Assembly (NCBI GenBank): GCA_002928735.1
Contig: PERL01000012.1
Coordinates: forward strand, 1 to 64,000
Reading direction: 5' to 3'
DNA: 64,000 bases
From: Hyphomicrobium sp.
GTDB taxonomy: Bacteria; Pseudomonadota; Alphaproteobacteria; Rhizobiales; Hyphomicrobiaceae
Shown one piece after another: positions 1-64,000 of the stretch. Positions within the stretch are counted from its first letter, which is position 1, and each line of letters opens with the position of its first letter. The position numbers and the translations under genes are program-made. Under the pieces are notes generated by a model. That model was not told where the DNA came from. It saw only the letters and a list, made by a program, of their open reading frames with translations, and made no database searches.

Positions 1-129
1 AGCTACAAAGAAAACCACTTCGGGCCAAAGGCCCGGGGAGCAACGCGACCCGGCGCAAGCGGCGCCACGCCAAGCGCAGCTTGGCCACCAAGAGAGCGGA
101 GCGCCCTTCAGGCGCGTGAGCTATAAGAA
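1..129. other. Non-coding flank downstream of tRNA-Tyr with short hairpins
   Basis: No credible reading frame is visible. The stretch holds short GC-rich inverted repeats, for example cgggcc/ggcccg at 21-35 and gcgcc/ggcgc near 101-115. It lies at the 3' side of the minus-strand tRNA gene, so the hairpins may help end or process that transcript. No clear T-run follows any of them, so no specific terminator is assigned. Confidence 0.4.
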
Positions 130-214
130 TGGTGGAAGGGGCTGGATTCGAACCAGCGTAGGCGAAGCCAACGGATTTACAGTCCGTCCCCTTTAGCCAC
201 TCGGGCACCCTTCC
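130..214 (-). tRNA. tRNA-Tyr (anticodon GTA)
   Basis: The reverse complement begins GGAAGGGTGCCCGAGTGG and ends with the matching acceptor strand CCCTTCC, discriminator A and an encoded CCA. The anticodon loop reads CTGTAAA, giving GTA (tyrosine). The T-arm GGTTCGAATCC is intact. A long variable arm between anticodon stem and T-arm makes this a class II tRNA, as expected for bacterial tRNA-Tyr. Length with CCA is 85 nt. Confidence 0.96.
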
Positions 215-424
215 ATCCGGTTTGGGGCGAAGACAGGCGCGAAGTTGCGCCAGCACCCAAACGAAATCGCCCTGCGCGGCTTCGAGCGACAGGGCAAGCG
301 CGTCCTTATCCCGGCCAGGGCCGCCGATGTCAATTGGAAAAGCGCCCCGTTTCCGCTAGGGGAACGGGGAGCCGCCGGGGCCCGTTTCGCGCCCTCCGAC
401 GCGGCCGGAGACGCAGTCGACGCC

Positions 425-1294
425 ATGCCAGACGACCACAAGGGCAAGCCCCGCTTCAAACCCAAATCAGGCTTCAAAGGCGGCGGCGACAGGGGCGGCT
501 ATCGCGGCGGCTTCAAGGCCGGTGGCGGCCGGCCACACCGTCCCCAGCGGGCGCCCGAGCCCGTGGAAGACGATGGGATTGTCCGGCTGTTCGGCGTCCA
601 CCCGGTCGAAGCGGCGTTACGCAATCCCGATCGTGTGGTCCTACGCCTCAAGGCAACGGACAACGCCGCGAACCGCCTCGCCGAAGCCATCGCCGCCCGT
701 GGCCTCACGCCAGAGTCCGTCACACCGCGCGATCTCGACCGGCTGCTCGGACCCGACACCGTCCACCAGGGGCTGCTGCTCGAAACCGAACCGCTCCCCG
801 AACCCGAACTGGAAGATCTCGCCGAGGCCGCGGCCACCGGTGGTCCGTTGATCTTGCTCGATCAGGTCACCGACCCGCACAACGCCGGCGCCATCCTGCG
901 TTCAGCAGCCGCCTTCGGCGCTTCGGGCGTCATCACAACGCGCCGCCACAGCCCACCGCTCAACGGCACGCTAGCCAAATCCGCATCAGGCGCATTGGAA
1001 TTGGTCAAGATCGCGCAAGTGCAGAACTTGGCGCGCGCCATGAGCGACCTGCGCGATGCAGGCGTCACCATCCTCGGCCTCGATGGCACCGCCACAGCGG
1101 CCATCGAAGACGAACCCTTCACCGGCGCGGTCGCGATTGTGCTGGGGGCTGAAGGCAAAGGTCTGCGCCAGCTGACGGCGGACAGTTGCGATCGTCTGGT
1201 GAAGATCGCAACCGCCGACGATCTGCGCAGCCTCAATGTCTCGAACGCCGCCGCCGTCGCCCTTCATACCGCGCTGATCAAACGGCAGCGCTGA
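425..1294 (+). CDS. rlmB: 23S rRNA 2'-O-ribose methyltransferase, RlmB/TrmH family
   Basis: The product is a SPOUT methyltransferase that adds a 2'-O-methyl group to ribose in RNA, by family 23S rRNA G2251. From the ATG at 425 it is 289 aa. A basic, glycine-rich tail of about 40 residues precedes the substrate-binding domain (GVHPVEAAL). The C-terminal SPOUT domain has LDQVTDPHNAGAILRSA, IVLGAEGKGLRQL and SLNVSNAAAVALH, the three knot motifs of the family. The frame stays open upstream to a TTG at 245, but that part overlaps the tRNA promoter side and reads as low-complexity sequence, so 425 is preferred. The RlmB assignment rests on family resemblance, and another TrmH-family target is possible. 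Confidence 0.88.
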   Translation: MPDDHKGKPRFKPKSGFKGGGDRGGYRGGFKAGGGRPHRPQRAPEPVEDDGIVRLFGVHPVEAALRNPDRVVLRLKATDNAANRLAEAIAARGLTPESVTPRDLDRLLGPDTVHQGLLLETEPLPEPELEDLAEAAATGGPLILLDQVTDPHNAGAILRSAAAFGASGVITTRRHSPPLNGTLAKSASGALELVKIAQVQNLARAMSDLRDAGVTILGLDGTATAAIEDEPFTGAVAIVLGAEGKGLRQLTADSCDRLVKIATADDLRSLNVSNAAAVALHTALIKRQR

Positions 1295-1315
1295 CAGCCG
1301 GCCCAATTGACTGGC

Positions 1316-1861
1316 TTAATTGAAATGCCACGAGATGCCCGCGCGCACGACACCGACATCGAAATCGCCGCCGTTGTTCTCCGGCTCCAGCCAATACTGC
1401 AAGCCTTCGACGCGCGCGCTCCAATTCTGCGCGAACTTGTAGTCGAGGCCGGCACCGAGAACGAGACCGTCGGCATCAACCGACCCGCCGAGCGTCGAGA
1501 CATCCGACCAGGCGTAACCGAGCGTCCCGTAGAACAGAGCGTTCCCGAAAGCATAGCCGGCACGCGCGCGGATGCTGGCCAGATAATCCACGTCCAGCAC
1601 GCCGTCTTCCATCCACGACCCAGTGTAGTCACCTTCCACACCCAGAACGGTGCTGCCGATCTGATAATTGTAACCCAGATGCATGCCGAGCAGACCGCCG
1701 CCGACATCGAACCCAGCCGGCTCGTCATAGACTTCACCGTAGCCCGTGTGCGCACCCGCATAGAGACCGGTCCAGATGCCCGGATACTCTTGCGCAGACA
1801 GAGGGCTCGCCGCCATGAGCGCCGCGGCCAACACGACGGCGGAACGTGAGATAACTGTCAT
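1316..1861 (-). CDS. Outer-membrane beta-barrel protein (porin family)
   Basis: This 181-aa protein has a signal peptide (about residues 1-23, ending ASPLSAQ) followed by alternating aromatic and glycine-rich strands such as WTGLYAGAHTGYG, GVEGDYTGSW and RARAGYAFGNALFYGTLGYA. It ends with SWHFN, close to the aromatic C-terminus used for outer-membrane insertion. The pattern matches the small 8-stranded OmpA-like/Omp25-Omp31 barrels of alphaproteobacteria. A GGAG ribosome site precedes the ATG. It converges with rlmB, leaving about 20 bp between the stops. A specific pore or adhesin role cannot be read from sequence. Confidence 0.82.
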   Translation of the reverse strand: MTVISRSAVVLAAALMAASPLSAQEYPGIWTGLYAGAHTGYGEVYDEPAGFDVGGGLLGMHLGYNYQIGSTVLGVEGDYTGSWMEDGVLDVDYLASIRARAGYAFGNALFYGTLGYAWSDVSTLGGSVDADGLVLGAGLDYKFAQNWSARVEGLQYWLEPENNGGDFDVGVVRAGISWHFN

Positions 1862-1945
1862 GCAACGCTACTCCAACACCGAAACGGTCAAAACCTAGCC
1901 GTGACGGATTTCCGATTGGTATAAATCTCAACCCAATCAGACGAC

Positions 1946-1981
1946 GAAAAACGGGCGGGGTGATGGCTCACCTCGCCCGTT
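1946..1981 (-). terminator. Rho-independent terminator of the 2001-2321 gene
   Basis: On the minus strand a near-perfect stem AACGGGCGAGGTGA / TCACCCCGCCCGTT is followed directly by TTTTCG. It starts 20 bp after the stop codon of the small cysteine-rich protein. Confidence 0.85.
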
Positions 1982-2000
1982 GTTCTGTCGAAAACGTGGC

Positions 2001-2321
2001 TTATTCGCAGATGGTGTCGCGCCAGCAGGTCCAACGGCCACCACGGCAGACTTCCTCGCCATAGCGGTTCTCGAAGCAGCGCCGGCCGGTCCAGCCGCAT
2101 TCGCGCGGGCCCTTGTAGCAGACCTCTTCATCGTAGCGGTAATGACGGCGCTCACGCGCATTCGCCACCGCGCCAAGAACACCAAGGCCGATGATGCCGG
2201 CGGCAATACCGGCGGCAACGCGTCCGCCACGCCCCGCTTCAGCCGACGTCGTGCTCGCGGTCATCACGGCGCCGAACGCCAGCGTGACGGCCAAAAGCGA
2301 AGCCATGAGTTTCTTCATCAT
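2001..2321 (-). CDS. Small cysteine-rich secreted or inner-membrane-anchored protein
   Basis: From the first ATG of the MMKKLM start (2321) the protein has 106 aa. An AAGGGG ribosome site sits about 8 nt upstream, which decides against the longer frame. Residues 1-28 form a signal peptide ending ...AEA, followed by an alanine/glycine hydrophobic stretch (AAGIAAGIIGLGVLGAVA). The C-terminal half is charged with six cysteines in CYKGPRECGWTGRRC and EEVCRGGRWTCWRDTIC, likely disulfide-bonded in the periplasm. This glycine-helix-plus-cysteine-tail layout is common among small rhizobial proteins of unknown function. Confidence 0.75.
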   Translation of the reverse strand: MMKKLMASLLAVTLAFGAVMTASTTSAEAGRGGRVAAGIAAGIIGLGVLGAVANARERRHYRYDEEVCYKGPRECGWTGRRCFENRYGEEVCRGGRWTCWRDTICE

Positions 2322-2530
2322 ATGAATTCCCCTTATCATCGGCTGCAGGACGCAAAGCATCCGGCAGGTCTTTCATCGAATCTCGCGAACGGCATCGCCG
2401 CTCATGTCCGTGATCTAATCAAAGTCCACATGAATGCGGCATGAACGTGCTACCATTTCCGCAACCCCGTGACCTTTATTGGGCTCCGGGCGCCCATAAC
2501 GCCGTCAATCGGCACGCCACAACGCAACAA

Positions 2531-2549
2531 GGCCGGAAACGCTCCGGCC
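2531..2549 (-). terminator. Hairpin after the His/Tyr-rich protein gene
   Basis: The stem GGCCGGA / TCCGGCC with a 5-nt loop lies 45 bp past the stop of the gene at 2594. Only a short TTG follows on the minus strand, so termination is plausible but not strong. Confidence 0.4.
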
Positions 2550-2593
2550 CTGTCAATATTCCCTAAGTCGCTATTCCCTGAGGCGGGAAATTA

Positions 2594-2980
2594 CTACCAG
2601 TGGCCGATGTGGATGCGGCCATGATGACGGGCATGCCAAGCGCGATGATGGTAATGCCGCTTCGGGTAGCCCCACGCCCGGTAGTAGGGCGGGTGAGTAT
2701 AATGACGGCGGCGCTTGTTGCGCATCACGTGCGCCGGCTTCCAGTGGCCCGAGTTGTAATAAGGATAGTACCCGCGCGGCTCGTAGCGATAAGCATACGG
2801 GTCGAGCGTGCCGGCATACGACCGGACGAACACATGGTGATAGCGCGGCGTGTAGCCAAAGTGCACGACCGTGCGGTCGTGATGCCAACCGCGGCGATGG
2901 CCGGCCTCGGCCGGACCTGCCAACAGGCTGGTGAAAGCGGTCAACGTCGCAAGCAGAGCGACCAGAGCGAACTTACGCAT
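2594..2980 (-). CDS. Histidine/tyrosine-rich secreted protein
   Basis: The ATG at 2980 gives 128 aa and is preceded by GGGAGC; upstream codons in the same frame are not protein-like. Residues 1-26 are a signal peptide (MRKFALVALLATLTAF... ending PAEAG). The mature part is very rich in His, Tyr and Arg (RYHHVFVRSYAG, YPKRHYHHRAWHARHHGR) and has no cysteines. Such a composition suggests surface charge or metal binding in the periplasm, but no domain is recognised. It follows another small secreted protein on the same strand with its own terminator, so the two are probably separate transcripts. Confidence 0.68.
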   Translation of the reverse strand: MRKFALVALLATLTAFTSLLAGPAEAGHRRGWHHDRTVVHFGYTPRYHHVFVRSYAGTLDPYAYRYEPRGYYPYYNSGHWKPAHVMRNKRRRHYTHPPYYRAWGYPKRHYHHRAWHARHHGRIHIGHW

Positions 2981-3127
2981 AACGGGCTCCCAAGGTTGAG
3001 GAGTTCGATCCAACGTGCAGGCATATTCGACCAAAACCGATAAGATGGATTTAAGCAAACACCGCGATTTCGCATAGGAATTCAGCAACAAGCGTTTCGT
3101 TCCGGCACAAACGATAGCGCGCCCCGG

Positions 3128-3796
3128 CTACGATGGCGAGCCCGGCTCCACGTCGCTGGCCGCCCGGCCATAGTTTTTAAACTTTTCCAGCACCACGGAC
3201 ATTTCCGCCTCCGGCAACAATTGCGGCGGCCCCAGCACCAGCACCTTGAAATATTGCTCCGCCAAGATCTCCACCTCGTGCGCCAGTTCCAGCGCCGCCG
3301 AGAGCGTCGTCCCCATCGCCACCTGACCATGGTGCGCCATCAGGCACGCCTTGCGTTCCCTGAGGCCCTCCGCCACGTGAGCGGCCAACTCCGGCGTCCC
3401 GAACGTGGCATACGGCACTAGCGGGATGTCGCTCCCGCCCGCCACCGCCACCATGTAATGGAATGGCGGAATGCTCCGCCCCGCGCACGCGAGCACCGTG
3501 GCGTGCAGCGAATGGGTATGCACCAGGGCGTTGAGATCCGGCCGCGCCCGATAAGCCGCCAGATGAAAATGCCACTCCGTCGACGGCGCCCTCTGCCCCA
3601 CCGCAACCGACCCATCGCCGGCCACGTGCACAATATCGCCCGCCCCCATCGCGTCGTACGCCAACCCCGACGGCGTGATCAGCATCCCCGAACCAAACCG
3701 CGCCGAAATATTGCCCGACCGCCCCGGCGACAATCCGCTCGCGCTCATCGCCCGCGCCGTTGCAACGATCTCCTCCCGCAGCACAGCCTCGCTCAT
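3128..3796 (-). CDS. Class II aldolase, FucA-like, probable 5-(methylthio)ribulose-1-phosphate/5-deoxyribulose-1-phosphate aldolase
   Basis: This 222-aa protein is a zinc-dependent class II aldolase. It carries SGNISARF near residues 27-34, PSTEWHFH with Glu74, [10 protein letters not shown] with His93 and His95, and AHHGQVAMG with His155. These fall almost exactly where E. coli L-fuculose-phosphate aldolase has Glu73, His92, His94 and His155. The glutamate marks an aldolase rather than the dehydratase MtnB. The start ATG overlaps the mtnA stop (ATGA at 3793-3796), so the two are translationally coupled. With MtnP and MtnA it would cleave the ribulose phosphate into DHAP and methylthioacetaldehyde or acetaldehyde (the DHAP shunt). 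The exact substrate is inferred from context. Confidence 0.82.
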
Positions 3797-4893
3797 GCCG
3801 CCACATCCCGTTCCGGATAGAGACCCAACAACCCCGCGCGTGACGCCGTGCAAATCCCCCGCTCTGTGATCAGCCCCGTCACCAGCCGCGCCGGCGTCAC
3901 ATCGAAAGCCGGGTTCGCAGCCACGCATCCCTCTGGCGCGATATCGAACAGATGCACAGTTCCATCAGCCGTCCGCCCCGACAGCCGCAACACTTCATCC
4001 CCCGACCGCTCCTCAATGGGGATGACAAAGCCATCCTCCAGCGTCCAATCGATTGTCGATTGCGGCAGCGCCACATAGAAAGGCACACCCGTATCCTTCG
4101 CCGCCAACGCCTTCAGATACGTCCCGATCTTATTCGCCACATCGCCCGACGCCGTCACGCGATCCGTGCCCACGATCACGAGATCCACCGCGCCCCGCTG
4201 CATCAAATGCCCGCCCGCGTTGTCCGCAATCAACGTATGCGGCACGCCATGCGATCCCAATTCAAACGCGGTCAGCGCCGCCCCCTGATTGCGCGGCCGT
4301 GTTTCGTCCACCCACACATGCAGCGCGAACCCCGCATCATGCGCGTGATACATTGGCGACGTCGCCGTCCCCCAATCGACGCACGCCAACCACCCCGCGT
4401 TGCAGTGGGTCAAAACGTTCACCGCCTCGCCCGGCTTTTTCCGCGCCGCAATCTCGCGAATGATCGAGAGCCCGTGTTCGCCGATGGCCTTGCACATCGC
4501 CACATCCTGATCCGCCAACAGGCCCGCGTGAGCAAACGCTGCATCAGCCCGCTTGCCCGGTTCAAGCGGAGCAAGGTGCCGCCGCATCTCCTCCAGCGCC
4601 CAGCGCAAATTCACCGCCGTCGGCCGCTGCTTGGCCAGAAACGTCACCGCCGCGTTCAAGGCCGCGTCCGACGCATCCGCCCGCATCGCGAGCGCCACAC
4701 CATAGGCCGCCGTCACCCCGATCAGCGGAGCGCCACGCACCTGCATGGTGAGAATGGCCCGCGCCGCCTCCTCCACCGTGGTCAGATGCACAATCTCGAA
4801 CCGGTGCGGCAGCTTCGTTTGATCGATGATCGCGACCCGCGCACCGCCATCCTCCGGCCAGATCGTCCGATAGGGCTTGCCGCCGATCTTCAT
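3793..4893 (-). CDS. mtnA: S-methyl-5-thioribose-1-phosphate isomerase
   Basis: MtnA opens the ring of 5-methylthioribose 1-phosphate to 5-methylthioribulose 1-phosphate, and also accepts 5-deoxyribose 1-phosphate. The 366-aa chain has the usual length and features: [15 protein letters not shown] near residue 51, [10 protein letters not shown] with the catalytic Cys164, and [18 protein letters not shown] with the catalytic Asp244. The start at 4893 has GGATGAGG just upstream and begins 4 bp after the stop of the zinc-ribbon gene. The frame continues upstream to 5061 but overlaps that gene. It lies in an apt - zinc ribbon - mtnA - aldolase operon. Confidence 0.95.
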
Positions 4894-4897
4894 CGCC

Positions 4898-5137
4898 TCA
4901 TCCTTCCGAACCCGGCACCCGCGCGCCCAGCGGCACCGCCAGCATCTGTTCGAGCCCGCACGCCGCGCACACCAAGCGGTACCACTCCGCATGCGGCCGC
5001 GCCGAATGATCGCTGATGCCAAGCCCAGCCGCTCCACATAGCGGACAGGCCGGCGCCACATCGGGATTGACCCGCCACGCCATGATCGCAGCCAGCGCCT
5101 CGCCCATGGTCTCGGCCGTGATCGCCGCGCCAGCCAT
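4898..5137 (-). CDS. Small zinc-ribbon protein of unknown function in the salvage operon
   Basis: This 79-aa protein has two CxxC knuckles, CPLCGAAG and CAACGLEQ, about 24 residues apart, so it very probably binds one zinc ion as a zinc ribbon. The N-terminal 30 residues look helical. It starts 2 bp after the apt stop with TTGAGG as ribosome site, and ends 4 bp before mtnA. The tight packing makes it an obligate member of the operon. It may be a metal donor, an RNA- or protein-binding accessory or a regulator. No named family is recognised. Confidence 0.8.
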
Positions 5138-5139
5138 CC

Positions 5140-5670
5140 TCAATGCCCGTCGAACGCCATCAGGCAGTGGCTCTCGATGCCCGCTTCACGCAGCACCTTC
5201 ACCCCGCCCAGTTCCGGCAGATCGATCACGAACGCCGCGCCTACGATCGTCCCCTTCACGTGACGGATCAACTTCGACGCCGCAATAGCCGTTCCCCCCG
5301 TCGCAATCAGATCGTCGACGATCAGCACGCGCTCACCCTCCTTGATCGCATCCTCATGCATCTCGATCCGGTCGGTGCCATATTCGAGCGCATACTCCTG
5401 CCCGATTGTTTTCCACGGCAGCTTGCCCTTCTTGCGGATGGGCACAAACCCGCATCCCAGCCGGTCCGCCACCGCACCGCCGAGAATGAACCCGCGCGCC
5501 TCGATGCCCGCCACCGCATCGACGGGTACCGTACGAAACGGCTCGCACAGCTGCGCTATCGCGGCTTTGAACCCCTGCGCGTCGCCGAGCAGCGTGGTGA
5601 CATCCCGGAACATGATCCCAGGCTTTGGGTAATCCGGTATTGTCCGGATCAAGGTCTTCAGGTCGCTCAA
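5140..5670 (-). CDS. apt: Adenine phosphoribosyltransferase
   Basis: Apt converts adenine and PRPP to AMP. The family signature [15 protein letters not shown], the PRPP-binding loop, is present, together with [10 protein letters not shown] and KKGKLPWKT. The start is assigned to a TTG at 5670 because GGGGAGG lies 7 nt upstream and the protein then begins [18 protein letters not shown], as in other Apt proteins (176 aa). The upstream extension to 5709 is unlikely. It leads the minus-strand unit apt - zinc ribbon - mtnA - aldolase and would recover the adenine released by MtnP. Confidence 0.94.
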
Positions 5671-5790
5671 CAGACACCTCCCCGCCAAATTCACGGCGCA
5701 AACTACCAATATCGAACGTCAATCGAAAGCTACGCCGCTAGACTTGGCGAAAATTGATTCGCCGGCTGTGTCCGGCCCCCACGAGGCCCA

Positions 5791-6201
5791 ATGAGGATGG
5801 ATGCGATGTCTATACCGCTGACCGCCGACGGCGATATGGAAGACCTGCCCCGCACGCTCCGCCGCGAAAAAGAGGCTCGCGCCCGGGAAGCCCGTGAGCG
5901 CGAAGCCCGCGACCGGGACGCCCAGCCCTCCGGCCTGTCCGCCCACCAGCCCGAACCGGCGCCCTATGCGTCCGCCGCCACCTATGCGGGCTACCCGGCC
6001 GACGAAGCCTACCCCGCCGCGGTCCGCTCCATCGATGTGCCGTTCTTTCGCCTGATGTTGTTTTTCATCAAAGCAGTGTTCGCCGCCATTCCGGCGATCA
6101 TCATTCTGGGCGTTCTGCTCTGGCTCGGCGGTCAGGCTCTCGAAGCCGCCTTCCCCGAACTCCTGAAGGCGAAGATCCTCATCACCTTCCCCAATAGCTG
6201 A
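5791..6201 (+). CDS. Hypothetical single-pass membrane protein
   Basis: The 136-aa product has a charged N-terminal half (residues 20-45, rich in Arg/Glu/Ala, likely helical), a Pro/Ala/Tyr linker and one hydrophobic segment near residues 88-112 (LMLFFIKAVFAAIPAIIILG). It is divergent from apt and 16 bp upstream of the beta-lactamase-like gene on the same strand. Two further in-frame ATGs at 5797 and 5806 are possible starts; the first has ACGAGG upstream. No known domain is recognised. Confidence 0.65.
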   Translation: MRMDAMSIPLTADGDMEDLPRTLRREKEARAREAREREARDRDAQPSGLSAHQPEPAPYASAATYAGYPADEAYPAAVRSIDVPFFRLMLFFIKAVFAAIPAIIILGVLLWLGGQALEAAFPELLKAKILITFPNS

Positions 6202-6217
6202 ACGCGACGGCTGCCCG

Positions 6218-7039
6218 ATGTCGCCTCCCGTCCGACTAGACCGCCGCTCGATGCTCACGGGAGCCATGGCCGTTACCGCTGCGTGTGCATTGCCCCCCGC
6301 TGACGCGTCTGAAGCCGCGGCATCCGATTTCGAGGCCGAGTTTCTACAGCGCGGCGTAATGGGGACGTTTGTCCGCCTCGAGATCGCTACCGACCGCGTC
6401 ACGCTCATCAATGAGGCCCGCGCCCAGAAGCGCTATGTCCCCGCCTCGACATTCAAGATCGCCAACAGCCTCATCGCCATTGAGACCGGCGCGGTCAAAG
6501 GACCCGGCGACGTCTTCTCATGGAACGGCCAGCCCGCCCTCATGAAGGATTGGGAACGCGATATGACGCTCGCCGACGCGATCCGCGTCTCCAACGTCCC
6601 GGTCTACCAGGAGATCGCCCGCAGCGTCGGGTTAAAAGCCTACGAGGACTGGCTCGACCGGCTCGGCTACGGCAACGCCAATCCCGGTTCGGCCGTCGAT
6701 CGCTTCTGGCTCGACGGCCCATTGACGATCAGCGCGATCGAACAAACGAGCTTCCTCGCCGCGCTTGCTTTGCAAGAATTGCCCATGTCGAAGGCGGCCC
6801 AAGCGGCCGTGAAAGGCATGCTCCATCGGGAAACCCGCGGCAGCCGCAGCCTTTATGCAAAAACGGGCTGGCTGACCGCAGCCACACCTCAAATCGGTTG
6901 GTGGGTCGGCTGGGTCGAGGGCGACGGCCGCATCGACACATTCGCCCTCAACATCGATGTGGCCTCTGATTCCGACCTGCCAAAGCGCCAAGAAATCGGC
7001 TTGGCTATCCTATCCCGAATGGGCCTCTACGGCGCCTAG
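6218..7039 (+). CDS. Class D (OXA-type) beta-lactamase
   Basis: The 273-aa protein has all class D motifs: PASTFK with Ser77 and Lys80, SNV at 125-127, YGN at 151-153, FWLDGPLTISA around 163-173 and KTG at 215-217. The N-terminus holds DRRSMLTGAMAVTAACALPPADA, a twin-arginine-like signal, so the enzyme is likely exported folded to the periplasm. All catalytic motifs are intact, so hydrolysis of penicillin-type beta-lactams is plausible, but substrate range cannot be predicted. It follows the membrane protein gene at 5791 by 16 bp and its stop is 2 bp from the mtnP stop on the other strand. No mobile element flanks it, which points to a resident chromosomal gene. Confidence 0.92.
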   Translation: MSPPVRLDRRSMLTGAMAVTAACALPPADASEAAASDFEAEFLQRGVMGTFVRLEIATDRVTLINEARAQKRYVPASTFKIANSLIAIETGAVKGPGDVFSWNGQPALMKDWERDMTLADAIRVSNVPVYQEIARSVGLKAYEDWLDRLGYGNANPGSAVDRFWLDGPLTISAIEQTSFLAALALQELPMSKAAQAAVKGMLHRETRGSRSLYAKTGWLTAATPQIGWWVGWVEGDGRIDTFALNIDVASDSDLPKRQEIGLAILSRMGLYGA

Positions 7040-7041
7040 CC

Positions 7042-7917
7042 TCACGCCTTCAACACCCGCCCCGCCACCGCATCGAGCCGCGCCAGCAAGGCCGCATCGC
7101 GCGCCTCCGGCGCCGTGATGAGAGCAACGTCCAGCGCCCGGTCCGACCCGATCGGACACGCCGGATGTTCGCGTGGGAAATCGCGCGCGAGCCGCGTGAC
7201 CAGCCGCTGCGCCTTTTCCGTGTTCGCATGCATGACAGCGATGATGGAGGCGACATCCACGGCGGCATGATCGTCATGCCAGCAGTCGTAATCCGTCACC
7301 ATCGCGACCGTCGCGTAACAGATCTCCGCTTCGCGTGCGAGCTTCGCCTCCGGCATGTTCGTCATGCCGATCACATCGCAACCCCAGCTCCGGTAGAGGT
7401 TCGATTCCGCCCGCGTCGAAAACTGCGGGCCTTCCATGACGAGATACGTCCCGCCCCGCGTGTGCGCGATACCCTCTGCTGTGGCGGCCGCCTGCAACGC
7501 ATCGGCGAGCAAGGGGCTGACTGGATCGGCCACCGACACATGCGCCACGAGCCCCGGCCCGAAGAAAGATTTCTCCCGCGCAAACGTCCGGTCGATGAAT
7601 TGGTCCACCAGCACAAAATGACCCGGCGCGTACTCTTCCTTCAACGACCCGCATGCCGACACCGAGACGAGATCGGTCACACCGGCCCGCTTCATCGCAT
7701 CGATGTTTGCCCGGTAATTGATGGCCGACGGCGGCACTTTATGTCCCCGCCCGTGCCGCGGCAGAAACCGCACCGGCAGCCCGTCCATTTCGGCAAACAG
7801 AATGTCGTCCGACGGTTTTCCGAACGGGCTCTCCACCCGCTCCCAGCGCGCGTTGGACAGCCCCGGCAGATTGTAAAACCCGCTGCCGCCGACAATTCCC
7901 AGAACCGATGCCGTCAC
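7042..7917 (-). CDS. mtnP: S-methyl-5'-thioadenosine phosphorylase
   Basis: MtnP phosphorolyses methylthioadenosine (and 5'-deoxyadenosine) to adenine and the 5-substituted ribose 1-phosphate. The 291-aa product has the phosphate loop GIVGGSGFY, RHGRGHKVPPSAINYRAN, VMEGPQFSTRAESNLYR and GMTNMPEAKLAREAEICY, typical of the family. The start is a GTG at 7917 with GAGGAGA upstream. It lies just after the petC terminator and is separated from apt-mtnA by two opposite-strand genes, so it probably has its own promoter within 7918-8005. It supplies the substrate for MtnA and adenine for Apt. Confidence 0.94.
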   Translation of the reverse strand: MTASVLGIVGGSGFYNLPGLSNARWERVESPFGKPSDDILFAEMDGLPVRFLPRHGRGHKVPPSAINYRANIDAMKRAGVTDLVSVSACGSLKEEYAPGHFVLVDQFIDRTFAREKSFFGPGLVAHVSVADPVSPLLADALQAAATAEGIAHTRGGTYLVMEGPQFSTRAESNLYRSWGCDVIGMTNMPEAKLAREAEICYATVAMVTDYDCWHDDHAAVDVASIIAVMHANTEKAQRLVTRLARDFPREHPACPIGSDRALDVALITAPEARDAALLARLDAVAGRVLKA

Positions 7918-7951
7918 GGCTGTCTCCTCGTGTTCGTTGTCCGCAAACGAA

Positions 7952-7982
7952 AGCGGGCGCGGATACCAGCTCCGCGCCCGCT
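7952..7982 (-). terminator. Rho-independent terminator of the bc1 operon
   Basis: A perfect 11-bp stem AGCGGGCGCGG / CCGCGCCCGCT with a 9-nt loop lies 23 bp past the cytochrome c1 stop codon on the minus strand and is followed by TTCGTTTG. It separates petABC from mtnP. Confidence 0.85.
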
Positions 7983-8005
7983 CCCCATCGTTAATCGCTA
8001 TAGCA

Positions 8006-9022
8006 TCAGTGCTCGATGCGCGACCAGATCCGCTTCTTGCCCAGGAACAGCAGCACGGTCGTCACGAGCAGGAATAAAAGGGCCTGCCAGCCGGTCGCCT
8101 TGCGCTGGTTCAGATGCGGGTCGGCGGCCCATGCCAGGAACGCGGCCACGTCGCGGGCGTGCTGGTCAAGCGTCGCAGGAACCAGCGCAACCCCGTTGGC
8201 ATCCTTGGGATAATCAACCGCCCCGTCGGCAAGAATGGCCGGCATGGCGATCTGATGACCCGGGAATGCCGCGTTGTAATTCATGCCGTCGGCGAGCGCA
8301 TTGCACACGTCCGGCTTGCCATCTTCACCGGGCGTAACCGAAGCGCACTGCTCGACCGGCTTGTCGCCAGCGCCTTCTGCGCCGACAAGCTTGAGGTGAC
8401 CGTTCTCCTCACGCACATACGAGGGAACATCCGTGTAGCCGGTCAGCAAGGCGTAGAGATAATCTTCGCCGCCCGCCTGATAGCCGGTCAGAATGTCCTT
8501 GAGCATGTGCGGGCCATGACCCAGCGCCGAGCCCTTATACTCGGGGTTGCGAGCCCGTGCGATCAGCGACAGGTCCGGCGGATAGGCGCCGTTCTGTGCA
8601 GCCCGCGCGGCCTTTTCGTTCTTGTAGGGCCCAAGGATACGATCCGAGAGCAAAGCGTCGCGCTCGAACATCTCGCCCGCATCATTGGGACCGTCTGGAA
8701 TCTTGTTCGGCCAATCCTTGGCGAGCGCCTTGACGGCCTCCTCCGGAAACTCCGGCCCGCCCGGCTGCACCAGGTTACGCCAGGACAGCCGCTCCAGCCC
8801 GTGACAGGCCGAGCAGACGTTCTGGTAAACCTGGAACCCGCGCTGCAGCTGCGCCCGGTCGAATTGACCCGTCAGCCCGTCGAACGACCAGCCGATGCGA
8901 GGGATCTCCGGACCGCCGCCAGCCGCGTGTGCGGGCGCTGCGGAGGCGAGGACCGCCGCGGCGAGACCCGCCGCGACGAAACTCTTCGATACAAAGGCCG
9001 AAGCCGTGGTCTTGCGTGTCAT
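8006..9022 (-). CDS. petC: Cytochrome c1 of the bc1 complex
   Basis: Cytochrome c1 passes electrons from the Rieske protein to soluble cytochrome c. The 338-aa product has a signal peptide (to about residue 33), heme-binding VCSACH (Cys70, Cys73, His74), NGAYPPDLSLI near 144-154, a GHQIAMP segment with Met260 as likely axial ligand, and a C-terminal anchor near 312-327. The start ATG at 9022 begins 13 bp after the cytochrome b stop. It is the last gene of a Rieske - cytochrome b - c1 operon ended by a strong terminator. The frame extends upstream to 9196 but that overlaps cytochrome b. Confidence 0.96.
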   Translation of the reverse strand: MTRKTTASAFVSKSFVAAGLAAAVLASAAPAHAAGGGPEIPRIGWSFDGLTGQFDRAQLQRGFQVYQNVCSACHGLERLSWRNLVQPGGPEFPEEAVKALAKDWPNKIPDGPNDAGEMFERDALLSDRILGPYKNEKAARAAQNGAYPPDLSLIARARNPEYKGSALGHGPHMLKDILTGYQAGGEDYLYALLTGYTDVPSYVREENGHLKLVGAEGAGDKPVEQCASVTPGEDGKPDVCNALADGMNYNAAFPGHQIAMPAILADGAVDYPKDANGVALVPATLDQHARDVAAFLAWAADPHLNQRKATGWQALLFLLVTTVLLFLGKKRIWSRIEH

Positions 9023-9035
9023 GGCTCGGTCCCCC

Positions 9036-10328
9036 TTAGCGCTTCTCAGGTGCGGCAGCCGCACCCGCAGGCAGCGGCGCTCCGCCACCTCCACTCCTGC
9101 CCAACACCGACTCGGTGATGGACCGCGGCAACTGCTTGGGCGTTTCAATAAGCCCCAGCAGCGGCAGCGCGACGAGGAAGAATGCAAAGTAGGCAACCGT
9201 GAAGAACTGCGACCAGAACACGTAAGGCTGTTCGGCAGGCTTCGAACCTAGCCATCCCAGCGCGATGCAGGTGAACACGAAGAACCAGAACGCAATCTTG
9301 TAGTACGGACGGTACTTCGCCGAACGCACGCGGCTGGTATCGAGCCAAGGCACGAAGACCAGCACCAGCACGGCTGCGAACATCGCGATCACGCCACCAA
9401 GCTTGTCCGGAACGGCACGCAGGATCGCGTAGAACGGCAAGAAGTACCATTCCGGCACGATGTGCGGCGGCGTCACCAGCGGATTAGCCGGCGTAAAGTT
9501 GTCGGCATGGCCCAGATAGTCCGGCATGATCAGCACGAACCAGGCGAACACGATCAGGAAGGCGAACAAGCCCACAGCATCCTTTGCGACTGCATAAGGA
9601 TACATCGGCACCGAATCCGACTTCGACTTGATGTCGAGACCCGTCGGGTTGTTTTGACCGGCCACGTGCAGCGCCCAGATGTGCAACACAACCAAGCCGA
9701 AGATCACGAACGGCAAGAGGTAGTGCAGCGAGAAGAAGCGGTTGAGCGTCACGCCCGTCACCGCATACCCGCCCCACAGCCACTCGGTGATCGCGGTCCC
9801 AAGCCCGGCCCAGATGCTATCCAGCGCCGAGAACAGGTTGGTGATCACGGTCACGCCCCAGAAGCTCATCTGGCCCCAGGGAAGTGCGTAGCCCATGAAA
9901 GCCGTGGCCATCATGGCGAGCAGGATGAACACGCCGAGGATCCAGAGCACTTCGCGCGGCGCCTTGTACGACCCGTAATAAAGACCGCGGAAGATGTGGA
10001 TGTAGACGGCGATGAAGAACATCGACGCGCCCACAGCGTGCATCGGCTGGATCAACCAACCGAAGTTCACGTTCCGGCGGATATGGTCGACGGACGCGAA
10101 CGCGCCTTCCGCGGTGGGCTGATAGTGCATGGCGAGCACGATGCCCGTCACGATCTGCGCCACGAGACAGAAGGTCAAAATGCCCCCGAAAGTCCACGCA
10201 TAGTTGAGGTTGCGCGGGGTCGGAAAGTCGACGAACTGCCCATGCATGAGGCGTGCGACGGGCAAACGCTCGTCGAACCACTTACCGATGGGCGATGTAG
10301 GCGTGTAATTCGACTCGTGAGCCGACAT
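9036..10328 (-). CDS. petB: Cytochrome b of the bc1 complex
   Basis: The 430-aa polytopic protein holds the two b-type hemes and both quinone sites. Heme-ligand histidines are in LAMHYQP and MHAVGA of the first pair of helices and in [12 protein letters not shown] of the fourth helix. The Qo-site PEWY motif is present in [15 protein letters not shown]. Length is normal for an undivided alphaproteobacterial cytochrome b, and the short C-terminal Gly/Ala-rich tail ([14 protein letters not shown]) is an add-on. It begins 12 bp after the Rieske gene. Confidence 0.97.
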
Positions 10329-10340
10329 GCTGGTGCTCCC

Positions 10341-10916
10341 TTAGCCGATCTTGATTTTGCTATCGTTGACGAATGTATACGGCGGTACATCGAGGTTACG
10401 CGGGGCGGGGCCCTTTCGGATGCGTCCTGCCGTGTCGTAATGCGAACCGTGGCACGGACAGAACCAGCCACCGAATTCACCCCGGCTGTCGCCGATGGCC
10501 TGCCCCTTGGGAATGCAGCCCAAGTGCGTGCAGATCCCGATAAGGATCAGGTAGTTCTCATGTCCGGCTTTGGTCCGGTTCTCGTCCGTCGCGGGATCCG
10601 ACTCTGGCAGCGCCAGATTGCGGGCCGAGTTGTCGGGCAGTGCAGCCAAATCGACAGCTTTCGCCGCTTCGATCTCGGCCTTCGTGCGATTGCGAATAAA
10701 GATCGGCTTGCCGCGCCACATCGCTGTGATCGCCTGACCCTCTTTCACCGGCGCGAGATCGAGTTCCACCGAAGCCAGCGCCTGCGCGCTGGAGTCGGGG
10801 TTCATCTGCGCAACGAACGGCCAGAGCGTAATCGCGCCGCCCACGGCCGCGAACGCGCCGCCGGCAATAACGAGAAAGTCTCTGCGGTTGGGCTCTTCTT
10901 CTGCTGACGAAGCCAC
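10341..10916 (-). CDS. petA: Rieske iron-sulfur protein of the bc1 complex
   Basis: The 191-aa protein carries the Rieske [2Fe-2S] ligands in CTHLGC (Cys129, His131, Cys134) and CPCHGSHYD (Cys153, Cys155, His156). The N-terminal NRRDFLVIAGGAFAAVGG is a twin-arginine signal that also serves as membrane anchor. It is first in the petABC operon, and the region 10917-11150 must hold the promoter. Confidence 0.97.
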   Translation of the reverse strand: MASSAEEEPNRRDFLVIAGGAFAAVGGAITLWPFVAQMNPDSSAQALASVELDLAPVKEGQAITAMWRGKPIFIRNRTKAEIEAAKAVDLAALPDNSARNLALPESDPATDENRTKAGHENYLILIGICTHLGCIPKGQAIGDSRGEFGGWFCPCHGSHYDTAGRIRKGPAPRNLDVPPYTFVNDSKIKIG

Positions 10917-11223
10917 TTGGTCCTCCAGATATGTTCGGGTGGTCGATGTCTCAGCGAACCACCCCGTGCACGGCGTTGACCTGTACGTGATCGAGTGTTT
11001 CCACGCCGGCGAATCGGTGCTGAGCTTTTAGATAAACCGGCGCCCCTTATACTGCTATGTCGGTGCGCGCGGTTCGCGTCCTGAAGTCTTGCATCGTTTG
11101 GCCGCACCCTTTTGATAGGTTTTAACAGGCTCTTTGGGGTGCGTTTGATCGGTGGGACCGAAGAGGTGCTCATCCATGTCACACCCGCCGCCGTTTTGGG
11201 CCAGAAAAACCCAGGTCCGTCGC
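10917..11223. promoter_or_regulatory. Divergent intergenic region between petA and trmL
   Basis: The 307-bp stretch separates the minus-strand bc1 operon from plus-strand trmL and should contain both promoters. A gggtggt/accaccc inverted repeat at about 10936-10963 lies in the petA leader. No convincing -35/-10 pair or known operator is visible by eye. If trmL starts at an earlier ATG (11176) the region is shorter. Confidence 0.4.
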
Positions 11224-11688
11224 ATGCGCCTCGCCCTTTACCAGCCCGACATCCCGCAGAACACCGGCACGATTCTGCGCCTTGCCGCCTGCCTTGGCGT
11301 CCCCGTCGACATCATCGGCCCGGCCGGCTTCGACATGTCCGACCGCAATCTCCGCCGCGCCGGCCTCGACTACATCGCCCATGTCGACCTGACGCGTCAT
11401 CTCTCCTGGGAAAGTTTTATATCCGCCCACCGGGCCCAAGGCGCCGCCCGTCTCGTGCTGCTTTCGTCCAAGGCCGCGACGCCGCTCACCGCCTTCACAT
11501 TTTCCGAGTCCGACACTCTGCTTTTAGGCCGCGAGAGCGCCGGCGTCCCCGATGCCGTCCGCGACGCCTGTGAGGCCGCGGTCGTCATCCCGATCCGGCC
11601 CCCGCTTCGGTCGCTCAATGTGGCCATCGCCGCCGCCATGGTCTTGGGCGAAGCGCTCCGCCAGACCGGCGGCTACCCGGCCCTTTGA
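11224..11688 (+). CDS. trmL: tRNA (cytidine(34)-2'-O)-methyltransferase
   Basis: TrmL is a small SPOUT enzyme that methylates the wobble ribose of tRNA-Leu isoacceptors. The 154-aa product opens with MRLALYQPDIPQNTGTILRL, the family N-terminus, and ends with the knot motifs LLLGRESAGVPD and IPIRPPLRSLNVAIAAAMVL. An earlier in-frame ATG at 11176 would add 16 residues with no similarity to the family, so 11224 is chosen. It stands alone, convergent with a small membrane protein gene. Confidence 0.92.
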   Translation: MRLALYQPDIPQNTGTILRLAACLGVPVDIIGPAGFDMSDRNLRRAGLDYIAHVDLTRHLSWESFISAHRAQGAARLVLLSSKAATPLTAFTFSESDTLLLGRESAGVPDAVRDACEAAVVIPIRPPLRSLNVAIAAAMVLGEALRQTGGYPAL

Positions 11689-11692
11689 CGGG

Positions 11693-11896
11693 TCACCGGT
11701 TACCGCTCACCGCCAGGATTTTGCGCGCGATCACCACCGACGCCGGAATGGCGACAATGAAACCCGCCAGCGCAGCCCACGGCAACAATTCCGCCGCCTC
11801 GTTCGAAAGCGCCGGCGTCGCCAGAACCACGAGACCGAATACTCCGGCGAACACGATGCCGGTAACAATCCACATCAATACTGCGAGTTTAGGCAT
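11693..11896 (-). CDS. Small membrane protein with two transmembrane segments
   Basis: From the ATG at 11896, which has GGGAGG 9 nt upstream, the protein has 67 aa and two hydrophobic segments (LAVLMWIVTGIVFAGVFGLV and ALAGFIVAIPASVVIA). No domain is recognised. The stop lies 4 bp from the trmL stop. Confidence 0.65.
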   Translation of the reverse strand: MPKLAVLMWIVTGIVFAGVFGLVVLATPALSNEAAELLPWAALAGFIVAIPASVVIARKILAVSGNR

Positions 11897-12013
11897 GACA
11901 GGCCTCCCTGGCGTGCCGTCGCCGGACACGCACCATGAATTGCGTTGCCATGAAACCTGCCACGCCCACTGCCCGCGTCATTGATCCACGACAAATGCGA
12001 CAGCGCGCGCCCC

Positions 12014-13852
12014 CTAGTCGGCCGCCCCGTCCGCCAGGAACCCACCGGACTGCCGCTTCCACAGCGCCGCATAGAGGCCGCCCTGCGCAATGAGATCCGC
12101 GTGGCTCCCCTCCTCCACGATCCGCCCCTGATCCATGATCACCAGCCGGTCCATCGCCGCGATCGTCGACAGCCGGTGCGCAATCGCGATCACCGTTTTG
12201 CCCGCCATCAGATCGTTGAGGCTCTCCTGGATCGCCGCCTCCACCTCGCTATCGAGCGCGCTCGTCGCTTCATCCAGAACCAGGATCGGCGCATTCTTCA
12301 AAAGCACCCGCGCGATCGCGATCCGCTGCCGCTGCCCGCCCGAAAGCTTCACACCCCGCTCACCAACCATCGCGCTGAGCCCCGCACGCCCCCGCCCGTC
12401 ATTCAGCCCAGCGATGAACTGATCCGCCGACGCCTGCTGCATCGCGCGCGCCACCTCCTCCGGGCTGGCATCCGGCCGGCCATACAGCAGATTGTCCCCG
12501 ACAGAGCGGTGCAGCAGCGCCGTATCCTGCGTCACGACACCGATCGCCTGCCGCAGGCTCTCCTGCGTCACGTCGCGGATATCCTGCCCGTCGATCACAA
12601 CGCGCCCCGCCTCCGGCTCGAAGAACCGCAAGAGCAGATTGACCAGCGTTGACTTTCCCGCCCCCGACCGCCCGACGATGCCGACCTTCTCACCCGGCGC
12701 GATCCGCAAGTTCAAATCCTGAATAACGCCCCGGCCTTTGCCGTAGTGGAACGTCACCTTGTCGAACGCGATCTCCCCCTTCCGCACGATCAGCGCCGGC
12801 GCCCCCGGCTTGTCCTCGATCCCCAACGGCTTCGACAGCGTGTTGGCACCGTCTCGCACCACGCCCATGCTCTCAAATAGCCCCGCCACCTGCCACAGCA
12901 CCCAATCGGAAAGCGCATCGAGCCGCATCGCGAGGCTCGTCGCCACCGCAATCGCCCCCACCGTCACCAGCGCCGCTTGCCAAAGAAAAATCGAGACGAT
13001 CAGCGTCACCGCCATCAGGCCGTAGTTCAAAAGCCGCAGGCACACATTCATCTGCGTCACGAGACGCATCTGCCCGTGCACCGTCTCCATAAAAGCCGCC
13101 ATACTCTCCTTCGCGTAGGCATCCTCCGCCGCCGTATGCGCGAAAAGCTTCACCGATGTGATGTTCGTGTAGCTGTCGATCACGCGCCCCGTCATCACCG
13201 AGCGCGCATCCGCCTGAGCCTCCGACAACCGCGCCAGCCGCGGCATGAAATACGTCCCCGCCGCAATGTACGACGCGATCCAAACCGCCAGCGGAATAGC
13301 CAACCGCCAGTCCGCCGAAACCAGAACCACCATCGCGCTCGCCACATAAACGATGGCGTAAACGATGGTGTTGATCACCCGCTCCACACTGTCGCGCACC
13401 GCAAGCGCCGTCTGCATCAGCGTATTCGCGATCCGCCCAGCGAAATCGTCCTGATAGAACGACAGCGACTGGCGCAGCATGTATCGATGCCCCTGCCAGC
13501 GGATCATCATCGGAAAATTGCCGGCAAACGACTGGTGGAAGATGAACTCCCACGTCACCGCCAGGATTGGCAGAACCACGAGCGCCAGCAGCGCCATGCG
13601 CCACACGTCACCGCCGTGCACCTCGAAAAACGTCGCCCGGTCCGCCGTCGACATCAGATCGACGAACCGCCCGACATAATCGAGCATCACGATCTCGAGC
13701 GCCGCAATCGCCGCCGTCAAAAGCGCAATGCCGAGCACAATCGGCCACACCGGCTTGACGTAATGCCAGAAGAACGCGGGCAACCCTTCAGGCGGCGGCG
13801 CCAGTGGCACCGCCCGATAGGGATCGATCAGCCTCTCAAAAAATGAAAACAT
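12014..13852 (-). CDS. ABC-type exporter, fused permease and ATPase (copy 2 of a tandem pair)
   Basis: The 612-aa half-transporter has six predicted membrane segments in residues 30-320 and an ATPase domain with Walker [10 protein letters not shown] (394-402), signature LSGGQRQR (503-510) and Walker [13 protein letters not shown]. It belongs to the MsbA/LmrA-like group that exports lipids, peptides or drugs. The start MFSFFERLIDPYR at 13852 resembles the start of the upstream copy. It lies 81 bp downstream of a close paralogue, and the two may work as a heterodimer. Substrate unknown. Confidence 0.9.
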   Translation of the reverse strand: MFSFFERLIDPYRAVPLAPPPEGLPAFFWHYVKPVWPIVLGIALLTAAIAALEIVMLDYVGRFVDLMSTADRATFFEVHGGDVWRMALLALVVLPILAVTWEFIFHQSFAGNFPMMIRWQGHRYMLRQSLSFYQDDFAGRIANTLMQTALAVRDSVERVINTIVYAIVYVASAMVVLVSADWRLAIPLAVWIASYIAAGTYFMPRLARLSEAQADARSVMTGRVIDSYTNITSVKLFAHTAAEDAYAKESMAAFMETVHGQMRLVTQMNVCLRLLNYGLMAVTLIVSIFLWQAALVTVGAIAVATSLAMRLDALSDWVLWQVAGLFESMGVVRDGANTLSKPLGIEDKPGAPALIVRKGEIAFDKVTFHYGKGRGVIQDLNLRIAPGEKVGIVGRSGAGKSTLVNLLLRFFEPEAGRVVIDGQDIRDVTQESLRQAIGVVTQDTALLHRSVGDNLLYGRPDASPEEVARAMQQASADQFIAGLNDGRGRAGLSAMVGERGVKLSGGQRQRIAIARVLLKNAPILVLDEATSALDSEVEAAIQESLNDLMAGKTVIAIAHRLSTIAAMDRLVIMDQGRIVEEGSHADLIAQGGLYAALWKRQSGGFLADGAAD

Positions 13853-13933
13853 AACGGCACGCCTTAAGCATAAACCGGGACCGCCGTATGACATAAGCCG
13901 CTGGTAATTCAAACCGCGGCCACAACCCGGCAA

Positions 13934-15808
13934 TTACTCCGCCGCTTCCTGCCCCAGGAACCCGCCGGATTGCCGCTTCCACAGATCGGAATAAAGCCCG
14001 CCGCGCCGCAACAGATCCGTGTGTGAACCCTCTTCCACGATCCGCCCCTGGTCCATGATCACCAGCCGGTCCATCGCCGCGATCGTCGACAGCCTGTGCG
14101 CAATCGCGATCACGGTCTTATCCGCCATCAGCTCGCGCAAACTCTCCTGAATCGCCGCTTCCACTTCACTGTCGAGCGCACTCGTCGCCTCGTCGAGAAT
14201 GAGGATCGGCGCGTTCTTCAGGAGCACGCGGGCAATCGCGATCCGCTGCCGCTGCCCGCCGGATAGCTTCACGCCCCGTTCGCCCACATGCGCCGAAAGC
14301 CCCCGCCGCCCCGCCAGATCTTCAAGATCCGGAATGAAATGATCCGCGTGCGCGCGCTTGGCCGCGAGCTTCGCCGCCTCAAGTCCCGCCTCCGGCCGCC
14401 CGTACATGATGTTGTCCAGCACCGAGCGATGCAGCAGCGACGTATCCTGCGTCACGAGCCCGATCTGCGACCTGAGGCTCTCCTGCGTCACATCCGCGAT
14501 ATCCTGCCCGTCGATCAGAATACGCCCCCTCTCCAGATCGTAGAACCGCATCAGCAGACTGACGAGCGTCGACTTGCCTGCCCCCGACCGCCCCACGAGC
14601 CCGACTTTCTCACCCGGCGCAATCGTCAGCGACAACCCGTCGATGACGCCTCCGCGCCGCGTGTCGCCGTACGACTTTACCCGTCCATAGCGGAACGTCA
14701 CGTCCTCGAACGCGATCTCGCCCTTCGGCACCGTCAGCGCCGCCGCCTTTGACTTATCGAGAACCGTCCACGGCCGCGAGATCGTCTCCATGCTCTCGTA
14801 CGCAATGCCAAGGTTTTCGAAGATCCCGGCCACCGTCCACATCACCCAGCCGGACATGTTCACAATCCGGATCGTAAGCCCCATCACCAGCGCGATGGCG
14901 CCAATCGTCACCGCCTGCGTGCTCCAGAGCGATATAGCAAGTGCCGACATGCCCACCAGCAACAGCCCGTTCAGCGCAAACAGTGACGTCTCCATCAGCG
15001 TCGTCAGCCGCAATTGCACCTGCAGCTTGTCAAGCTGCTCCTGCATCGCCGACTTCGCATATGCATCCTCGCGCTCCGTATGCGCAAAGAGCTTCACCGT
15101 CAGAATGTTCGTGTAGCTGTCGACAATCCGCCCGGTCAGCATGGAGCGTGCTTCGCTGGTCTCGATCGCCCGCGCCTTCAACCGCGGAATGAAATAGCGC
15201 AGCACGAACACATAGGCCGCGAACCACACCACCAGCGGACCAACCAACCGCAGATCGGCCTGCGCGAACAGAACCAATGCCGTCAGCCAGTAGACCGCCA
15301 CGAACCACACCGCGTCGATGGACTGCACGACGCTCTCGCGCACCGCCGGCCCCGCCTGCATCACCTTGTTGGCGACACGGCCTGCGAAATCGTTCTGGAA
15401 GAAGCCCAAACTCTGCCGCAGCACATAGGCATGGCTCTGCCACCGGATCAGCGTGGTGAACGATCCCCCGATCATCTGATGCTTGACGAGATCGTGCACG
15501 AACGAGACGGCAGGCCTCAGAACGGCCGCCACGAACGCCATGAACAAAAGAAGCCGCCCGTTGTCGGCAATGAACGTCTCCGGATTGGCCGCCTCCCGCA
15601 TCCGGTCGACGAGCGACCCGACGAAAGCAAACAGCGACGCCTCCAGCACCCCCGCGCAGAACCCCATGAACAAGAGCAACGCGAATACCGGCCAGCTCTG
15701 GCCGACGAAGTGCCAATAAAACGCAGCCAGTGTCCCCGGTGGCCGCTGCGTGACATCCCCGGCAAAGGGATCGATATGTTTTTCAAAGCGTTCGAACAGC
15801 CGGGACAA
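13934..15808 (-). CDS. ABC-type exporter, fused permease and ATPase (copy 1 of a tandem pair)
   Basis: This 624-aa half-transporter has the same plan as its neighbour: membrane part first, then [17 protein letters not shown] and [12 protein letters not shown]. The start is placed at a TTG (15808) because the protein then begins [16 protein letters not shown], parallel to the paralogue; the open frame upstream is not protein-like and runs over the divergent hemF promoter. The ribosome site is weak, so the start is uncertain. It is first of the two-gene exporter unit. Confidence 0.88.
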
Positions 15809-16000
15809 AAGGGGATCGCTTTCTGCTGCTGGGATGCGGGCGAGTGTGGGGAGAACGTACGGGCGGCAAACCCGTTCACGATGGGTGCGTCCCGGCCCTT
15901 CACGGCGGGCCCGGAATACACTATCGGCTGGGGCAAGGTCGTGCCAGAACCGTGGCGCGAACGAGCCCAAACGCCACACCGATACGAAAGACCGGTCCCG

Positions 16001-16921
16001 ATGGATGCCAAAACCGATCTCCTACCCGAACGCAAGGCTAAAGCCCGTGCCTGGTTTGAAACCCTGCGCGACGACATCTGTGCGGCCTTCGAAAAACTCG
16101 ATGACGATCTTCCCGCCGGCGGGCCAACCTCGGACCAGAAGCCCGGCCGCTTTGTCCGCACCCCCTGGAACCGCGCCGAACATACTGGCACCGATCCCTC
16201 AGCCGACCTCGGCGGCGGGGTGATGTCCATCATGCACGGCCGCGTCTTCGAAAAAGTCGGCGTCCACACCTCCACGGTTCACGGCGAGTTCGCCCCCGAA
16301 TTCCGCAAGCAGATCCCCGGCGCCGAGGAAGACCCGCGCTTTTGGGCGTCCGGCATCTCACTCATCGCCCACATGCACAACCCGCACGTCCCCGCCGTCC
16401 ACATGAACACGCGCATGGTCGTAACGTCGAAATGGTGGTTCGGCGGCGGCGCCGATCTCACCCCCGTTCTCGACCGCCGCCGCACGCAGAAGGACGCCGA
16501 CACGCTGGCCTTCCACGCCGCCATGTATCAGGCCTGCGAAGCCCACAAGATCGCCGACTACAAGCGCTACAAGGAATGGTGCGACGAGTATTTCTATCTG
16601 CCCCACCGCAAGGAAATGCGCGGCATCGGCGGCATCTTCTACGATTACCTGACGCCATCGGAAGAGGACGGCGGCTTCGATGCGGCGCTCGCCTTCACGC
16701 AAGATGTCGGCCGCGCCTTCCGCAACGTCTATCCCATGCTCGTGCGCGGCAACTGGACGACGCCGTGGACCGAAGCCGACCGCGAAGAGCAGTTGATCCG
16801 CCGTGGCCGCTACGTGGAATACAATCTGCTCTACGACCGCGGCACCATGTTCGGCCTTAAGACCGGCGGCAACGTCGAGAGCATACTCTCCTCCATGCCC
16901 CCCGTCGTGAAGTGGCCTTAA
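16001..16921 (+). CDS. hemF: Oxygen-dependent coproporphyrinogen III oxidase
   Basis: HemF uses O2 to convert coproporphyrinogen III to protoporphyrinogen IX in heme synthesis. The 306-aa protein has the full family pattern: [64 protein letters not shown] and the C-terminal [19 protein letters not shown]. The ATG at 16001 starts at [12 protein letters not shown]; the longer frame upstream overlaps the divergent exporter gene. A good terminator follows. The aerobic enzyme fits with the bc1 operon and SOD in showing an oxygen-respiring organism. Confidence 0.97.
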
Positions 16922-17019
16922 ACGGCCCCAACTGTCGTCAAACTGTCAGACGCCGCTGCAACAGTACAGCCGCAGGCTGGCGGAGTATTGGCCAGTATTG
17001 CGATTATTGCCTAGATTCA

Positions 17020-17056
17020 GCCGGCGGCTTCCTCACGCGACGCCGCCGGCTTTTCC
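17020..17056 (+). terminator. Rho-independent terminator after hemF
   Basis: A perfect 9-bp stem GCCGGCGGC / GCCGCCGGC with a 13-nt loop is followed by TTTT. It lies about 100 bp after the hemF stop and ends at the stop of the converging gene. Confidence 0.8.
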
Positions 17057-18276
17057 TAGTCTCGCGCCATTTCAGCCGCGACCTCGTCGAACACCTGCGC
17101 AAACAGAACCGCGCCGTCATTCTTGACGTTCGTATCCATCCGCTCGTCGAGCGCCTTGAGCAATTCCGCCCCCGTCTTGCCGCGAACGATCGTGTTGCGC
17201 CCATAGGCCCCACGCTCGAAAAAGTTCGGCGTCGTGGCCGCCCGTCCCGCCGGCGTCATCATCTCCAGCCCCGTTGCCGGCCCGGCCAGATTCATCAGCT
17301 CGATCTCCGCCCCCGACAGGCGCGTCTTGCCACGCTTGTCGGCCAGCTCCTTCAGACCGAGAAGTTTGAGAACCTGCAACCACGGTCCAATATCGCCGTC
17401 GATGTTAATGGCGTGAATGCCATAGCCTTTGGCGGTCCGGCCCAGCGCCTGATGCCGGCTCCACTCGTTCGGCACCGACTTCGACACCGCCAGCATACGC
17501 GTTAGAATCTGCGCCTTGCGCTGATATTTTTTACGAGCGTCCTCCGTCCGCGCACGAGCCGCCATGTCCTTTAGTCGCGCGATGAACCCCGGCCCATGTT
17601 TGACGAGTTCGCTCGTCGAATTGGCCGACAGCAGCTGCGCATATCCAATCGCCGTCGAAATCGGCGTGCCCTTTTTGGTGATGGGATGGATGCCCGCCAC
17701 CATATCCGCCGTGCCAAGCCCGCTGGTCTCCAGCGCATAGACGCGCACGACCTGTTCTTTCGTCAGCCCAACGCGCAACGCCTCCCGCGCATACCGCCGC
17801 TTGAATTCGCGCTCGGCAATGCGCTCCGGCACGAACCCGAATTGCTCCCGCGCATGGGCTAGAAAATCATCAACGCCGGGAAGCGGCTCACGTGGCGGCT
17901 TCTTTTCCGCCTGCGCCTCTTGGAATTTCGCCCAGCGCTTCGCGAGATCAGCGGACAACTTCGGGCCCGTGTAGTCCGGCGGAAAGCCCTTCGCATAGTC
18001 TTTCGCGGTGATCGCCTGATCGGCAGCCCGCTTTTTGCGCCGCGCCGCACGCTTCTCGCTAACCTCGTCCCAGAACTCATCGAGCGTCAGGTTGTAGAAG
18101 CGCCGGGCCGACATGTACGTCTCGAACGTCCGCCGCTCGGACGCCGAAAGCCCCGCAGCGAAATTGCGCTCGGGCGACGCCACGGCCGGCGAGGGGGCAG
18201 CCGTCGCCAACGCCACCAACACCAGGGCAACAACCGCGATCATCACACGGCCGATCTGCCAAAGACCCACACTCAT
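17056..18276 (-). CDS. Secreted protein with a lysozyme/transglycosylase-like core
   Basis: From the ATG at 18276 (AGGTGAA ribosome site) the product has 406 aa. An N-terminal hydrophobic signal or anchor (MIAVVALVLVALATAA) precedes an Arg/Lys/Ala-rich helical section. The middle holds YALETSGLGTADMVAG followed by STAIGYAQLLSANSTSEL, an arrangement like the catalytic Glu and GYxQ segment of soluble lytic transglycosylases. A role in peptidoglycan cleavage is therefore possible. The C-terminal part (KTRLSGAEIELMNLAGP, NFFERGAYGRNTIVR) is not recognised. The family assignment is tentative. Confidence 0.62.
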   Translation of the reverse strand: MSVGLWQIGRVMIAVVALVLVALATAAPSPAVASPERNFAAGLSASERRTFETYMSARRFYNLTLDEFWDEVSEKRAARRKKRAADQAITAKDYAKGFPPDYTGPKLSADLAKRWAKFQEAQAEKKPPREPLPGVDDFLAHAREQFGFVPERIAEREFKRRYAREALRVGLTKEQVVRVYALETSGLGTADMVAGIHPITKKGTPISTAIGYAQLLSANSTSELVKHGPGFIARLKDMAARARTEDARKKYQRKAQILTRMLAVSKSVPNEWSRHQALGRTAKGYGIHAINIDGDIGPWLQVLKLLGLKELADKRGKTRLSGAEIELMNLAGPATGLEMMTPAGRAATTPNFFERGAYGRNTIVRGKTGAELLKALDERMDTNVKNDGAVLFAQVFDEVAAEMARD

Positions 18277-18420
18277 ATCGATCTTCACCTGAAAAACCGT
18301 CCGCCCACGACTGTATTGCTCACGATTCGCTCGGATTTGGTCATGCGAAGTCGCGCGAAATGCGGCAGAGGGAGTATGGTCGCGCGCGATCAAGTATGAC
18401 CCGGAACACACCTTAAGCCC

Positions 18421-19092
18421 ATGCACGGACTGCCAGACCAGGACCCGTTCGGCCTCGACGCTTTCCGCGCCGCTGCAGCAACGCGCCTGCTCGCCTCGCC
18501 GACTTTGCCCAGCGCCACGCCCGTCGGGCCCGTCCCCCCGCCAAGCGACTTCGACCTCAATCCGTCAGCCTTCGCCGAATGGAACGGCCCCGCCCCCGTC
18601 CGCCCGGCAGCCGTCCTGGTTCCAATCGTCGCCCGTGACGGCCTCACGGTTCTCCTCACCGAACGCACGCCCCACCTCGCCGCCCACGCCGGCCAGATCG
18701 CATTCCCCGGCGGCAAACCCGATCCCGGCGACACGGGACCCATCGACACCGCCTTGCGCGAGGCTGAAGAAGAAATCGGCATCTGCCGCAGTTTCGTCGA
18801 ACCCCTAGGTTTCCTCGACATCTATCGCACCGGCACGGGCTTCGCCGTCACCCCCGTGGTTGCCCTTATCCGTCCGGACTTCGCATTGTCGCTCAACACC
18901 AATGAAGTTGCAGCCGCCTTTGAAGTGCCGCTTGCCTTCCTGATGGACCCGGCCAATCATCGCATCGATGCCCGCACCCTCGGCGGCCGCGACCGGCGCT
19001 TCTACGCGATGCCTTACGGCGAACGCTATATCTGGGGCGCAACAGCGGGTATCCTCCGAAACATGCACGACAAGCTCTTTTCCGCGCCATAA
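18421..19092 (+). CDS. Nudix hydrolase, CoA pyrophosphatase type
   Basis: The 223-aa protein has the NudL-type signature LLTERTPHLAAHAGQIAFPG followed by a Nudix box with REAEEEIG. It should hydrolyse CoA or related dinucleotides. It is first of a plus-strand unit with a DUF6111 protein and CCA-transferase, an order seen in other Hyphomicrobiales. The ATG at 18421 overlaps the divergent gene's upstream frame but not its real start. The gap 18277-18420 holds both promoters. Confidence 0.9.
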   Translation: MHGLPDQDPFGLDAFRAAAATRLLASPTLPSATPVGPVPPPSDFDLNPSAFAEWNGPAPVRPAAVLVPIVARDGLTVLLTERTPHLAAHAGQIAFPGGKPDPGDTGPIDTALREAEEEIGICRSFVEPLGFLDIYRTGTGFAVTPVVALIRPDFALSLNTNEVAAAFEVPLAFLMDPANHRIDARTLGGRDRRFYAMPYGERYIWGATAGILRNMHDKLFSAP

Positions 19093-19114
19093 GTGGCGCC
19101 GATATCAAGGTCAC

Positions 19115-19405
19115 ATGATCCGCATCGTCATTGAGAATATTCTGCTCTTCCTCCTCCCCACCCTCGCCTACCTTGGCTGGGTCCTGATCGCGCGTCCCGA
19201 AACGCTCGAGCGCACGCCCGGCGGCCGCATCCGCCCCATGCGTGTTCTCAACGACGCCCCCCTCCTCTGGCTCGCCGCATCCGGCACGATCCTGCTGATT
19301 GTCGTCCTTGTCGCCTTCGGTAAAACGTCGGGCGGCCGCCCCGACCAAACCTACAGCCCGCCCGTCTTCAAAGACGGCAAGATCCAGCCGGGCCACATCG
19401 AATGA
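19115..19405 (+). CDS. DUF6111-family small membrane protein
   Basis: The 96-aa protein begins MIRIVIENILLFLLPTLAYLGWVL, has a second hydrophobic segment (LLWLAASGTILLIVVLVAFG) and ends with a soluble, Pro/Lys-rich tail (YSPPVFKDGKIQPGHIE). Sequence and position between the Nudix gene and cca match the DUF6111 family. Function unknown; translational proximity to cca suggests co-expression. Confidence 0.82.
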   Translation: MIRIVIENILLFLLPTLAYLGWVLIARPETLERTPGGRIRPMRVLNDAPLLWLAASGTILLIVVLVAFGKTSGGRPDQTYSPPVFKDGKIQPGHIE

Positions 19406-19421
19406 GCAACGGACGCTGACC

Positions 19422-20696
19422 GTGACCGCCGCTGACCCAACCGCGCCCGTCCCCAATCCACGGCTCGCCACCGCCCCCTGGCTCACCGCGCCGGCCACGC
19501 AATCCGTTCTAAAAGCGATCACCGCCGGCGGCGGCGACGCCCGCATTGTCGGCGGCGCCGTCCGCAACACGCTGCTGGGCTACCCCGTTACCGACATCGA
19601 CATCGCCACCACCGTCCGCCCCGAAGACGTCATCACCCGCGCCGAACACGCCGGCCTCCAGGCCATCCCCACCGGCCTCGCGCACGGCACCGTCACTGTC
19701 ATCGCGGACCACAAACCCTTCGAGGTCACGACGCTACGCCGCGATGTCGAAACACATGGCCGCCACGCCACCGTGGCGTTCACCGAAGACTGGTCCACCG
19801 ACGCCCATCGCCGCGACTTCACAATCAATGCCCTGTATTGCGACGCCGGCGGCCGTCTGTTCGACGCCACTGGCGGCCTCGCCGATCTGTCCGCCAACCG
19901 CGTCCGCTTCATTGGCCGGCCCGAGGATCGCATCACCGAGGACTATCTGCGCATTCTCCGCTTCTATCGCTTCACCGCGCACTACGGCGCCGGCCGCATC
20001 GACCGCGAAGGCCATGAAGCCTGCGCCGCTATGCAAGACGGACTCGACGGCATTTCGGCCGAACGCATCCGCTCTGAATTGCTAAAGCTCCTCGCCGCCC
20101 CCTATGCCGCGATCACCGTTTCCGAAATGGACGAAACCGGACTGCTGACGCGTACCCTCGGTGCCCCCGCCGACGTCATCACCTTCGCCCGCCTCGCCGC
20201 CATCGAATCCGCCAACGGCATCGCGCCCGACCCCATCCGCCGTCTCTACGCGCTTGCCGTCGTCAAGCCGGCTGATGCTGCCCACCTGCGCGACCGCCTG
20301 CGCCTCTCCAAATCCGAATACGAGCGCTTAGCCGATCTCACGCTGCCCGACCGCGCCGTCGAACCCGATACGAACGAAGACCGCGCCCGCTGCTTCATCT
20401 ACCGCCATGGCGGCGGCACATTCTGCGATGGCGTCTTGATCTCCTGGGCGCGCGATCTGGCAGCCGATCCGTCAAGCGGCCCCCACCGCCAACTTCTGAC
20501 GCTCCCCGATCGCTGGACCGCCCCCAAGCTGCCCATGTCCGGCAAGGACGTCATGGCGCTCGGCGTGCCCGCCGGTCCCGAAGTGGGACACATCCTCGAA
20601 CTCTTCGAGCACTGGTGGATGACCGCCGGCTTTCCCGCCGACGAGGCCACCGTGCGCGAACGGCTCCGCGCGCTCGTCAACCTTAAGAACGCGTAA
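19422..20696 (+). CDS. cca: CCA tRNA nucleotidyltransferase / poly(A) polymerase family
   Basis: The enzyme adds or repairs the 3' CCA end of tRNAs, or is a related poly(A) polymerase. The nucleotidyltransferase core is in IVGGAVRNTLLGYPVTDIDI with the catalytic DxD, followed by DFTINALYCDAGG and RFIGRPEDRITEDYLRILRF, all family hallmarks. A GTG at 19422 is taken as start (424 aa), 16 bp after the DUF6111 stop; the frame is open further upstream but overlaps that gene. The encoded tRNA-Tyr in this window already carries CCA, so repair may be the main role. Confidence 0.93.
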   Translation: MTAADPTAPVPNPRLATAPWLTAPATQSVLKAITAGGGDARIVGGAVRNTLLGYPVTDIDIATTVRPEDVITRAEHAGLQAIPTGLAHGTVTVIADHKPFEVTTLRRDVETHGRHATVAFTEDWSTDAHRRDFTINALYCDAGGRLFDATGGLADLSANRVRFIGRPEDRITEDYLRILRFYRFTAHYGAGRIDREGHEACAAMQDGLDGISAERIRSELLKLLAAPYAAITVSEMDETGLLTRTLGAPADVITFARLAAIESANGIAPDPIRRLYALAVVKPADAAHLRDRLRLSKSEYERLADLTLPDRAVEPDTNEDRARCFIYRHGGGTFCDGVLISWARDLAADPSSGPHRQLLTLPDRWTAPKLPMSGKDVMALGVPAGPEVGHILELFEHWWMTAGFPADEATVRERLRALVNLKNA

Positions 20697-20786
20697 ATCC
20701 CCGCTTCCCCCTGCGCCGCATCACAGTTAGTGTTCCGTTAAGCGGCGTTTCACACGCCGGCCCATTTGTATCGCGTAGGTCCGGAC

Positions 20787-21047
20787 ATGCGTTTCGACGA
20801 TAAACACTCCAACACCGATGACGTGCTCGCCGATGCACGGCTGCGCTCGCACAAGTTCGTGCAGATCGTCTTCTGCTTCTTCACGGTGCTCTTCGCAGGC
20901 CTCGCCCTGACGGCCCACCATGCGCCCGAACTGTTGGCACTCGCCGACGCCGAACCGCGGCGCATCGCCGACACGTTCCTCGTGCTCGCAGCCGCTTACG
21001 CGCTCTGCTTGTTCGTGTGGGAACGCATCTACTCGGCCAAAGATTGA
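20787..21047 (+). CDS. Small protein with two transmembrane segments
   Basis: The ATG at 20787 gives 86 aa. After a charged N-terminus (MRFDDKHSNTDDVLADARLR) there are two hydrophobic segments, FVQIVFCFFTVLFAGLALTA and ADTFLVLAAAYALCLFVW. No family is recognised. It lies between cca and a converging small gene whose stop is 7 bp away. Confidence 0.65.
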   Translation: MRFDDKHSNTDDVLADARLRSHKFVQIVFCFFTVLFAGLALTAHHAPELLALADAEPRRIADTFLVLAAAYALCLFVWERIYSAKD

Positions 21048-21054
21048 GCGCGCC

Positions 21055-21237
21055 TCACTTGGCGCGCGGTCCGGCAAGCTGAATGAGCGCGGCCTCAATC
21101 CGCCGCCAGGCGCGCGCATCGCTCTCGCGGCCTTCCTGTTCAAACTGAACGGCCTTCTGCGCAGCATCCGCAATGGCCTTGGGTCCGCGCGCAGCCATCA
21201 GCAGACGCGCCTGTTCTTGAACGTCGAGAGCCAACAT
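21055..21237 (-). CDS. Conserved-looking 60-aa soluble protein
   Basis: This short gene has a canonical AGGAGG ribosome site 6 nt before the ATG and a well-formed amphipathic helical sequence (RLLMAARGPKAIADAAQKAV, ARAWRRIEAALIQLAG). Codon use matches neighbours. Function unknown. It may be a small helical regulatory or adaptor protein. Confidence 0.7.
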   Translation of the reverse strand: MLALDVQEQARLLMAARGPKAIADAAQKAVQFEQEGRESDARAWRRIEAALIQLAGPRAK

Positions 21238-21330
21238 CGCCGCCTCCTCGTCCCTGACTTCACGTTACAGAGACGTGGGCTGCCACCTCCCGATCGTCAA
21301 CCCCACCCGGCAACCCATCTTTCCAAGCCC

Positions 21331-21369
21331 AGAAAAGAAAAACGACCGCAGCATTGTCCGCTGCGGTCG
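21331..21369 (-). terminator. Rho-independent terminator after the H-NS-like gene
   Basis: On the minus strand CGACCGCAGC / GCTGCGGTCG forms a 10-bp stem with a 7-nt loop followed by TTTTTCTTTTC. It begins about 36 bp past the stop codon at 21406. Confidence 0.92.
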
Positions 21370-21405
21370 TAAAGTCGTGAACATGGATTGCAGCGTCGTG
21401 CGCAA

Positions 21406-21726
21406 TCAGATCGCGAAGTCGTCCATCTTCGCACCCTTCTTGAGGCGGGCCACCAACCAGTTCGGCTTGCGTCCACGGCCCGTCCAGGTCTCGCTCTTGT
21501 TCTCCGGGTTGGCATACTTCGCCGCCGACTTCGAGCGGCCGCGTCCGCGCGCGGCAAACCCATAAAGCTCCGCGATCGTAAAACCGGAGCCGTCCACGAG
21601 ACGATCGATTTTATCCTTCAAATCCGACTTCGCCTTTTCGCGAGCAGCCGATTTCGCTTTCGCGATTTTAGCTTCGAGGTCGTTGATTTCTCTCAACGTC
21701 ATCCGGTCGACGTTTACAGCAGCCAT
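21406..21726 (-). CDS. H-NS family histone-like nucleoid protein (HvrA-like)
   Basis: The 106-aa protein has an N-terminal coiled-coil oligomerisation part (residues 8-45, LREINDLEAKIAKAKSAARE) and the C-terminal DNA-binding motif of the family, KYANPENKSETWTGRGRKPNW at about 70-90. Such proteins bind AT-rich DNA and silence transcription. The gene stands alone with its own terminator. Its upstream region is AT-rich, as expected for autoregulation. Confidence 0.94.
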   Translation of the reverse strand: MAAVNVDRMTLREINDLEAKIAKAKSAAREKAKSDLKDKIDRLVDGSGFTIAELYGFAARGRGRSKSAAKYANPENKSETWTGRGRKPNWLVARLKKGAKMDDFAI

Positions 21727-21964
21727 GGTGCAGTCCCTTTATTTGCAGCCCGTAAGAGTACGGGTTATTTCGAGTTGCCCTAATCGCGCCCTATATCATT
21801 CAGAGCGCATCTGGTCATAGTTTTTTTGACGCACCAAATGCCGATAATCCGTTAATCGCCATTTGACAACCCACTTTACTCAAAAAATCAATTTCAAAAT
21901 GCATGCCATATCGGGGAAAAGGCAGAACACACCCAATTATGGCGTCGCACGTAATTTTTCGGGC
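21727..21964 (-). promoter_or_regulatory. AT-rich leader and promoter region of the H-NS-like gene
   Basis: This 238-bp region is clearly more AT-rich than its surroundings. A possible minus-strand promoter is TTGTCA (21864-21869) and TATCGG (21841-21846) with a 17-bp spacer. A hairpin CCCGTA / TACGGG (21749-21764) lies in the predicted 5' leader, 23 bp before the start codon. An upstream H-NS-type gene preceded by AT-rich DNA suggests autorepression. Confidence 0.45.
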
Positions 21965-23197
21965 CTATTCGCTGCGCAGAGCGTCAATGGGGTTGAGGCC
22001 CGCCGCCCGTCGCGCGGGGAAAAAGCCAAATACGATACCTGTGATTGCAGCAGCACCCATCGCCAACCCGATAACGCTCACACTCACGTCCACCGGCCAG
22101 CTGGCGAAATAGGCAATCAGCCACGCAATCCCAATGCCCAGCGCAACGCCAATCAGCCCGCCGAAAAGGCACAGCGTCACAGCCTCCACGAGAAACTGCC
22201 GCATAATATCCCGTTTACGGCCGCCCACCGCCATGCGCAATCCGATCTCGCGGGTCCGTTCGGTGACCGACACCAGCATGATATTCATGATCCCGATCCC
22301 GCCCACAATGAGCGAGATCGCGGACGTCGCTCCCAGCAAATAGCTCATCGTCGAAAGCACTTCCGTGCGCGCGCGCATGAACTCAGCCAAATTGCGAACC
22401 GAGAACGTGTCTTCGCTGTTCGGACCGCTCTTGCGCCTCTGGCGCAGCAGCGTCTCAATATCCTCCTGCGCCGTCTTCATATCAGTCTGTTCGTCGAGTT
22501 TTAGATAGATGCGCCCGACCTGATCGACTTGCACATCGCTTTTGCCCACCACCCGGTTCCGCGCCGTTGTAATCGGAATGAGCATCACGTCATCTTGGTC
22601 CCGACCCATGGCCGACTGCCCCTTGACCGACAGCAAACCGACAATCTGAAACGGAACGTTCTTGATGCGGATTTCAGCGCCCACCGGATTTTCACCGGGA
22701 AAAAGCTGCTTCGCCACAGTCGGCCCGATGAGCGCAACCCGCGCGGCGGACTGCACGTCCTGTGCCGTGATCTCGCGGCCCTCCGCCACCGGCCAGTCTC
22801 GAACCGCCGTATAGTCTGGATGCACCCCGCTAACCGCCGTGGTCCAGTTCAGATTGCCGCGCACCACAGGCGCCGACTCGTCGATTTGCCCCGATACACC
22901 AATGACGCCGGGAATCTTATCGCGCAGCGCCGCAAGATCGCTCTCCGATAGGGGCAACGCCGTTCCCGCGCCGCCTGAACGGCCCATGACGCGCATCGCG
23001 TCGGGAAATACCACGAGCATGTTAGTCCCCAACGTCGATATCTGGCGGTTCACTTCGCCCGCCGCCCCGTTGCCGACCGCCACCAGAATAATCACGGAAG
23101 CCACGCCGATCACAATGCCGAGCGTCGTCAGAATTGATCGCATCAAGTTCGAGCGCAGCGCCGTCAACGCCACCAGAATGCTATCCAGAATGGTCAC
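21965..23197 (-). CDS. MacB-type ABC transporter permease
   Basis: The 410-aa permease has the MacB/FtsX plan: an N-terminal membrane segment (MRSILTTLGIVIGVASVIILVAVGNG), a large periplasmic MacB_PCD domain (about residues 45-260) and three C-terminal segments with RTREIGLRMAVGG and GGLIGVALGIGIAWLIAYF. It ends with FPARRAAGLNPIDALR, a family hallmark. It partners the separate ATPase gene, which it overlaps by 4 bp, and the MacA-like adaptor, forming a tripartite efflux system for macrolides, lipids or peptides. Confidence 0.93.
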   Translation of the reverse strand: MTILDSILVALTALRSNLMRSILTTLGIVIGVASVIILVAVGNGAAGEVNRQISTLGTNMLVVFPDAMRVMGRSGGAGTALPLSESDLAALRDKIPGVIGVSGQIDESAPVVRGNLNWTTAVSGVHPDYTAVRDWPVAEGREITAQDVQSAARVALIGPTVAKQLFPGENPVGAEIRIKNVPFQIVGLLSVKGQSAMGRDQDDVMLIPITTARNRVVGKSDVQVDQVGRIYLKLDEQTDMKTAQEDIETLLRQRRKSGPNSEDTFSVRNLAEFMRARTEVLSTMSYLLGATSAISLIVGGIGIMNIMLVSVTERTREIGLRMAVGGRKRDIMRQFLVEAVTLCLFGGLIGVALGIGIAWLIAYFASWPVDVSVSVIGLAMGAAAITGIVFGFFPARRAAGLNPIDALRSE

Positions 23198-23937
23198 TGG
23201 GCCGCCTCCCGCACGCGGGGAGATTGCCGTTCATCCGAAATGATTTGCCCGTCGCGAAACGTAATCCGCCGCCGGGCCCACTCCGCGATGTCCGGCTCGT
23301 GCGTGACGATCACCACAGTGATCCCCTGCGCGTTGAGTTCGGAAAACAACCGCATGATCTCTTCCGATGTCCGGCTGTCCAGCGCCCCCGTCGGCTCGTC
23401 GGCCAGAAGGATCTTCGGATTATTGACGAGCGCGCGTGCAATGGCGACGCGCTGCTGCTGTCCGCCTGAAAGCTGCCGCGGCAAGTGCTCCATCCGGTTG
23501 CCAAGCCCCACCTGATCGAGCCGCCGCCGCGCCTCCGCTTCCATATCGTCCGGACGGGGATGGGCATAAAGCAACGGCAGCATCACCTGCCGGAACGCCG
23601 GCGTCCGCGGGAGCAGGTTGAATTGCTGGAACACGAAGCCGATGGCCCTGTTGCGCAAGTCCGCCAGTTCATCGGTATCAAGCTGTGAGATATCCCGTCC
23701 GTCGATCAGCAAGCGGCCCGACGTCGGCGTATCGAGCCCGCCGATCAGGTTCATCATGGTCGATTTGCCCGAACCCGATGCCCCCATGATGGCAACGAAA
23801 TCGCCCGCTTCGATCTCGAGCGAGACGCCATCCAGCGCACGCAACTCCTGATCGCCGATCGTGTACAGCTTCACCACGTCGCGCGCTTGAATGATCGCGC
23901 CGCCTTGCTCGGAGCCGGTCTTCGCCACCGCGGTCAC
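23194..23937 (-). CDS. MacB/LolD-type ABC transporter ATPase
   Basis: The 247-aa ATPase has Walker A MGASGSGKSTMMNLIGGLD, Q-loop FVFQQFNLLPR, signature LSGGQQQRVAIARAL and Walker B ILLADEPTGALD. It overlaps the permease by 4 bp and the adaptor by 4 bp, so all three are translationally coupled. Energises the mechanotransmission-type efflux pump. Confidence 0.95.
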   Translation of the reverse strand: MTAVAKTGSEQGGAIIQARDVVKLYTIGDQELRALDGVSLEIEAGDFVAIMGASGSGKSTMMNLIGGLDTPTSGRLLIDGRDISQLDTDELADLRNRAIGFVFQQFNLLPRTPAFRQVMLPLLYAHPRPDDMEAEARRRLDQVGLGNRMEHLPRQLSGGQQQRVAIARALVNNPKILLADEPTGALDSRTSEEIMRLFSELNAQGITVVIVTHEPDIAEWARRRITFRDGQIISDERQSPRVREAAQ

Positions 23938-25397
23938 TTCTTGGCCTCGCGAACCCGCACGATCAGCTTATCTCCCTCCTTCACGTCGCCGCCAACGATC
24001 TCCGTGAACTGGTCGTCCGCAAGACCCACGCGCGCCATGCGCCGCTCGGGCTTACCTGCTGCATCGAGCGCCCAGAGCGCCGCGGCCCGCGTGCTTTCCC
24101 GGCCCTTCTTCCAGCGCTCGTAGATCTTGCGCTGTTCCTCGCTCATCGTCGGCACGATCACCTGCTCGATGCGCATATTGAGCTTCATACGAAAGGCCGA
24201 CGGATCGGGACGGGCGGCCGCGAAGCCCCCGCCCTGGGAGTCCGCCCGCGCTTCCGCCCCAATGGCCTGCACCTCGGCTTTAAGCTTTTCCGCTTGGCTA
24301 TCCGTCAGCGCCAATTCACCCTTCAACCGCTCAACCGTGCGCGCCGAGCGATCTGCGCCGCCCTTTGTGCCGCCGTCCGATCCCGCTATCTCACCGCGCG
24401 GACGGAAGCGCAGCGCATCGTTCGACACGCGCAGCACGCCATCGCGCCGCGCGCTCTCGATGCGCACGTTCGCCGTCATACCGGGAAACAGCCGCCGGTC
24501 CTCGTTCTTCGCCTCGATGATCACCGTGTACGTGACGACGTTGTTGATTTCCGTTGCCGCCAGCCGGATCTGCGTCACCCGCCCCTCGAATTCACGGTCG
24601 GGATAGGCGTCGACAGAAAACGTCACCGGGTTGCCTTCCGCGATCGAACCGACATCGGCCTCGTTCACCTGCGCCTCAATGCGGATCCGCGACAGATCCT
24701 GCGCGATCTTGAACAGTTCCGGCGCCTGGAAGCTGGACGCCACCGTCTGCCCCGGATCGACCGACCGCGAGATGACGGTCCCGGCAATCGGCGACTTGAT
24801 CTCCGACCGCTCCAGATCGACGCGCGCACTCTCCAACACCGCCTGCCGCTGCACGATCTGGGCGTCTGCCGTTTCAATCAGAGATTTCACCACGGCGATC
24901 TCGGCCCGTGCCACGTCGCGATCGCGGATCGCATTATCGAGCGACTGCTCGCTGGCGAACTTCTTCTGCGCCAATGACCGCTGCCGTTCGATCGTCCGCT
25001 CCGAATTAAGTAGCACCGCCTCTGCCTTGATCAGCGCCGCCTTCTGATTGGCCAGCGCCGCCTTCGCCGCCAGCAGGTTTGCTTCCGCCTCCGCGACCTT
25101 TGCGGCGAATGTCCGCCGGTCGAGCTTGGCCAGAACGTCGCCGGGTTTCACTTCCGAATTGAAATCGGCATTGACGGATTCAACGGGCCCCGAGAGATAC
25201 GAGCCAACACTCACCGTCACCAGCGCCCGCACCGGCCCCGACGTCGAGACAATCCGCCGGATGGTCCCCTTTTCGATGACGGCCGTCTCGTACTCTAGTC
25301 GCGGTTCCGTCGGCTGCCCGAGGTTGAGAAACCAGGCAGCACCCCCGGTCGCAAGCGCGACAGGAATGGCAAGAGTGAACAGTCGGCTGAGGCGCAT
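23934..25397 (-). CDS. MacA-like periplasmic adaptor (HlyD/RND type) with a large insert
   Basis: The 487-aa adaptor has an N-terminal signal/anchor (1-25), lipoyl halves around 63-95 and 198-218, a coiled-coil hairpin (about 95-195) and a beta-barrel (235-325). Between the barrel and the final membrane-proximal strand (RRMARVGLADDQFTEIVGG) lies an insert of about 110 residues (332-440), highly charged, with ELALTDSQAEKLKAEVQ and PTMSEEQRKIYERWKKGRE. These helices recall LTxxQ-type Spy/CpxP segments. The ATG at 25397 is preferred to a TTG three codons earlier. The adaptor would bridge the MacB pair to an outer-membrane channel not encoded here. Confidence 0.88.
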   Translation of the reverse strand: MRLSRLFTLAIPVALATGGAAWFLNLGQPTEPRLEYETAVIEKGTIRRIVSTSGPVRALVTVSVGSYLSGPVESVNADFNSEVKPGDVLAKLDRRTFAAKVAEAEANLLAAKAALANQKAALIKAEAVLLNSERTIERQRSLAQKKFASEQSLDNAIRDRDVARAEIAVVKSLIETADAQIVQRQAVLESARVDLERSEIKSPIAGTVISRSVDPGQTVASSFQAPELFKIAQDLSRIRIEAQVNEADVGSIAEGNPVTFSVDAYPDREFEGRVTQIRLAATEINNVVTYTVIIEAKNEDRRLFPGMTANVRIESARRDGVLRVSNDALRFRPRGEIAGSDGGTKGGADRSARTVERLKGELALTDSQAEKLKAEVQAIGAEARADSQGGGFAAARPDPSAFRMKLNMRIEQVIVPTMSEEQRKIYERWKKGRESTRAAALWALDAAGKPERRMARVGLADDQFTEIVGGDVKEGDKLIVRVREAKK

Positions 25398-25979
25398 ATG
25401 GGTCAAGGTCTTTCAGGTCAACAACGGATCGGTGGGCACGGTCATCAACGCTGCGCGGGCCAAAACCCGTCGCACCTGGCCCGTCGGACCTGGCCTGTCG
25501 CACCTGGAATGCGAACGGCCCCCGCCCGGCCTCGGACCAGCCGGCCGGAAGGCGCGCCAGTTGGCGATACCCCGGCCGCCGAGGCAATGCATTATATCGC
25601 CGGGACATAAAGGTTTCACTTTGACGGTGAACAAGCCGGTCCGCCGTAGCCGCTTTACTTTCTCGCGCGCCAAAAGATGAACCGCAGATGAATGGCCCAT
25701 TCAGAACGGGTTCAGTGGCTTCCGGGCAATCTGCCCCTACCCTGAACCCTACGCTTCCCCGGCGTGATCTATGAGGGCGCTCCGCTCAGGGTCGGGGCGC
25801 CCTTACTCATTTGCGGCGCCGGAACCTTTTGCGCGCATCTTGCTTCACATCGGCACGCGCCATCTGTTGGACGTTACCTCGCAAGCGCAATATTGGCATC
25901 CGGGCCGGAACCGGTCATTGATCCAAGATGTCGTCTTGGTGCGTTTACGCGATATCGACCCAATCAGTTAGGATGTTCA
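25398..25979. promoter_or_regulatory. Long divergent intergenic region between macA-like gene and SOUL gene
   Basis: No credible gene was found in these 582 bp. They hold three tandem 14-bp units at 25469-25510, a palindrome TGAATGG-C-CCATTCA at 25689-25703, and a direct repeat TTCAG-N6-TTCAG at 25700-25715 whose 11-bp period suits an OmpR/PhoB-type regulator. Inverted arms GGGTTCAG / CTGAACCC follow. The region must contain the promoters of both divergent genes. Confidence 0.5.
25469..25510. repeat. Three tandem 14-bp units
   Basis: The units are gtcgcacctggccc, gtcggacctggcct and gtcgcacctggaat, differing at one to three positions each. They lie in the leader side of the MacA-like operon, 72 bp from its start codon. 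No function is known. Confidence 0.7.
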
Positions 25980-26624
25980 ATGCCGGTGCGGCGCCTCTCA
26001 AAATTCAAACTGCTGGCGATCCTCGCCATCCTCACAATCGCTGCCGCACTCGCGCCCACAGTGATCGCCATGGCCTCTGACGAGCCCGCCTACTCAGTTG
26101 AGTTGAAAGACGGCGATTTCGAAATCCGCCGTTACGAGCCGCTGCTCGCCGCCGAAGTCACGGTGGGAGGCGAGCGCAGCGCTGCCATCAGCCAGGGCTT
26201 CCGTCTGCTCGCCGACTTCATTTTCGGCAACAACACTTCGAAGACCAAAATTGAAATGACAGCCCCCGTCACCCAGCAGCCGAGCGAAAAAATCGCCATG
26301 ACGGTTCCCGTCACGCAACAGGCGTCCGGCAACGAATGGAAAGTCCGCTTCATCATGCCGGCGCAGTACACCGCCGAGACGTTGCCTGTTCCTAATAACA
26401 CAGCCGTCCGCATCGTCGCCGAACCACCCAAGCGCTTCGCCGTGATCCGCTTCTCGGGCTGGTCGAGCGAGGCGAACCTCGCTGAGCATCGCGACCTGCT
26501 CGTAGCCTGGGTCAAGTCCAAAGCCCTGCCCGCCGCCGGGCCACCCGTCGCCGCCTTCTATAATCCGCCTTGGTCGCTGCCCTTTTTGCGGCGAAACGAG
26601 TATCTGATCGAGTTGACCGGTTAA
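25980..26624 (+). CDS. SOUL-type heme-binding protein
   Basis: The 214-aa product has an N-terminal signal/anchor (LLAILAILTIAAALAPTVIA) then a SOUL/HBP domain: YSVELKDGDFEIRRYEPLLA, EMTAPVTQQ and MTVPVTQQ repeats, RFIMPAQYTAETLP and RFAVIRFSGWSSEA. Family members bind heme or porphyrin. Export suggests periplasmic heme handling. The ATG at 25980 has TTAGG upstream; the longer open frame from 25764 is not protein-like. Confidence 0.9.
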   Translation: MPVRRLSKFKLLAILAILTIAAALAPTVIAMASDEPAYSVELKDGDFEIRRYEPLLAAEVTVGGERSAAISQGFRLLADFIFGNNTSKTKIEMTAPVTQQPSEKIAMTVPVTQQASGNEWKVRFIMPAQYTAETLPVPNNTAVRIVAEPPKRFAVIRFSGWSSEANLAEHRDLLVAWVKSKALPAAGPPVAAFYNPPWSLPFLRRNEYLIELTG

Positions 26625-26749
26625 CGCCCCTCCCCCCGGCCGGGAACCCAATCGTCCGCACACTTGTTTCAACGCTGCCCCGCCGCTAGGTTGCGCGCCG
26701 CGAACCGGCCTCCCTTGAGAACCGGCCTCCCCAGACATTGGAGACGACC

Positions 26750-27340
26750 ATGACCTTCAAGCTCCCCGACCTCCCCTACGCCTACGACGCCCTCCAGCCC
26801 TACATGTCCGCCGAAACGTTGCAGTTCCATCACGACAAGCACCACCAGGCCTACGTCGACAACGGCAACAAGCTTATCGTCGGCTCTGGACTCGAAGGCA
26901 AATCCATCGAAGAAATCTGCGTCGCAGCTTTCAACGGCAAAAACGCCGGCCTCGTAAACAACATCGGCCAGCACTACAATCACATCCACTTCTGGAAGTG
27001 GATGAAGCCCAACGGCGGCGGCAAAAAACTGCCCGGCCGCCTGGAAAAACTGGTCGAGGAAATCGGGGGCTTCGACAAGGTCCGCGCCGACTTCCTGGCC
27101 GCCGGCACCACGCAGTTCGGCTCTGGCTGGGCCTGGCTCGCCATCCGCGACGGCAAGCTGGAGGTGACGAAGACCCCCAACGGCGAAAACCCGCTGATGC
27201 ACGGCGCCCAGCCGATCCTCGGCGTCGACGTCTGGGAGCACAGCTATTACATCGACTATCGCAACGCCCGTCCCAAGTATCTCGAGGCCTGGTTCGATAA
27301 TCTCGTGAACTGGGAGTACGTCGACGAAATGATGGGCTGA
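26750..27340 (+). CDS. sodB: Iron superoxide dismutase
   Basis: The 196-aa enzyme dismutates superoxide in the cytoplasm. Metal ligands are visible in HHDKHHQAYVDN (first His), GQHYNHIHFWKWM (second His) and the C-terminal DVWEHSYYIDYRN (Asp and third His). GAQPILGVDVWEH and the glycine-rich region support Fe rather than Mn use, but this is not decisive. The ATG at 26750 begins MTFKLPDLPYAYDALQP. A strong terminator follows. Confidence 0.96.
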   Translation: MTFKLPDLPYAYDALQPYMSAETLQFHHDKHHQAYVDNGNKLIVGSGLEGKSIEEICVAAFNGKNAGLVNNIGQHYNHIHFWKWMKPNGGGKKLPGRLEKLVEEIGGFDKVRADFLAAGTTQFGSGWAWLAIRDGKLEVTKTPNGENPLMHGAQPILGVDVWEHSYYIDYRNARPKYLEAWFDNLVNWEYVDEMMG

Positions 27341-27365
27341 TCCTTCAGACCTCGTTAGAACATAG

Positions 27366-27399
27366 AAAAAGCCATCCGCCGCACACGGGTGGCTTTTTT
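27366..27399 (+). terminator. Rho-independent terminator after sodB
   Basis: AAAAAGCCATCC pairs with GGGTGGCTTTTTT around a short loop, ending in a run of six T on the plus strand, 25 bp after the sodB stop. Confidence 0.92.
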
Positions 27400-27500
27400 G
27401 CACCCTTACCCCAGCGCCGCACATCGGCCCCCTTCATCTAATTTGTTACCTTTCGCGCCTATGCTAGGAGCGAGGATTGGGTTTGGTTTGGGGGGAAACC

Positions 27501-28877
27501 TTGCGCGCGTTGCGTGCCATCGCGAGTGTTGTGATCGTTGCGAGCGTCGTTGGTGGTTGCGCCGGCGCGATCGAGCGCACCCCCGTCCCGACCGCCATGG
27601 CCGCCGAAAAGGCTAACGTCCCCAACATTCCCGGCGCCCGCTTTTGGGCCGACGAAGCCCCCAAAGACCTCAAAAAGGCGTACGCGGAGCATCTCCAGGG
27701 CGTGCCCAAGCTCGGTGCCAGCGCACCGCTCGTCAACGGCCGTATGCAGATCGACGTTTTGGCCCTCTCGGGCGGCGGCTCCGATGGCGCGTTCGGCGCC
27801 GGCGTCCTGACCGGCTGGACCGCCCGCGGCGACCGCCCCGAATTCGAACACGTCACCGGCGTCTCCGCCGGCTCCATCATCGCGCCCTTCGCCTTCCTCG
27901 GACCGAAGTACGATCCGCAGTTGCGCGAAATCTGGACCGAATACAAAACCGACGAACTCGTCGTCCCCCAGATCGTCAACGGCCTCCTCGGCGGTCAAGC
28001 GCTCACCGACACGGGGCCACTGCGCAAACTCGTCGCCAAATACATCGACCGCGAATTCCTCATCGCCGTCTCCAAGGAATACCAGCGCGGCCGCCTACTC
28101 ACCGTCGGCACCACCAACCTCGACGCCAAGCGGCCCGTCGTCTGGAACATGGGCGCCATCGCCCGCCACTACGACAACCCGGAAGCCGTCCAACTCTTCC
28201 GCGACGTCATCGTCGCCTCCGCCGCGATTCCCGGCCTCTTCCCGCCCGTCAACATCAAGGTCAAGGTTGACGGTAAGCTCTACGATGAAATGCACGTGGA
28301 CGGCGGCGTCACGCGCCAGATCTACGTCACGCCCGTCAACCTACCGTTCCAGGCTTTCGACGTCCTCTATCCCAAGCCGCCGCAGCGCCACCTCTGGCTC
28401 GTCCACAATGGCAAGATGAACCCGCAGTTCGGCGCCGTGAAGCCCACCACGTTCGAGATCGCCGGCGAAAGCATCAACGCGCTGATGCTCTATCAGCACA
28501 AGGGCGACAACTACCGAATCTACCGCATGGCCAAGGATGCGGGTGCCAACTTCAACTCCATTGCCATCCCGCCGGAGTTCAATCACGCCTATACGGAAAA
28601 GTTCGACCTCGGCTATCAGCGCGCGCTGTATGAGGAAGGCATCCGGATCGGCAAAGCCAAGGACTGGCGAAAGAAGCCCAGTGATCTCCCGGAAGAACGG
28701 CCCGCGCGCGTTGCAAAGCCCAAGCCGGAACCGGCTTCACCCGCTCCGGCTACGCCAGAAGCACCGGCCGCCACACCCCTAGAACCCGGCGACACCGAGC
28801 CCGCAGCACCCAAACCACCCGGCCAGCCCGTTGCCATGGACCGCGTCTCAGACCTCGAGACCAGCGCCACCCAATAG
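27501..28877 (+). CDS. Patatin-like phospholipase lipoprotein
   Basis: The 458-aa product is a predicted lipoprotein: hydrophobic start (RALRAIASVVIVASVVGG) and lipobox VGGC with the acylated Cys. The patatin domain has the oxyanion loop SGGGSDGAFGAGV, the nucleophile in GVSAGS and the Asp of the dyad in HVDGG, so it is likely an active acyl hydrolase in the cell envelope. The last 75 residues are a Pro/Ala/Glu-rich tail. The start is set at TTG 27501 because GGGGGGAAACC lies just upstream; a TTG at 27477 is possible but lacks a ribosome site. Confidence 0.9.
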   Translation: MRALRAIASVVIVASVVGGCAGAIERTPVPTAMAAEKANVPNIPGARFWADEAPKDLKKAYAEHLQGVPKLGASAPLVNGRMQIDVLALSGGGSDGAFGAGVLTGWTARGDRPEFEHVTGVSAGSIIAPFAFLGPKYDPQLREIWTEYKTDELVVPQIVNGLLGGQALTDTGPLRKLVAKYIDREFLIAVSKEYQRGRLLTVGTTNLDAKRPVVWNMGAIARHYDNPEAVQLFRDVIVASAAIPGLFPPVNIKVKVDGKLYDEMHVDGGVTRQIYVTPVNLPFQAFDVLYPKPPQRHLWLVHNGKMNPQFGAVKPTTFEIAGESINALMLYQHKGDNYRIYRMAKDAGANFNSIAIPPEFNHAYTEKFDLGYQRALYEEGIRIGKAKDWRKKPSDLPEERPARVAKPKPEPASPAPATPEAPAATPLEPGDTEPAAPKPPGQPVAMDRVSDLETSATQ

Positions 28878-28898
28878 CGCCGCGGTGCGGCCGCCCGC

Positions 28899-29240
28899 TT
28901 ACACATGCTCGACGTAGTTTTTCAAATCGCGAATGCGGTTGAGATACGCGCGGCGGATGCAGAAGAAACCGGTCCCGCAGGCATTGCGCGCAGCCATCCA
29001 ATCGCGCTGCTCGGAGCGCACCTTGCCCGTCTGATCGAAATACCGCGCCCGTTCCAGGGCCCGGCGATACCAGCTATCCATGCGCTCATCGAGGCTACCC
29101 AGCCAACGGCTCTGGCAAACGCGCACCTCCGCCGCCGGCCGTCCCTCCAATTCCATGCAGCTGAAGCTCGCAGCCTTGGCAGGCGCCATCGTCACCGACA
29201 TGAGGGCAGCAGCTGCGATGGCACCGATCAGAAGTTTCAT
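28899..29240 (-). CDS. LprI-like (DUF1311-type) periplasmic protein
   Basis: The 113-aa protein has a signal peptide (1-23, ...MAPAKAA) and four cysteines in SFSCMELEGRPAAEVRVCQS and ACGTGFFCIRRAYLNRI, the spacing of the LprI/YecT lysozyme-inhibitor-like fold. The family binds lysozyme in some bacteria, but a function here is not proven. It converges with the patatin gene, about 20 bp apart. Confidence 0.8.
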   Translation of the reverse strand: MKLLIGAIAAAALMSVTMAPAKAASFSCMELEGRPAAEVRVCQSRWLGSLDERMDSWYRRALERARYFDQTGKVRSEQRDWMAARNACGTGFFCIRRAYLNRIRDLKNYVEHV

Positions 29241-29334
29241 GGGGGCTGTCTCCGGTCTCGACGTTAAGATGAGACCAACTGTGCCGCCTGCCGCCTGAAT
29301 TGCCTCTGAACCCGCCGTTCATCCCCCGTTTAGG

Positions 29335-29670
29335 TCACGGCTTCTCGGATAAGCTGTTCAAATAGCCCAGGAATGCCTCGATTTGCGGCGGCTCGAACTT
29401 GAACACGGGCATATCCGGATGCCCCGAGACAATGCCCTCCGCCAACGCTTCGGCCAGATTCTCACTGGGATAGATCTCGACCACGTCTCGGAACGGCGGC
29501 GCCTTCTCGTGCGGGCTCTTGTCGTCGCGCCCGGTCGCATGGCACCGCGCGCACTTTTCTTCGACCAGCGCTTTGCCCTCAGCGATCATAGCTTCATCTC
29601 CGGCCAACGCCGGAGACGCAGCGCTCACACCGCACAGGATCACCAGGACTGAAAGTCGGCCAATGGTCAA
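29335..29670 (-). CDS. Small periplasmic c-type cytochrome
   Basis: The 111-aa protein has a signal peptide (1-23) and one heme site CARCH (Cys40, Cys43, His44). A Met in [21 protein letters not shown] is the probable sixth ligand, giving a class I cytochrome c. The start is a TTG at 29670 that shares TTGA with the stop of the upstream HerA-like gene, so translation is coupled. Electron carrier function is likely; partner unknown. Confidence 0.88.
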
Positions 29671-31178
29671 CGCTTGCCCCCCTTGATCGATCCCACGATG
29701 ATGTTCTTGATCGTCGTTGCAATCGTGCGCGAGATCGAACGTTGCAATTCCTTGCCGATCATCTCGCCCATGCCCTGCTGACCGCGCTTGGTTCCGGTCT
29801 TGCCGCCGGCTGCCCCGCCGCCACCCAAAATCACATCCGCCCAGCTCCCGCCCTCGCCCGCATTGGCCTGCTGCGCAGCGGCTTCCGTACGCTTAGTCAG
29901 GATCTCGTGTGCACTCTCCCGGTCAACCGCCTCTTCATACTTCCCATAAACCGGGCTGTATTCGATCACGCTCAACCGCTCGTCCTTCGACACCGGCCCA
30001 AGGCGCGCTTCCGGCGGCCGAATGAACGTCCGCTGCACCATCGACGGCTCGCCCTTGTTCTCCAGCATCGAGACCAGCGCTTCGCCGACCTTCAGCTCCA
30101 TGATCACCTTTTCGGTGTCGAGATCCGGGTTCTTGCGGAACGTGGTCGCCGCAGCCTTCACGGCCTTCTGCTCCTGCGGCGTGAACGCGCGCAACGCGTG
30201 CTGCACGCGATTGCCAAGCTGCGCCGAAACAGTATTGGGCACATCCATCGGGTTCTGCGTAATGAAATAGACGCCGACGCCCTTCGAACGAATGAGGCGC
30301 GCCACCTGCTCGATGCGCTCCAGCAAAGCCTTCGGCGCATCGTTAAACAACAGATGCGCCTCGTCGAAAAAGAACACGAGCTTCGGCTTGGGCTGATCGC
30401 CCACTTCCGGCAGCGTCATCCAAAGCTTCGACAGCATCCAAAGCAGGAACGTCGCGTAAAGACGCGGCTTTTCCATCAGCCTGTCGGCGGCAAGCAAGTT
30501 GATCACGCCGCGCCCATCCGGGGCCACCCGCATGAAATCCATGATGTCGAGCGCCGGTTCGCCAAAAAACTGATTGGCGCCCTGCTCTTCCAGCACCAGG
30601 AACCGCCGCTGGATCGATCCCACCGACGTCGCCGCCACGTTCCCGTATTGCGTGCCGATCTCTTTCGACCGCTCCGAGATGTTGTTCATGAGCGAGCGCA
30701 GATCTTTCAGATCGACGAGCGGCATCTTCTCATCCGCCGCCACCCGGAACGCGATGTTTAAGACGCCTTCTTGAACCTCGTTGAGTTCCAACAAACGCGA
30801 CAGCAACAGCGGCCCCATGTCCTGCACGGTGGCACGGATCGGATGACCCTGCTCGCCGAACACGTCCCAGAAAATCGACGGATAAGCGCGTTGCTGGTAG
30901 GTGTCCCCCAGCCCAACTTCGCCCGCGCGCTTGACGAGAAAGTCCTTCGGCTCACCCACCGCCGCTATGCCCGAAAGGTCACCCTTGATGTCGGCCGCAA
31001 ATACCGGCACACCAGCCGCCGAAAACCCTTCCGCCAGCACTTGCAGGGTCACGGTCTTACCCGTGCCCGTGGCCCCCGTGATCAGCCCATGCCGGTTGGC
31101 GAGTTTCAGATCGAGATATTCCGGCTTGATGCTTTTGCCGACGAAGATCTTGCCGTCTTGCAAAACCTGCTCGCTCAT
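29667..31178 (-). CDS. HerA/DUF853-like ATPase (YjgR family)
   Basis: The 503-aa protein has Walker A GATGTGKT (35-42), [11 protein letters not shown], Walker [14 protein letters not shown] and [13 protein letters not shown], the signature of the DUF853/YjgR group of HerA-FtsK ATPases. These are hexameric motor ATPases of unknown cellular task. The ATG at 31178 begins [17 protein letters not shown]; the longer frame is not conserved in type. It overlaps the downstream cytochrome gene by 4 bp. Confidence 0.92.
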
Positions 31179-31487
31179 GGGTCCGCCACTCCGTGGTCCA
31201 AGGGCTAAAATCGGGACGATGCCGCCCGCTGAGGTCGACTCGGGCGGCCCCGTCATTGGGAACCCTCTTGGCACGCAAACCCAGCCATTGCAAACCCTGG
31301 TTGCATGGCTCACTGATACCCATCTGCATGAAACACTTTCCGCTTCGCTGCGGCGTCACGCCGAGCCCCATGTGACCGTTTTTTGAATGCAGAACCCGAG
31401 CCTTGCCCCTATAGACTGCCCAAGCATTGATCGGGCGCAGCGCAGCGCCCAGCGCGCTTTTCCACTCCCACTGATGGACACCCGCCG
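31179..31487. promoter_or_regulatory. Divergent intergenic region before mutA
   Basis: The 309-bp gap separates the HerA-like ATPase (minus) from mutA (plus) and should contain both promoters. No cobalamin riboswitch box, terminator or clear operator is visible. Confidence 0.35.
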
Positions 31488-33389
31488 ATGACCGCACCCA
31501 CCTCGTCCGACGCGCCCGTCATGCCGCTCGCCACCGGCTTCACCGAAGCCACCCGCGATGCCTGGCTCGCCCTCGTCGACAAGGCGATCAAGGGCGCCGA
31601 GTTCGAAAAGAAAATGATCGGCAAAACCGCCGACGGCCTGCGCATCGAGCCGATCTACACGCCCGCCGACGCGCTGCCCCATGCAGCCGGCAGCGTACCC
31701 GGCGCCGCGCCCCTGACGCGCGGCACGCACGCCACCCCCAACGGTCTCGGCTGGGACATTCGCCAGTTCCACGCCGGCGCTGACGTGAAGGCCATCAACA
31801 CCGCCATCCTCGAAGACTTGAACGGCGGCACCACATCGATCACGCTGCTCGTCGGCCCATCGGGTCTGCCGCTGACCGACGGCGTTTTCTCCAAAGCCCT
31901 CGATGGCGTGCTGCTCGATATTTGCCCCGTGTCACTTCTCGCCGGCGAAAAAACTGCCGCCGCCGCTGACCAGCTCATTGCGCTCTGGTCCGCCAAAGGC
32001 ATCGCGCCCGCCGATCGCCGCGGCCACCTCAACGCCGATCCGCTCGGCGTCCTCGCAACCACCGGCAACCTCTCCACCCCACTCGACGCCGCCCTCGCCG
32101 AGGCCATCGCCCTCATCGGCAAGACCAAAGATATGCCGGGCGTCACAGCACTCCTCACCGATGGCAATGCCTATCACTGCGCCGGCGCCACCGAAGCCCA
32201 GGAACTGGCCGCAACGCTGGCCACCCTCGTCGCCTACCTGCGCGCCGCCGACAAAGCCGGCATCGCCCCCGCCGACGCGCTGCCCAAGATCGCCGTCAAC
32301 CTCGCCGTCGATGCCGACCAGTTCCTCGGCATCGCCAAGCTGCGCGCCGCCCGCCGCCTCGTCTGGCGCATCGCCGAAGCATCAGGAGCCGGCGACGCCG
32401 CCAAGTCCGTCCGCTTCGACGCCGTCACATCTTGGCGAATGCTGGCCAAGCGCGACCCGTGGACCAACATCATCCGCACGGCCATTGCCTGCGCCGGAGG
32501 CGCCCTCGGCGGCGCTGACAGCATCACCGTGCTGCCCTTCACCTATCCACTCGGCGAAACCGACAGCTTCGCCCGCCGCGTCGCCCGCAACATCCAGATC
32601 GTCTGCCAGGAAGAGAGCTATCTCGGCCGCGTCGTCGATCCCGCCGGCGGCTCCTGGTATGTCGAAAAGCTCACCGACGATCTGGCGCAGAAGGCGTGGT
32701 CGCTGTTCCAGGACATCGAGAAGCACGGCGGCATGGCAGCAGCCCTCCAGTCTGGCTATGTCCAGGCCGAAATCGCCAAGTGCGCCGAGACCAAAGCGAA
32801 AGCCATCGCCACCGGCCGCGCTGAACTGACAGGGGTCTCCGCGTTCCCGATCCTCGGCGACGATGGGATCGAAACAACGCCCTGGCCGCAAAACCCGCCC
32901 GCCAAAGCCACGCCGGCCATCACCATCACGCCGCTCAAAATGGCCCGCCTCGCCGAGCCCTTCGAAACGCTCCGCGATGCCGCCGACGCCCGCGCCGCCA
33001 AGACCGGCAAACCCTTCGCCGTATTCCTCGCCAGCCTTGGCCAGGTCGTCGAACACAACGTCCGCTCCACCTGGATCAAGAACTACCTCGCCGCCGGCGG
33101 CATCGCAGCCAACATGAGCGACGGCTACCCGAACGCGGACGCCGCCGCGAGCGCCTTCAAAGCCTCCGGCCTCGACGCGGCCTGCATCTGCTCGTCCGAC
33201 GCCGTCAACGCCGAGCACGCTGAAGCCACGGCCAAAGCACTCAAAGCCGCCGGCGCCAAATTGGTCCTCATGGCCGGCCGCCCCGGCGACCGCGAAGCCG
33301 CTCTTAAAGCCGCCGGAGTGGACCAGTTCCTCTTCGCCGGCGCCGATGCCGTCGCCACACTCGCCGATCTGCAAAAGAAACTGAGCTAA
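31488..33389 (+). CDS. mutA: Methylmalonyl-CoA mutase small (beta) subunit
   Basis: The 633-aa chain has the TIM-barrel half of methylmalonyl-CoA mutase (ITSWRMLAKRDPWTNIIRTA, FARRVARNIQIVCQEESYLGR, DPAGGSWYVEKLTDDLA). In the C-terminal Rossmann domain the B12-binding DxHxxG is missing: SLGQVVEHNVRSTWIKNYL stands in its place. That marks the non-catalytic small subunit of a heterodimer with MutB. The enzyme interconverts (R)-methylmalonyl-CoA and succinyl-CoA. The ribosome site is weak. mutB lies 870 bp downstream beyond an antisense gene. Confidence 0.94.
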   Translation: MTAPTSSDAPVMPLATGFTEATRDAWLALVDKAIKGAEFEKKMIGKTADGLRIEPIYTPADALPHAAGSVPGAAPLTRGTHATPNGLGWDIRQFHAGADVKAINTAILEDLNGGTTSITLLVGPSGLPLTDGVFSKALDGVLLDICPVSLLAGEKTAAAADQLIALWSAKGIAPADRRGHLNADPLGVLATTGNLSTPLDAALAEAIALIGKTKDMPGVTALLTDGNAYHCAGATEAQELAATLATLVAYLRAADKAGIAPADALPKIAVNLAVDADQFLGIAKLRAARRLVWRIAEASGAGDAAKSVRFDAVTSWRMLAKRDPWTNIIRTAIACAGGALGGADSITVLPFTYPLGETDSFARRVARNIQIVCQEESYLGRVVDPAGGSWYVEKLTDDLAQKAWSLFQDIEKHGGMAAALQSGYVQAEIAKCAETKAKAIATGRAELTGVSAFPILGDDGIETTPWPQNPPAKATPAITITPLKMARLAEPFETLRDAADARAAKTGKPFAVFLASLGQVVEHNVRSTWIKNYLAAGGIAANMSDGYPNADAAASAFKASGLDAACICSSDAVNAEHAEATAKALKAAGAKLVLMAGRPGDREAALKAAGVDQFLFAGADAVATLADLQKKLS

Positions 33390-33396
33390 CGGGCGC

Positions 33397-34152
33397 TCAC
33401 CGGTTCTTATCCGAAAACGCCTTCGATTCCTTCTTCGCCGCCGCGAACATCGACTGCGCCGCCTCTGGCGCATCGCTCAATTCCCGCCGGAACGATTGCG
33501 TCACCCAGCGATCGCCGGCCTGCATGAACGCCTGCACGTTCAAGAACCGCAGCGCCTTGCCCGAGGGCGAATAGACGATCCGCAGCGCCGCCAAATAGCA
33601 GGCATGGTCGTCCTCTCCGACCACACCCAGAAAGATCTCCGGCGTCTCCAGCGAAAGCTTCGCATTGGCCGTCTTCACCATCTCCGCGAAGTCGGCCCCG
33701 TCGTACTTCGGATGCCCCCAATTCGCCGATTGTGCGTCCTGGCACAATTGCTTCACCGCGCCGTGCGAGCCCAGGCTGCGCTCGTCGTCGCTGGGATAGG
33801 TCACTGTATTTTTCTCGAACGCCACCCACTCGGGCAGCCATTCCGCCGTCCCGGCCCGCGCCGCATCGAGCGCCGCGCACGGAACATAAAGCGCCAGCAA
33901 TTCAGTCCCCGACTTCAGCCCCGGTTCAAACCCCGTCTCATGCCCCGGCACACCCACCTTCGGCGTGTCGAAAGCGCAATGCCCATCGGGCGCATCGAAC
34001 GTCAGAACTGGCTCCGGCGACGCCCTCTCGCGCACGGGCGCCTCGTCCCCCGGTGCGGCCCAGACACCCGGCGCCGCTACGAGAACCCCAATGGCCGCCG
34101 TCACCGCCGCTAGCGTGTTGATAATCTTGCGTCCTTTGATTACCACGATCAT
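33397..34152 (-). CDS. Secreted hypothetical protein, antisense between mutA and mutB
   Basis: The 251-aa product from the ATG at 34152 has a signal peptide (about 1-33, INTLAAVTAAIGVLVAAPGVWA) and a soluble domain with HCAFDTPKVG, ALYVPCAALDAARAG, VKQLCQDAQSANWG and LGVVGEDDHACYLAALRIVY. Four spaced cysteines suggest disulfides. No family is recognised. Its stop is 8 bp from the mutA stop on the other strand. Confidence 0.75.
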   Translation of the reverse strand: MIVVIKGRKIINTLAAVTAAIGVLVAAPGVWAAPGDEAPVRERASPEPVLTFDAPDGHCAFDTPKVGVPGHETGFEPGLKSGTELLALYVPCAALDAARAGTAEWLPEWVAFEKNTVTYPSDDERSLGSHGAVKQLCQDAQSANWGHPKYDGADFAEMVKTANAKLSLETPEIFLGVVGEDDHACYLAALRIVYSPSGKALRFLNVQAFMQAGDRWVTQSFRRELSDAPEAAQSMFAAAKKESKAFSDKNR

Positions 34153-34259
34153 AGCACCGCCCCTCCCGGACGCTGTTCGGGGCGATGTTCGCCGCATCGC
34201 CTTCCGCCCTACCTTTATGCTACCAAGACGCACGCGTAGAGACCGCTCCAGAGATCAAC

Positions 34260-36425
<2,166 letters not shown>

Positions 36426-36446
36426 GCAGCGTCGCCACCCCACTGC

Positions 36447-36476
36447 TGTCATCCTCGGGCTCGTCCCGAGGACCCA
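36447..36476. repeat. Dispersed palindromic repeat, left arm
   Basis: The 30-bp unit tgtcatcctcgggctcgtcc... contains the palindromic core cctcgggc/gcccgagg-like sequence. It pairs with an inverted relative at 36546-36575 and is repeated at 39555-39584 with one substitution. It is of the REP type common in rhizobial genomes. Confidence 0.75.
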
Positions 36477-36545
36477 TCGGGCCGCAGGGTCAGATCAAGC
36501 AGCAGCCCCAACGCTCGCGCAACACCCACCCTCTCCGCCTTACCC

Positions 36546-36575
36546 TGGATCCTCGGCCTAAAGCTGAGGATGACA
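36546..36575. repeat. Dispersed palindromic repeat, right arm (inverted)
   Basis: Read on the minus strand the unit begins TGTCATCCTCAGCTTTAGGC and ends GGATCCA, clearly related to the arm at 36447-36476. Together they bracket a 129-bp non-coding element between mutB and the desaturase, resembling a BIME/MITE-like unit. Confidence 0.7.
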
Positions 36576-36606
36576 CATGTGGGAGTCGTACAATCGGGTC
36601 ACCGGC

Positions 36607-38004
36607 CTACTCCGCCGCATCCCTGCGCTCAGCCTTCAGCGACGCCTGCTTCTCCCGTTCCAGCGCCGCAGGATCGCTCAACTCCGCCCGCTCCAGCACG
36701 GTCTCGTCCACATGCGCCGCCTCGCGCGTCACCGGCGCGTGCTCCTTCAACAGCACCCCGAACGCCGTCGGCTTGCCCTCCGTCATGCGCCCGTAGAGTC
36801 CCTCAACGATCTGCGCTTTCTCCGCATACTCCGCATCCCGCAGCAGCCGCTCGTGGAACCGGCGCAGCTTATAATGAGGCACCGTCGCCATCAGATGGTG
36901 CGGCTGGTGATACTCCATCCCCCACGGCAGCACGGCGTAACGAAACAGCGGTCCCGTCAAAATCACGCGCGAATTGGTATACCGCCCGCGATCCGCATTC
37001 CCATGCTGAATCCACTCGCGGAAAATCATGAACACCGGAAACGTCGTGAACAACGGCACGACCCAGTAGAGGCCGTAGTACATCCACGCCTTCTCGTAGC
37101 CCGTCAGATCAATCGCCGTCAGCGACCCATAGACGATCGCCATGAACGAGATGCGCGCAATCGAACCTATCCTGTGCGACAGCACCGGCTCCACGCGCCC
37201 CGACGCAAACCAGTCCTCGGGAATGACGGCGTAAAACACCACCGTCGCCGCCCACATGGCGAAGAACGTCCCCATCACAGCCGCCGCGCCAAAGCCCGCG
37301 AGCATCATGCCGATCAGCACGGCCGGCACCACACCGGCAAACAGAATGCCCACCGTCTGCGCCGCCGGATGCCCAGGCCGCTTCGGATCGGCGTAAGGAT
37401 TGGTGCCAAGCCCCAGCGCGCTGTAGCGGGCTCGCGCCACCGTGTATTTCACGAGGTTGGGAATCCATAAGAGCCGCAACAGACCCTTCGCCAGTTCCAC
37501 GTGCGTCAATGGAAAATCGAGCCAATGACCGCTCTCGTCGGCTTGGCCATAAATCGGATCGCGCGCCGGATCGTTGACGAATTGATGATGCGCCATGTGA
37601 TGCAGGCGATAGTGATGCGTGGAGGTATAAATCGGAAATCCCGCCAACCAATCTCCAGCAACCTCATTCAAAGTGCGGTTTGCGAACAATTGATAGTGCG
37701 TCCCCTCGTGGATCGCGCCACCCAACTGATGCTGCGATGCGCCCATCACAACGATGGCAACAATCGCCAAAGGCAGGATTGCCTCCCAGCCATATCCCAA
37801 CGCCCGCAACTGGCTCTCGCCCCAAATCGCCAGAAACAGCGTGCCCGCAATCACAAACCAGTTCAGCGCCAAGTAGCGCCAGTTGGTCCAGTTATCCCGA
37901 GCCTTGAACGCCTCCATCTCGCCGGGCGAAATCCGCCCCTCACGATTGCGAACAGAATCGCGCGTGTCCCGCGCAGTGGAAGCATCAGACTGTTTCAAGG
38001 ACAA
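36607..38004 (-). CDS. Membrane fatty acid desaturase family protein
   Basis: The 465-aa integral membrane protein has the three His boxes of the desaturase/hydroxylase superfamily: HEGTHYQ, HHYRLHHMAHHQF and YHQPHHLMATVPHY. Hydrophobic segments flank them (WFVIAGTLFLAIWG, ILPLAIVAIVVMGA, AVLIGMMLAGFGAAAVMG, FYAVIP region). It is likely a di-iron oxygen-dependent desaturase or hydroxylase of acyl lipids or carotenoid-type substrates. Substrate unknown. It stands alone. Confidence 0.9.
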   Translation of the reverse strand: MSLKQSDASTARDTRDSVRNREGRISPGEMEAFKARDNWTNWRYLALNWFVIAGTLFLAIWGESQLRALGYGWEAILPLAIVAIVVMGASQHQLGGAIHEGTHYQLFANRTLNEVAGDWLAGFPIYTSTHHYRLHHMAHHQFVNDPARDPIYGQADESGHWLDFPLTHVELAKGLLRLLWIPNLVKYTVARARYSALGLGTNPYADPKRPGHPAAQTVGILFAGVVPAVLIGMMLAGFGAAAVMGTFFAMWAATVVFYAVIPEDWFASGRVEPVLSHRIGSIARISFMAIVYGSLTAIDLTGYEKAWMYYGLYWVVPLFTTFPVFMIFREWIQHGNADRGRYTNSRVILTGPLFRYAVLPWGMEYHQPHHLMATVPHYKLRRFHERLLRDAEYAEKAQIVEGLYGRMTEGKPTAFGVLLKEHAPVTREAAHVDETVLERAELSDPAALEREKQASLKAERRDAAE

Positions 38005-38176
38005 ACTCCATCAAGCACCGCAACAACCATCGCGCGCGGCCAGAGATGCGGCCAAGGGAATACCCTTAAGTATACGTTTGAAAAGCCCAATCGGCGCAGA
38101 CAGACGACAAAAAGTTAGGAGCAGAACGGATCAACCCCGCCGGTAATCGGCAGTCGCGCAAGCAATCACATGAGGG

Positions 38177-38213
38177 AAACCGGCAGTGTCGGGAGGGACG
38201 ACACTGCCGGTTT
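38177..38213. terminator. Perfect 14-bp hairpin, probable bidirectional terminator
   Basis: AACCGGCAGTGTCG (38178-38191) pairs perfectly with CGACACTGCCGGTT (38199-38212) around a 7-nt loop. It lies 50 bp past the stop of the repeat-protein gene on the minus strand, with TTTCCC following in that direction and TTTTAAG in the plus direction. Confidence 0.8.
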
Positions 38214-38262
38214 TAAGCCAGCACAGATCTTTCGGGGAAGGACGAGATCCGCCAGCAAAATT

Positions 38263-38547
38263 TTAGCGGCCGATGCCCGGATGATCCTGCATCGCCTTTT
38301 CGGCAAGGCCCTGTGCGGCCGGCTTGGCAGTGGGGTTGGCTGTAGAGCCGGAACCGCTGACGCCGGGCGCGATACGCATGGCGTGTTCGGCAAGCCCGCC
38401 GGTCTCAGGTTTGGCAGTCGGATTGGCGGTGACGCCGGAACCGTTAACGCCAGGGTTGTCCTGCATCACTTTGGTGGAGAGATCGCGCGCTGAAGCAAAC
38501 GAATGCGAAGCTGCGAGAACGAGTGCGGCGAAGATGAAGCGGTTCAT
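38263..38547 (-). CDS. Small secreted protein with two tandem 30-residue repeats
   Basis: The ATG at 38547 gives 94 aa. After a signal peptide (1-20, ...SHSFASA) two copies of the pattern PGVxGSGxTANPTAKPxxxGLAExAM follow (about residues 32-88), then a partial third start PGIGR at the C-terminus. No cysteines or known domain. It is divergent from a TetR-type regulator with three shared operator-like sites, suggesting it is a regulated target. Function unknown. Confidence 0.78.
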   Translation of the reverse strand: MNRFIFAALVLAASHSFASARDLSTKVMQDNPGVNGSGVTANPTAKPETGGLAEHAMRIAPGVSGSGSTANPTAKPAAQGLAEKAMQDHPGIGR

Positions 38548-38623
38548 GGTGTTTTCTCCGTGAGAGAGCCAAGTAGAAGAACAATCTTGTTTCCGGGGCG
38601 TCTGCTCGGGCCGCCGGTGAAAC

Positions 38624-38643
38624 AAAACTAGACGATCCGTTTT
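38624..38643. promoter_or_regulatory. TetR-type operator candidate O1
   Basis: AAAACTAGACGATCCGTTTT fits AAAAC-N4-CG-N4-GTTTT, an imperfect dyad. It lies 77 bp upstream of the repeat-protein start. Confidence 0.7.
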
Positions 38644-38657
38644 ATATTATCAATAGC

Positions 38658-38677
38658 AAAACGAGACGAGCCGTTTT
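38658..38677. promoter_or_regulatory. TetR-type operator candidate O2
   Basis: AAAACGAGACGAGCCGTTTT is the most symmetrical of the three, with AAAACG and CGTTTT as outer arms. It is spaced 34 bp from O1. Confidence 0.72.
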
Positions 38678-38804
38678 CAAATAATCGTGACCTTGGCGGG
38701 AAATGGCCTTCGCAGCCTTTAAATGATTGTTTCAGAACGCAATATATAGCGATGGGGATGTCTTGAGACGCAGCAGCCAAGTACGTGAAGCGTTGCACAA
38801 TTGT

Positions 38805-38824
38805 AGAACTAAACGATCCGTTTT
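38805..38824. promoter_or_regulatory. TetR-type operator candidate O3
   Basis: AGAACTAAACGATCCGTTTT shares 17 or more positions with O1 and lies 38 bp before the GTG start of the TetR gene, where a repressor would block its own promoter. Confidence 0.7.
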
Positions 38825-38861
38825 ATATAATTGGCAGACCACATCCGAATCGGAGAGCAGT

Positions 38862-39485
38862 GTGCCCAGCCATGAAACGGCCCCCGCAGAAAAACGCAGC
38901 CCCGGCCGCCCTCGCAGCGAAGAAACCCGCCAGGCCATTCTCGACGCGGCCGTAGCCCTCGTCGGCGAGCGCGATTACCGCGACGTATCAATTGACGCCA
39001 TCGCGGCGGCCGCCAAAGTCGGCAAGCAGTCCATCTATCGCTGGTGGGGCTCAAAAGCAGATCTTGTGCTTGATGCCTTTACGGAGCACTCCCTGAGCCG
39101 TATGCCCCCGCTTGTACCATCCTCGGATGCCTTCGCCGATCTCGAAGCTGATCTGCAGCGCTTTTTCGCCTTCATGCGCAACGAGCTTGTTGCAAAAGGT
39201 GTTCGCAGCCTGATTGCCGAAGCCCAGCTCGACGCAGAGTTTCGCGCTAACTTGTATGAAAGAGTGCATCACGTGCGATGCATCGCCTTGCGGCGCATTT
39301 TCGAACACGGCTACAAGCTTGGTCAGTTTCGAACCGATGTCGACGAAGATGCCCTGGCACACTTAATCCATGGCGCGTTCTGGTACCGATTTCTTTCAGG
39401 CACCGAGGACCCTTACGACGACGCATTTGCGCGCGAAGTCGTGCGGTTGCTTCGGCCGGGCATGGAAACTTCCCGACATTCATAG
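38862..39485 (+). CDS. TetR/AcrR family transcriptional regulator
   Basis: The 207-aa protein has an N-terminal TetR HTH domain: RPRSEETRQAILDAAVALVG, then DVSIDAIAAAAKVGKQSIYRWW (about 41-62). The rest is the helical ligand and dimer domain (C-terminal TetR_C-like, LAHLIHGAFWYRFLSG). The GTG at 38862 is chosen because CGGAGAG precedes it and the domain starts normally. Three operator-like sites upstream point to autorepression and control of the divergent repeat-protein gene. Inducer unknown. Confidence 0.9.
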   Translation: MPSHETAPAEKRSPGRPRSEETRQAILDAAVALVGERDYRDVSIDAIAAAAKVGKQSIYRWWGSKADLVLDAFTEHSLSRMPPLVPSSDAFADLEADLQRFFAFMRNELVAKGVRSLIAEAQLDAEFRANLYERVHHVRCIALRRIFEHGYKLGQFRTDVDEDALAHLIHGAFWYRFLSGTEDPYDDAFAREVVRLLRPGMETSRHS

Positions 39486-39554
39486 CCGCGGGCGACCTAC
39501 GCCGCAGCCCCCGCTCCACCCGGCGCCGACAACAATTCCCCGCGGCCCCACCGT

Positions 39555-39584
39555 TGTCATCCTCGGGCTCGTCCCGAGGATCCA
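39555..39584. repeat. Dispersed palindromic repeat, second locus
   Basis: The 30-bp unit is identical to 36447-36476 except for one base (ggatcca for ggaccca). It lies alone in the gap between the TetR gene and the ammonia-lyase gene. Confidence 0.75.
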
Positions 39585-39652
39585 TCTGTCCGCAAACGTG
39601 ATGTCATAAGTCGGCTGCGTGAGTCGCCGTCCAACAACCGTACGTGTCCGCC

Positions 39653-41824
39653 TTACGCAGCCGCGCCCGCGCTCCCCCGAGCCGACAACATCTTCTCCAG
39701 GCGATTCCCCGCGGCCTTGAACGTCAAGATCTCCCGCGCCCGCTCCGCAATTTGCGCACCCGCAGCCGCTGGCGGCAACCCGCCGCTGTAGATGTTCGAA
39801 ATAACCGAATACTCATATCGCGCATCCGCACCGGGCTCCGTGATGCGATAGGCTATGTACGCCGACAAACTCCGCGACGCGATGGCGTCCCCGCCCGGCC
39901 GCTCGCCAATGAGCGTGATGACCAGTTTCGGCGCCAGCGCGTCTCCGATGTCTTCGGCCAGCTTCACCCGCCCATAGGGCGCCAGGATCGGCCGCCCGAC
40001 GCCAAAACCGCTCTTCTCCAGCGCCGCTGTCAGCACCGGTAGCAAGTCGGGTATGTTGTGATGCACGGCCTCCGCACTCAAGCCGTCCGACACGACGATC
40101 TGCACATCCGTCGTCTCCGGCCGCAACTCCGCCCGTGCCGCAGCCGCAATACGCGCGCCCTTCTCCGGATTGTTCAGATGCGCCACCTTCGACTCCGCCG
40201 CCGTCGCAACCCGGCGGAACTCCATCCGGCCCAGATACTGCGGCTCGACCTCCGCATAGATTGCCTCGCGCGCCACCGCCAGATTGGCCTTCACCGCGCG
40301 CGACACATGATCGGCTGGACGCGGCCCCGCATTCTCCAACCCATACGCCGCCGGCACTTTCGCCATCAGGCGGGCGAACGTCTCTTCACTTTCGCAGAAG
40401 ATCCGCGGATTGCCCCAGTTCGGCCCGCGCTCGATCTCCCCGTCCTCGCCCTCTTGAAAAATCCCGCGCGAAACCGCCCACGCCAGATACTCCGGCGCCG
40501 GCCGCAGCCCATGCACCTCGCGCATCGTCTGATCGTCGTGCCCCGCCGTGTCGAAGTAGGCGAGCATGCGATCCACGCCGAGATAAACGTCCATGAAGTA
40601 ATTCGCGCCCGCCGCCGTAAGCAGTTCGGTCGCGATCTGTTGGCCTTCCATCGTGATTTCGGAATGCAGCGTGTAACAAGGCGCCATCCCCATCGGCAGG
40701 CCGATCAGCTTGCCCATGAAATGATCCTGCAAATTCGACACGATCATTTCGAAGTTCGTCCGGTGCGTCTCCGGCCCGATGAACCCCGTCACGTTGTTGA
40801 CCATGAACGGATCATAGCGCCGCGCGAGGCCATAGCAGAGCGCCTCCGTCGTCGTCATATCGATGCCGTTGTGCTTGCCGTAGGTGAGTTCGCTGCCCTG
40901 CCCCGTCTCGAAATACATGAACTGCCGTGCATCGCGCCCGAGCGGTCCCTTGTCCGCCATCATCCGGGTGGCCGCATCGAGCACATCAACGGTCACATCG
41001 AATTCTTCCGTGAGCGTCCGGTCCGTCCCCGCCAGCGACTGGAACATGATCTCCACCGGCGCGCCCCGCTCCAGACACGCCATCTGCGTCTTCACGTGGC
41101 TGAGAACGCAAATCTGCGTCGGCGCGCCGGTTTCCCGCCGCAGGCCATCCAAGTGCCGCAAGATTTTGTCGATGTTGTCGACCGTATCGATCGCCGGATT
41201 GAGACCGATGAGTGCGTCTCCCGCCCCCATCGACAGCCCCGTATAAACGAGCGCCGTCACCGCCGTCAGATCGTCAGTGGGATGGTTCGGCTGCAACCGC
41301 GACGATAGCGTGCCGGCGAGCCCCACCTCCGTCCGCGCCTTGCCGCTCCGCTTCAATTTCCGCGCGGCGTAGATGAGCTCATGCACATCCATCAACTTGG
41401 CGATGGCCGCCACCATCACACCCGTGAGCCCGCGCCCGATCCGCTTGGCCTCCGACGATTTCGCCTTCAACAAACGATCTTTCACCACCCCGCACGTCAG
41501 CGGCGCAAGCTCGGCAAACACGTCTCGATCAATGTCGTAGTTCACCCGCATCACGTCATCGACGCTGCCGTTGTCGGCGACCAGAGGCCGGTCATAGAGA
41601 TGCTGCATCGTCAGGCCGGAGAGGATGTTCCGCGCCGCTTCGCGCTCCACCTCATCCTTGGCGGCGAGCCACGCCAGCCGCTCGCCCGCCTTGTCAAAGT
41701 CGGCCGCCCCCAGGAGGTGCTTCAGCCCCCGAAACGCGTAAGCCCGGTCAAAGAGGGTGATCTTATACGTCTCGTCCGGCTGCGGCTCGGGAACCCAAAT
41801 TTCGGACAGCGGCGTGAGGATCAT
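39653..41824 (-). CDS. Single-chain ethanolamine ammonia-lyase (EutB-EutC fusion)
   Basis: The enzyme is expected to split ethanolamine to acetaldehyde and ammonia using adenosylcobalamin. In this 723-aa chain residues about 15-455 match the large subunit EutB (RLQPNHPTDD 176-185, LIGLNPAID, MYFETGQGSELTYG 303-316, FIGPE 348-352, LGVDRMLAYFDTAGHDD, LRPAPEYLAW). Residues about 520-710 match the small subunit EutC (SDGLSAEAV, LIGERPGGDA 638-647, SLSAYIAYR, SNIYSGGLPP). A linker of roughly 65 residues joins them. Normally these are two genes. Some EutB positions differ from the classical sequence, so the substrate may be ethanolamine or another amino alcohol. No shell or eutA genes lie nearby. 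GGAG precedes the ATG. Confidence 0.9.
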   Translation of the reverse strand: MILTPLSEIWVPEPQPDETYKITLFDRAYAFRGLKHLLGAADFDKAGERLAWLAAKDEVEREAARNILSGLTMQHLYDRPLVADNGSVDDVMRVNYDIDRDVFAELAPLTCGVVKDRLLKAKSSEAKRIGRGLTGVMVAAIAKLMDVHELIYAARKLKRSGKARTEVGLAGTLSSRLQPNHPTDDLTAVTALVYTGLSMGAGDALIGLNPAIDTVDNIDKILRHLDGLRRETGAPTQICVLSHVKTQMACLERGAPVEIMFQSLAGTDRTLTEEFDVTVDVLDAATRMMADKGPLGRDARQFMYFETGQGSELTYGKHNGIDMTTTEALCYGLARRYDPFMVNNVTGFIGPETHRTNFEMIVSNLQDHFMGKLIGLPMGMAPCYTLHSEITMEGQQIATELLTAAGANYFMDVYLGVDRMLAYFDTAGHDDQTMREVHGLRPAPEYLAWAVSRGIFQEGEDGEIERGPNWGNPRIFCESEETFARLMAKVPAAYGLENAGPRPADHVSRAVKANLAVAREAIYAEVEPQYLGRMEFRRVATAAESKVAHLNNPEKGARIAAAARAELRPETTDVQIVVSDGLSAEAVHHNIPDLLPVLTAALEKSGFGVGRPILAPYGRVKLAEDIGDALAPKLVITLIGERPGGDAIASRSLSAYIAYRITEPGADARYEYSVISNIYSGGLPPAAAGAQIAERAREILTFKAAGNRLEKMLSARGSAGAAA

Positions 41825-41915
41825 CAGGGTCGCTCCACGATGTCGGGAGCCCCAGTCTAACCCGGCCCGCAGAACCGGTCATGCCCAAACACAGCCCAGT
41901 CTGCCCGCTGTGCGG

Positions 41916-42098
41916 TCACCGTGGGCGCGGCACCAGCGCATAGGGCGCCAGAAAGACAACGATCATCGTCAATGGAATAAAAATGACCGGATGCGCGCCA
42001 CCGCCAGTGAACGTGCGCGAAACCACCGTTCCGGCCGCTCCACCCAGCGCCCAGCCAATGACGGCACTGCCCACCACACGCACGAGAAGATCAACCAT
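41916..42098 (-). CDS. Small membrane protein with two transmembrane segments
   Basis: From the ATG at 42098 (GGGGAGG ribosome site) the 60-aa product has AVIGWALGGAAGTVVS and VIFIPLTMIVVFLAPYALV as hydrophobic segments. No family is recognised. Confidence 0.65.
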   Translation of the reverse strand: MVDLLVRVVGSAVIGWALGGAAGTVVSRTFTGGGAHPVIFIPLTMIVVFLAPYALVPRPR

Positions 42099-42130
42099 GC
42101 CACCTCCCCGCGCGTGGTCCCACGTCGGGC

Positions 42131-42487
42131 CTACTTCACAACCTCGACAGGTCCATGGTCGTCGCAATGATCGCCGTGGGGATGATGAAGATGTCCATCG
42201 ACGAGATAGTCGACGTGATCTCCATGCGGCACAGCCTCATGCCCGCACCCCGGCCCATGCACGTGTCCGGGCGCATGCCCGGCGCACTGATGCTGCGGCG
42301 TGCAGACGTCCGGGTTCTTCGCCGAAACCTCGATGGCGTGCTCGTCCACGTGCCCAGTGTGCATGTGGTGCAGATGGCCATCATGGAGATAATCGACGTG
42401 ATCGCCATGCTTCACAGCCGTATGCCCACAGCCGGGCCCATGCTGGTGCGCGTGGTTCTCGTGATGCGGAAGTTTGCAGTCGCCCAT
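42131..42487 (-). CDS. Histidine-rich protein with a duplicated metal-binding motif
   Basis: The 118-aa cytoplasmic-looking protein is extremely rich in His. Two copies of HGPGCGHxAVxHGDHVDYL followed by xDGHLHH (about 16-41 and 77-102) are joined by a spacer with CTPQHQCAGHAPGHV. The many His and Cys could bind Zn, Ni, Cu or Co as a store or chaperone. There is no signal peptide. A partly related short family exists in rhizobia near metal genes, but no metal transporter is next to it here. Confidence 0.8.
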   Translation of the reverse strand: MGDCKLPHHENHAHQHGPGCGHTAVKHGDHVDYLHDGHLHHMHTGHVDEHAIEVSAKNPDVCTPQHQCAGHAPGHVHGPGCGHEAVPHGDHVDYLVDGHLHHPHGDHCDDHGPVEVVK

Positions 42488-42628
42488 AGCATGGCTCCAA
42501 GTCAGATTAGGCAAATCAAGACTAAGACTAGCGCAACTCCGCGTCACAATCAGCCCCCGATCACTCTTTTCGGATAAGGCCCTCCCGTGCCACGCTGCGA
42601 TCCGGAGAATCACGGAGGGAAAATCACC

Positions 42629-42883
42629 ATGGACTGGGGCGCGATTTTTCAGGACCCACAGCGCGTAGGATTGATGCTCTTGATCGCCGTCGGCGCGGCG
42701 ATGATCGGACGCGTGGTCTATAACATCTGGCCGAAGACCCAGAGCCCGGCCTTTTGGGGCTCCGCTGCCGCCTTCCTTGTTGTCGGCGCGCTGGCCTACA
42801 TGGGCATCCCCGAAGCCGGCATCGTCGTTTGGCTCTTCATCGGCCTTGCCGTCATTTTCGGTGCCGCTGCCCTCGTCCTCTGA
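42629..42883 (+). CDS. Small membrane protein with three hydrophobic segments
   Basis: The ATG at 42629 (GGAGGG ribosome site) gives 84 aa with VGLMLLIAVGAAMIGRVVYN, PAFWGSAAAFLVVGALAYMG and GIVVWLFIGLAVIFGAAALVL. No family is recognised. It precedes the pirin gene by about 86 bp. Confidence 0.7.
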   Translation: MDWGAIFQDPQRVGLMLLIAVGAAMIGRVVYNIWPKTQSPAFWGSAAAFLVVGALAYMGIPEAGIVVWLFIGLAVIFGAAALVL

Positions 42884-42969
42884 CGCCCGCAACTGCACAG
42901 TCCTCAGCCTTTTATCGCCGCGCCGCGCGTGGCAATCTCGTTCTCCAAACCACACACGAGGCGAGAACC

Positions 42970-43887
42970 ATGAGCTGGCTCCCCGACACAGATCCAAATC
43001 CCGGCGACACCAAGGCCTGCGATCTCATCGAGCAGGTCATCGTGCCCCGCGCCCGCGATCTTGGCGGCTTTGAAGTCCGCCGCGCGCTGCCAGCCGCCGG
43101 CAAACAAATGATCGGCCCCTTTATCTTCTTCGACCAGATGGGCCCGGCCGAATTCTTGATCGGCCAAGGTATCGACGTCCGTCCGCATCCCCACATCGGT
43201 CTTTCCACCGTCACCTACCTTTTCGACGGCGAAATCATGCACCGCGACAGCCTCGGCACCGAACTGGCGATCCGTCCCGGCGCTCTCAACCTCATGACCG
43301 CCGGCCGCGGCATCGTCCATTCCGAGCGCACCGCCCCCGAATTGAAAGCCACCGGCCCACGCCTGTTCGGCATCCAGGCCTGGGCGGCCTTGCCAAAATC
43401 CCACGAAGAGAACGCGCCCGCCTTCATCCACCACACCGAAGCTGAACTGCCGCGGATCATGGGCGAAGGCAAACGCGTCCGCCTGATCATGGGCTCGATG
43501 TACGGCGAGACCTCGCCCGCCCAATTCCCCCATGATTGCGTTTACGCCGAAGCCATCCTCGCACCCGGCGCCGTTCTCCCCCTCGATCCCGACTACGACG
43601 AGCGCGGCCTCTTCATCGTCTCCGGCGAAATCGACATCGCCGGTGAAACGTTCGGTCCCGGCCGCCTGCTGGTGTTCCGTCCCGGCGACCGCATCTCAAT
43701 CCTCGCGCTTACCCAATCCCGCTTGATGATCGTCGGCGGCGAACCCATGGACGGCCCGCGCCATATCTGGTGGAACTTCGTCTCTTCATCCAAGGAGCGC
43801 ATCGACCAAGCCAAGGAAGACTGGCGCCAAGGTCGCTTCGACACCGTCCCCGGCGACGCCGCCGAATTCATCCCGCTACCGGACTAA
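42970..43887 (+). CDS. Pirin family cupin protein
   Basis: The 305-aa protein has the pirin metal-binding motif HPHIGLSTVTYLFDGEIMHRD and GRGIVHSER in the N-terminal cupin and a second cupin with ERGLFIVSGEIDI. Pirins bind Fe and some act as quercetin dioxygenases or transcriptional cofactors. ATG at 42970 after GAGGCGAGAACC. A role in redox sensing or aromatic turnover is only inference. Confidence 0.93.
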   Translation: MSWLPDTDPNPGDTKACDLIEQVIVPRARDLGGFEVRRALPAAGKQMIGPFIFFDQMGPAEFLIGQGIDVRPHPHIGLSTVTYLFDGEIMHRDSLGTELAIRPGALNLMTAGRGIVHSERTAPELKATGPRLFGIQAWAALPKSHEENAPAFIHHTEAELPRIMGEGKRVRLIMGSMYGETSPAQFPHDCVYAEAILAPGAVLPLDPDYDERGLFIVSGEIDIAGETFGPGRLLVFRPGDRISILALTQSRLMIVGGEPMDGPRHIWWNFVSSSKERIDQAKEDWRQGRFDTVPGDAAEFIPLPD

Positions 43888-43924
43888 ATTGTCCATCAAC
43901 CCTTTTGACGAGGACACGCGCCCA

Positions 43925-44059
43925 ATGCTCTCCACGAGAATGATGACGGTCGCAGCAGCGCTCTGCGTGTTCGCCATGCTGGCCTATTTGTTTGTCTTTG
44001 CCGAAGCCGACGTGGCCGGCGTCGAGGCACAAGAAACACCGGCCGCCGGAGCACAGTAA
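43925..44059 (+). CDS. Short membrane-anchored peptide of 44 aa
   Basis: The frame from 43925 encodes MLSTRMMTVAAALCVFAMLA... with one hydrophobic segment and an acidic, Ala/Gly-rich tail. GAGGA lies 11 nt upstream. It sits between pirin and the GFA gene, 7 bp before the latter, so co-transcription is likely. Small size makes it uncertain. Confidence 0.5.
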   Translation: MLSTRMMTVAAALCVFAMLAYLFVFAEADVAGVEAQETPAAGAQ

Positions 44060-44066
44060 GCATCCG

Positions 44067-44447
44067 ATGATCTACCAGGGAAGTTGCCACTGCCGGGCGG
44101 TTACTTTCGAGGTCGAAGCGCCCGAAACCATCGTCGCGCAGGATTGCAACTGCTCGATCTGCGCCAAGGCCGGCTTTCTGCATCTGATCGTGCCAAAAGC
44201 AAAATTCCGCCTGCTCTCCGGCGAGCAACATCTCACGCGCTACACCTTCAACACCGGCGTCGCCCAGCACACGTTCTGCAAAACCTGCGGCATCAAACCG
44301 TTCTACGTTCCCCGCTCCAACCCCGACGGCATCGACGTCAATGTCCGCTGCCTCGAAACGCCCATCCCGTCCCTCGTCATCGAGACCTTCGACGGCCGCA
44401 ACTGGGAAGCCAACGCCGCCGCGCTCAGGCACCTGAGTAAGAGCTAG
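44067..44447 (+). CDS. GFA family (glutathione-dependent formaldehyde-activating-like) zinc protein
   Basis: The 126-aa protein has the GFA metal sites GSCHCRAV, CNCSICAKAG and FCKTCGIKPFYVPR, and so likely binds two zincs. Family members include the glutathione S-hydroxymethylation enzyme, but most GFA paralogues are of unknown use. Start at 44067, 7 bp after the short peptide gene. Confidence 0.9.
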   Translation: MIYQGSCHCRAVTFEVEAPETIVAQDCNCSICAKAGFLHLIVPKAKFRLLSGEQHLTRYTFNTGVAQHTFCKTCGIKPFYVPRSNPDGIDVNVRCLETPIPSLVIETFDGRNWEANAAALRHLSKS

Positions 44448-44514
44448 CCACGGCTCAAGGCAGATGCCGCAGCTGGCTGCCCCAAACGGATTGGCTCTCG
44501 TTCATCATGTCGTA

Positions 44515-45516
44515 TTACCGCTGGGTAAGGCGCATCACCATCTGCCCAGCGCCGTCGAACTCGCGCCCCCCGCTTTTCACCAGCGGCGTCTGGAACTCCT
44601 GCAGCACGATCCGCATCTCGCCTGGCATCGGCTTGAACTTGGCGAAGTCCTTCGGCGTCTCACCCGAAAAGCCCTCGAACCTTTCCACCGCCTTGACGTA
44701 GGCATCGAGCGCCGCGCCAAATCGCGCCACGTCGATCGTCGCATTCGACGGCTTCACGCCACCCATCAATTGATCAAATTTCTCGGCGAAATTATCAGGC
44801 CCAATCTCCGCCATCACCTGATCCATTTCGTCGGCATTCATCTGCTCGGGCTTCTCGCGCGGAAACGTATTCATCACGCGATGCAGCGCAGCCATCACGG
44901 CCGCCGTATGGAACGCCGCCGTACGCCCGTCCTTGGCTTCAAGCGCCGCCACCTCGAGCGCCTGCACCTCTGCGATATGCGCACGCAGCACCGGCATCAT
45001 CGCCTTGCGTTCGGCCAAGAATGCCGTGGCAAGCGGCACCATTTTCGGATGCAGCGTCTTCCCCAACTTCATCTTGTCCGCTTCATACCCATGCCGTTCA
45101 TAGTAGGCCGCCGCCTCGCTCATCACGGGTGCCAGCGCCTCATAGGCTGCGATATATTTGAGCATCGCCGCATCGATGGCCTCGGCCTTCGGCTCCAGCG
45201 CTGCCATATCGCGCGCTTCCTTGAGCAGCGGTTCCACATCGTAAAGCTCGTACATTCCGTAGCTGAGGTAACGCTCCTTCCCCGTCGGCCCGGTCTTCAT
45301 ATTGACCCAGCTCGCATAGCGATCCCAGGAGTCGACCGCCCGCTCCGTGTTCTTCGCCACCTCGATATAAAGATTGGCCTTCCCAATCGCCGGCTGCACA
45401 TCCTCAGCCCCAGCCGGCAGCGCGACCGCGCCGACTGCAAAAATCCAAACTGCCGTACTGCGCAACCCACACAGAAAACGCCGGCGGTTCCCCACCAAGA
45501 CATCGATCAGCCACAT
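44515..45516 (-). CDS. DUF3829-like secreted or lipoprotein-type protein
   Basis: From the ATG at 45516 (GAGGTGTC upstream) the protein has 333 aa. A hydrophobic segment (RSTAVWIFAVGAVALPAGA) acts as signal, then an all-helical domain follows (NLYIEVAKNTERAVDSW, YEALAPVMSEAAAYYERHGY, LHPKMVPLATAFLAERKAM, LDAYVKAVERFEGF), the pattern of DUF3829/YiiG proteins. Function unknown. Confidence 0.75.
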   Translation of the reverse strand: MWLIDVLVGNRRRFLCGLRSTAVWIFAVGAVALPAGAEDVQPAIGKANLYIEVAKNTERAVDSWDRYASWVNMKTGPTGKERYLSYGMYELYDVEPLLKEARDMAALEPKAEAIDAAMLKYIAAYEALAPVMSEAAAYYERHGYEADKMKLGKTLHPKMVPLATAFLAERKAMMPVLRAHIAEVQALEVAALEAKDGRTAAFHTAAVMAALHRVMNTFPREKPEQMNADEMDQVMAEIGPDNFAEKFDQLMGGVKPSNATIDVARFGAALDAYVKAVERFEGFSGETPKDFAKFKPMPGEMRIVLQEFQTPLVKSGGREFDGAGQMVMRLTQR

Positions 45517-45739
45517 GACGACACCTCTTTCATTGCCTGCAAAAGCGTTCCAAATTTCCGCCCGCGTCCGGAAATTAAGACAAACAGACCGGGCCTGCGA
45601 TCTCGTATGATCCATTTAGGTTACGATCCCGGCCACCGGCAGCGCTCCATTCACACGAGCGCTCCAACACCCTTGATCCCGCGCGGCGCACCCGTCACGA
45701 TGCGCCAACGGCAAGACAACGGAACCCACACGGCTCACC

Positions 45740-45934
45740 ATGAACCTCACCAATCAGGACGCCATGTTCGCCGGCACTCTCGGCGCAGCCATCGGCATCG
45801 TCTATACCGTAGGGAACACCGCTTGGTGGGGCGGCGGCACCTTGGCCGATGTTGTGCTGCTCGAAGTCCTGGCCGCCGCCTGCATCGGCGCCGTCGCTGG
45901 CATTCTGGCCTTCGTGATGCGTCAAAAGTTGTAA
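45740..45934 (+). CDS. Small membrane protein with two hydrophobic segments
   Basis: The 64-aa protein has FAGTLGAAIGIVYTVGN and VVLLEVLAAACIGAVAGILAF as hydrophobic stretches. It ends 10 bp before the next gene and is probably co-expressed with it. Not recognised. Confidence 0.62.
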   Translation: MNLTNQDAMFAGTLGAAIGIVYTVGNTAWWGGGTLADVVLLEVLAAACIGAVAGILAFVMRQKL

Positions 45935-45944
45935 AGCGGCCCCG

Positions 45945-46796
45945 ATGACCAAGCCCGATCTCTCCGGCCGCACGCCCACCGTCCAGCGCGCACCCGCCTT
46001 CCCCTGGCCGCGCTGGCGCCTCACGCCGGACCGCCGCAAGAAGCCGTTGGCACGCGACCCGCGCAACTCCGATGACGAAGACGGCGACGACGGCGGAATC
46101 GAAGCGGCGTCGACAGTCCCCCCCGCAACAGTGCCGCGCACGCGCACCCGCGTCCCCAGATCGCCGCCGCCCAGCGCGCCGCCGAACCCCGCACGCGAAA
46201 CCGATACCACCCGCCCCGCCGGGTCGCTCGGCGGCTGGCTCGCGCGCGAAAGCCTGGCCCTCCTCGGCATGGCCGGCGCAGCCCTCACCGTCTTTTCTCA
46301 GCTCGCCGCGATCATGCCCCTCTCGCGTCCGTTCATGGACATCCTCGGCTGGTGGCTCACGGTCAGTTCAAACTTCTGGCTCGACCGTTACGACGAGATC
46401 GGCTTCTACCCCCACTCGCATCTCCAAGCCGCCATCGCGCTGGCCGCCTTCCTCACCCTAATCGGCCTCGGCGCGCGCATCTCGGCGATCTGGACCGGCA
46501 CGGCACTCCAACGCCGCTGGGGCTTCCTCGACGGCATGACATGGCCGAGCCTCGCCATCATGGCCGTGCTCGCCATCGTGTTCCTTCTGGGCCACGATCC
46601 GAACGCGTCCTCCATCACCTCTGGCGGCGACGGCAGCAAGGAAACCATCAAATATCTCTTCGCAATCATCCTCACAGCCGGCTACGCGGCCGGCGACCAT
46701 CTCGGCCAGCGCGGCTTCCATATTCGCCTCTATCGCCTCGCCGTCCTGTTGATCATAGGCCTCGCACTCAACCAATGGCTGCTATCAAGCCCTTGA
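45945..46796 (+). CDS. Hypothetical polytopic membrane protein with a Pro/Arg-rich N-terminus
   Basis: The first 100 residues of this 283-aa protein are disordered and rich in Pro, Arg and Asp (RTRTRVPRSPPPSAPP). The rest holds about five hydrophobic segments (LALLGMAGAALTVFSQLA, AAIALAAFLTLIGLGARIS, SLAIMAVLAIVFLLGH, YLFAIILTAGYAAGD, LAVLLIIGLALNQWLL). It lies upstream of parE. No family is recognised. Confidence 0.65.
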   Translation: MTKPDLSGRTPTVQRAPAFPWPRWRLTPDRRKKPLARDPRNSDDEDGDDGGIEAASTVPPATVPRTRTRVPRSPPPSAPPNPARETDTTRPAGSLGGWLARESLALLGMAGAALTVFSQLAAIMPLSRPFMDILGWWLTVSSNFWLDRYDEIGFYPHSHLQAAIALAAFLTLIGLGARISAIWTGTALQRRWGFLDGMTWPSLAIMAVLAIVFLLGHDPNASSITSGGDGSKETIKYLFAIILTAGYAAGDHLGQRGFHIRLYRLAVLLIIGLALNQWLLSSP

Positions 46797-46965
46797 TTTA
46801 ATTGGCGTGGAGCATACCAAGCGACCCAGCTGTGTCCCTGACGCAGCTTGATTGCCAGCCCCATCCGTGCGACCTGACGCAACGACTGACACCACCAGAT
46901 TCGGGCCCGCGCGCCCTGTTCCGCGTCCGCCGCAGGACCGGACCTCGTCCCGAGGGGAGCCGCGC

Positions 46966-48975
46966 ATGGCCCGATCGCAAAGCGATCTCTTCGCCGCACT
47001 GGATACCGACATGAACGATAAAGCCGCCCGCCGTAAATCGGGTGACGCCTCCGACAACTATACGGCCGCCGACATCGAGGTCCTCGAAGGCCTCGAACCC
47101 GTGCGCCGCCGCCCCGGCATGTACATCGGCGGCACGGATGAAAAGGCGCTGCACCATCTCTTCGCCGAAGTGATCGACAACTCCATGGACGAGGCCGTCG
47201 CCGGCCACGCCTCCTTTATCGAAGTCCGCCTCGACGCTGACGGCTTCCTCTCCGTCGCCGACAATGGCCGCGGTATCCCCGTCGACCCGCACCCCAAATA
47301 TCCCAAGAAGAGCGCGCTCGAAGTCATCATGTGCACGCTGCACGCCGGCGGCAAATTCGACGGCAAGGCCTACGCCACCTCCGGCGGCCTCCACGGCGTC
47401 GGCGTCTCGGTCGTCAACGCGCTGGCTGAGACCTGCGAAGTCGAAGTCGCCCGCGGCCAGCAGCTCTACCGCATGGTCTTCTCGCGCGGCACACCGGTCA
47501 CCAAGCTCGAAAAGCTGGGCGCGATCCACAACCGCCGCGGCACCAAGGTCCGCTTCAAACCGGACGAGCAGATCTTCGGCAAGGGCGCCCACTTCAAACC
47601 CGCCCGCCTCCTCAAGATGGCGCGCTCGAAAGCCTACCTCTTCGGCGGGGTCGAGATTCGTTGGTCGTGCGATCCGTCCCTTATCAAGGACGACACACCC
47701 GCCGAAGCCGTCTTCCACTTCCCCGGCGGCTTGAAGGATTATCTCGCCTCCGAAATCACCGGCCAGACCCTCGTCACCAAAGAGATCTTCGCCGGCAACA
47801 TCGAAAAAGAAGGCAAGCACGGCTCAGTAGAATGGGCCGTCGCCTGGATCTCCGACGAAGACGGCTTCAGCCGCTCGTACTGCAACACTATTCCTACCGG
47901 CGAAGGCGGCACGCACGAAAACGGCTTCCGCTCCGCGCTGTCCAAATCCTTGCGCGAATTCGGCGAGCGCGTCGGCAACAAGAAGGCCGCCCAGATCACC
48001 GCCGAAGACGTGATGGGCACCGCCGCGGCGATGCTCTCCATCTTCATCCGCGAACCCGAATTCCAGGGCCAGACCAAAGACAAGCTCGCCACCGTCGAGG
48101 CCGGCCGCATCGTCGAAAACGCCGTCAAGGACGCCTTCGACCATTGGCTGACCGACAGCCCGCAGCAGGCCACCAAGCTCTTGGAATGGTGCGTCGAGCA
48201 GGCCGACGAACGCCTGAAGCGCCGCCGCGAAAAGGAAGTCTCGCGCCAGTCCGCCACGCGCAAGCTGCGCCTCCCCGGCAAACTCGCCGACTGTTCCATT
48301 CAGCAGGCCGCCGGCACTGAAATCTTTATCGTCGAGGGTGACTCGGCCGGTGGCTCCGCCAAGAGCGCGCGCAATCGCGAAACGCAAGCGATTCTCCCGC
48401 TGCGCGGCAAGATCCTCAACGTCGCCAACGCCTCATCCGCCAAGATGTCGGCCAACCAGCTCCTGTCCGATCTGATCCAGGCGCTCGGCGTCGGCACCGG
48501 CTCCAAATACCGCGACGAGGATCTGCGCTACGAGCGCGTCATCGTCATGACCGACGCCGACGTCGATGGCGCCCACATCGCCTCGCTGCTCATCACGTTC
48601 TTCTATCAGGAGATGCCCGAGCTCATCGAAAACGGCCACCTCTACCTCGCCGTGCCGCCGCTCTACAAAATCGCGCACAAGGCCGATGTCGCCTATGCCC
48701 GCACGGAAAAAGAACGCGACGACATCATCGCCACCCAGTTCAAAAACAAGAAGCCCGACGTCACCCGCTTCAAAGGCCTCGGCGAAATGGACTTCAAGGA
48801 TTTGAAATCCACCACCATGGACCCGGGCAAACGTCTCATGCTCAAAGTCGAAGTCACCGAAGCCGACAAGGCCACGCTTGGCGACACGGTGAGCGCGCTC
48901 ATGGGCTCCAAACCCGAAGCCCGCTTCCGCTTCATCCAAGACCGCGCCGCCTTCGCCAAGGATTTGGATATCTAG
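46966..48975 (+). CDS. parE: DNA topoisomerase IV subunit B
   Basis: The ATPase subunit of topoisomerase IV separates linked daughter chromosomes with ParC. The 669-aa chain has the GHKL ATP site (EVIDNSMDEAVAGHA, DNGRGIPVD, GGLHGVGVSVVNALA), the transducer and the TOPRIM motifs EGDSAGGSAK and PLRGKILNV, MTDADVDGAHIASL. Start at 46966 follows GAGGGGAGCC; the open frame upstream is not protein-like. Length fits ParE (shorter than GyrB's about 800 aa). Confidence 0.95.
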   Translation: MARSQSDLFAALDTDMNDKAARRKSGDASDNYTAADIEVLEGLEPVRRRPGMYIGGTDEKALHHLFAEVIDNSMDEAVAGHASFIEVRLDADGFLSVADNGRGIPVDPHPKYPKKSALEVIMCTLHAGGKFDGKAYATSGGLHGVGVSVVNALAETCEVEVARGQQLYRMVFSRGTPVTKLEKLGAIHNRRGTKVRFKPDEQIFGKGAHFKPARLLKMARSKAYLFGGVEIRWSCDPSLIKDDTPAEAVFHFPGGLKDYLASEITGQTLVTKEIFAGNIEKEGKHGSVEWAVAWISDEDGFSRSYCNTIPTGEGGTHENGFRSALSKSLREFGERVGNKKAAQITAEDVMGTAAAMLSIFIREPEFQGQTKDKLATVEAGRIVENAVKDAFDHWLTDSPQQATKLLEWCVEQADERLKRRREKEVSRQSATRKLRLPGKLADCSIQQAAGTEIFIVEGDSAGGSAKSARNRETQAILPLRGKILNVANASSAKMSANQLLSDLIQALGVGTGSKYRDEDLRYERVIVMTDADVDGAHIASLLITFFYQEMPELIENGHLYLAVPPLYKIAHKADVAYARTEKERDDIIATQFKNKKPDVTRFKGLGEMDFKDLKSTTMDPGKRLMLKVEVTEADKATLGDTVSALMGSKPEARFRFIQDRAAFAKDLDI

Positions 48976-49164
48976 CCCGGCCGCTCCTCCCCCCGCCAAA
49001 CGCGCACAACTGTTTCCCCTGCCTGCGTCTTAGGCCTCATATGATTCGCCCCTAATCATGGCCCCGCCGCCGCAACTTCAGCGGCTGCCGCCCGTCCGCG
49101 TCGCGAATGGAAAATCCCCGCGGCCGCCGGACGGCGCGTCATCGTCCACATTGGGGAAGCGATC

Positions 49165-49842
49165 ATGAAACTCAAAGCACTCGGCGCCGAGTTCATCGGC
49201 ACATTCATGCTGATGGCCTCCATCCTCGGCAGCGCCTTTTATTCCTTTGGCGCACCGTCTGGCCCCGCCGGCATTCTCGGCGTCGCCTTCGCCATTGGCA
49301 TCGTCGTGATGGCCATGGCCCGCTCCATCGGACACATCTCCGGCGGCCACTATAATCCCGCCGTCACCGTCGGCCTCGCCGTCGGCGGCCGCTTTCCTTT
49401 CTCTCAGGTCATCCCCTACATCGCCGCCCAGTTGCTGGGCGCTGCCTCCTGCTGCGGCGTGTTCTCGCTGATCGGCGGCGGCATCGGCGGCACCTATGCC
49501 GCCAACGGCTTCGGCGATCTCTCCATGCTCAAGGTCGGCCTCCAGGGCGTCTTCATCATCGAAGTCGTGATGACCGCCTTCTTCCTCATCGTCATCATGG
49601 GCGCCACGCGCCCCGGCAGCCCGGCCGGCTTTGCGCCCCTCGCCATCGGCCTCGCGCTGACCGCGATCCACATCATGTCGATCCCGGTCTCCAACACATC
49701 CGTGAACCCGGCCCGCTCCTTCGGCCCCGCGATCTACGCCGGCGGCGAACCACTCGCCCAGCTCTGGGTCTTCTTTGCCGCCCCCATCCTCGGCGCCATC
49801 CTCGGCGCGCTGATTTATAACGCCATTGAGACAGAAGGCTGA
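49165..49842 (+). CDS. aqpZ: Aquaporin Z
   Basis: This water channel has six membrane segments and both NPA boxes, NPAVTV near residue 71 and NPARSFGPAIY near residue 188. The 225-aa size and SGGHYNPAVT match AqpZ. A GGGGAAG ribosome site precedes the ATG and a strong terminator follows. Confidence 0.95.
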   Translation: MKLKALGAEFIGTFMLMASILGSAFYSFGAPSGPAGILGVAFAIGIVVMAMARSIGHISGGHYNPAVTVGLAVGGRFPFSQVIPYIAAQLLGAASCCGVFSLIGGGIGGTYAANGFGDLSMLKVGLQGVFIIEVVMTAFFLIVIMGATRPGSPAGFAPLAIGLALTAIHIMSIPVSNTSVNPARSFGPAIYAGGEPLAQLWVFFAAPILGAILGALIYNAIETEG

Positions 49843-49856
49843 TCGGCCACCCATCA

Positions 49857-49890
49857 ATGACCGCCCCAGCCAGGGGCGGTCATTTACCCT
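49857..49890 (+). terminator. Rho-independent terminator after aqpZ
   Basis: ATGACCGCCCC (49857-49867) pairs perfectly with GGGGCGGTCAT (49873-49883), followed by TTTACCCTTTT. Confidence 0.88.
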
Positions 49891-50153
49891 TTTGCCCCCA
49901 CTAGCGACCATCCACCACCGGCCCAAAACGCCCTTTTCCTTGCTTTCCCCCCGGCCTTGTGTCAGCAAGCATCACGCTCGAGCGCAGGGGATCGATTCAT
50001 TGATCCATTTCGAGCATTTCCGTTGCCCGGCTTTTAGCCTCTTATTGGCACCATCTCCCCCTGCGCCTCGTTCGACCGCGAGCACTCGTTCCACCTGATG
50101 TGGCGCGAGGTAACGCACGCGTGGATCAATGACGCACTCGGAGTGAGACTTTT
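49891..50153. other. Non-coding gap before the DEAD-box helicase
   Basis: After the aqpZ terminator the gap to the helicase start holds no credible gene. It should contain the helicase promoter and a leader, but no clear elements are visible. Confidence 0.4.
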
Positions 50154-51983
<1,830 letters not shown>

Positions 51984-52019
51984 CACGTCGTCGAGAAAAA
52001 GCGCGCCGCGCGGTTGGGG

Positions 52020-52385
52020 TCAGCCCTTGCCGCGCGGCTTTGTTTTGCGCGGTGCAGCCCGCGCACTCTGGGCCGCGCGAACCGCATTTCGCCCCCACGC
52101 CAAAGCCTCATCGGGATCATCCAGAAGCCGCTCGGGCATGCGCCAGTACGACATCGCCACCGGCTTCGCCTTGCCCTGATACACGAACGGCCCCAGTCCC
52201 TCGGCCTCAAAGTCGGCCTGGGAGCGCGCATCCGCTTTCAGATAAATCACCCCGTCCGCAATCAGCGCGAACATCACCCCGTCGCAGTAAATCCCGCCAC
52301 CACCGAACATTTTTCGCACGCTGATGGTGCCCAGCGGACCAAACAATTCTTCCGCCAATTCGCTCAAACGTGGATCGAGCGGCAT
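52020..52385 (-). CDS. TfoX N-terminal domain protein
   Basis: The 121-aa protein has the TfoX/Sxy N-terminal domain: FGPLGTISVRKMFGGGGIYCDGVMFALIADGVIYLKAD, and ends with an Arg/Lys tail. In gammaproteobacteria Sxy activates competence; stand-alone N-domains in alphaproteobacteria have unknown function. It converges with the helicase gene, 36 bp apart. Confidence 0.85.
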   Translation of the reverse strand: MPLDPRLSELAEELFGPLGTISVRKMFGGGGIYCDGVMFALIADGVIYLKADARSQADFEAEGLGPFVYQGKAKPVAMSYWRMPERLLDDPDEALAWGRNAVRAAQSARAAPRKTKPRGKG

Positions 52386-52591
52386 CCTGCACTCACCCGG
52401 GACGGCGCGACTGTTGCAAAGGAATCATGTTCAGCAAAGAAGAAGTGATAATCATTTCTGGGTGTGACAACTCTGTGGAGAAGTCGGCCGCGCCACAAGA
52501 GTTTTCCTCAGTTTTCTGTATCGTATCTTCGTACGGACGGTTCATCGGTGCGAGGGCGCCGGGGTCGTCCGAAGAGTAACGGTAGGCTGCC

Positions 52592-52915
52592 ATGTTGGCC
52601 AAGTATCCGCTTTCCATTGAAGAGACGGCTGCTCTGACCCGAGCCCGTCCCCGACTCGACCCCGAAGCCGCGACGGAACCCGTCGCCCTTCCCGGTGCAG
52701 ATGTGGCCGAGCTGGTCCATCTGGCGCGCGCCGTGCTGATGAAATCTCCCCAAGATCTTGCGGCAATTGCTCAAGCCGCACCGTCGATGCCCGCGAACTG
52801 GATCGATGTGTTCACAGCCGAACGCGCCCGCGCCGAAGCCGAAGCGAAATTCTGGTCCACGGCGATCGCCTATCTGATGGCGACATCCCCGTCGGGCATC
52901 GCCAACGACGGCTGA
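52592..52915 (+). CDS. Hypothetical 107-aa soluble protein
   Basis: The product is helical, Ala-rich and without membrane segments (VAELVHLARAVLMKSP, AERARAEAEAKFWSTAIAYL). It abuts the stop of the A-type carrier gene on the opposite strand. No family is recognised. A role cannot be given. Confidence 0.6.
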   Translation: MLAKYPLSIEETAALTRARPRLDPEAATEPVALPGADVAELVHLARAVLMKSPQDLAAIAQAAPSMPANWIDVFTAERARAEAEAKFWSTAIAYLMATSPSGIANDG

Positions 52916-53317
52916 TCAGTCGCGCGCGGCTTCCACGCCGGCTGCCGGTTCAAGCTGCACGCTTTCCCCGCAACCGCAGGCGCTCTTCTGGTTCGGGTTG
53001 TTGAACACGAACTGGCTGGCGAGCTTATCGGTTTTGTAGTCCATCTCCGTGCCGATGAGATAAAGGATCGCCGCCGGGTCCACGATCACCCGCGCGCCGT
53101 CGACCTCGATCACCTCATCCAGCCGGCCCACGTCACTGGCCCAGGTCATGGTGTATTCCATGCCCGCGCAGCCACCCTTCTTCACCCCGATCTTTAGACC
53201 GGCCACGCCCTCCCCCTTCGACGCCATGAGCGTACGAATGCGTTCGGCGGCAACCGGCGTCAACGTCATGACTTGCGGACGCGGGCGGCGGGTCGGCTGT
53301 GGGGCGAGTTCGGTCAT
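52916..53317 (-). CDS. sufA: A-type iron-sulfur cluster carrier (SufA/IscA family)
   Basis: The 133-aa protein receives and delivers Fe-S clusters. The three family cysteines are in KKGGCAGMEY and the C-terminal SACGCGES. The core MTLTPVAAERIRTL and NPNQKSACGCG matches SufA/IscA. Start at 53317. Normally this gene closes the alphaproteobacterial suf operon; here it lies 2.8 kb away from sufT, beyond a permease and two other genes. Confidence 0.93.
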   Translation of the reverse strand: MTELAPQPTRRPRPQVMTLTPVAAERIRTLMASKGEGVAGLKIGVKKGGCAGMEYTMTWASDVGRLDEVIEVDGARVIVDPAAILYLIGTEMDYKTDKLASQFVFNNPNQKSACGCGESVQLEPAAGVEAARD

Positions 53318-53530
53318 ATGTGGCAAATCCAGGTTCAAGGCCTCGGGTGCTAATCCACAATATAGCAACGTTCGCCGCAAATGCGAGGCCGTCAAAAGCC
53401 AAGTCCGCGCAAATGCTTACAACGGGCTCTAAGAGAGGCGTTCCCCGTGTTCCGGCCGGAACAGCCCAACCTGCCCGGCTCGGGCATGCTGGGCACAACT
53501 GGAAACACCCTCTCCCAACAGGAGCCCACC

Positions 53531-54130
53531 ATGACCCGCCGCACCGTTCTCAACGCCATTGCTCTCGCCGCCGCTGCGCTGGCGTTCGGCACACCCGCTG
53601 AAGCCGGCGGCGGCGTCCGCCTCACCTTCGGCGGCCCGCTCCCGAGCTTCGTCGCCACCCCCACGCCCGGCTACGGCGGCGGCAGCGGCTACAGCGCCCC
53701 GCGCAAGTCAGCTCCCAAGCTTCATGCCGCCAAGCGCCGCCAGCCAGCCCCGGTCATCGTCGCCGAGCGCCACAAGCCGAAGGCACCGCGCCATGTCGTG
53801 CCCGTCCGCCACACGCCCACGAGCAACGCCCCCAAGACCATCCCCGCGATCCCCGTCACCGCCAACGAAGGTGAAAACCCTGGCTTCATCGGCCGCGCGC
53901 TCGCTATCGACAACCTGCCGCGCGCCGAGACCGTGCATGCGCTCCTGCCGTCCGAAACGATCGTCGCTAAGGACGCACCCGAATTGGCCGAACGCGCGAC
54001 GGCCTCCGTCGCAACAGCCTCCATCATCAAGACCGAGGCGCCCACCCAACAGGCCGCCACCGACACCCCGGCCACCTGCCGCAAATTCATCCCCGCGGTT
54101 GGCGTCACCGTCACGGTCGCGTGCGATTGA
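53531..54130 (+). CDS. Secreted hypothetical protein
   Basis: The 199-aa product has a signal peptide (1-25, RRTVLNAIALAAAALAFGTPAEA; a twin-arginine-like start) and a low-complexity basic region rich in Pro, Lys, Arg (YSAPRKSAPKLHAAKRRQP) followed by an acidic/Ala part and two cysteines near the end (PATCRKF, VTVACD). Unknown function. GGAGCCC precedes the ATG. Confidence 0.62.
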   Translation: MTRRTVLNAIALAAAALAFGTPAEAGGGVRLTFGGPLPSFVATPTPGYGGGSGYSAPRKSAPKLHAAKRRQPAPVIVAERHKPKAPRHVVPVRHTPTSNAPKTIPAIPVTANEGENPGFIGRALAIDNLPRAETVHALLPSETIVAKDAPELAERATASVATASIIKTEAPTQQAATDTPATCRKFIPAVGVTVTVACD

Positions 54131-54193
54131 AGATCAGGTTAGGTTCGAATTGTGGAATCGCGTTTCCTTGGCGGATAGACGGACAGGCACATC

Positions 54194-55399
54194 ATGGCTG
54201 GCGCAACGACCCCCACCCCTCCGGGCCTCTCCGGTCCCGCCGTCGGCGAGATCTCGCCCAAGACGATCAAGATGGCGCCCAAGCTCGCCTACCGGAACCT
54301 GTTCCATGACCGCTTGAGCCTCGTCGTCACCCTGGTCGGCATCGTCTTCTCGCTGATCCTCGTCGCGGTCCAGTGCGGCCTCTATATCGGCTCGGAACAG
54401 AAAATCGCCACCGTCATCGATAAAACGCCCGCCGACCTGTGGGTCGTCCCCTTCGGCACCAAATCCTTCGACGATCCCTCGCTGCTGACGGGCCGCGAAA
54501 AATACAACATCCTCTCCACGCCCGGCGTCGAGAACGTCCAGGAAATGATCGTCAACTTCGCCAGCTGGCGCAAACCCGGCGGCGGCAAGAAGGCGTTCAT
54601 CCTCGTCGGCCTCGACACACTGCGCGGCGGCGTCGAACCCTGGAACATCATCGAAGGCAGCCCAGCAGAACTAAAAACACCCAACTCCCTTGCCGTCGAC
54701 AAATCCTACCTCAAGGATCTCGGCATCGACGGGCTCGGCGCTTTCGCGGAAGTGAACGGACAACGCGTGCAGGTAACGGCGCTGACCGGCGGCATTCGCT
54801 CCTTCACCACGCTCCCTTACGGCTTCACCAGCCTCGAGACAGCGCGCAAACTCGTCAACGCCGCCCCCGAACAGGCAACCTATCAGCTCGTCAAACTCGC
54901 TCCCGGCGCCGACGTCGAAGAGGTCCGCCAGGCCCTCATCGAGCGCATGCCCGACAACGAGGTCCTGACTCACACTGAGTTCCGCGACCGTTCGCTCAAC
55001 TACTGGATGTTCAACACCGCCGCAGGTGCCGCTCTCATCGCCGGCGCCGCCCTCGGCGTGATCGTCGGCGTCGTCATCGTCGCCCAGACGCTCTACTCAT
55101 CCACCAAGGACCACTTGAACGAGTTCGCAACGCTGCGCGCGCTCGGCGCCTCCGCCAGCTACATCCACGCCGTCATTCTGATCCAGGCCGTGCTCTCCGC
55201 CATCATTGGCTACATCGTCGGCTTCACGCTCACGATGCTCCTAATAAACGCCACCAAAAACTCGACCTTAAACATCGTCATGACGCCCCGCCTCGCGATA
55301 GGCCTCTTCCTCCTGACGCTCGGCATGTGCATCTTCGCCGCCATCTCCGCGATCTTCAAAGTCACGCGGATCGATCCCGCGGGCGTCTTCAGCCGCTGA
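54194..55399 (+). CDS. Orphan DevC-like ABC transporter permease
   Basis: The 401-aa protein has the MacB/FtsX-like plan: an N-terminal membrane segment (RLSLVVTLVGIVFSLILVAVQCG), a periplasmic domain and three C-terminal segments with AAGAALIAGAALGVIVGVVIV, FATLRALGASASYIHAVIL and FKVTRIDPAGVFSR. The FLIxAxQ-like start and RIDPAxVF end match DevC-type permeases. Neither an ATPase nor an adaptor gene is adjacent, so it must pair with proteins encoded elsewhere or act as an orphan. Confidence 0.85.
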   Translation: MAGATTPTPPGLSGPAVGEISPKTIKMAPKLAYRNLFHDRLSLVVTLVGIVFSLILVAVQCGLYIGSEQKIATVIDKTPADLWVVPFGTKSFDDPSLLTGREKYNILSTPGVENVQEMIVNFASWRKPGGGKKAFILVGLDTLRGGVEPWNIIEGSPAELKTPNSLAVDKSYLKDLGIDGLGAFAEVNGQRVQVTALTGGIRSFTTLPYGFTSLETARKLVNAAPEQATYQLVKLAPGADVEEVRQALIERMPDNEVLTHTEFRDRSLNYWMFNTAAGAALIAGAALGVIVGVVIVAQTLYSSTKDHLNEFATLRALGASASYIHAVILIQAVLSAIIGYIVGFTLTMLLINATKNSTLNIVMTPRLAIGLFLLTLGMCIFAAISAIFKVTRIDPAGVFSR

Positions 55400-55415
55400 T
55401 ACTCGCTCACCGCCA

Positions 55416-55440
55416 GCTCCCCGCAAGGGGAGCTGGAAGC
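55416..55440. repeat. Inverted repeat between convergent genes
   Basis: CCAGCTCCCC pairs with GGGGAGCTGG around GCAA, a strong 10-bp hairpin. It lies between the permease stop and the converging DCC gene and may serve as terminator or be a REP-type element; no T-run follows. Confidence 0.55.
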
Positions 55441-55450
55441 GGCAGCTGAT

Positions 55451-55876
55451 CTAAGCCGCGCTCCTGTTTCGCCACCGCTGAATGCGGCCCGCCGCCCGCG
55501 ACATCGCCGGACGGAGCGGCAGGAACCCGCGATAGGCAAGCTCTAGAGCCGGCGTCACACCCGGCACCCGCGCCACCGCAGCCGCCCACCGCCACGACGG
55601 CAAGCGCTGCCAAATCCGCGCAAACGCATCCGCCCCGGAATGCAGCCGCCCGTCAGACTCGCGCACATGAAACCGCGCCATGGCGGCCGTGCGATCGAGG
55701 TCCCCCGCGATCGCAACGCTCGCATCCGACACATCGACAAAGTCGATCTGCTCCGCCCCGCACTGACGTTGATAGTGCCCGATCTCAGCCCGGCACAGCG
55801 GACACGATCCATCGAAATAAACCGTCAGATTGCGCTGATCTTCGGCCAAGGCCGGCCTCCCATTGTGACGTCCCAT
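55451..55876 (-). CDS. DCC family thiol-disulfide oxidoreductase-like protein (DUF393)
   Basis: The 141-aa protein begins with the DUF393 pattern [20 protein letters not shown], in which CPLC resembles a thioredoxin CxxC site. Later parts ([21 protein letters not shown]) match the family. Redox activity is inferred only. Start chosen at 55876. Confidence 0.85.
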
Positions 55877-56083
55877 CTGCTTACGAGACAGCCCGTCCAA
55901 ACGATCAAATGGGGTAAAAGCGTCAGGAACCCGGCAGCCTTATTCGGCATATTCGGCTGGCTCCCTTGCAGCGAGTGGCGCCGGCAAGGGAGTGTGAAAT
56001 GGGGGCCCCTGACGCCCCGTCCATGTAATGCGATCCGCGCGCCCCGAAAAGCGCCTGCTCAAAAAATTGCGAAAAGCGCCTGC

Positions 56084-56524
56084 TCAAAACATATTGAGCG
56101 CGAGCCGGGCTTCATCCGACATCCGGCTCTGATCCCACGGCGGATCGAACGTGATCGTCGCCTTGCAACCGCTGACGCCCGGCACCGCCGACACGGCGTT
56201 CTCCACCCAAATCGGCATCTCGCCCGCCACCGGACATCCCGGCGCTGTCAGCGTCATAAGGATCGTCACGTCGCGATTATCCGAAATGTCGATATTGTAG
56301 ATGAGGCCGAGTTCGAAAATATCGGAAGGGATTTCCGGGTCATAAACCGTCTTCAACGCCTTCACGATTTCCGGCGTCAGCGCATCGAGCTCTTCTTGCG
56401 ACAGCGCCGATCCCGCAACCGGCGTCCCACCTTCTGCGACGCTCGGCACGCGCACCGGCTCCATCTCGGCGGCCGCTGCCGGCAGCTCAATACCGTCCCG
56501 CTTGATATCGTCGTCCATCATCAT
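56084..56524 (-). CDS. sufT: SufT, MIP18/DUF59 Fe-S assembly factor
   Basis: The 146-aa protein has the DUF59 core: LKTVYDPEIPSDIFELGLIY, MTLTAPGCPVAGEMPIWVE and VTITFDPPWDQSRMSDEAR-like end. The N-terminal 50 residues are variable. SufT helps mature Fe-S proteins under iron stress. It follows sufS by 9 bp and is the last gene of the contiguous suf operon here. Confidence 0.93.
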   Translation of the reverse strand: MMMDDDIKRDGIELPAAAAEMEPVRVPSVAEGGTPVAGSALSQEELDALTPEIVKALKTVYDPEIPSDIFELGLIYNIDISDNRDVTILMTLTAPGCPVAGEMPIWVENAVSAVPGVSGCKATITFDPPWDQSRMSDEARLALNMF

Positions 56525-56533
56525 GACGCTCCT

Positions 56534-57805
56534 TCACGCAAACAGATCGCGTGCCTTTTGCAAGGCCGTGATCAATGCATCGACCTCAGCCTTGGTGTTG
56601 TACATCGCGAACGACGCCCGGCACGTCGCCGGCACGCCGAGCCGCGTCATCAAAGGTTGTGCACAATGGTGCCCCGCGCGGATCGCCACGCCCGAACGGT
56701 CGATGATCGTCGACACATCATGCGGGTGCAGCCCCTCGACGTTAAACGCCAGGATCGCTCCTTTACCCGGCGCCTTGCCGTAGACCGTCAGCCACGGAAA
56801 CTCCGCGAACCGCGCGTGCGCGTACGCCGAAATCTCCTGCTCGTGTGCCGCAATCGCCTCACGCCCCACCTGCATCATGTAGTTCAGCGCCGCGCCGAGC
56901 CCGACGGTCTCCACGATCGCCGGCGTGCCCGCCTCGAATTTGTGCGGCGGCGGCGCATACGTGATCTCATCGACCGCCACCTTCTCGATCATCTCGCCGC
57001 CACCCTGATACGGCGGCATGGCATCGAGATGCCGGCGCTTGGCAAACAGCACACCAATCCCCGACGGACCGTAGAGCTTGTGGCCCGTCGTGACGTAAAA
57101 ATCGACGCCCAGATCCTGGACATCGACCGGCATGTGCACGGCCGCCTGGCTGCCATCCACGAGCACCGGAATGTTGCGCGCGTGCGCGATGCGCACGATG
57201 TCCTTGATCGGCACAACGGTGCCGAGCACGTTCGACATGTGCGTAATCGCGACCATCTTGGTCTTCGGCGTCAGCAGCCGCTGGAATTCATCCAGCAGAA
57301 ACTCGCCCGTATCCGATACCGGCGCCCACTTCAAAACAGCCCCGCGCCGCTCGCGATGAAAATGCCACGGCACGATGTTCGAGTGATGCTCCATGATCGA
57401 GAGCACGATCTCGTCGCCCTCACCGATGTGCGTGCCGCCGAACGACGACGCCACCAGATTGATCGCATCCGTCGCATTCCGCGTGAAGATGATCTCTTCC
57501 ACCGTCGGCGCATTGAAGAACCGCCGCACGGTCTCGCGCGCGTCTTCCATCCGCGCGGTCGCGGCATTGGAAAGATAGTGCAGCCCACGATGCACGTTCG
57601 CGTATTCGAAGCGATAAGCATGATCCATCGCCTCGATCACCGCCGCCGGCTTCTGCGCGCTCGCCCCGTTGTCGAGATAAACAAGCGGCTTGCCATGCAC
57701 CTCACGGAATAGGATCGGGAAGTCCGCGCGCAACCGCGCCACGTCGAACGTGCCGCCGGCCCGTCCGCTGACTTCGCCCTGCATGTGCCGCGCTGCGTTT
57801 GCCAT
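56534..57805 (-). CDS. sufS: SufS cysteine desulfurase
   Basis: SufS frees sulfur from cysteine for cluster assembly on SufBCD. The 423-aa PLP enzyme has the lysine in VTTGHKLYGPSGIGVLF, ITHMSNVLGT and the active-site cysteine in RAGHHCAQPLM. It is a second desulfurase in the operon beside the IscS-like one. No SufE/SufU partner is visible in the window. Confidence 0.94.
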   Translation of the reverse strand: MANAARHMQGEVSGRAGGTFDVARLRADFPILFREVHGKPLVYLDNGASAQKPAAVIEAMDHAYRFEYANVHRGLHYLSNAATARMEDARETVRRFFNAPTVEEIIFTRNATDAINLVASSFGGTHIGEGDEIVLSIMEHHSNIVPWHFHRERRGAVLKWAPVSDTGEFLLDEFQRLLTPKTKMVAITHMSNVLGTVVPIKDIVRIAHARNIPVLVDGSQAAVHMPVDVQDLGVDFYVTTGHKLYGPSGIGVLFAKRRHLDAMPPYQGGGEMIEKVAVDEITYAPPPHKFEAGTPAIVETVGLGAALNYMMQVGREAIAAHEQEISAYAHARFAEFPWLTVYGKAPGKGAILAFNVEGLHPHDVSTIIDRSGVAIRAGHHCAQPLMTRLGVPATCRASFAMYNTKAEVDALITALQKARDLFA

Positions 57806-57846
57806 TCGTCTCTCCGCGCCTCCCGATTCCGGAAGGCTTCAATCTA

Positions 57847-59175
57847 TCACGCTGTCAGGCTGTCGCGGGCGATCTCGCCCAAAGCCTCGCGCAATCCCTC
57901 GTGCTCGACCTTATCGATGGCCTCACCGATGAAGCTCTCGATCAGCATGCCCCTGGCCACTGCCGTCGGAATACCCCGCGAGGTGCAATAGAACACGAGG
58001 TCTGGATCGATCTCCGCTGCCGTCGAACCATGCCCGCACACCACGTCGTCGGCATAGATTTCCAACTCCGGCTTCGAATCAAACTCCGCATCCGGAGACA
58101 GCATCAGCGCCTGCGCCATCTGCTTGCCATCTGTCTTCTGCGCGTTGGGCCGCACGATCACGCGTCCCTGGAACACCGCCCGCGCCTGCCCGTCGAGCAC
58201 CGTCTTGAACAGTTCCCGGCTCGTGCAGTGCGGCACCTTGTGATCGACGATCAGCGACGAATCCGCATGCCCCGTCCCGTGCCCCACCGAGGCGGCGCCG
58301 TAGTCGAACGTCGAATGCTGGCCGTTGAACAGCACGTTCAAACCATTGCGCACGAACCCTTCGCCCACCGTCATCTGGAACGGCTTGTAGGACACGTTCG
58401 CCCCCAGATTAGCCTGCCAATGACTCAAGTGCAGCGAGCCCTTTTGCGTCTCCACCAGCTTGATGTGAACGACCTCGGCGCCATCCGCGATCATGATCTG
58501 CGTCAACGCACTCGACTGCCGCACACCCGAACCCTTCGGTGCCCGCTCGATCTCGACAATGGTCGCCTTTGCGCCAGCGCCGACGCGGATCACATGCCGC
58601 AAAGCCGTCATCGCGCCGTCTTTCGCGGTCGCCGCGATCACGATCGGTTCGGCCACTTCGGCGCCTGCCGCGATGTCGAGCACAGCCCCGTCCGTAAACA
58701 GCGCCGTGTTGAGCAGCAAATCAGAAGACGCCGACAACTCAGCATCTGCCAGCGCGGCCGACACCCAGTCGGGCGCCTTGCCGAGCGCATCGGCTAAGAA
58801 CGTGACGCCAGCCTTCGCCGCCACACCGCGACCATCCGCGAACACCACCGCGTTCGCCGCAAAATCCGGCCCGAAGTGCGCGCCAAGCGCCGTCGCCGCG
58901 TCGCTCGTCCCGCCACCCGTCGCCAGCGGCAGCACGTCTTTCACATTCGCCTTGAGGTCCGTGTACTTGAACTCTTCCACGCGCCGGCTTGGCAAGCCCT
59001 TCGACGCAAACGCGCCGATCGCCGCCCGCCGCAACGCCGCCACCGCGGCCCCACCCGGCAGAGTGGCTGCATTCGCTTCAAACGACGCGAGGATCGCCTG
59101 CTCCGCCTTCGTACTCAGCATCTGTACCGTCATGCCACGCCCTGCCTTCTCCGAAACCGCTGCTGCCCCTTCCAT
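57847..59175 (-). CDS. sufD: SufD scaffold subunit
   Basis: SufD pairs with SufB and SufC as the cluster-building scaffold. The 442-aa chain has a variable N-terminal half and the beta-helix core ending in DSSLIVDHKVPHCTSREL, VIVRPNAQKTDGKQMAQALM and VCGHGSTAAEIDPDLVFYC. The start is at 59175, 3 bp after sufC, or alternatively at 59133 (MTVQML). Confidence 0.93.
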   Translation of the reverse strand: MEGAAAVSEKAGRGMTVQMLSTKAEQAILASFEANAATLPGGAAVAALRRAAIGAFASKGLPSRRVEEFKYTDLKANVKDVLPLATGGGTSDAATALGAHFGPDFAANAVVFADGRGVAAKAGVTFLADALGKAPDWVSAALADAELSASSDLLLNTALFTDGAVLDIAAGAEVAEPIVIAATAKDGAMTALRHVIRVGAGAKATIVEIERAPKGSGVRQSSALTQIMIADGAEVVHIKLVETQKGSLHLSHWQANLGANVSYKPFQMTVGEGFVRNGLNVLFNGQHSTFDYGAASVGHGTGHADSSLIVDHKVPHCTSRELFKTVLDGQARAVFQGRVIVRPNAQKTDGKQMAQALMLSPDAEFDSKPELEIYADDVVCGHGSTAAEIDPDLVFYCTSRGIPTAVARGMLIESFIGEAIDKVEHEGLREALGEIARDSLTA

Positions 59176-59178
59176 CGA

Positions 59179-59934
59179 TCAGGCTGCCTTGCCGGTGAAT
59201 TCGGCATAGCCGGACTTTTCTAGCTCCAGCGCCAATTCCTTGCCGCCCGTCTTTTGAATGCGGCCGTCCGCCAGCACATGCACCTTGTCCGGCACGATGT
59301 GATTGAGGAGCCGTTGATAATGCGTGATCACCAGCATCGCCCGGTCCGGACCGCGCAGCGCGTTGACGCCGTCCGAGACGACCTTCAGCGCGTCAATATC
59401 GAGCCCAGAATCCGTTTCGTCGAGCACGCACAGCGTCGGCTCAAGCATCGCCATCTGCAGGATCTCCGAGCGCTTCTTCTCGCCGCCCGAAAAGCCCACG
59501 TTCACCGGCCGCTTCAGCATTTCGAAATCAATGTTGAGCTTCGCCGCCTTCTCCTTCACGAACTTCATAAACTCCGGAGTCGTCATCTCCGGCAGTTCGC
59601 GCTTCTTGCGCACCGCGTTCGTCGCCGTGCGCAGGAACGTCAAGCCCGCCACGCCCGGAATCTCCATTGGATACTGGAACGCCAGAAACACGCCCTTCGC
59701 AGCCCGCTCGTCCGGCTCCATCTCGATGATGCTCTCGCCATTCCAGAGAATGTCGCCGTCGGTCACCTCGTAACCCTCGCGGCCAGCCAGCACATAGGCG
59801 AGCGTCGACTTGCCCGACCCGTTCGGCCCCATGATCGCGTGAACTTCGCCCTTCGGCACGCTGAGCGTCAGTCCTTTGAGGATCACCTTGTCCTCATCCG
59901 CCAGCTTCACATGCAGGTTCTTGATCTCAAGCAT
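59179..59934 (-). CDS. sufC: SufC ATPase
   Basis: SufC is the ATPase of the SufBCD scaffold. The 251-aa protein has Walker [26 protein letters not shown], signature [13 protein letters not shown] and Walker [14 protein letters not shown]. Start at [11 protein letters not shown] (59934). Confidence 0.96.
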
Positions 59935-59968
59935 CGTCCAAACTCCAATGTCTATGTTCAACGCCCTC

Positions 59969-60015
59969 TACCCGTCCTTTACGGGGAGAGGGTTGGGGTG
60001 AGGGGCAGCCACAAT
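59969..60015. repeat. Dispersed REP-like element within the suf operon
   Basis: The sequence ctctacccgtcctttacggg followed by gagagggttggggtgagggg is a known type of dispersed repeat in alphaproteobacterial genomes; the arms CCCGTc/ACGGGg can pair. It lies in the 108-bp gap between sufB and sufC on the operon's coding strand. Confidence 0.7.
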
Positions 60016-60042
60016 CTGCAGCGCCAGCCTCGCCCAAATTCA

Positions 60043-61518
60043 TCAACCCACGCTGCCTTCCAGCGAGATTCCGATCAGCTTCTGCGTCTCCGCCAGAAAC
60101 TCCATCGGCAGCTGCTGCAGCACGTCGCGCACGAACCCGTTGACGACCAGCGCCACGGCCTCTTCTTCCGAAAGCCCGCGCTGTTGGCAGTAGAACAGCA
60201 TGTCGTCGGAAATCTTCGACGTGGTCGCCTCATGCTCGAAGTGCGCGGATGAATTCTTCGCCTCGATGTAGGGCACCGTATGCGCCCCGCACTTGTCACC
60301 GATGAGCAGTGAATCGCACGCCGTAAAGTTGCGCGCGCCCGTCGCCTTGCGATGCGCCGAGACAAGACCGCGATATGTGTTCTGCGAGAACCCGGCAGCG
60401 ATCCCCTTCGAGATGATCCGGCTTGAGGTATTCTTACCCAGATGGATCATCTTAGTGCCGCTGTCGACCTGCTGATAGCCGTTCGACACCGCGATCGAGT
60501 AGAACTCGCCCCGCGAGTTATCCCCGCGCAGAATGCAGCTCGGATACTTCCACGTGATCGCCGAACCGGTTTCCACCTGCGTCCACGAGATCTTCGAATT
60601 CCGCCCCCGGCAATCGCCGCGCTTGGTGACAAAGTTATAGATGCCACCCTTGCCGTTCTTGTCGCCCGGATACCAATTCTGGACCGTTGAATACTTGATC
60701 TCGGCATCATCGAGCGCGATCAATTCGACGACCGCAGCATGCAGCTGGTTCTCGTCCCGCATCGGCGCCGTGCAGCCTTCCAGATACGAAACGTAAGCGC
60801 CCTTCTCCGCGATGATGAGCGTGCGCTCAAACTGCCCCGTCTCCCGCTCGTTGATGCGGAAGTACGTCGACAATTCCATCGGGCAGCGCACGCCTTCGGG
60901 CACATAAACGAACGACCCGTCCGAGAACACCGCCGAGTTCAGCGCCGCATAGTAGTTGTCCGACTGTGGCACCACGGAGCCCAGATACTTCCGCACCAGC
61001 TCGGGATGCTCGCGCAGCGCCTCCGAGATCGAGCAGAAGATCACGCCCGCTTTGGCGAGCTCGTCCTTGAACGTCGTCACCACCGACACGCTGTCGAACA
61101 CGGCATCCACCGCCACCCGCGGCTTGTCGCTCTTCACGCCGGCCAGGATTTCCTGCTCCTGCAACGGCACGCCGAGGCGCTCATACATTTTGAGAAGTTC
61201 CGGATCGACGTCGGCGAGCGACTTCGGCCCCTCCGAGTTCTTCGGCGCGGCGTAGTAGTAGAGATCCTCAAAATCGATCTTGGGATAGTTGATCTTCGCC
61301 CAGGTCGGCTCGGTCATCGCACGCCAGCGGCGATACGCGTCCAGCCGCCATTCCAGCATCCAAGCCGGCTCGGCCTTCTTCTCCGAGATAAAGCGCACGA
61401 TGTCTTCGTTGAGACCCTTCGGCGCCTTCACCATCTCGATGTCGGTTTCGAACCCGTACTTGTACTGGTCGACGTCGATCTTCTTGACCTGTGCGACCGT
61501 CTCTTGAACTGCTGGCAT
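60043..61518 (-). CDS. sufB: SufB scaffold subunit
   Basis: SufB is the core Fe-S scaffold. The 491-aa chain has [57 protein letters not shown] and [20 protein letters not shown], all strongly conserved. GAGGACGAG precedes the ATG at 61518. Confidence 0.97.
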
Positions 61519-61579
61519 CTCGTCCTCTTCTCCCGTACGCCCTCAAGGGGTGCGCCGTTAGCATCCAGTCGTCTCGTCT

Positions 61580-62713
61580 CTAGGCGGCCAGAGCCGCCGT
61601 CCCCGTCGCAGCAATCCACGCCGCGACAAATCTCTCGATATCTTCAGCCGTCGTATCCGGCCCAAGGCTGACGCGCACGGCACCTCGCGCGATCTCCGGC
61701 GCCACGCCCATCGCCTCCAGCACATGGCTCGACGCCACCTTGCCCGACGAACACGCTGCCCCAGCACTCACCGCAAAACCCGCCAGATCGAGCTTGATCA
61801 CCAGCGTCTCGGCCGTCTTGCCGGGCATCGAAATTAGCGACGTGTTCGCCAACCGCTCCACGCCCGCGCCAATTACAATTGCACCAGGGACATTACGCAA
61901 AATCGCCGCTTCCAGACCGTCCCGCAGTGCTGCCATCGCCGGCACCTGATCAAGCGCGCGCCGCGCAGCTTCCGCCGCAGCCCCAAACCCCGCGATTGCC
62001 ACCACGCTCTCCGTGCCAGCGCGCCGCCGCTTCTCTTGTCCACCGCCAACGAAAAGCGCGTCCAACGGCGTTCCATCGCGCACAATCAGCGCGCCGACGC
62101 CCTTCGGTCCGCCCATCTTGTGCGCCGACACCGACATCAGCGCCACGCCGAGCGCTCCAAAATCGACCGGCATCCGTCCCGCCGCCTGCGCGGCATCGCA
62201 ATGCACCACCACACCGAACGGCGCCAACGCGGCCGACAATTCCGCCACCGGCTGCACCACGCCCGTCTCACCGTTCGCCAGCCCCATGCTCGCGAAAGCC
62301 GCAGTCTCCGATGCCGGCAACTGCAAAGCCCACGCCTCCGCGCCGGTAATGTCCTGCACACCGTCCGCGCGGCACGGCAATTCCGTTTGAACCGCTTTCA
62401 ATCTGCGCACCGGTGCCAGCACCGCCGCATGCTCGGCATTGCCGAACAAAACCGCGCTCCAAGCCCGGCCGCCAATCGCCAGCGCGTTGGCCTCCGTCGC
62501 ACCGCTCGTGAACACAACTTCGCCCGGCTTCGCATTGACGAGCGCCGCCACCTGCTCGCGCGCCGTCTCCACGATGGCGCGCGCCGCGCGCCCCTCCGCA
62601 TGCACCGACGACGGATTGCCGAACCGGTCCATGGCCGCAATCATCGCCGCACGCGCGTCCGCCCGCAGCGGCTGCGTCGCGTTGTGATCAAGGTATGTGC
62701 GCGACGTCGTCAT
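61580..62713 (-). CDS. IscS/NifS-type cysteine desulfurase
   Basis: The 377-aa PLP enzyme has the lysine in SVSAHKMGGPKGVGAL, TSGATEANALA, and the cysteine loop SAGAACSSGKVASSHVL, the class I (IscS/NifS) feature. It overlaps iscR by 4 bp (ATGA) and precedes sufB by 61 bp. Alphaproteobacterial suf operons often carry this plus SufS. Confidence 0.94.
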   Translation of the reverse strand: MTTSRTYLDHNATQPLRADARAAMIAAMDRFGNPSSVHAEGRAARAIVETAREQVAALVNAKPGEVVFTSGATEANALAIGGRAWSAVLFGNAEHAAVLAPVRRLKAVQTELPCRADGVQDITGAEAWALQLPASETAAFASMGLANGETGVVQPVAELSAALAPFGVVVHCDAAQAAGRMPVDFGALGVALMSVSAHKMGGPKGVGALIVRDGTPLDALFVGGGQEKRRRAGTESVVAIAGFGAAAEAARRALDQVPAMAALRDGLEAAILRNVPGAIVIGAGVERLANTSLISMPGKTAETLVIKLDLAGFAVSAGAACSSGKVASSHVLEAMGVAPEIARGAVRVSLGPDTTAEDIERFVAAWIAATGTAALAA

Positions 62714-63201
62714 TCGGCGGCGAACCTCTCGCTCTCGGCCTCAGTCTGACCAATGTGAGCCTGACCACCCAACGCATGCGGACCGCCGTCAATCACGTCC
62801 TGCAACGTCACCGACGTAAAGAACTGCGCAATGTGCGCACCCAGCGCTTGCCATAGCCCGTGCGTGATGCAGCGCGTCTCGCCAAGGCAACCGGCATCGC
62901 CGTCGCCCGAGCAGCGCGTCATGCGCGTCTCTTCCTCGACCGCTGTCAGAATGTCCGCGATGGAAATTTCAGATGCCGGACGCCCTAGCGTGTAACCACC
63001 GCTGCGCCCGCGCGCCGAGACCACGATCCCCGCCCGCCGCAACCGTGCATAGAGCTGCTCCAGATACGCGAGCGACAGCTTCTGTCGCTCCGCGATCGCC
63101 GCCAGCGCGACGGGCTCCCCGCCCCCCGGCTGCCCGGCACTTTGACGCGCCAGGTCAGCCATCGCCATCACGGCATAGCGTCCTCGCGTCGTCAGCTCCA
63201 T
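62710..63201 (-). CDS. iscR: Rrf2 family iron-sulfur regulator IscR
   Basis: The 163-aa regulator has an N-terminal winged HTH (RGRYAVMAMADLARQ, SLAYLEQLYARLRRAGIVVSARGRSGGYTLGR) and three cysteines in RCSGDGDAGCLGETRC, the [2Fe-2S] site of IscR. It likely represses the operon when clusters are plentiful. It is first in the operon iscR-iscS-sufB-sufC-sufD-sufS-sufT. Confidence 0.93.
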   Translation of the reverse strand: MELTTRGRYAVMAMADLARQSAGQPGGGEPVALAAIAERQKLSLAYLEQLYARLRRAGIVVSARGRSGGYTLGRPASEISIADILTAVEEETRMTRCSGDGDAGCLGETRCITHGLWQALGAHIAQFFTSVTLQDVIDGGPHALGGQAHIGQTEAESERFAAE

Positions 63202-63541
63202 TCCGCGTCCTCCACATTTCGAAGCCGGATCGCATCACCGCACGCCCCTTGCCAGCAGGCCTAGCGTCACGGCGCTTGCAATCGGGCACCCCTCTCGTGT
63301 TAAGAGGACCGCCCGCCCGGAACCGGCCTTTGGCCTGTCCGAACCACTCTTTCGAAGAGTTCTAATCTCGACTGTTTATGGAAATTCCGAGCAACGAAGT
63401 CAAGTATTGCGCGGCCAACGCGACAACACGGCTGCGTGAGGCGGCTAAAGCGCTCAGAACTGTGGATTTTTCCGTCAAACAGGCAGACCCCGCCCGGCCG
63501 CCCCGGCCGCCCGCAGCGACAACACGAGGCCCCGAAGTCCT
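63202..63541. promoter_or_regulatory. Divergent region between iscR and the alpha/beta hydrolase gene
   Basis: The 340-bp gap should contain the iscR-suf promoter and that of the hydrolase. An inverted repeat ACTCTT-TCG-AAGAGT at 63346-63360 is a candidate operator. A 59-codon open frame from 63378 lacks a ribosome site and is not called. Confidence 0.45.
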
Positions 63542-64000
63542 ATGCCCGAACTGATTATGAATGGGCCCGCCGGCCGGATCGAGGCCCGCTACCACCACGA
63601 CCCCAAGCCCGACAGCCCTATCGCCCTGATCCTGCATCCCCACCCGCAGTTCGGCGGCACGATGAACAATCAGGTCGTCTACTCGCTCTATTATACGTTC
63701 GCTGAGCGCGGCTTCTCCGTCCTGCGCTTCAACTTCCGCGGCGTCGGCCGTAGCCAGGGCTTTTGGGATGGCGGCCCCGGCGAACTCGCCGATGCGGCGA
63801 GCGCCCTCGACTGGCTCCAGATCGTCAAGCCCGACGCCAAGTATTGCTGGATCGCCGGCGTCTCCTTCGGCACCTGGATCGCGATGCAGCTTCTGATGCG
63901 CCGCCCCGAGATCGACGGCTTCATCTGCGTCGCCCCGCCGTCGAACCTCTATGACTTCTCGTTCCTCGCCCCCTGCCCCTCGTCGGGCCTGATGATCAAC
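63542..64000 (+). CDS. Alpha/beta hydrolase, partial (runs off window)
   Basis: The first 153 residues are present. HPHPQFGGTMNNQVVYSLYY and FNFRGVGRSQG match small alpha/beta hydrolases, and GVSFGT holds the nucleophile Ser. Such COG2945-like proteins are short esterase-like enzymes. The C-terminus is beyond position 64000. Confidence 0.88.
   Translation, partial: MPELIMNGPAGRIEARYHHDPKPDSPIALILHPHPQFGGTMNNQVVYSLYYTFAERGFSVLRFNFRGVGRSQGFWDGGPGELADAASALDWLQIVKPDAKYCWIAGVSFGTWIAMQLLMRRPEIDGFICVAPPSNLYDFSFLAPCPSSGLMIN

Follow-up and report, generated by a model that had tools for sequence, protein, structure and literature searches.

A stretch of 64,000 nucleotides from Hyphomicrobium sp. (contig PERL01000012.1; hereafter the window) contains one gene that encodes both subunits of ethanolamine ammonia-lyase, EutB and EutC. 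This raises the question of whether its product is an ordinary ethanolamine ammonia-lyase in an uncommon form or an enzyme with another substrate. Fused EutBC proteins and the suggestion of choline as a substrate are already in print: the parts of a 2012 study on Pelobacter carbinolicus on which we draw describe two fusions, EutBC1 and EutBC2 (Pcar_0491 and Pcar_0467), one of which was suggested to be a choline trimethylamine-lyase (PMC3543383). By that description alone, the likeness to the window protein lies in the fusion of large and small subunits and in a genome without eutA. A subsequent study reports that Pelobacter has cutC (PMC6331629). In the literature searched, which included few subscription journals, we found neither a measurement of activity for a fused EutBC nor a description of the Asp362 replacement presented below.

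Both subunits of ethanolamine ammonia-lyase in one chain

A first-pass annotation of this DNA had placed the EutB and EutC motifs in one frame of a 723-residue chain, which the open reading frame and the Pfam matches confirm (Table 1). The linker, given there as 65 residues, is shorter, as the two Pfam matches lie 22 residues apart. At an E value of 0.001, Pfam detected EutB and EutC and no other domain in the window protein. In an AlphaFold2 model built from 34 fused proteins (mean pLDDT, 88.1; pTM, 0.87), the EutB part superposes on E. coli EutB (3abo_A) with 447 aligned residues (Z score, 48.4; 1.7 A) and the C-terminal part on EutC (7xrm_B) with 232 (Z score, 25.4; 3.0 A). By its domains and this predicted fold the window protein belongs to EutBC, with ~39 to 40% identity to the E. 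coli enzyme in EutB. It differs from E. coli EutBC in being a single ORF instead of two separate subunits, in the replacement of Asp362, and in scoring below the curated NCBIfam cut-offs for EutB (439.8 versus 554 bits) and EutC (157.5 versus 230 bits). The model also resembles the adenosylcobalamin (AdoCbl)-dependent diol and glycerol dehydratases in its large-subunit fold (Z scores, 18.6 to 19.8), but with 13 to 14% identity and no Pfam match the protein lies outside their sequence family.

Table 1. The fused gene and its parts, in window coordinates
Feature	Position	Strand	Basis
Fused EutB-EutC gene	39653..41824	(-)	Single 723-codon ORF, ATG start, 723 aa
EutB (large-subunit) domain, residues 29-458	40451..41740	(-)	Pfam PF06751, 454 bits; model versus 3abo_A
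Residues 459-480, 22 residues separating both Pfam matches	40385..40450	(-)	Pfam boundaries
EutC (small-subunit) domain, residues 481-709	39698..40384	(-)	Pfam PF05985, 178 bits; model versus 7xrm_B
Ala381 codon, position of E. coli EutB Asp362	40682..40684	(-)	Alignments: D in 12/12 classical, 0/79 fused

The immediate neighbours in the home genome (a TetR-like gene, an FA_desaturase gene, and a histidine-rich ORF) yield no functional clue. The histidine-rich ORF lies upstream of the fused gene (42131-42997, minus strand), contains repeated HGPGCGH and HGDHVDYL-type stretches, and matched neither Pfam nor NCBIfam families. The gene for a further B12 enzyme, methylmalonyl-CoA mutase, lies ~3 kb from the fused gene (34185-36425, plus strand). 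A search of the window for a cobalamin riboswitch with Rfam matched just a tRNA, and promoter and tandem-repeat scans near the fused gene gave nothing exceeding chance.

Intactness and distribution of the fusion

In a scan with one genome per species, the same fusion was found at 79 related loci (the best 80 of 98 matches) in many phyla, with hosts in Hyphomicrobium, Acetobacter, Xanthobacter, Burkholderiales, Planctomycetota, Myxococcota, Bdellovibrionota, Desulfobacterota, Verrucomicrobiota, and Gammaproteobacteria. Of the 79, 77 have a single ORF in which the alignment extends beyond 600 residues, and at L073 and L076 it is split into two ORFs. The first-pass annotation had allowed for a frameshift correction or a sequencing error joining two genes. 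An artefact of this kind or of the assembly, for which we found no supporting point, is excluded by the 77 single-ORF loci and is further opposed by the family members in 17 of 103 genomes, and its probability is negligible.

The fused gene is rare and scattered in its phylum and order: it occurs in 2 of 398 genomes drawn from the home phylum and in 4 of 397 from the home order, the home genome being included in both. In the home family, 17 of 103 genomes carry it as an open frame of more than 700 residues. Among the matches listed, the closest relative was that of a Hyphomicrobium metagenome bin (97% identical). A copy on a Methylocystis plasmid is annotated as ethanolamine ammonia-lyase.

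Replacement of Asp362 in the active site

We aligned 79 fused proteins (from 77 loci, the window, and L085; the broken ORFs of L073 and L076 were left out) with 12 classical EutB proteins. Arg160, Gln162, Asn193, Glu287, and Phe329 (E. coli EutB numbering) were retained in all 91 sequences and are thus common to the window protein and E. coli EutBC. Asp362, present in 12/12 classical proteins, was replaced in 79/79 fused proteins, by alanine in 63 (among them the window protein, with Ala381), serine in 12, and glycine in 4. Other frequent changes were Asn403 to Ala (78/79), Gln405 to Phe (73/79), and Ala298 to Lys (68/79). Outside the fused clade, position 362 was aspartate in 34 of 35 EutB-family sequences, namely 12/12 classical proteins, 12/13 further non-fused EutB, 3/3 of L140 to L142, 4/4 of L156 to L159, and 3/3 of L110, L113, and L114; the exception was L143. 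The GKHNG and LHSEIT segments, singled out in the first-pass annotation as departures from classical EutB, are real differences; the loss of Asp362 had not been named there.

Work by Shibata (2010) and Mori (2014) is reported to assign binding of the substrate hydroxyl to Glu287, Arg160, and Asn193, and binding of the amino group to Glu287, Gln162, and Asp362. We take Arg160, Asn193, and Glu287, and also Gln162, all of which the window protein keeps, to be the residues that would hold the substrate hydroxyl and guide the radical, and the Ala381 position to be that of the amine-contacting Asp362. The substrate residues Arg160, Gln162, Asn193, and Glu287 were thus present in 79/79 fused proteins and the amine contact Asp362 in 0/79. 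On balance the findings favour the earlier suggestion that this may be a B12-dependent lyase in its own right that would act on another substrate, and the loss of Asp362 is the most informative of the changes. The reading that we prefer, to which we give about an even chance, is that the window gene encodes an AdoCbl-dependent lyase for N-methylated ethanolamines, of which choline would be the most likely; choline itself is a tentative assignment. We prefer it because an amine-binding aspartate has been lost in favour of small residues and because a TmoX-like transporter and genes for trimethylamine (TMA), dimethylamine (DMA), or methylamine use accompany some fused genes, as described below. 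Against it, Gln162, also assigned as an amine contact, is retained.

The main rival, which we regard as possible and somewhat unlikely, is an ordinary ethanolamine ammonia-lyase isoform in which the fusion and the Asp362 change affect kinetics or regulation and leave the substrate as it was. The five active-site residues kept in 79/79 proteins are consistent with such an isoform, and the aspartate found in 34 of 35 other sequences argues against it.

Neighbourhoods of the fused gene

An EutA match was found at most 1.8 kb upstream of the fused gene at 62 of 80 loci and at none of 13 Hyphomicrobium-type loci; its absence could barely be examined at L013 (11 upstream bases) and L079 (which begins at the contig end). 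The first-pass remark that eutA is not nearby therefore holds for the window, and also for the home genome (96.86% complete), in which the best hit of the EutA profile reached 23.7 bits against a cut-off of 27, but not for most related loci. Transporter genes near the fused gene were of the APC permease (13), EutH (9), TRAP (6), and OpuAC (2) types at the 80 loci, and the Kistimonas and Parendozoicomonas loci carry eut shell, EutP, or EutQ genes. EutH at 9 of 80 loci and the eut shell genes of Endozoicomonadaceae point to ethanolamine-like substrates and, together with the adjoining EutA, favour the ethanolamine isoform. The Endozoicomonadaceae stretches in which the fused gene lies with eut shell, EutP, or EutQ genes are L060:4238-8258 and L069:12557-14484; in L060 an alkaline phosphatase gene adjoins eutA.

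Some loci hint at yet other substrates. A different amino alcohol or diol, such as 2-aminopropanol or 3-aminopropanediol, with substrates differing among the Ala, Ser, and Gly 362 subclades, appears rather unlikely to us as a general explanation. It is in keeping with the separate subclades that Ser and Gly at 362 mark, with the Ser362 rows, which include all 6 TRAP-transporter loci, one of them with octopine-dehydrogenase- and ornithine-cyclodeaminase-type genes, and with glycerol-kinase-like genes at 5 of 80 loci; no neighbouring gene indicates such a substrate for the Ala subclade that contains the window protein. In the locus concerned (L051:7465-13277), the Ser362 fused gene is followed by the TRAP transporter and these two types of genes, an arrangement that may reflect a different substrate. 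Sequence matches of the TRAP binding protein to numerous TRAP structures indicated no ligand.

Twenty classical eutBC regions (19 regions plus L086, including the short stretches L117, 6.4 kb, L133, 2.5 kb, and L134, 11 kb) served as a control. They gave no match to TMA, DMA, or methylamine genes or to OpuAC-type binding proteins, the exceptions being a single SoxB match with 25% identity and matches to generic ABC ATPases. The control left out the place in G880, whose coordinates equal those in G043, where tdm lies ~14 kb from classical eutB. The EutA query matched Stutzerimonas L123 alone among the 20 regions, where both enzymes, eutH, and eutA are in one cluster. In Stutzerimonas kirkiae (L024:325-7559), a row of genes comprises eutH, eutA, the fused gene, and the classical genes eutB and eutC. 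As to neighbourhoods identical to those of the classical enzyme, which the first-pass annotation had considered, those of the fused gene differ in some lineages by methylated-amine genes but not in all, other lineages having EutH or eut shell genes.

Methylated-amine genes and a TmoX-like transporter

In Acetobacter, the fused gene lies within an island of such genes, whose outer part is described from G1003, one of 4 close genomes. Dmm-type genes with a haem N-demethylase gene, a GcvT-like gene, an FMO gene, and a TMAO demethylase gene are followed, on the opposite strand, by three genes of a quaternary-amine-type ABC transporter, eutA, the fused gene, and a gene of LuxR type, then by folD, purU, soxA-like, and soxB-like genes, and finally by mgsABC-like and gmaS-like genes. 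The pathway names given to these neighbours (mgs, mgd, dmm, gmaS, etc.) are in part our assumption. The gmaS-like gene is 62% identical to a home-genome gene that exceeds the type III glutamine synthetase cut-off. The FMO of L017, 96% identical to that of G1003, matches trimethylamine monooxygenase 6kbw with 615 bits, behind other FMOs in the PDB. The TMAO demethylase of L105, the one locus scored, reached 1105.7 bits against a cut-off of 1100. The soxA-like gene exceeds its cut-off (1382.7 bits) and could, from its sequence, encode a sarcosine oxidase or an N-methylglutamate dehydrogenase. Tdm and the transporter were present at 4/4 close Acetobacter loci (L017, L104 to L106); eutA was called in 3 of these and uncalled in L106.

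A second arrangement was found in Granulosicoccaceae, where a single strand bears gmaS (684.8 bits versus a cut-off of 469.6), mgsABC-like genes, purU, and sox/mgd-like genes together with eutA and the fused gene, and where DmmA-like and haem N-demethylase genes lie further downstream. With 472 and 843 bits, the sox/mgd-like genes did not reach the cut-offs of the sarcosine oxidase families (529 and 1164). Because neither tmm nor tdm was matched on the 196 kb read of the 200-kb contig, the amine may be dimethylamine or methylamine in this lineage.

These islands in two lineages speak against the ethanolamine isoform and for N-methylated substrates. On the other side, in the flanks read, methylated-amine catabolic genes occur in only 2 independent lineages of ~80 loci, and those of Xanthobacter, Aquabacter, Acetobacter estunensis, Stutzerimonas, and others are without them. 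Further flanks of Acetobacter estunensis (L016, L107), Xanthobacter, Aquabacter, Stutzerimonas, Desulfospira, and Granulosicoccaceae contained no additional TMA, DMA, or methylamine genes.

The binding proteins encoded at Desulfospira L041 and Acetobacter L104 have 4xz6 as their best PDB match (274 and 267 bits), the structure of Ruegeria TmoX with TMAO; according to the excerpts of the source used here, TmoX binds choline besides TMAO, tmoX of Pelagibacter was not induced by choline, and its authors question a physiological role of choline binding (PMC8918994). In alignments read by eye, both proteins retain Trp55, Trp102, Glu131, and Trp177 of TmoX, whereas Phe220 is replaced by Trp, Trp222 by Tyr, and Phe106 by Gly or Ala. 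The ligands of these transporters were judged from sequence and remain putative. In Desulfospira, corrinoid and URO-D type genes lie ~10 kb away, to which we give little weight.

The classical enzyme and trimethylamine genes in the home genome and family

A classical split pair is present in the home genome as well, with eutB and eutC on contig C9 scoring 729.5 and 314.2 bits; by eye, the pair adjoins permease-like and AraC-type regulator genes. Classical EutB accompanies the fused gene in 16 of 17 home-family genomes, the exception being G058 (71% complete), and in 19 of 50 fused-bearing genomes of other loci, 50 of the 79 loci being covered by this search. This coexistence argues against the ethanolamine isoform, and the remaining 31 of 50 genomes, without classical EutB at E <1e-200, argue for it. 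The presence of the classical enzyme and the lack of an EutA above the cut-off in the home genome would also suit a non-catalytic or regulatory paralogue. This we consider very improbable in view of the five active-site residues kept in 79/79 proteins and the intact ORF at 77 of 79 loci. Nor need the missing EutA mean a loss of activity, because the ethanolamine ammonia-lyase of A. baumannii works without EutA, as stated in the part of the source used here (PMC9426561).

On home contig C6, dmm-, tmm-, and tdm-type genes lie together (L135:5121-12387), probably as a trimethylamine oxidation cluster, and three home-genome genes exceed the type III glutamine synthetase cut-off. A TMAO demethylase exceeded the cut-off in 29 of 103 family genomes and in 16 of the 17 that bear the fused gene; the 17th carries a fragment of it where a contig ends. 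Among the 28 genomes of the two genera with the fused gene, TMAO demethylase occurs in 17/17 fused-bearing genomes (one fragment) versus 4/11 others (P = 2.8e-4 counting the fragment and 1.9e-3 without it, relatedness being ignored). We count this contrast, the C6 genes beside a separate classical EutBC in the home genome, and the lack of methylated-amine genes in the classical control regions in favour of N-methylated substrates. The corresponding value for classical EutB was P = 0.44 in these genera, a comparison with little power, and P = 1e-8 family-wide. Because classical EutB is thus also linked to TMAO demethylase across the family, the family-wide link of the fused gene is confounded. 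Moreover, classical eutB lies 8.6 to 14.8 kb from tdm in 11 home-family genomes, which weakens the claim that the fused enzyme alone accompanies TMA.

Phylogenetic position and other single-chain or Ala-type EutB proteins

The fused clade is set apart by a branch with strong support (100/99 in a tree of 43 rows and 100/100 in one of 20 rows). L140 to L142 encode single chains of ~705 residues with Asp362 and Gln405 that fall outside the clade of the window protein, so that the EutB-EutC fusion probably arose more than once. L110, L113, and L114 represent a second kind of single-chain EutB-EutC in which Asp362 is retained. This second, distant kind is found at L110:8597-10909, L113:7258-9612, L114:7632-9938, and L156 to L159; by eye, the N-termini of L110, L113, and L114 are twin-arginine-like, a feature that one would not expect of a B12 radical enzyme.

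The MGMAPCYT motif of the fused clade recurs in the one non-fused protein with alanine at 362, L143, whose gene is also that of L160. In the 20-row tree L143 was placed outside the supported classical clade, and its branch to the fused clade had no resolved support. Its identity is up to 56% to classical EutB, higher than the 46% to the window protein. A plasmid search with the L160 EutB gave at most 56% identity among the five matches listed, and all 149 matches were below 60%. In G1565, this Ala-type EutB is clustered with eutC, eutA, and eutP as well as with genes for shell proteins and an aldehyde dehydrogenase. The adjacent called gene, divergently oriented, is a 504-codon MTTB gene with a TAG at codon 328 as its sole internal stop, and its best match was trimethylamine methyltransferase 7xcm (343 bits, versus 215 for glycine betaine methyltransferase). 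Another member of the MTTB family is encoded further on (L160:12254-13768 and 18116-19552 for the two). The trimethylamine methyltransferase-like neighbour of this Ala-type EutB counts in favour of N-methylated substrates. L160 alone was matched by an MTTB query among the stretches searched, and a search of the L160 stretch for tRNA genes found none, so that a tRNA-Pyl is not in evidence there.

Discussion

In the reading that we prefer, the fused gene would encode a single-chain, AdoCbl-dependent radical lyase of EutBC fold that acts on N-methylated ethanolamines. A small residue would occupy the place of Asp362, in line with the N(CH3)3 group of choline, which presents no N-H for an aspartate. 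The 5'-deoxyadenosyl radical would abstract a hydrogen from C1, and the amine would depart via direct elimination, not migration, giving acetaldehyde and trimethylamine (or di- or methylamine), the released amine being oxidised by the TMA, DMA, or methylamine pathway of the host. As described in the part of the source used here, Glu287 facilitates migration in ethanolamine ammonia-lyase, and CutC is thought to eliminate directly (PMC8473560). The proposed conversion of choline to trimethylamine and acetaldehyde, deduced from context, would be shared with CutC. CutC is a glycyl radical enzyme, whereas Pfam found EutB and EutC alone in the window protein and no glycyl radical enzyme domain. Substrates may also differ between the subclades.

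Glycyl radical enzymes such as CutC are confined to anaerobic conditions. It is possible, though less likely than not, that a widespread AdoCbl-dependent choline trimethylamine-lyase descended from ethanolamine ammonia-lyase operates in aerobes, Hyphomicrobium and Acetobacter among them, and supplies the oxidation of TMA, DMA, and methylamine, as an oxygen-compatible counterpart of CutC. Choline-derived trimethylamine matters for human TMAO, methanogenesis, and marine nitrogen. If the proposal is true, aerobes with such a B12-dependent lyase would constitute a new source of methylated amines that cutC surveys overlook; such proteins are annotated today as plain ethanolamine ammonia-lyase, as one RefSeq example illustrates. 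The Ala, Ser, and Gly subclades make the substrate choice of a B12-dependent lyase testable at a single residue.
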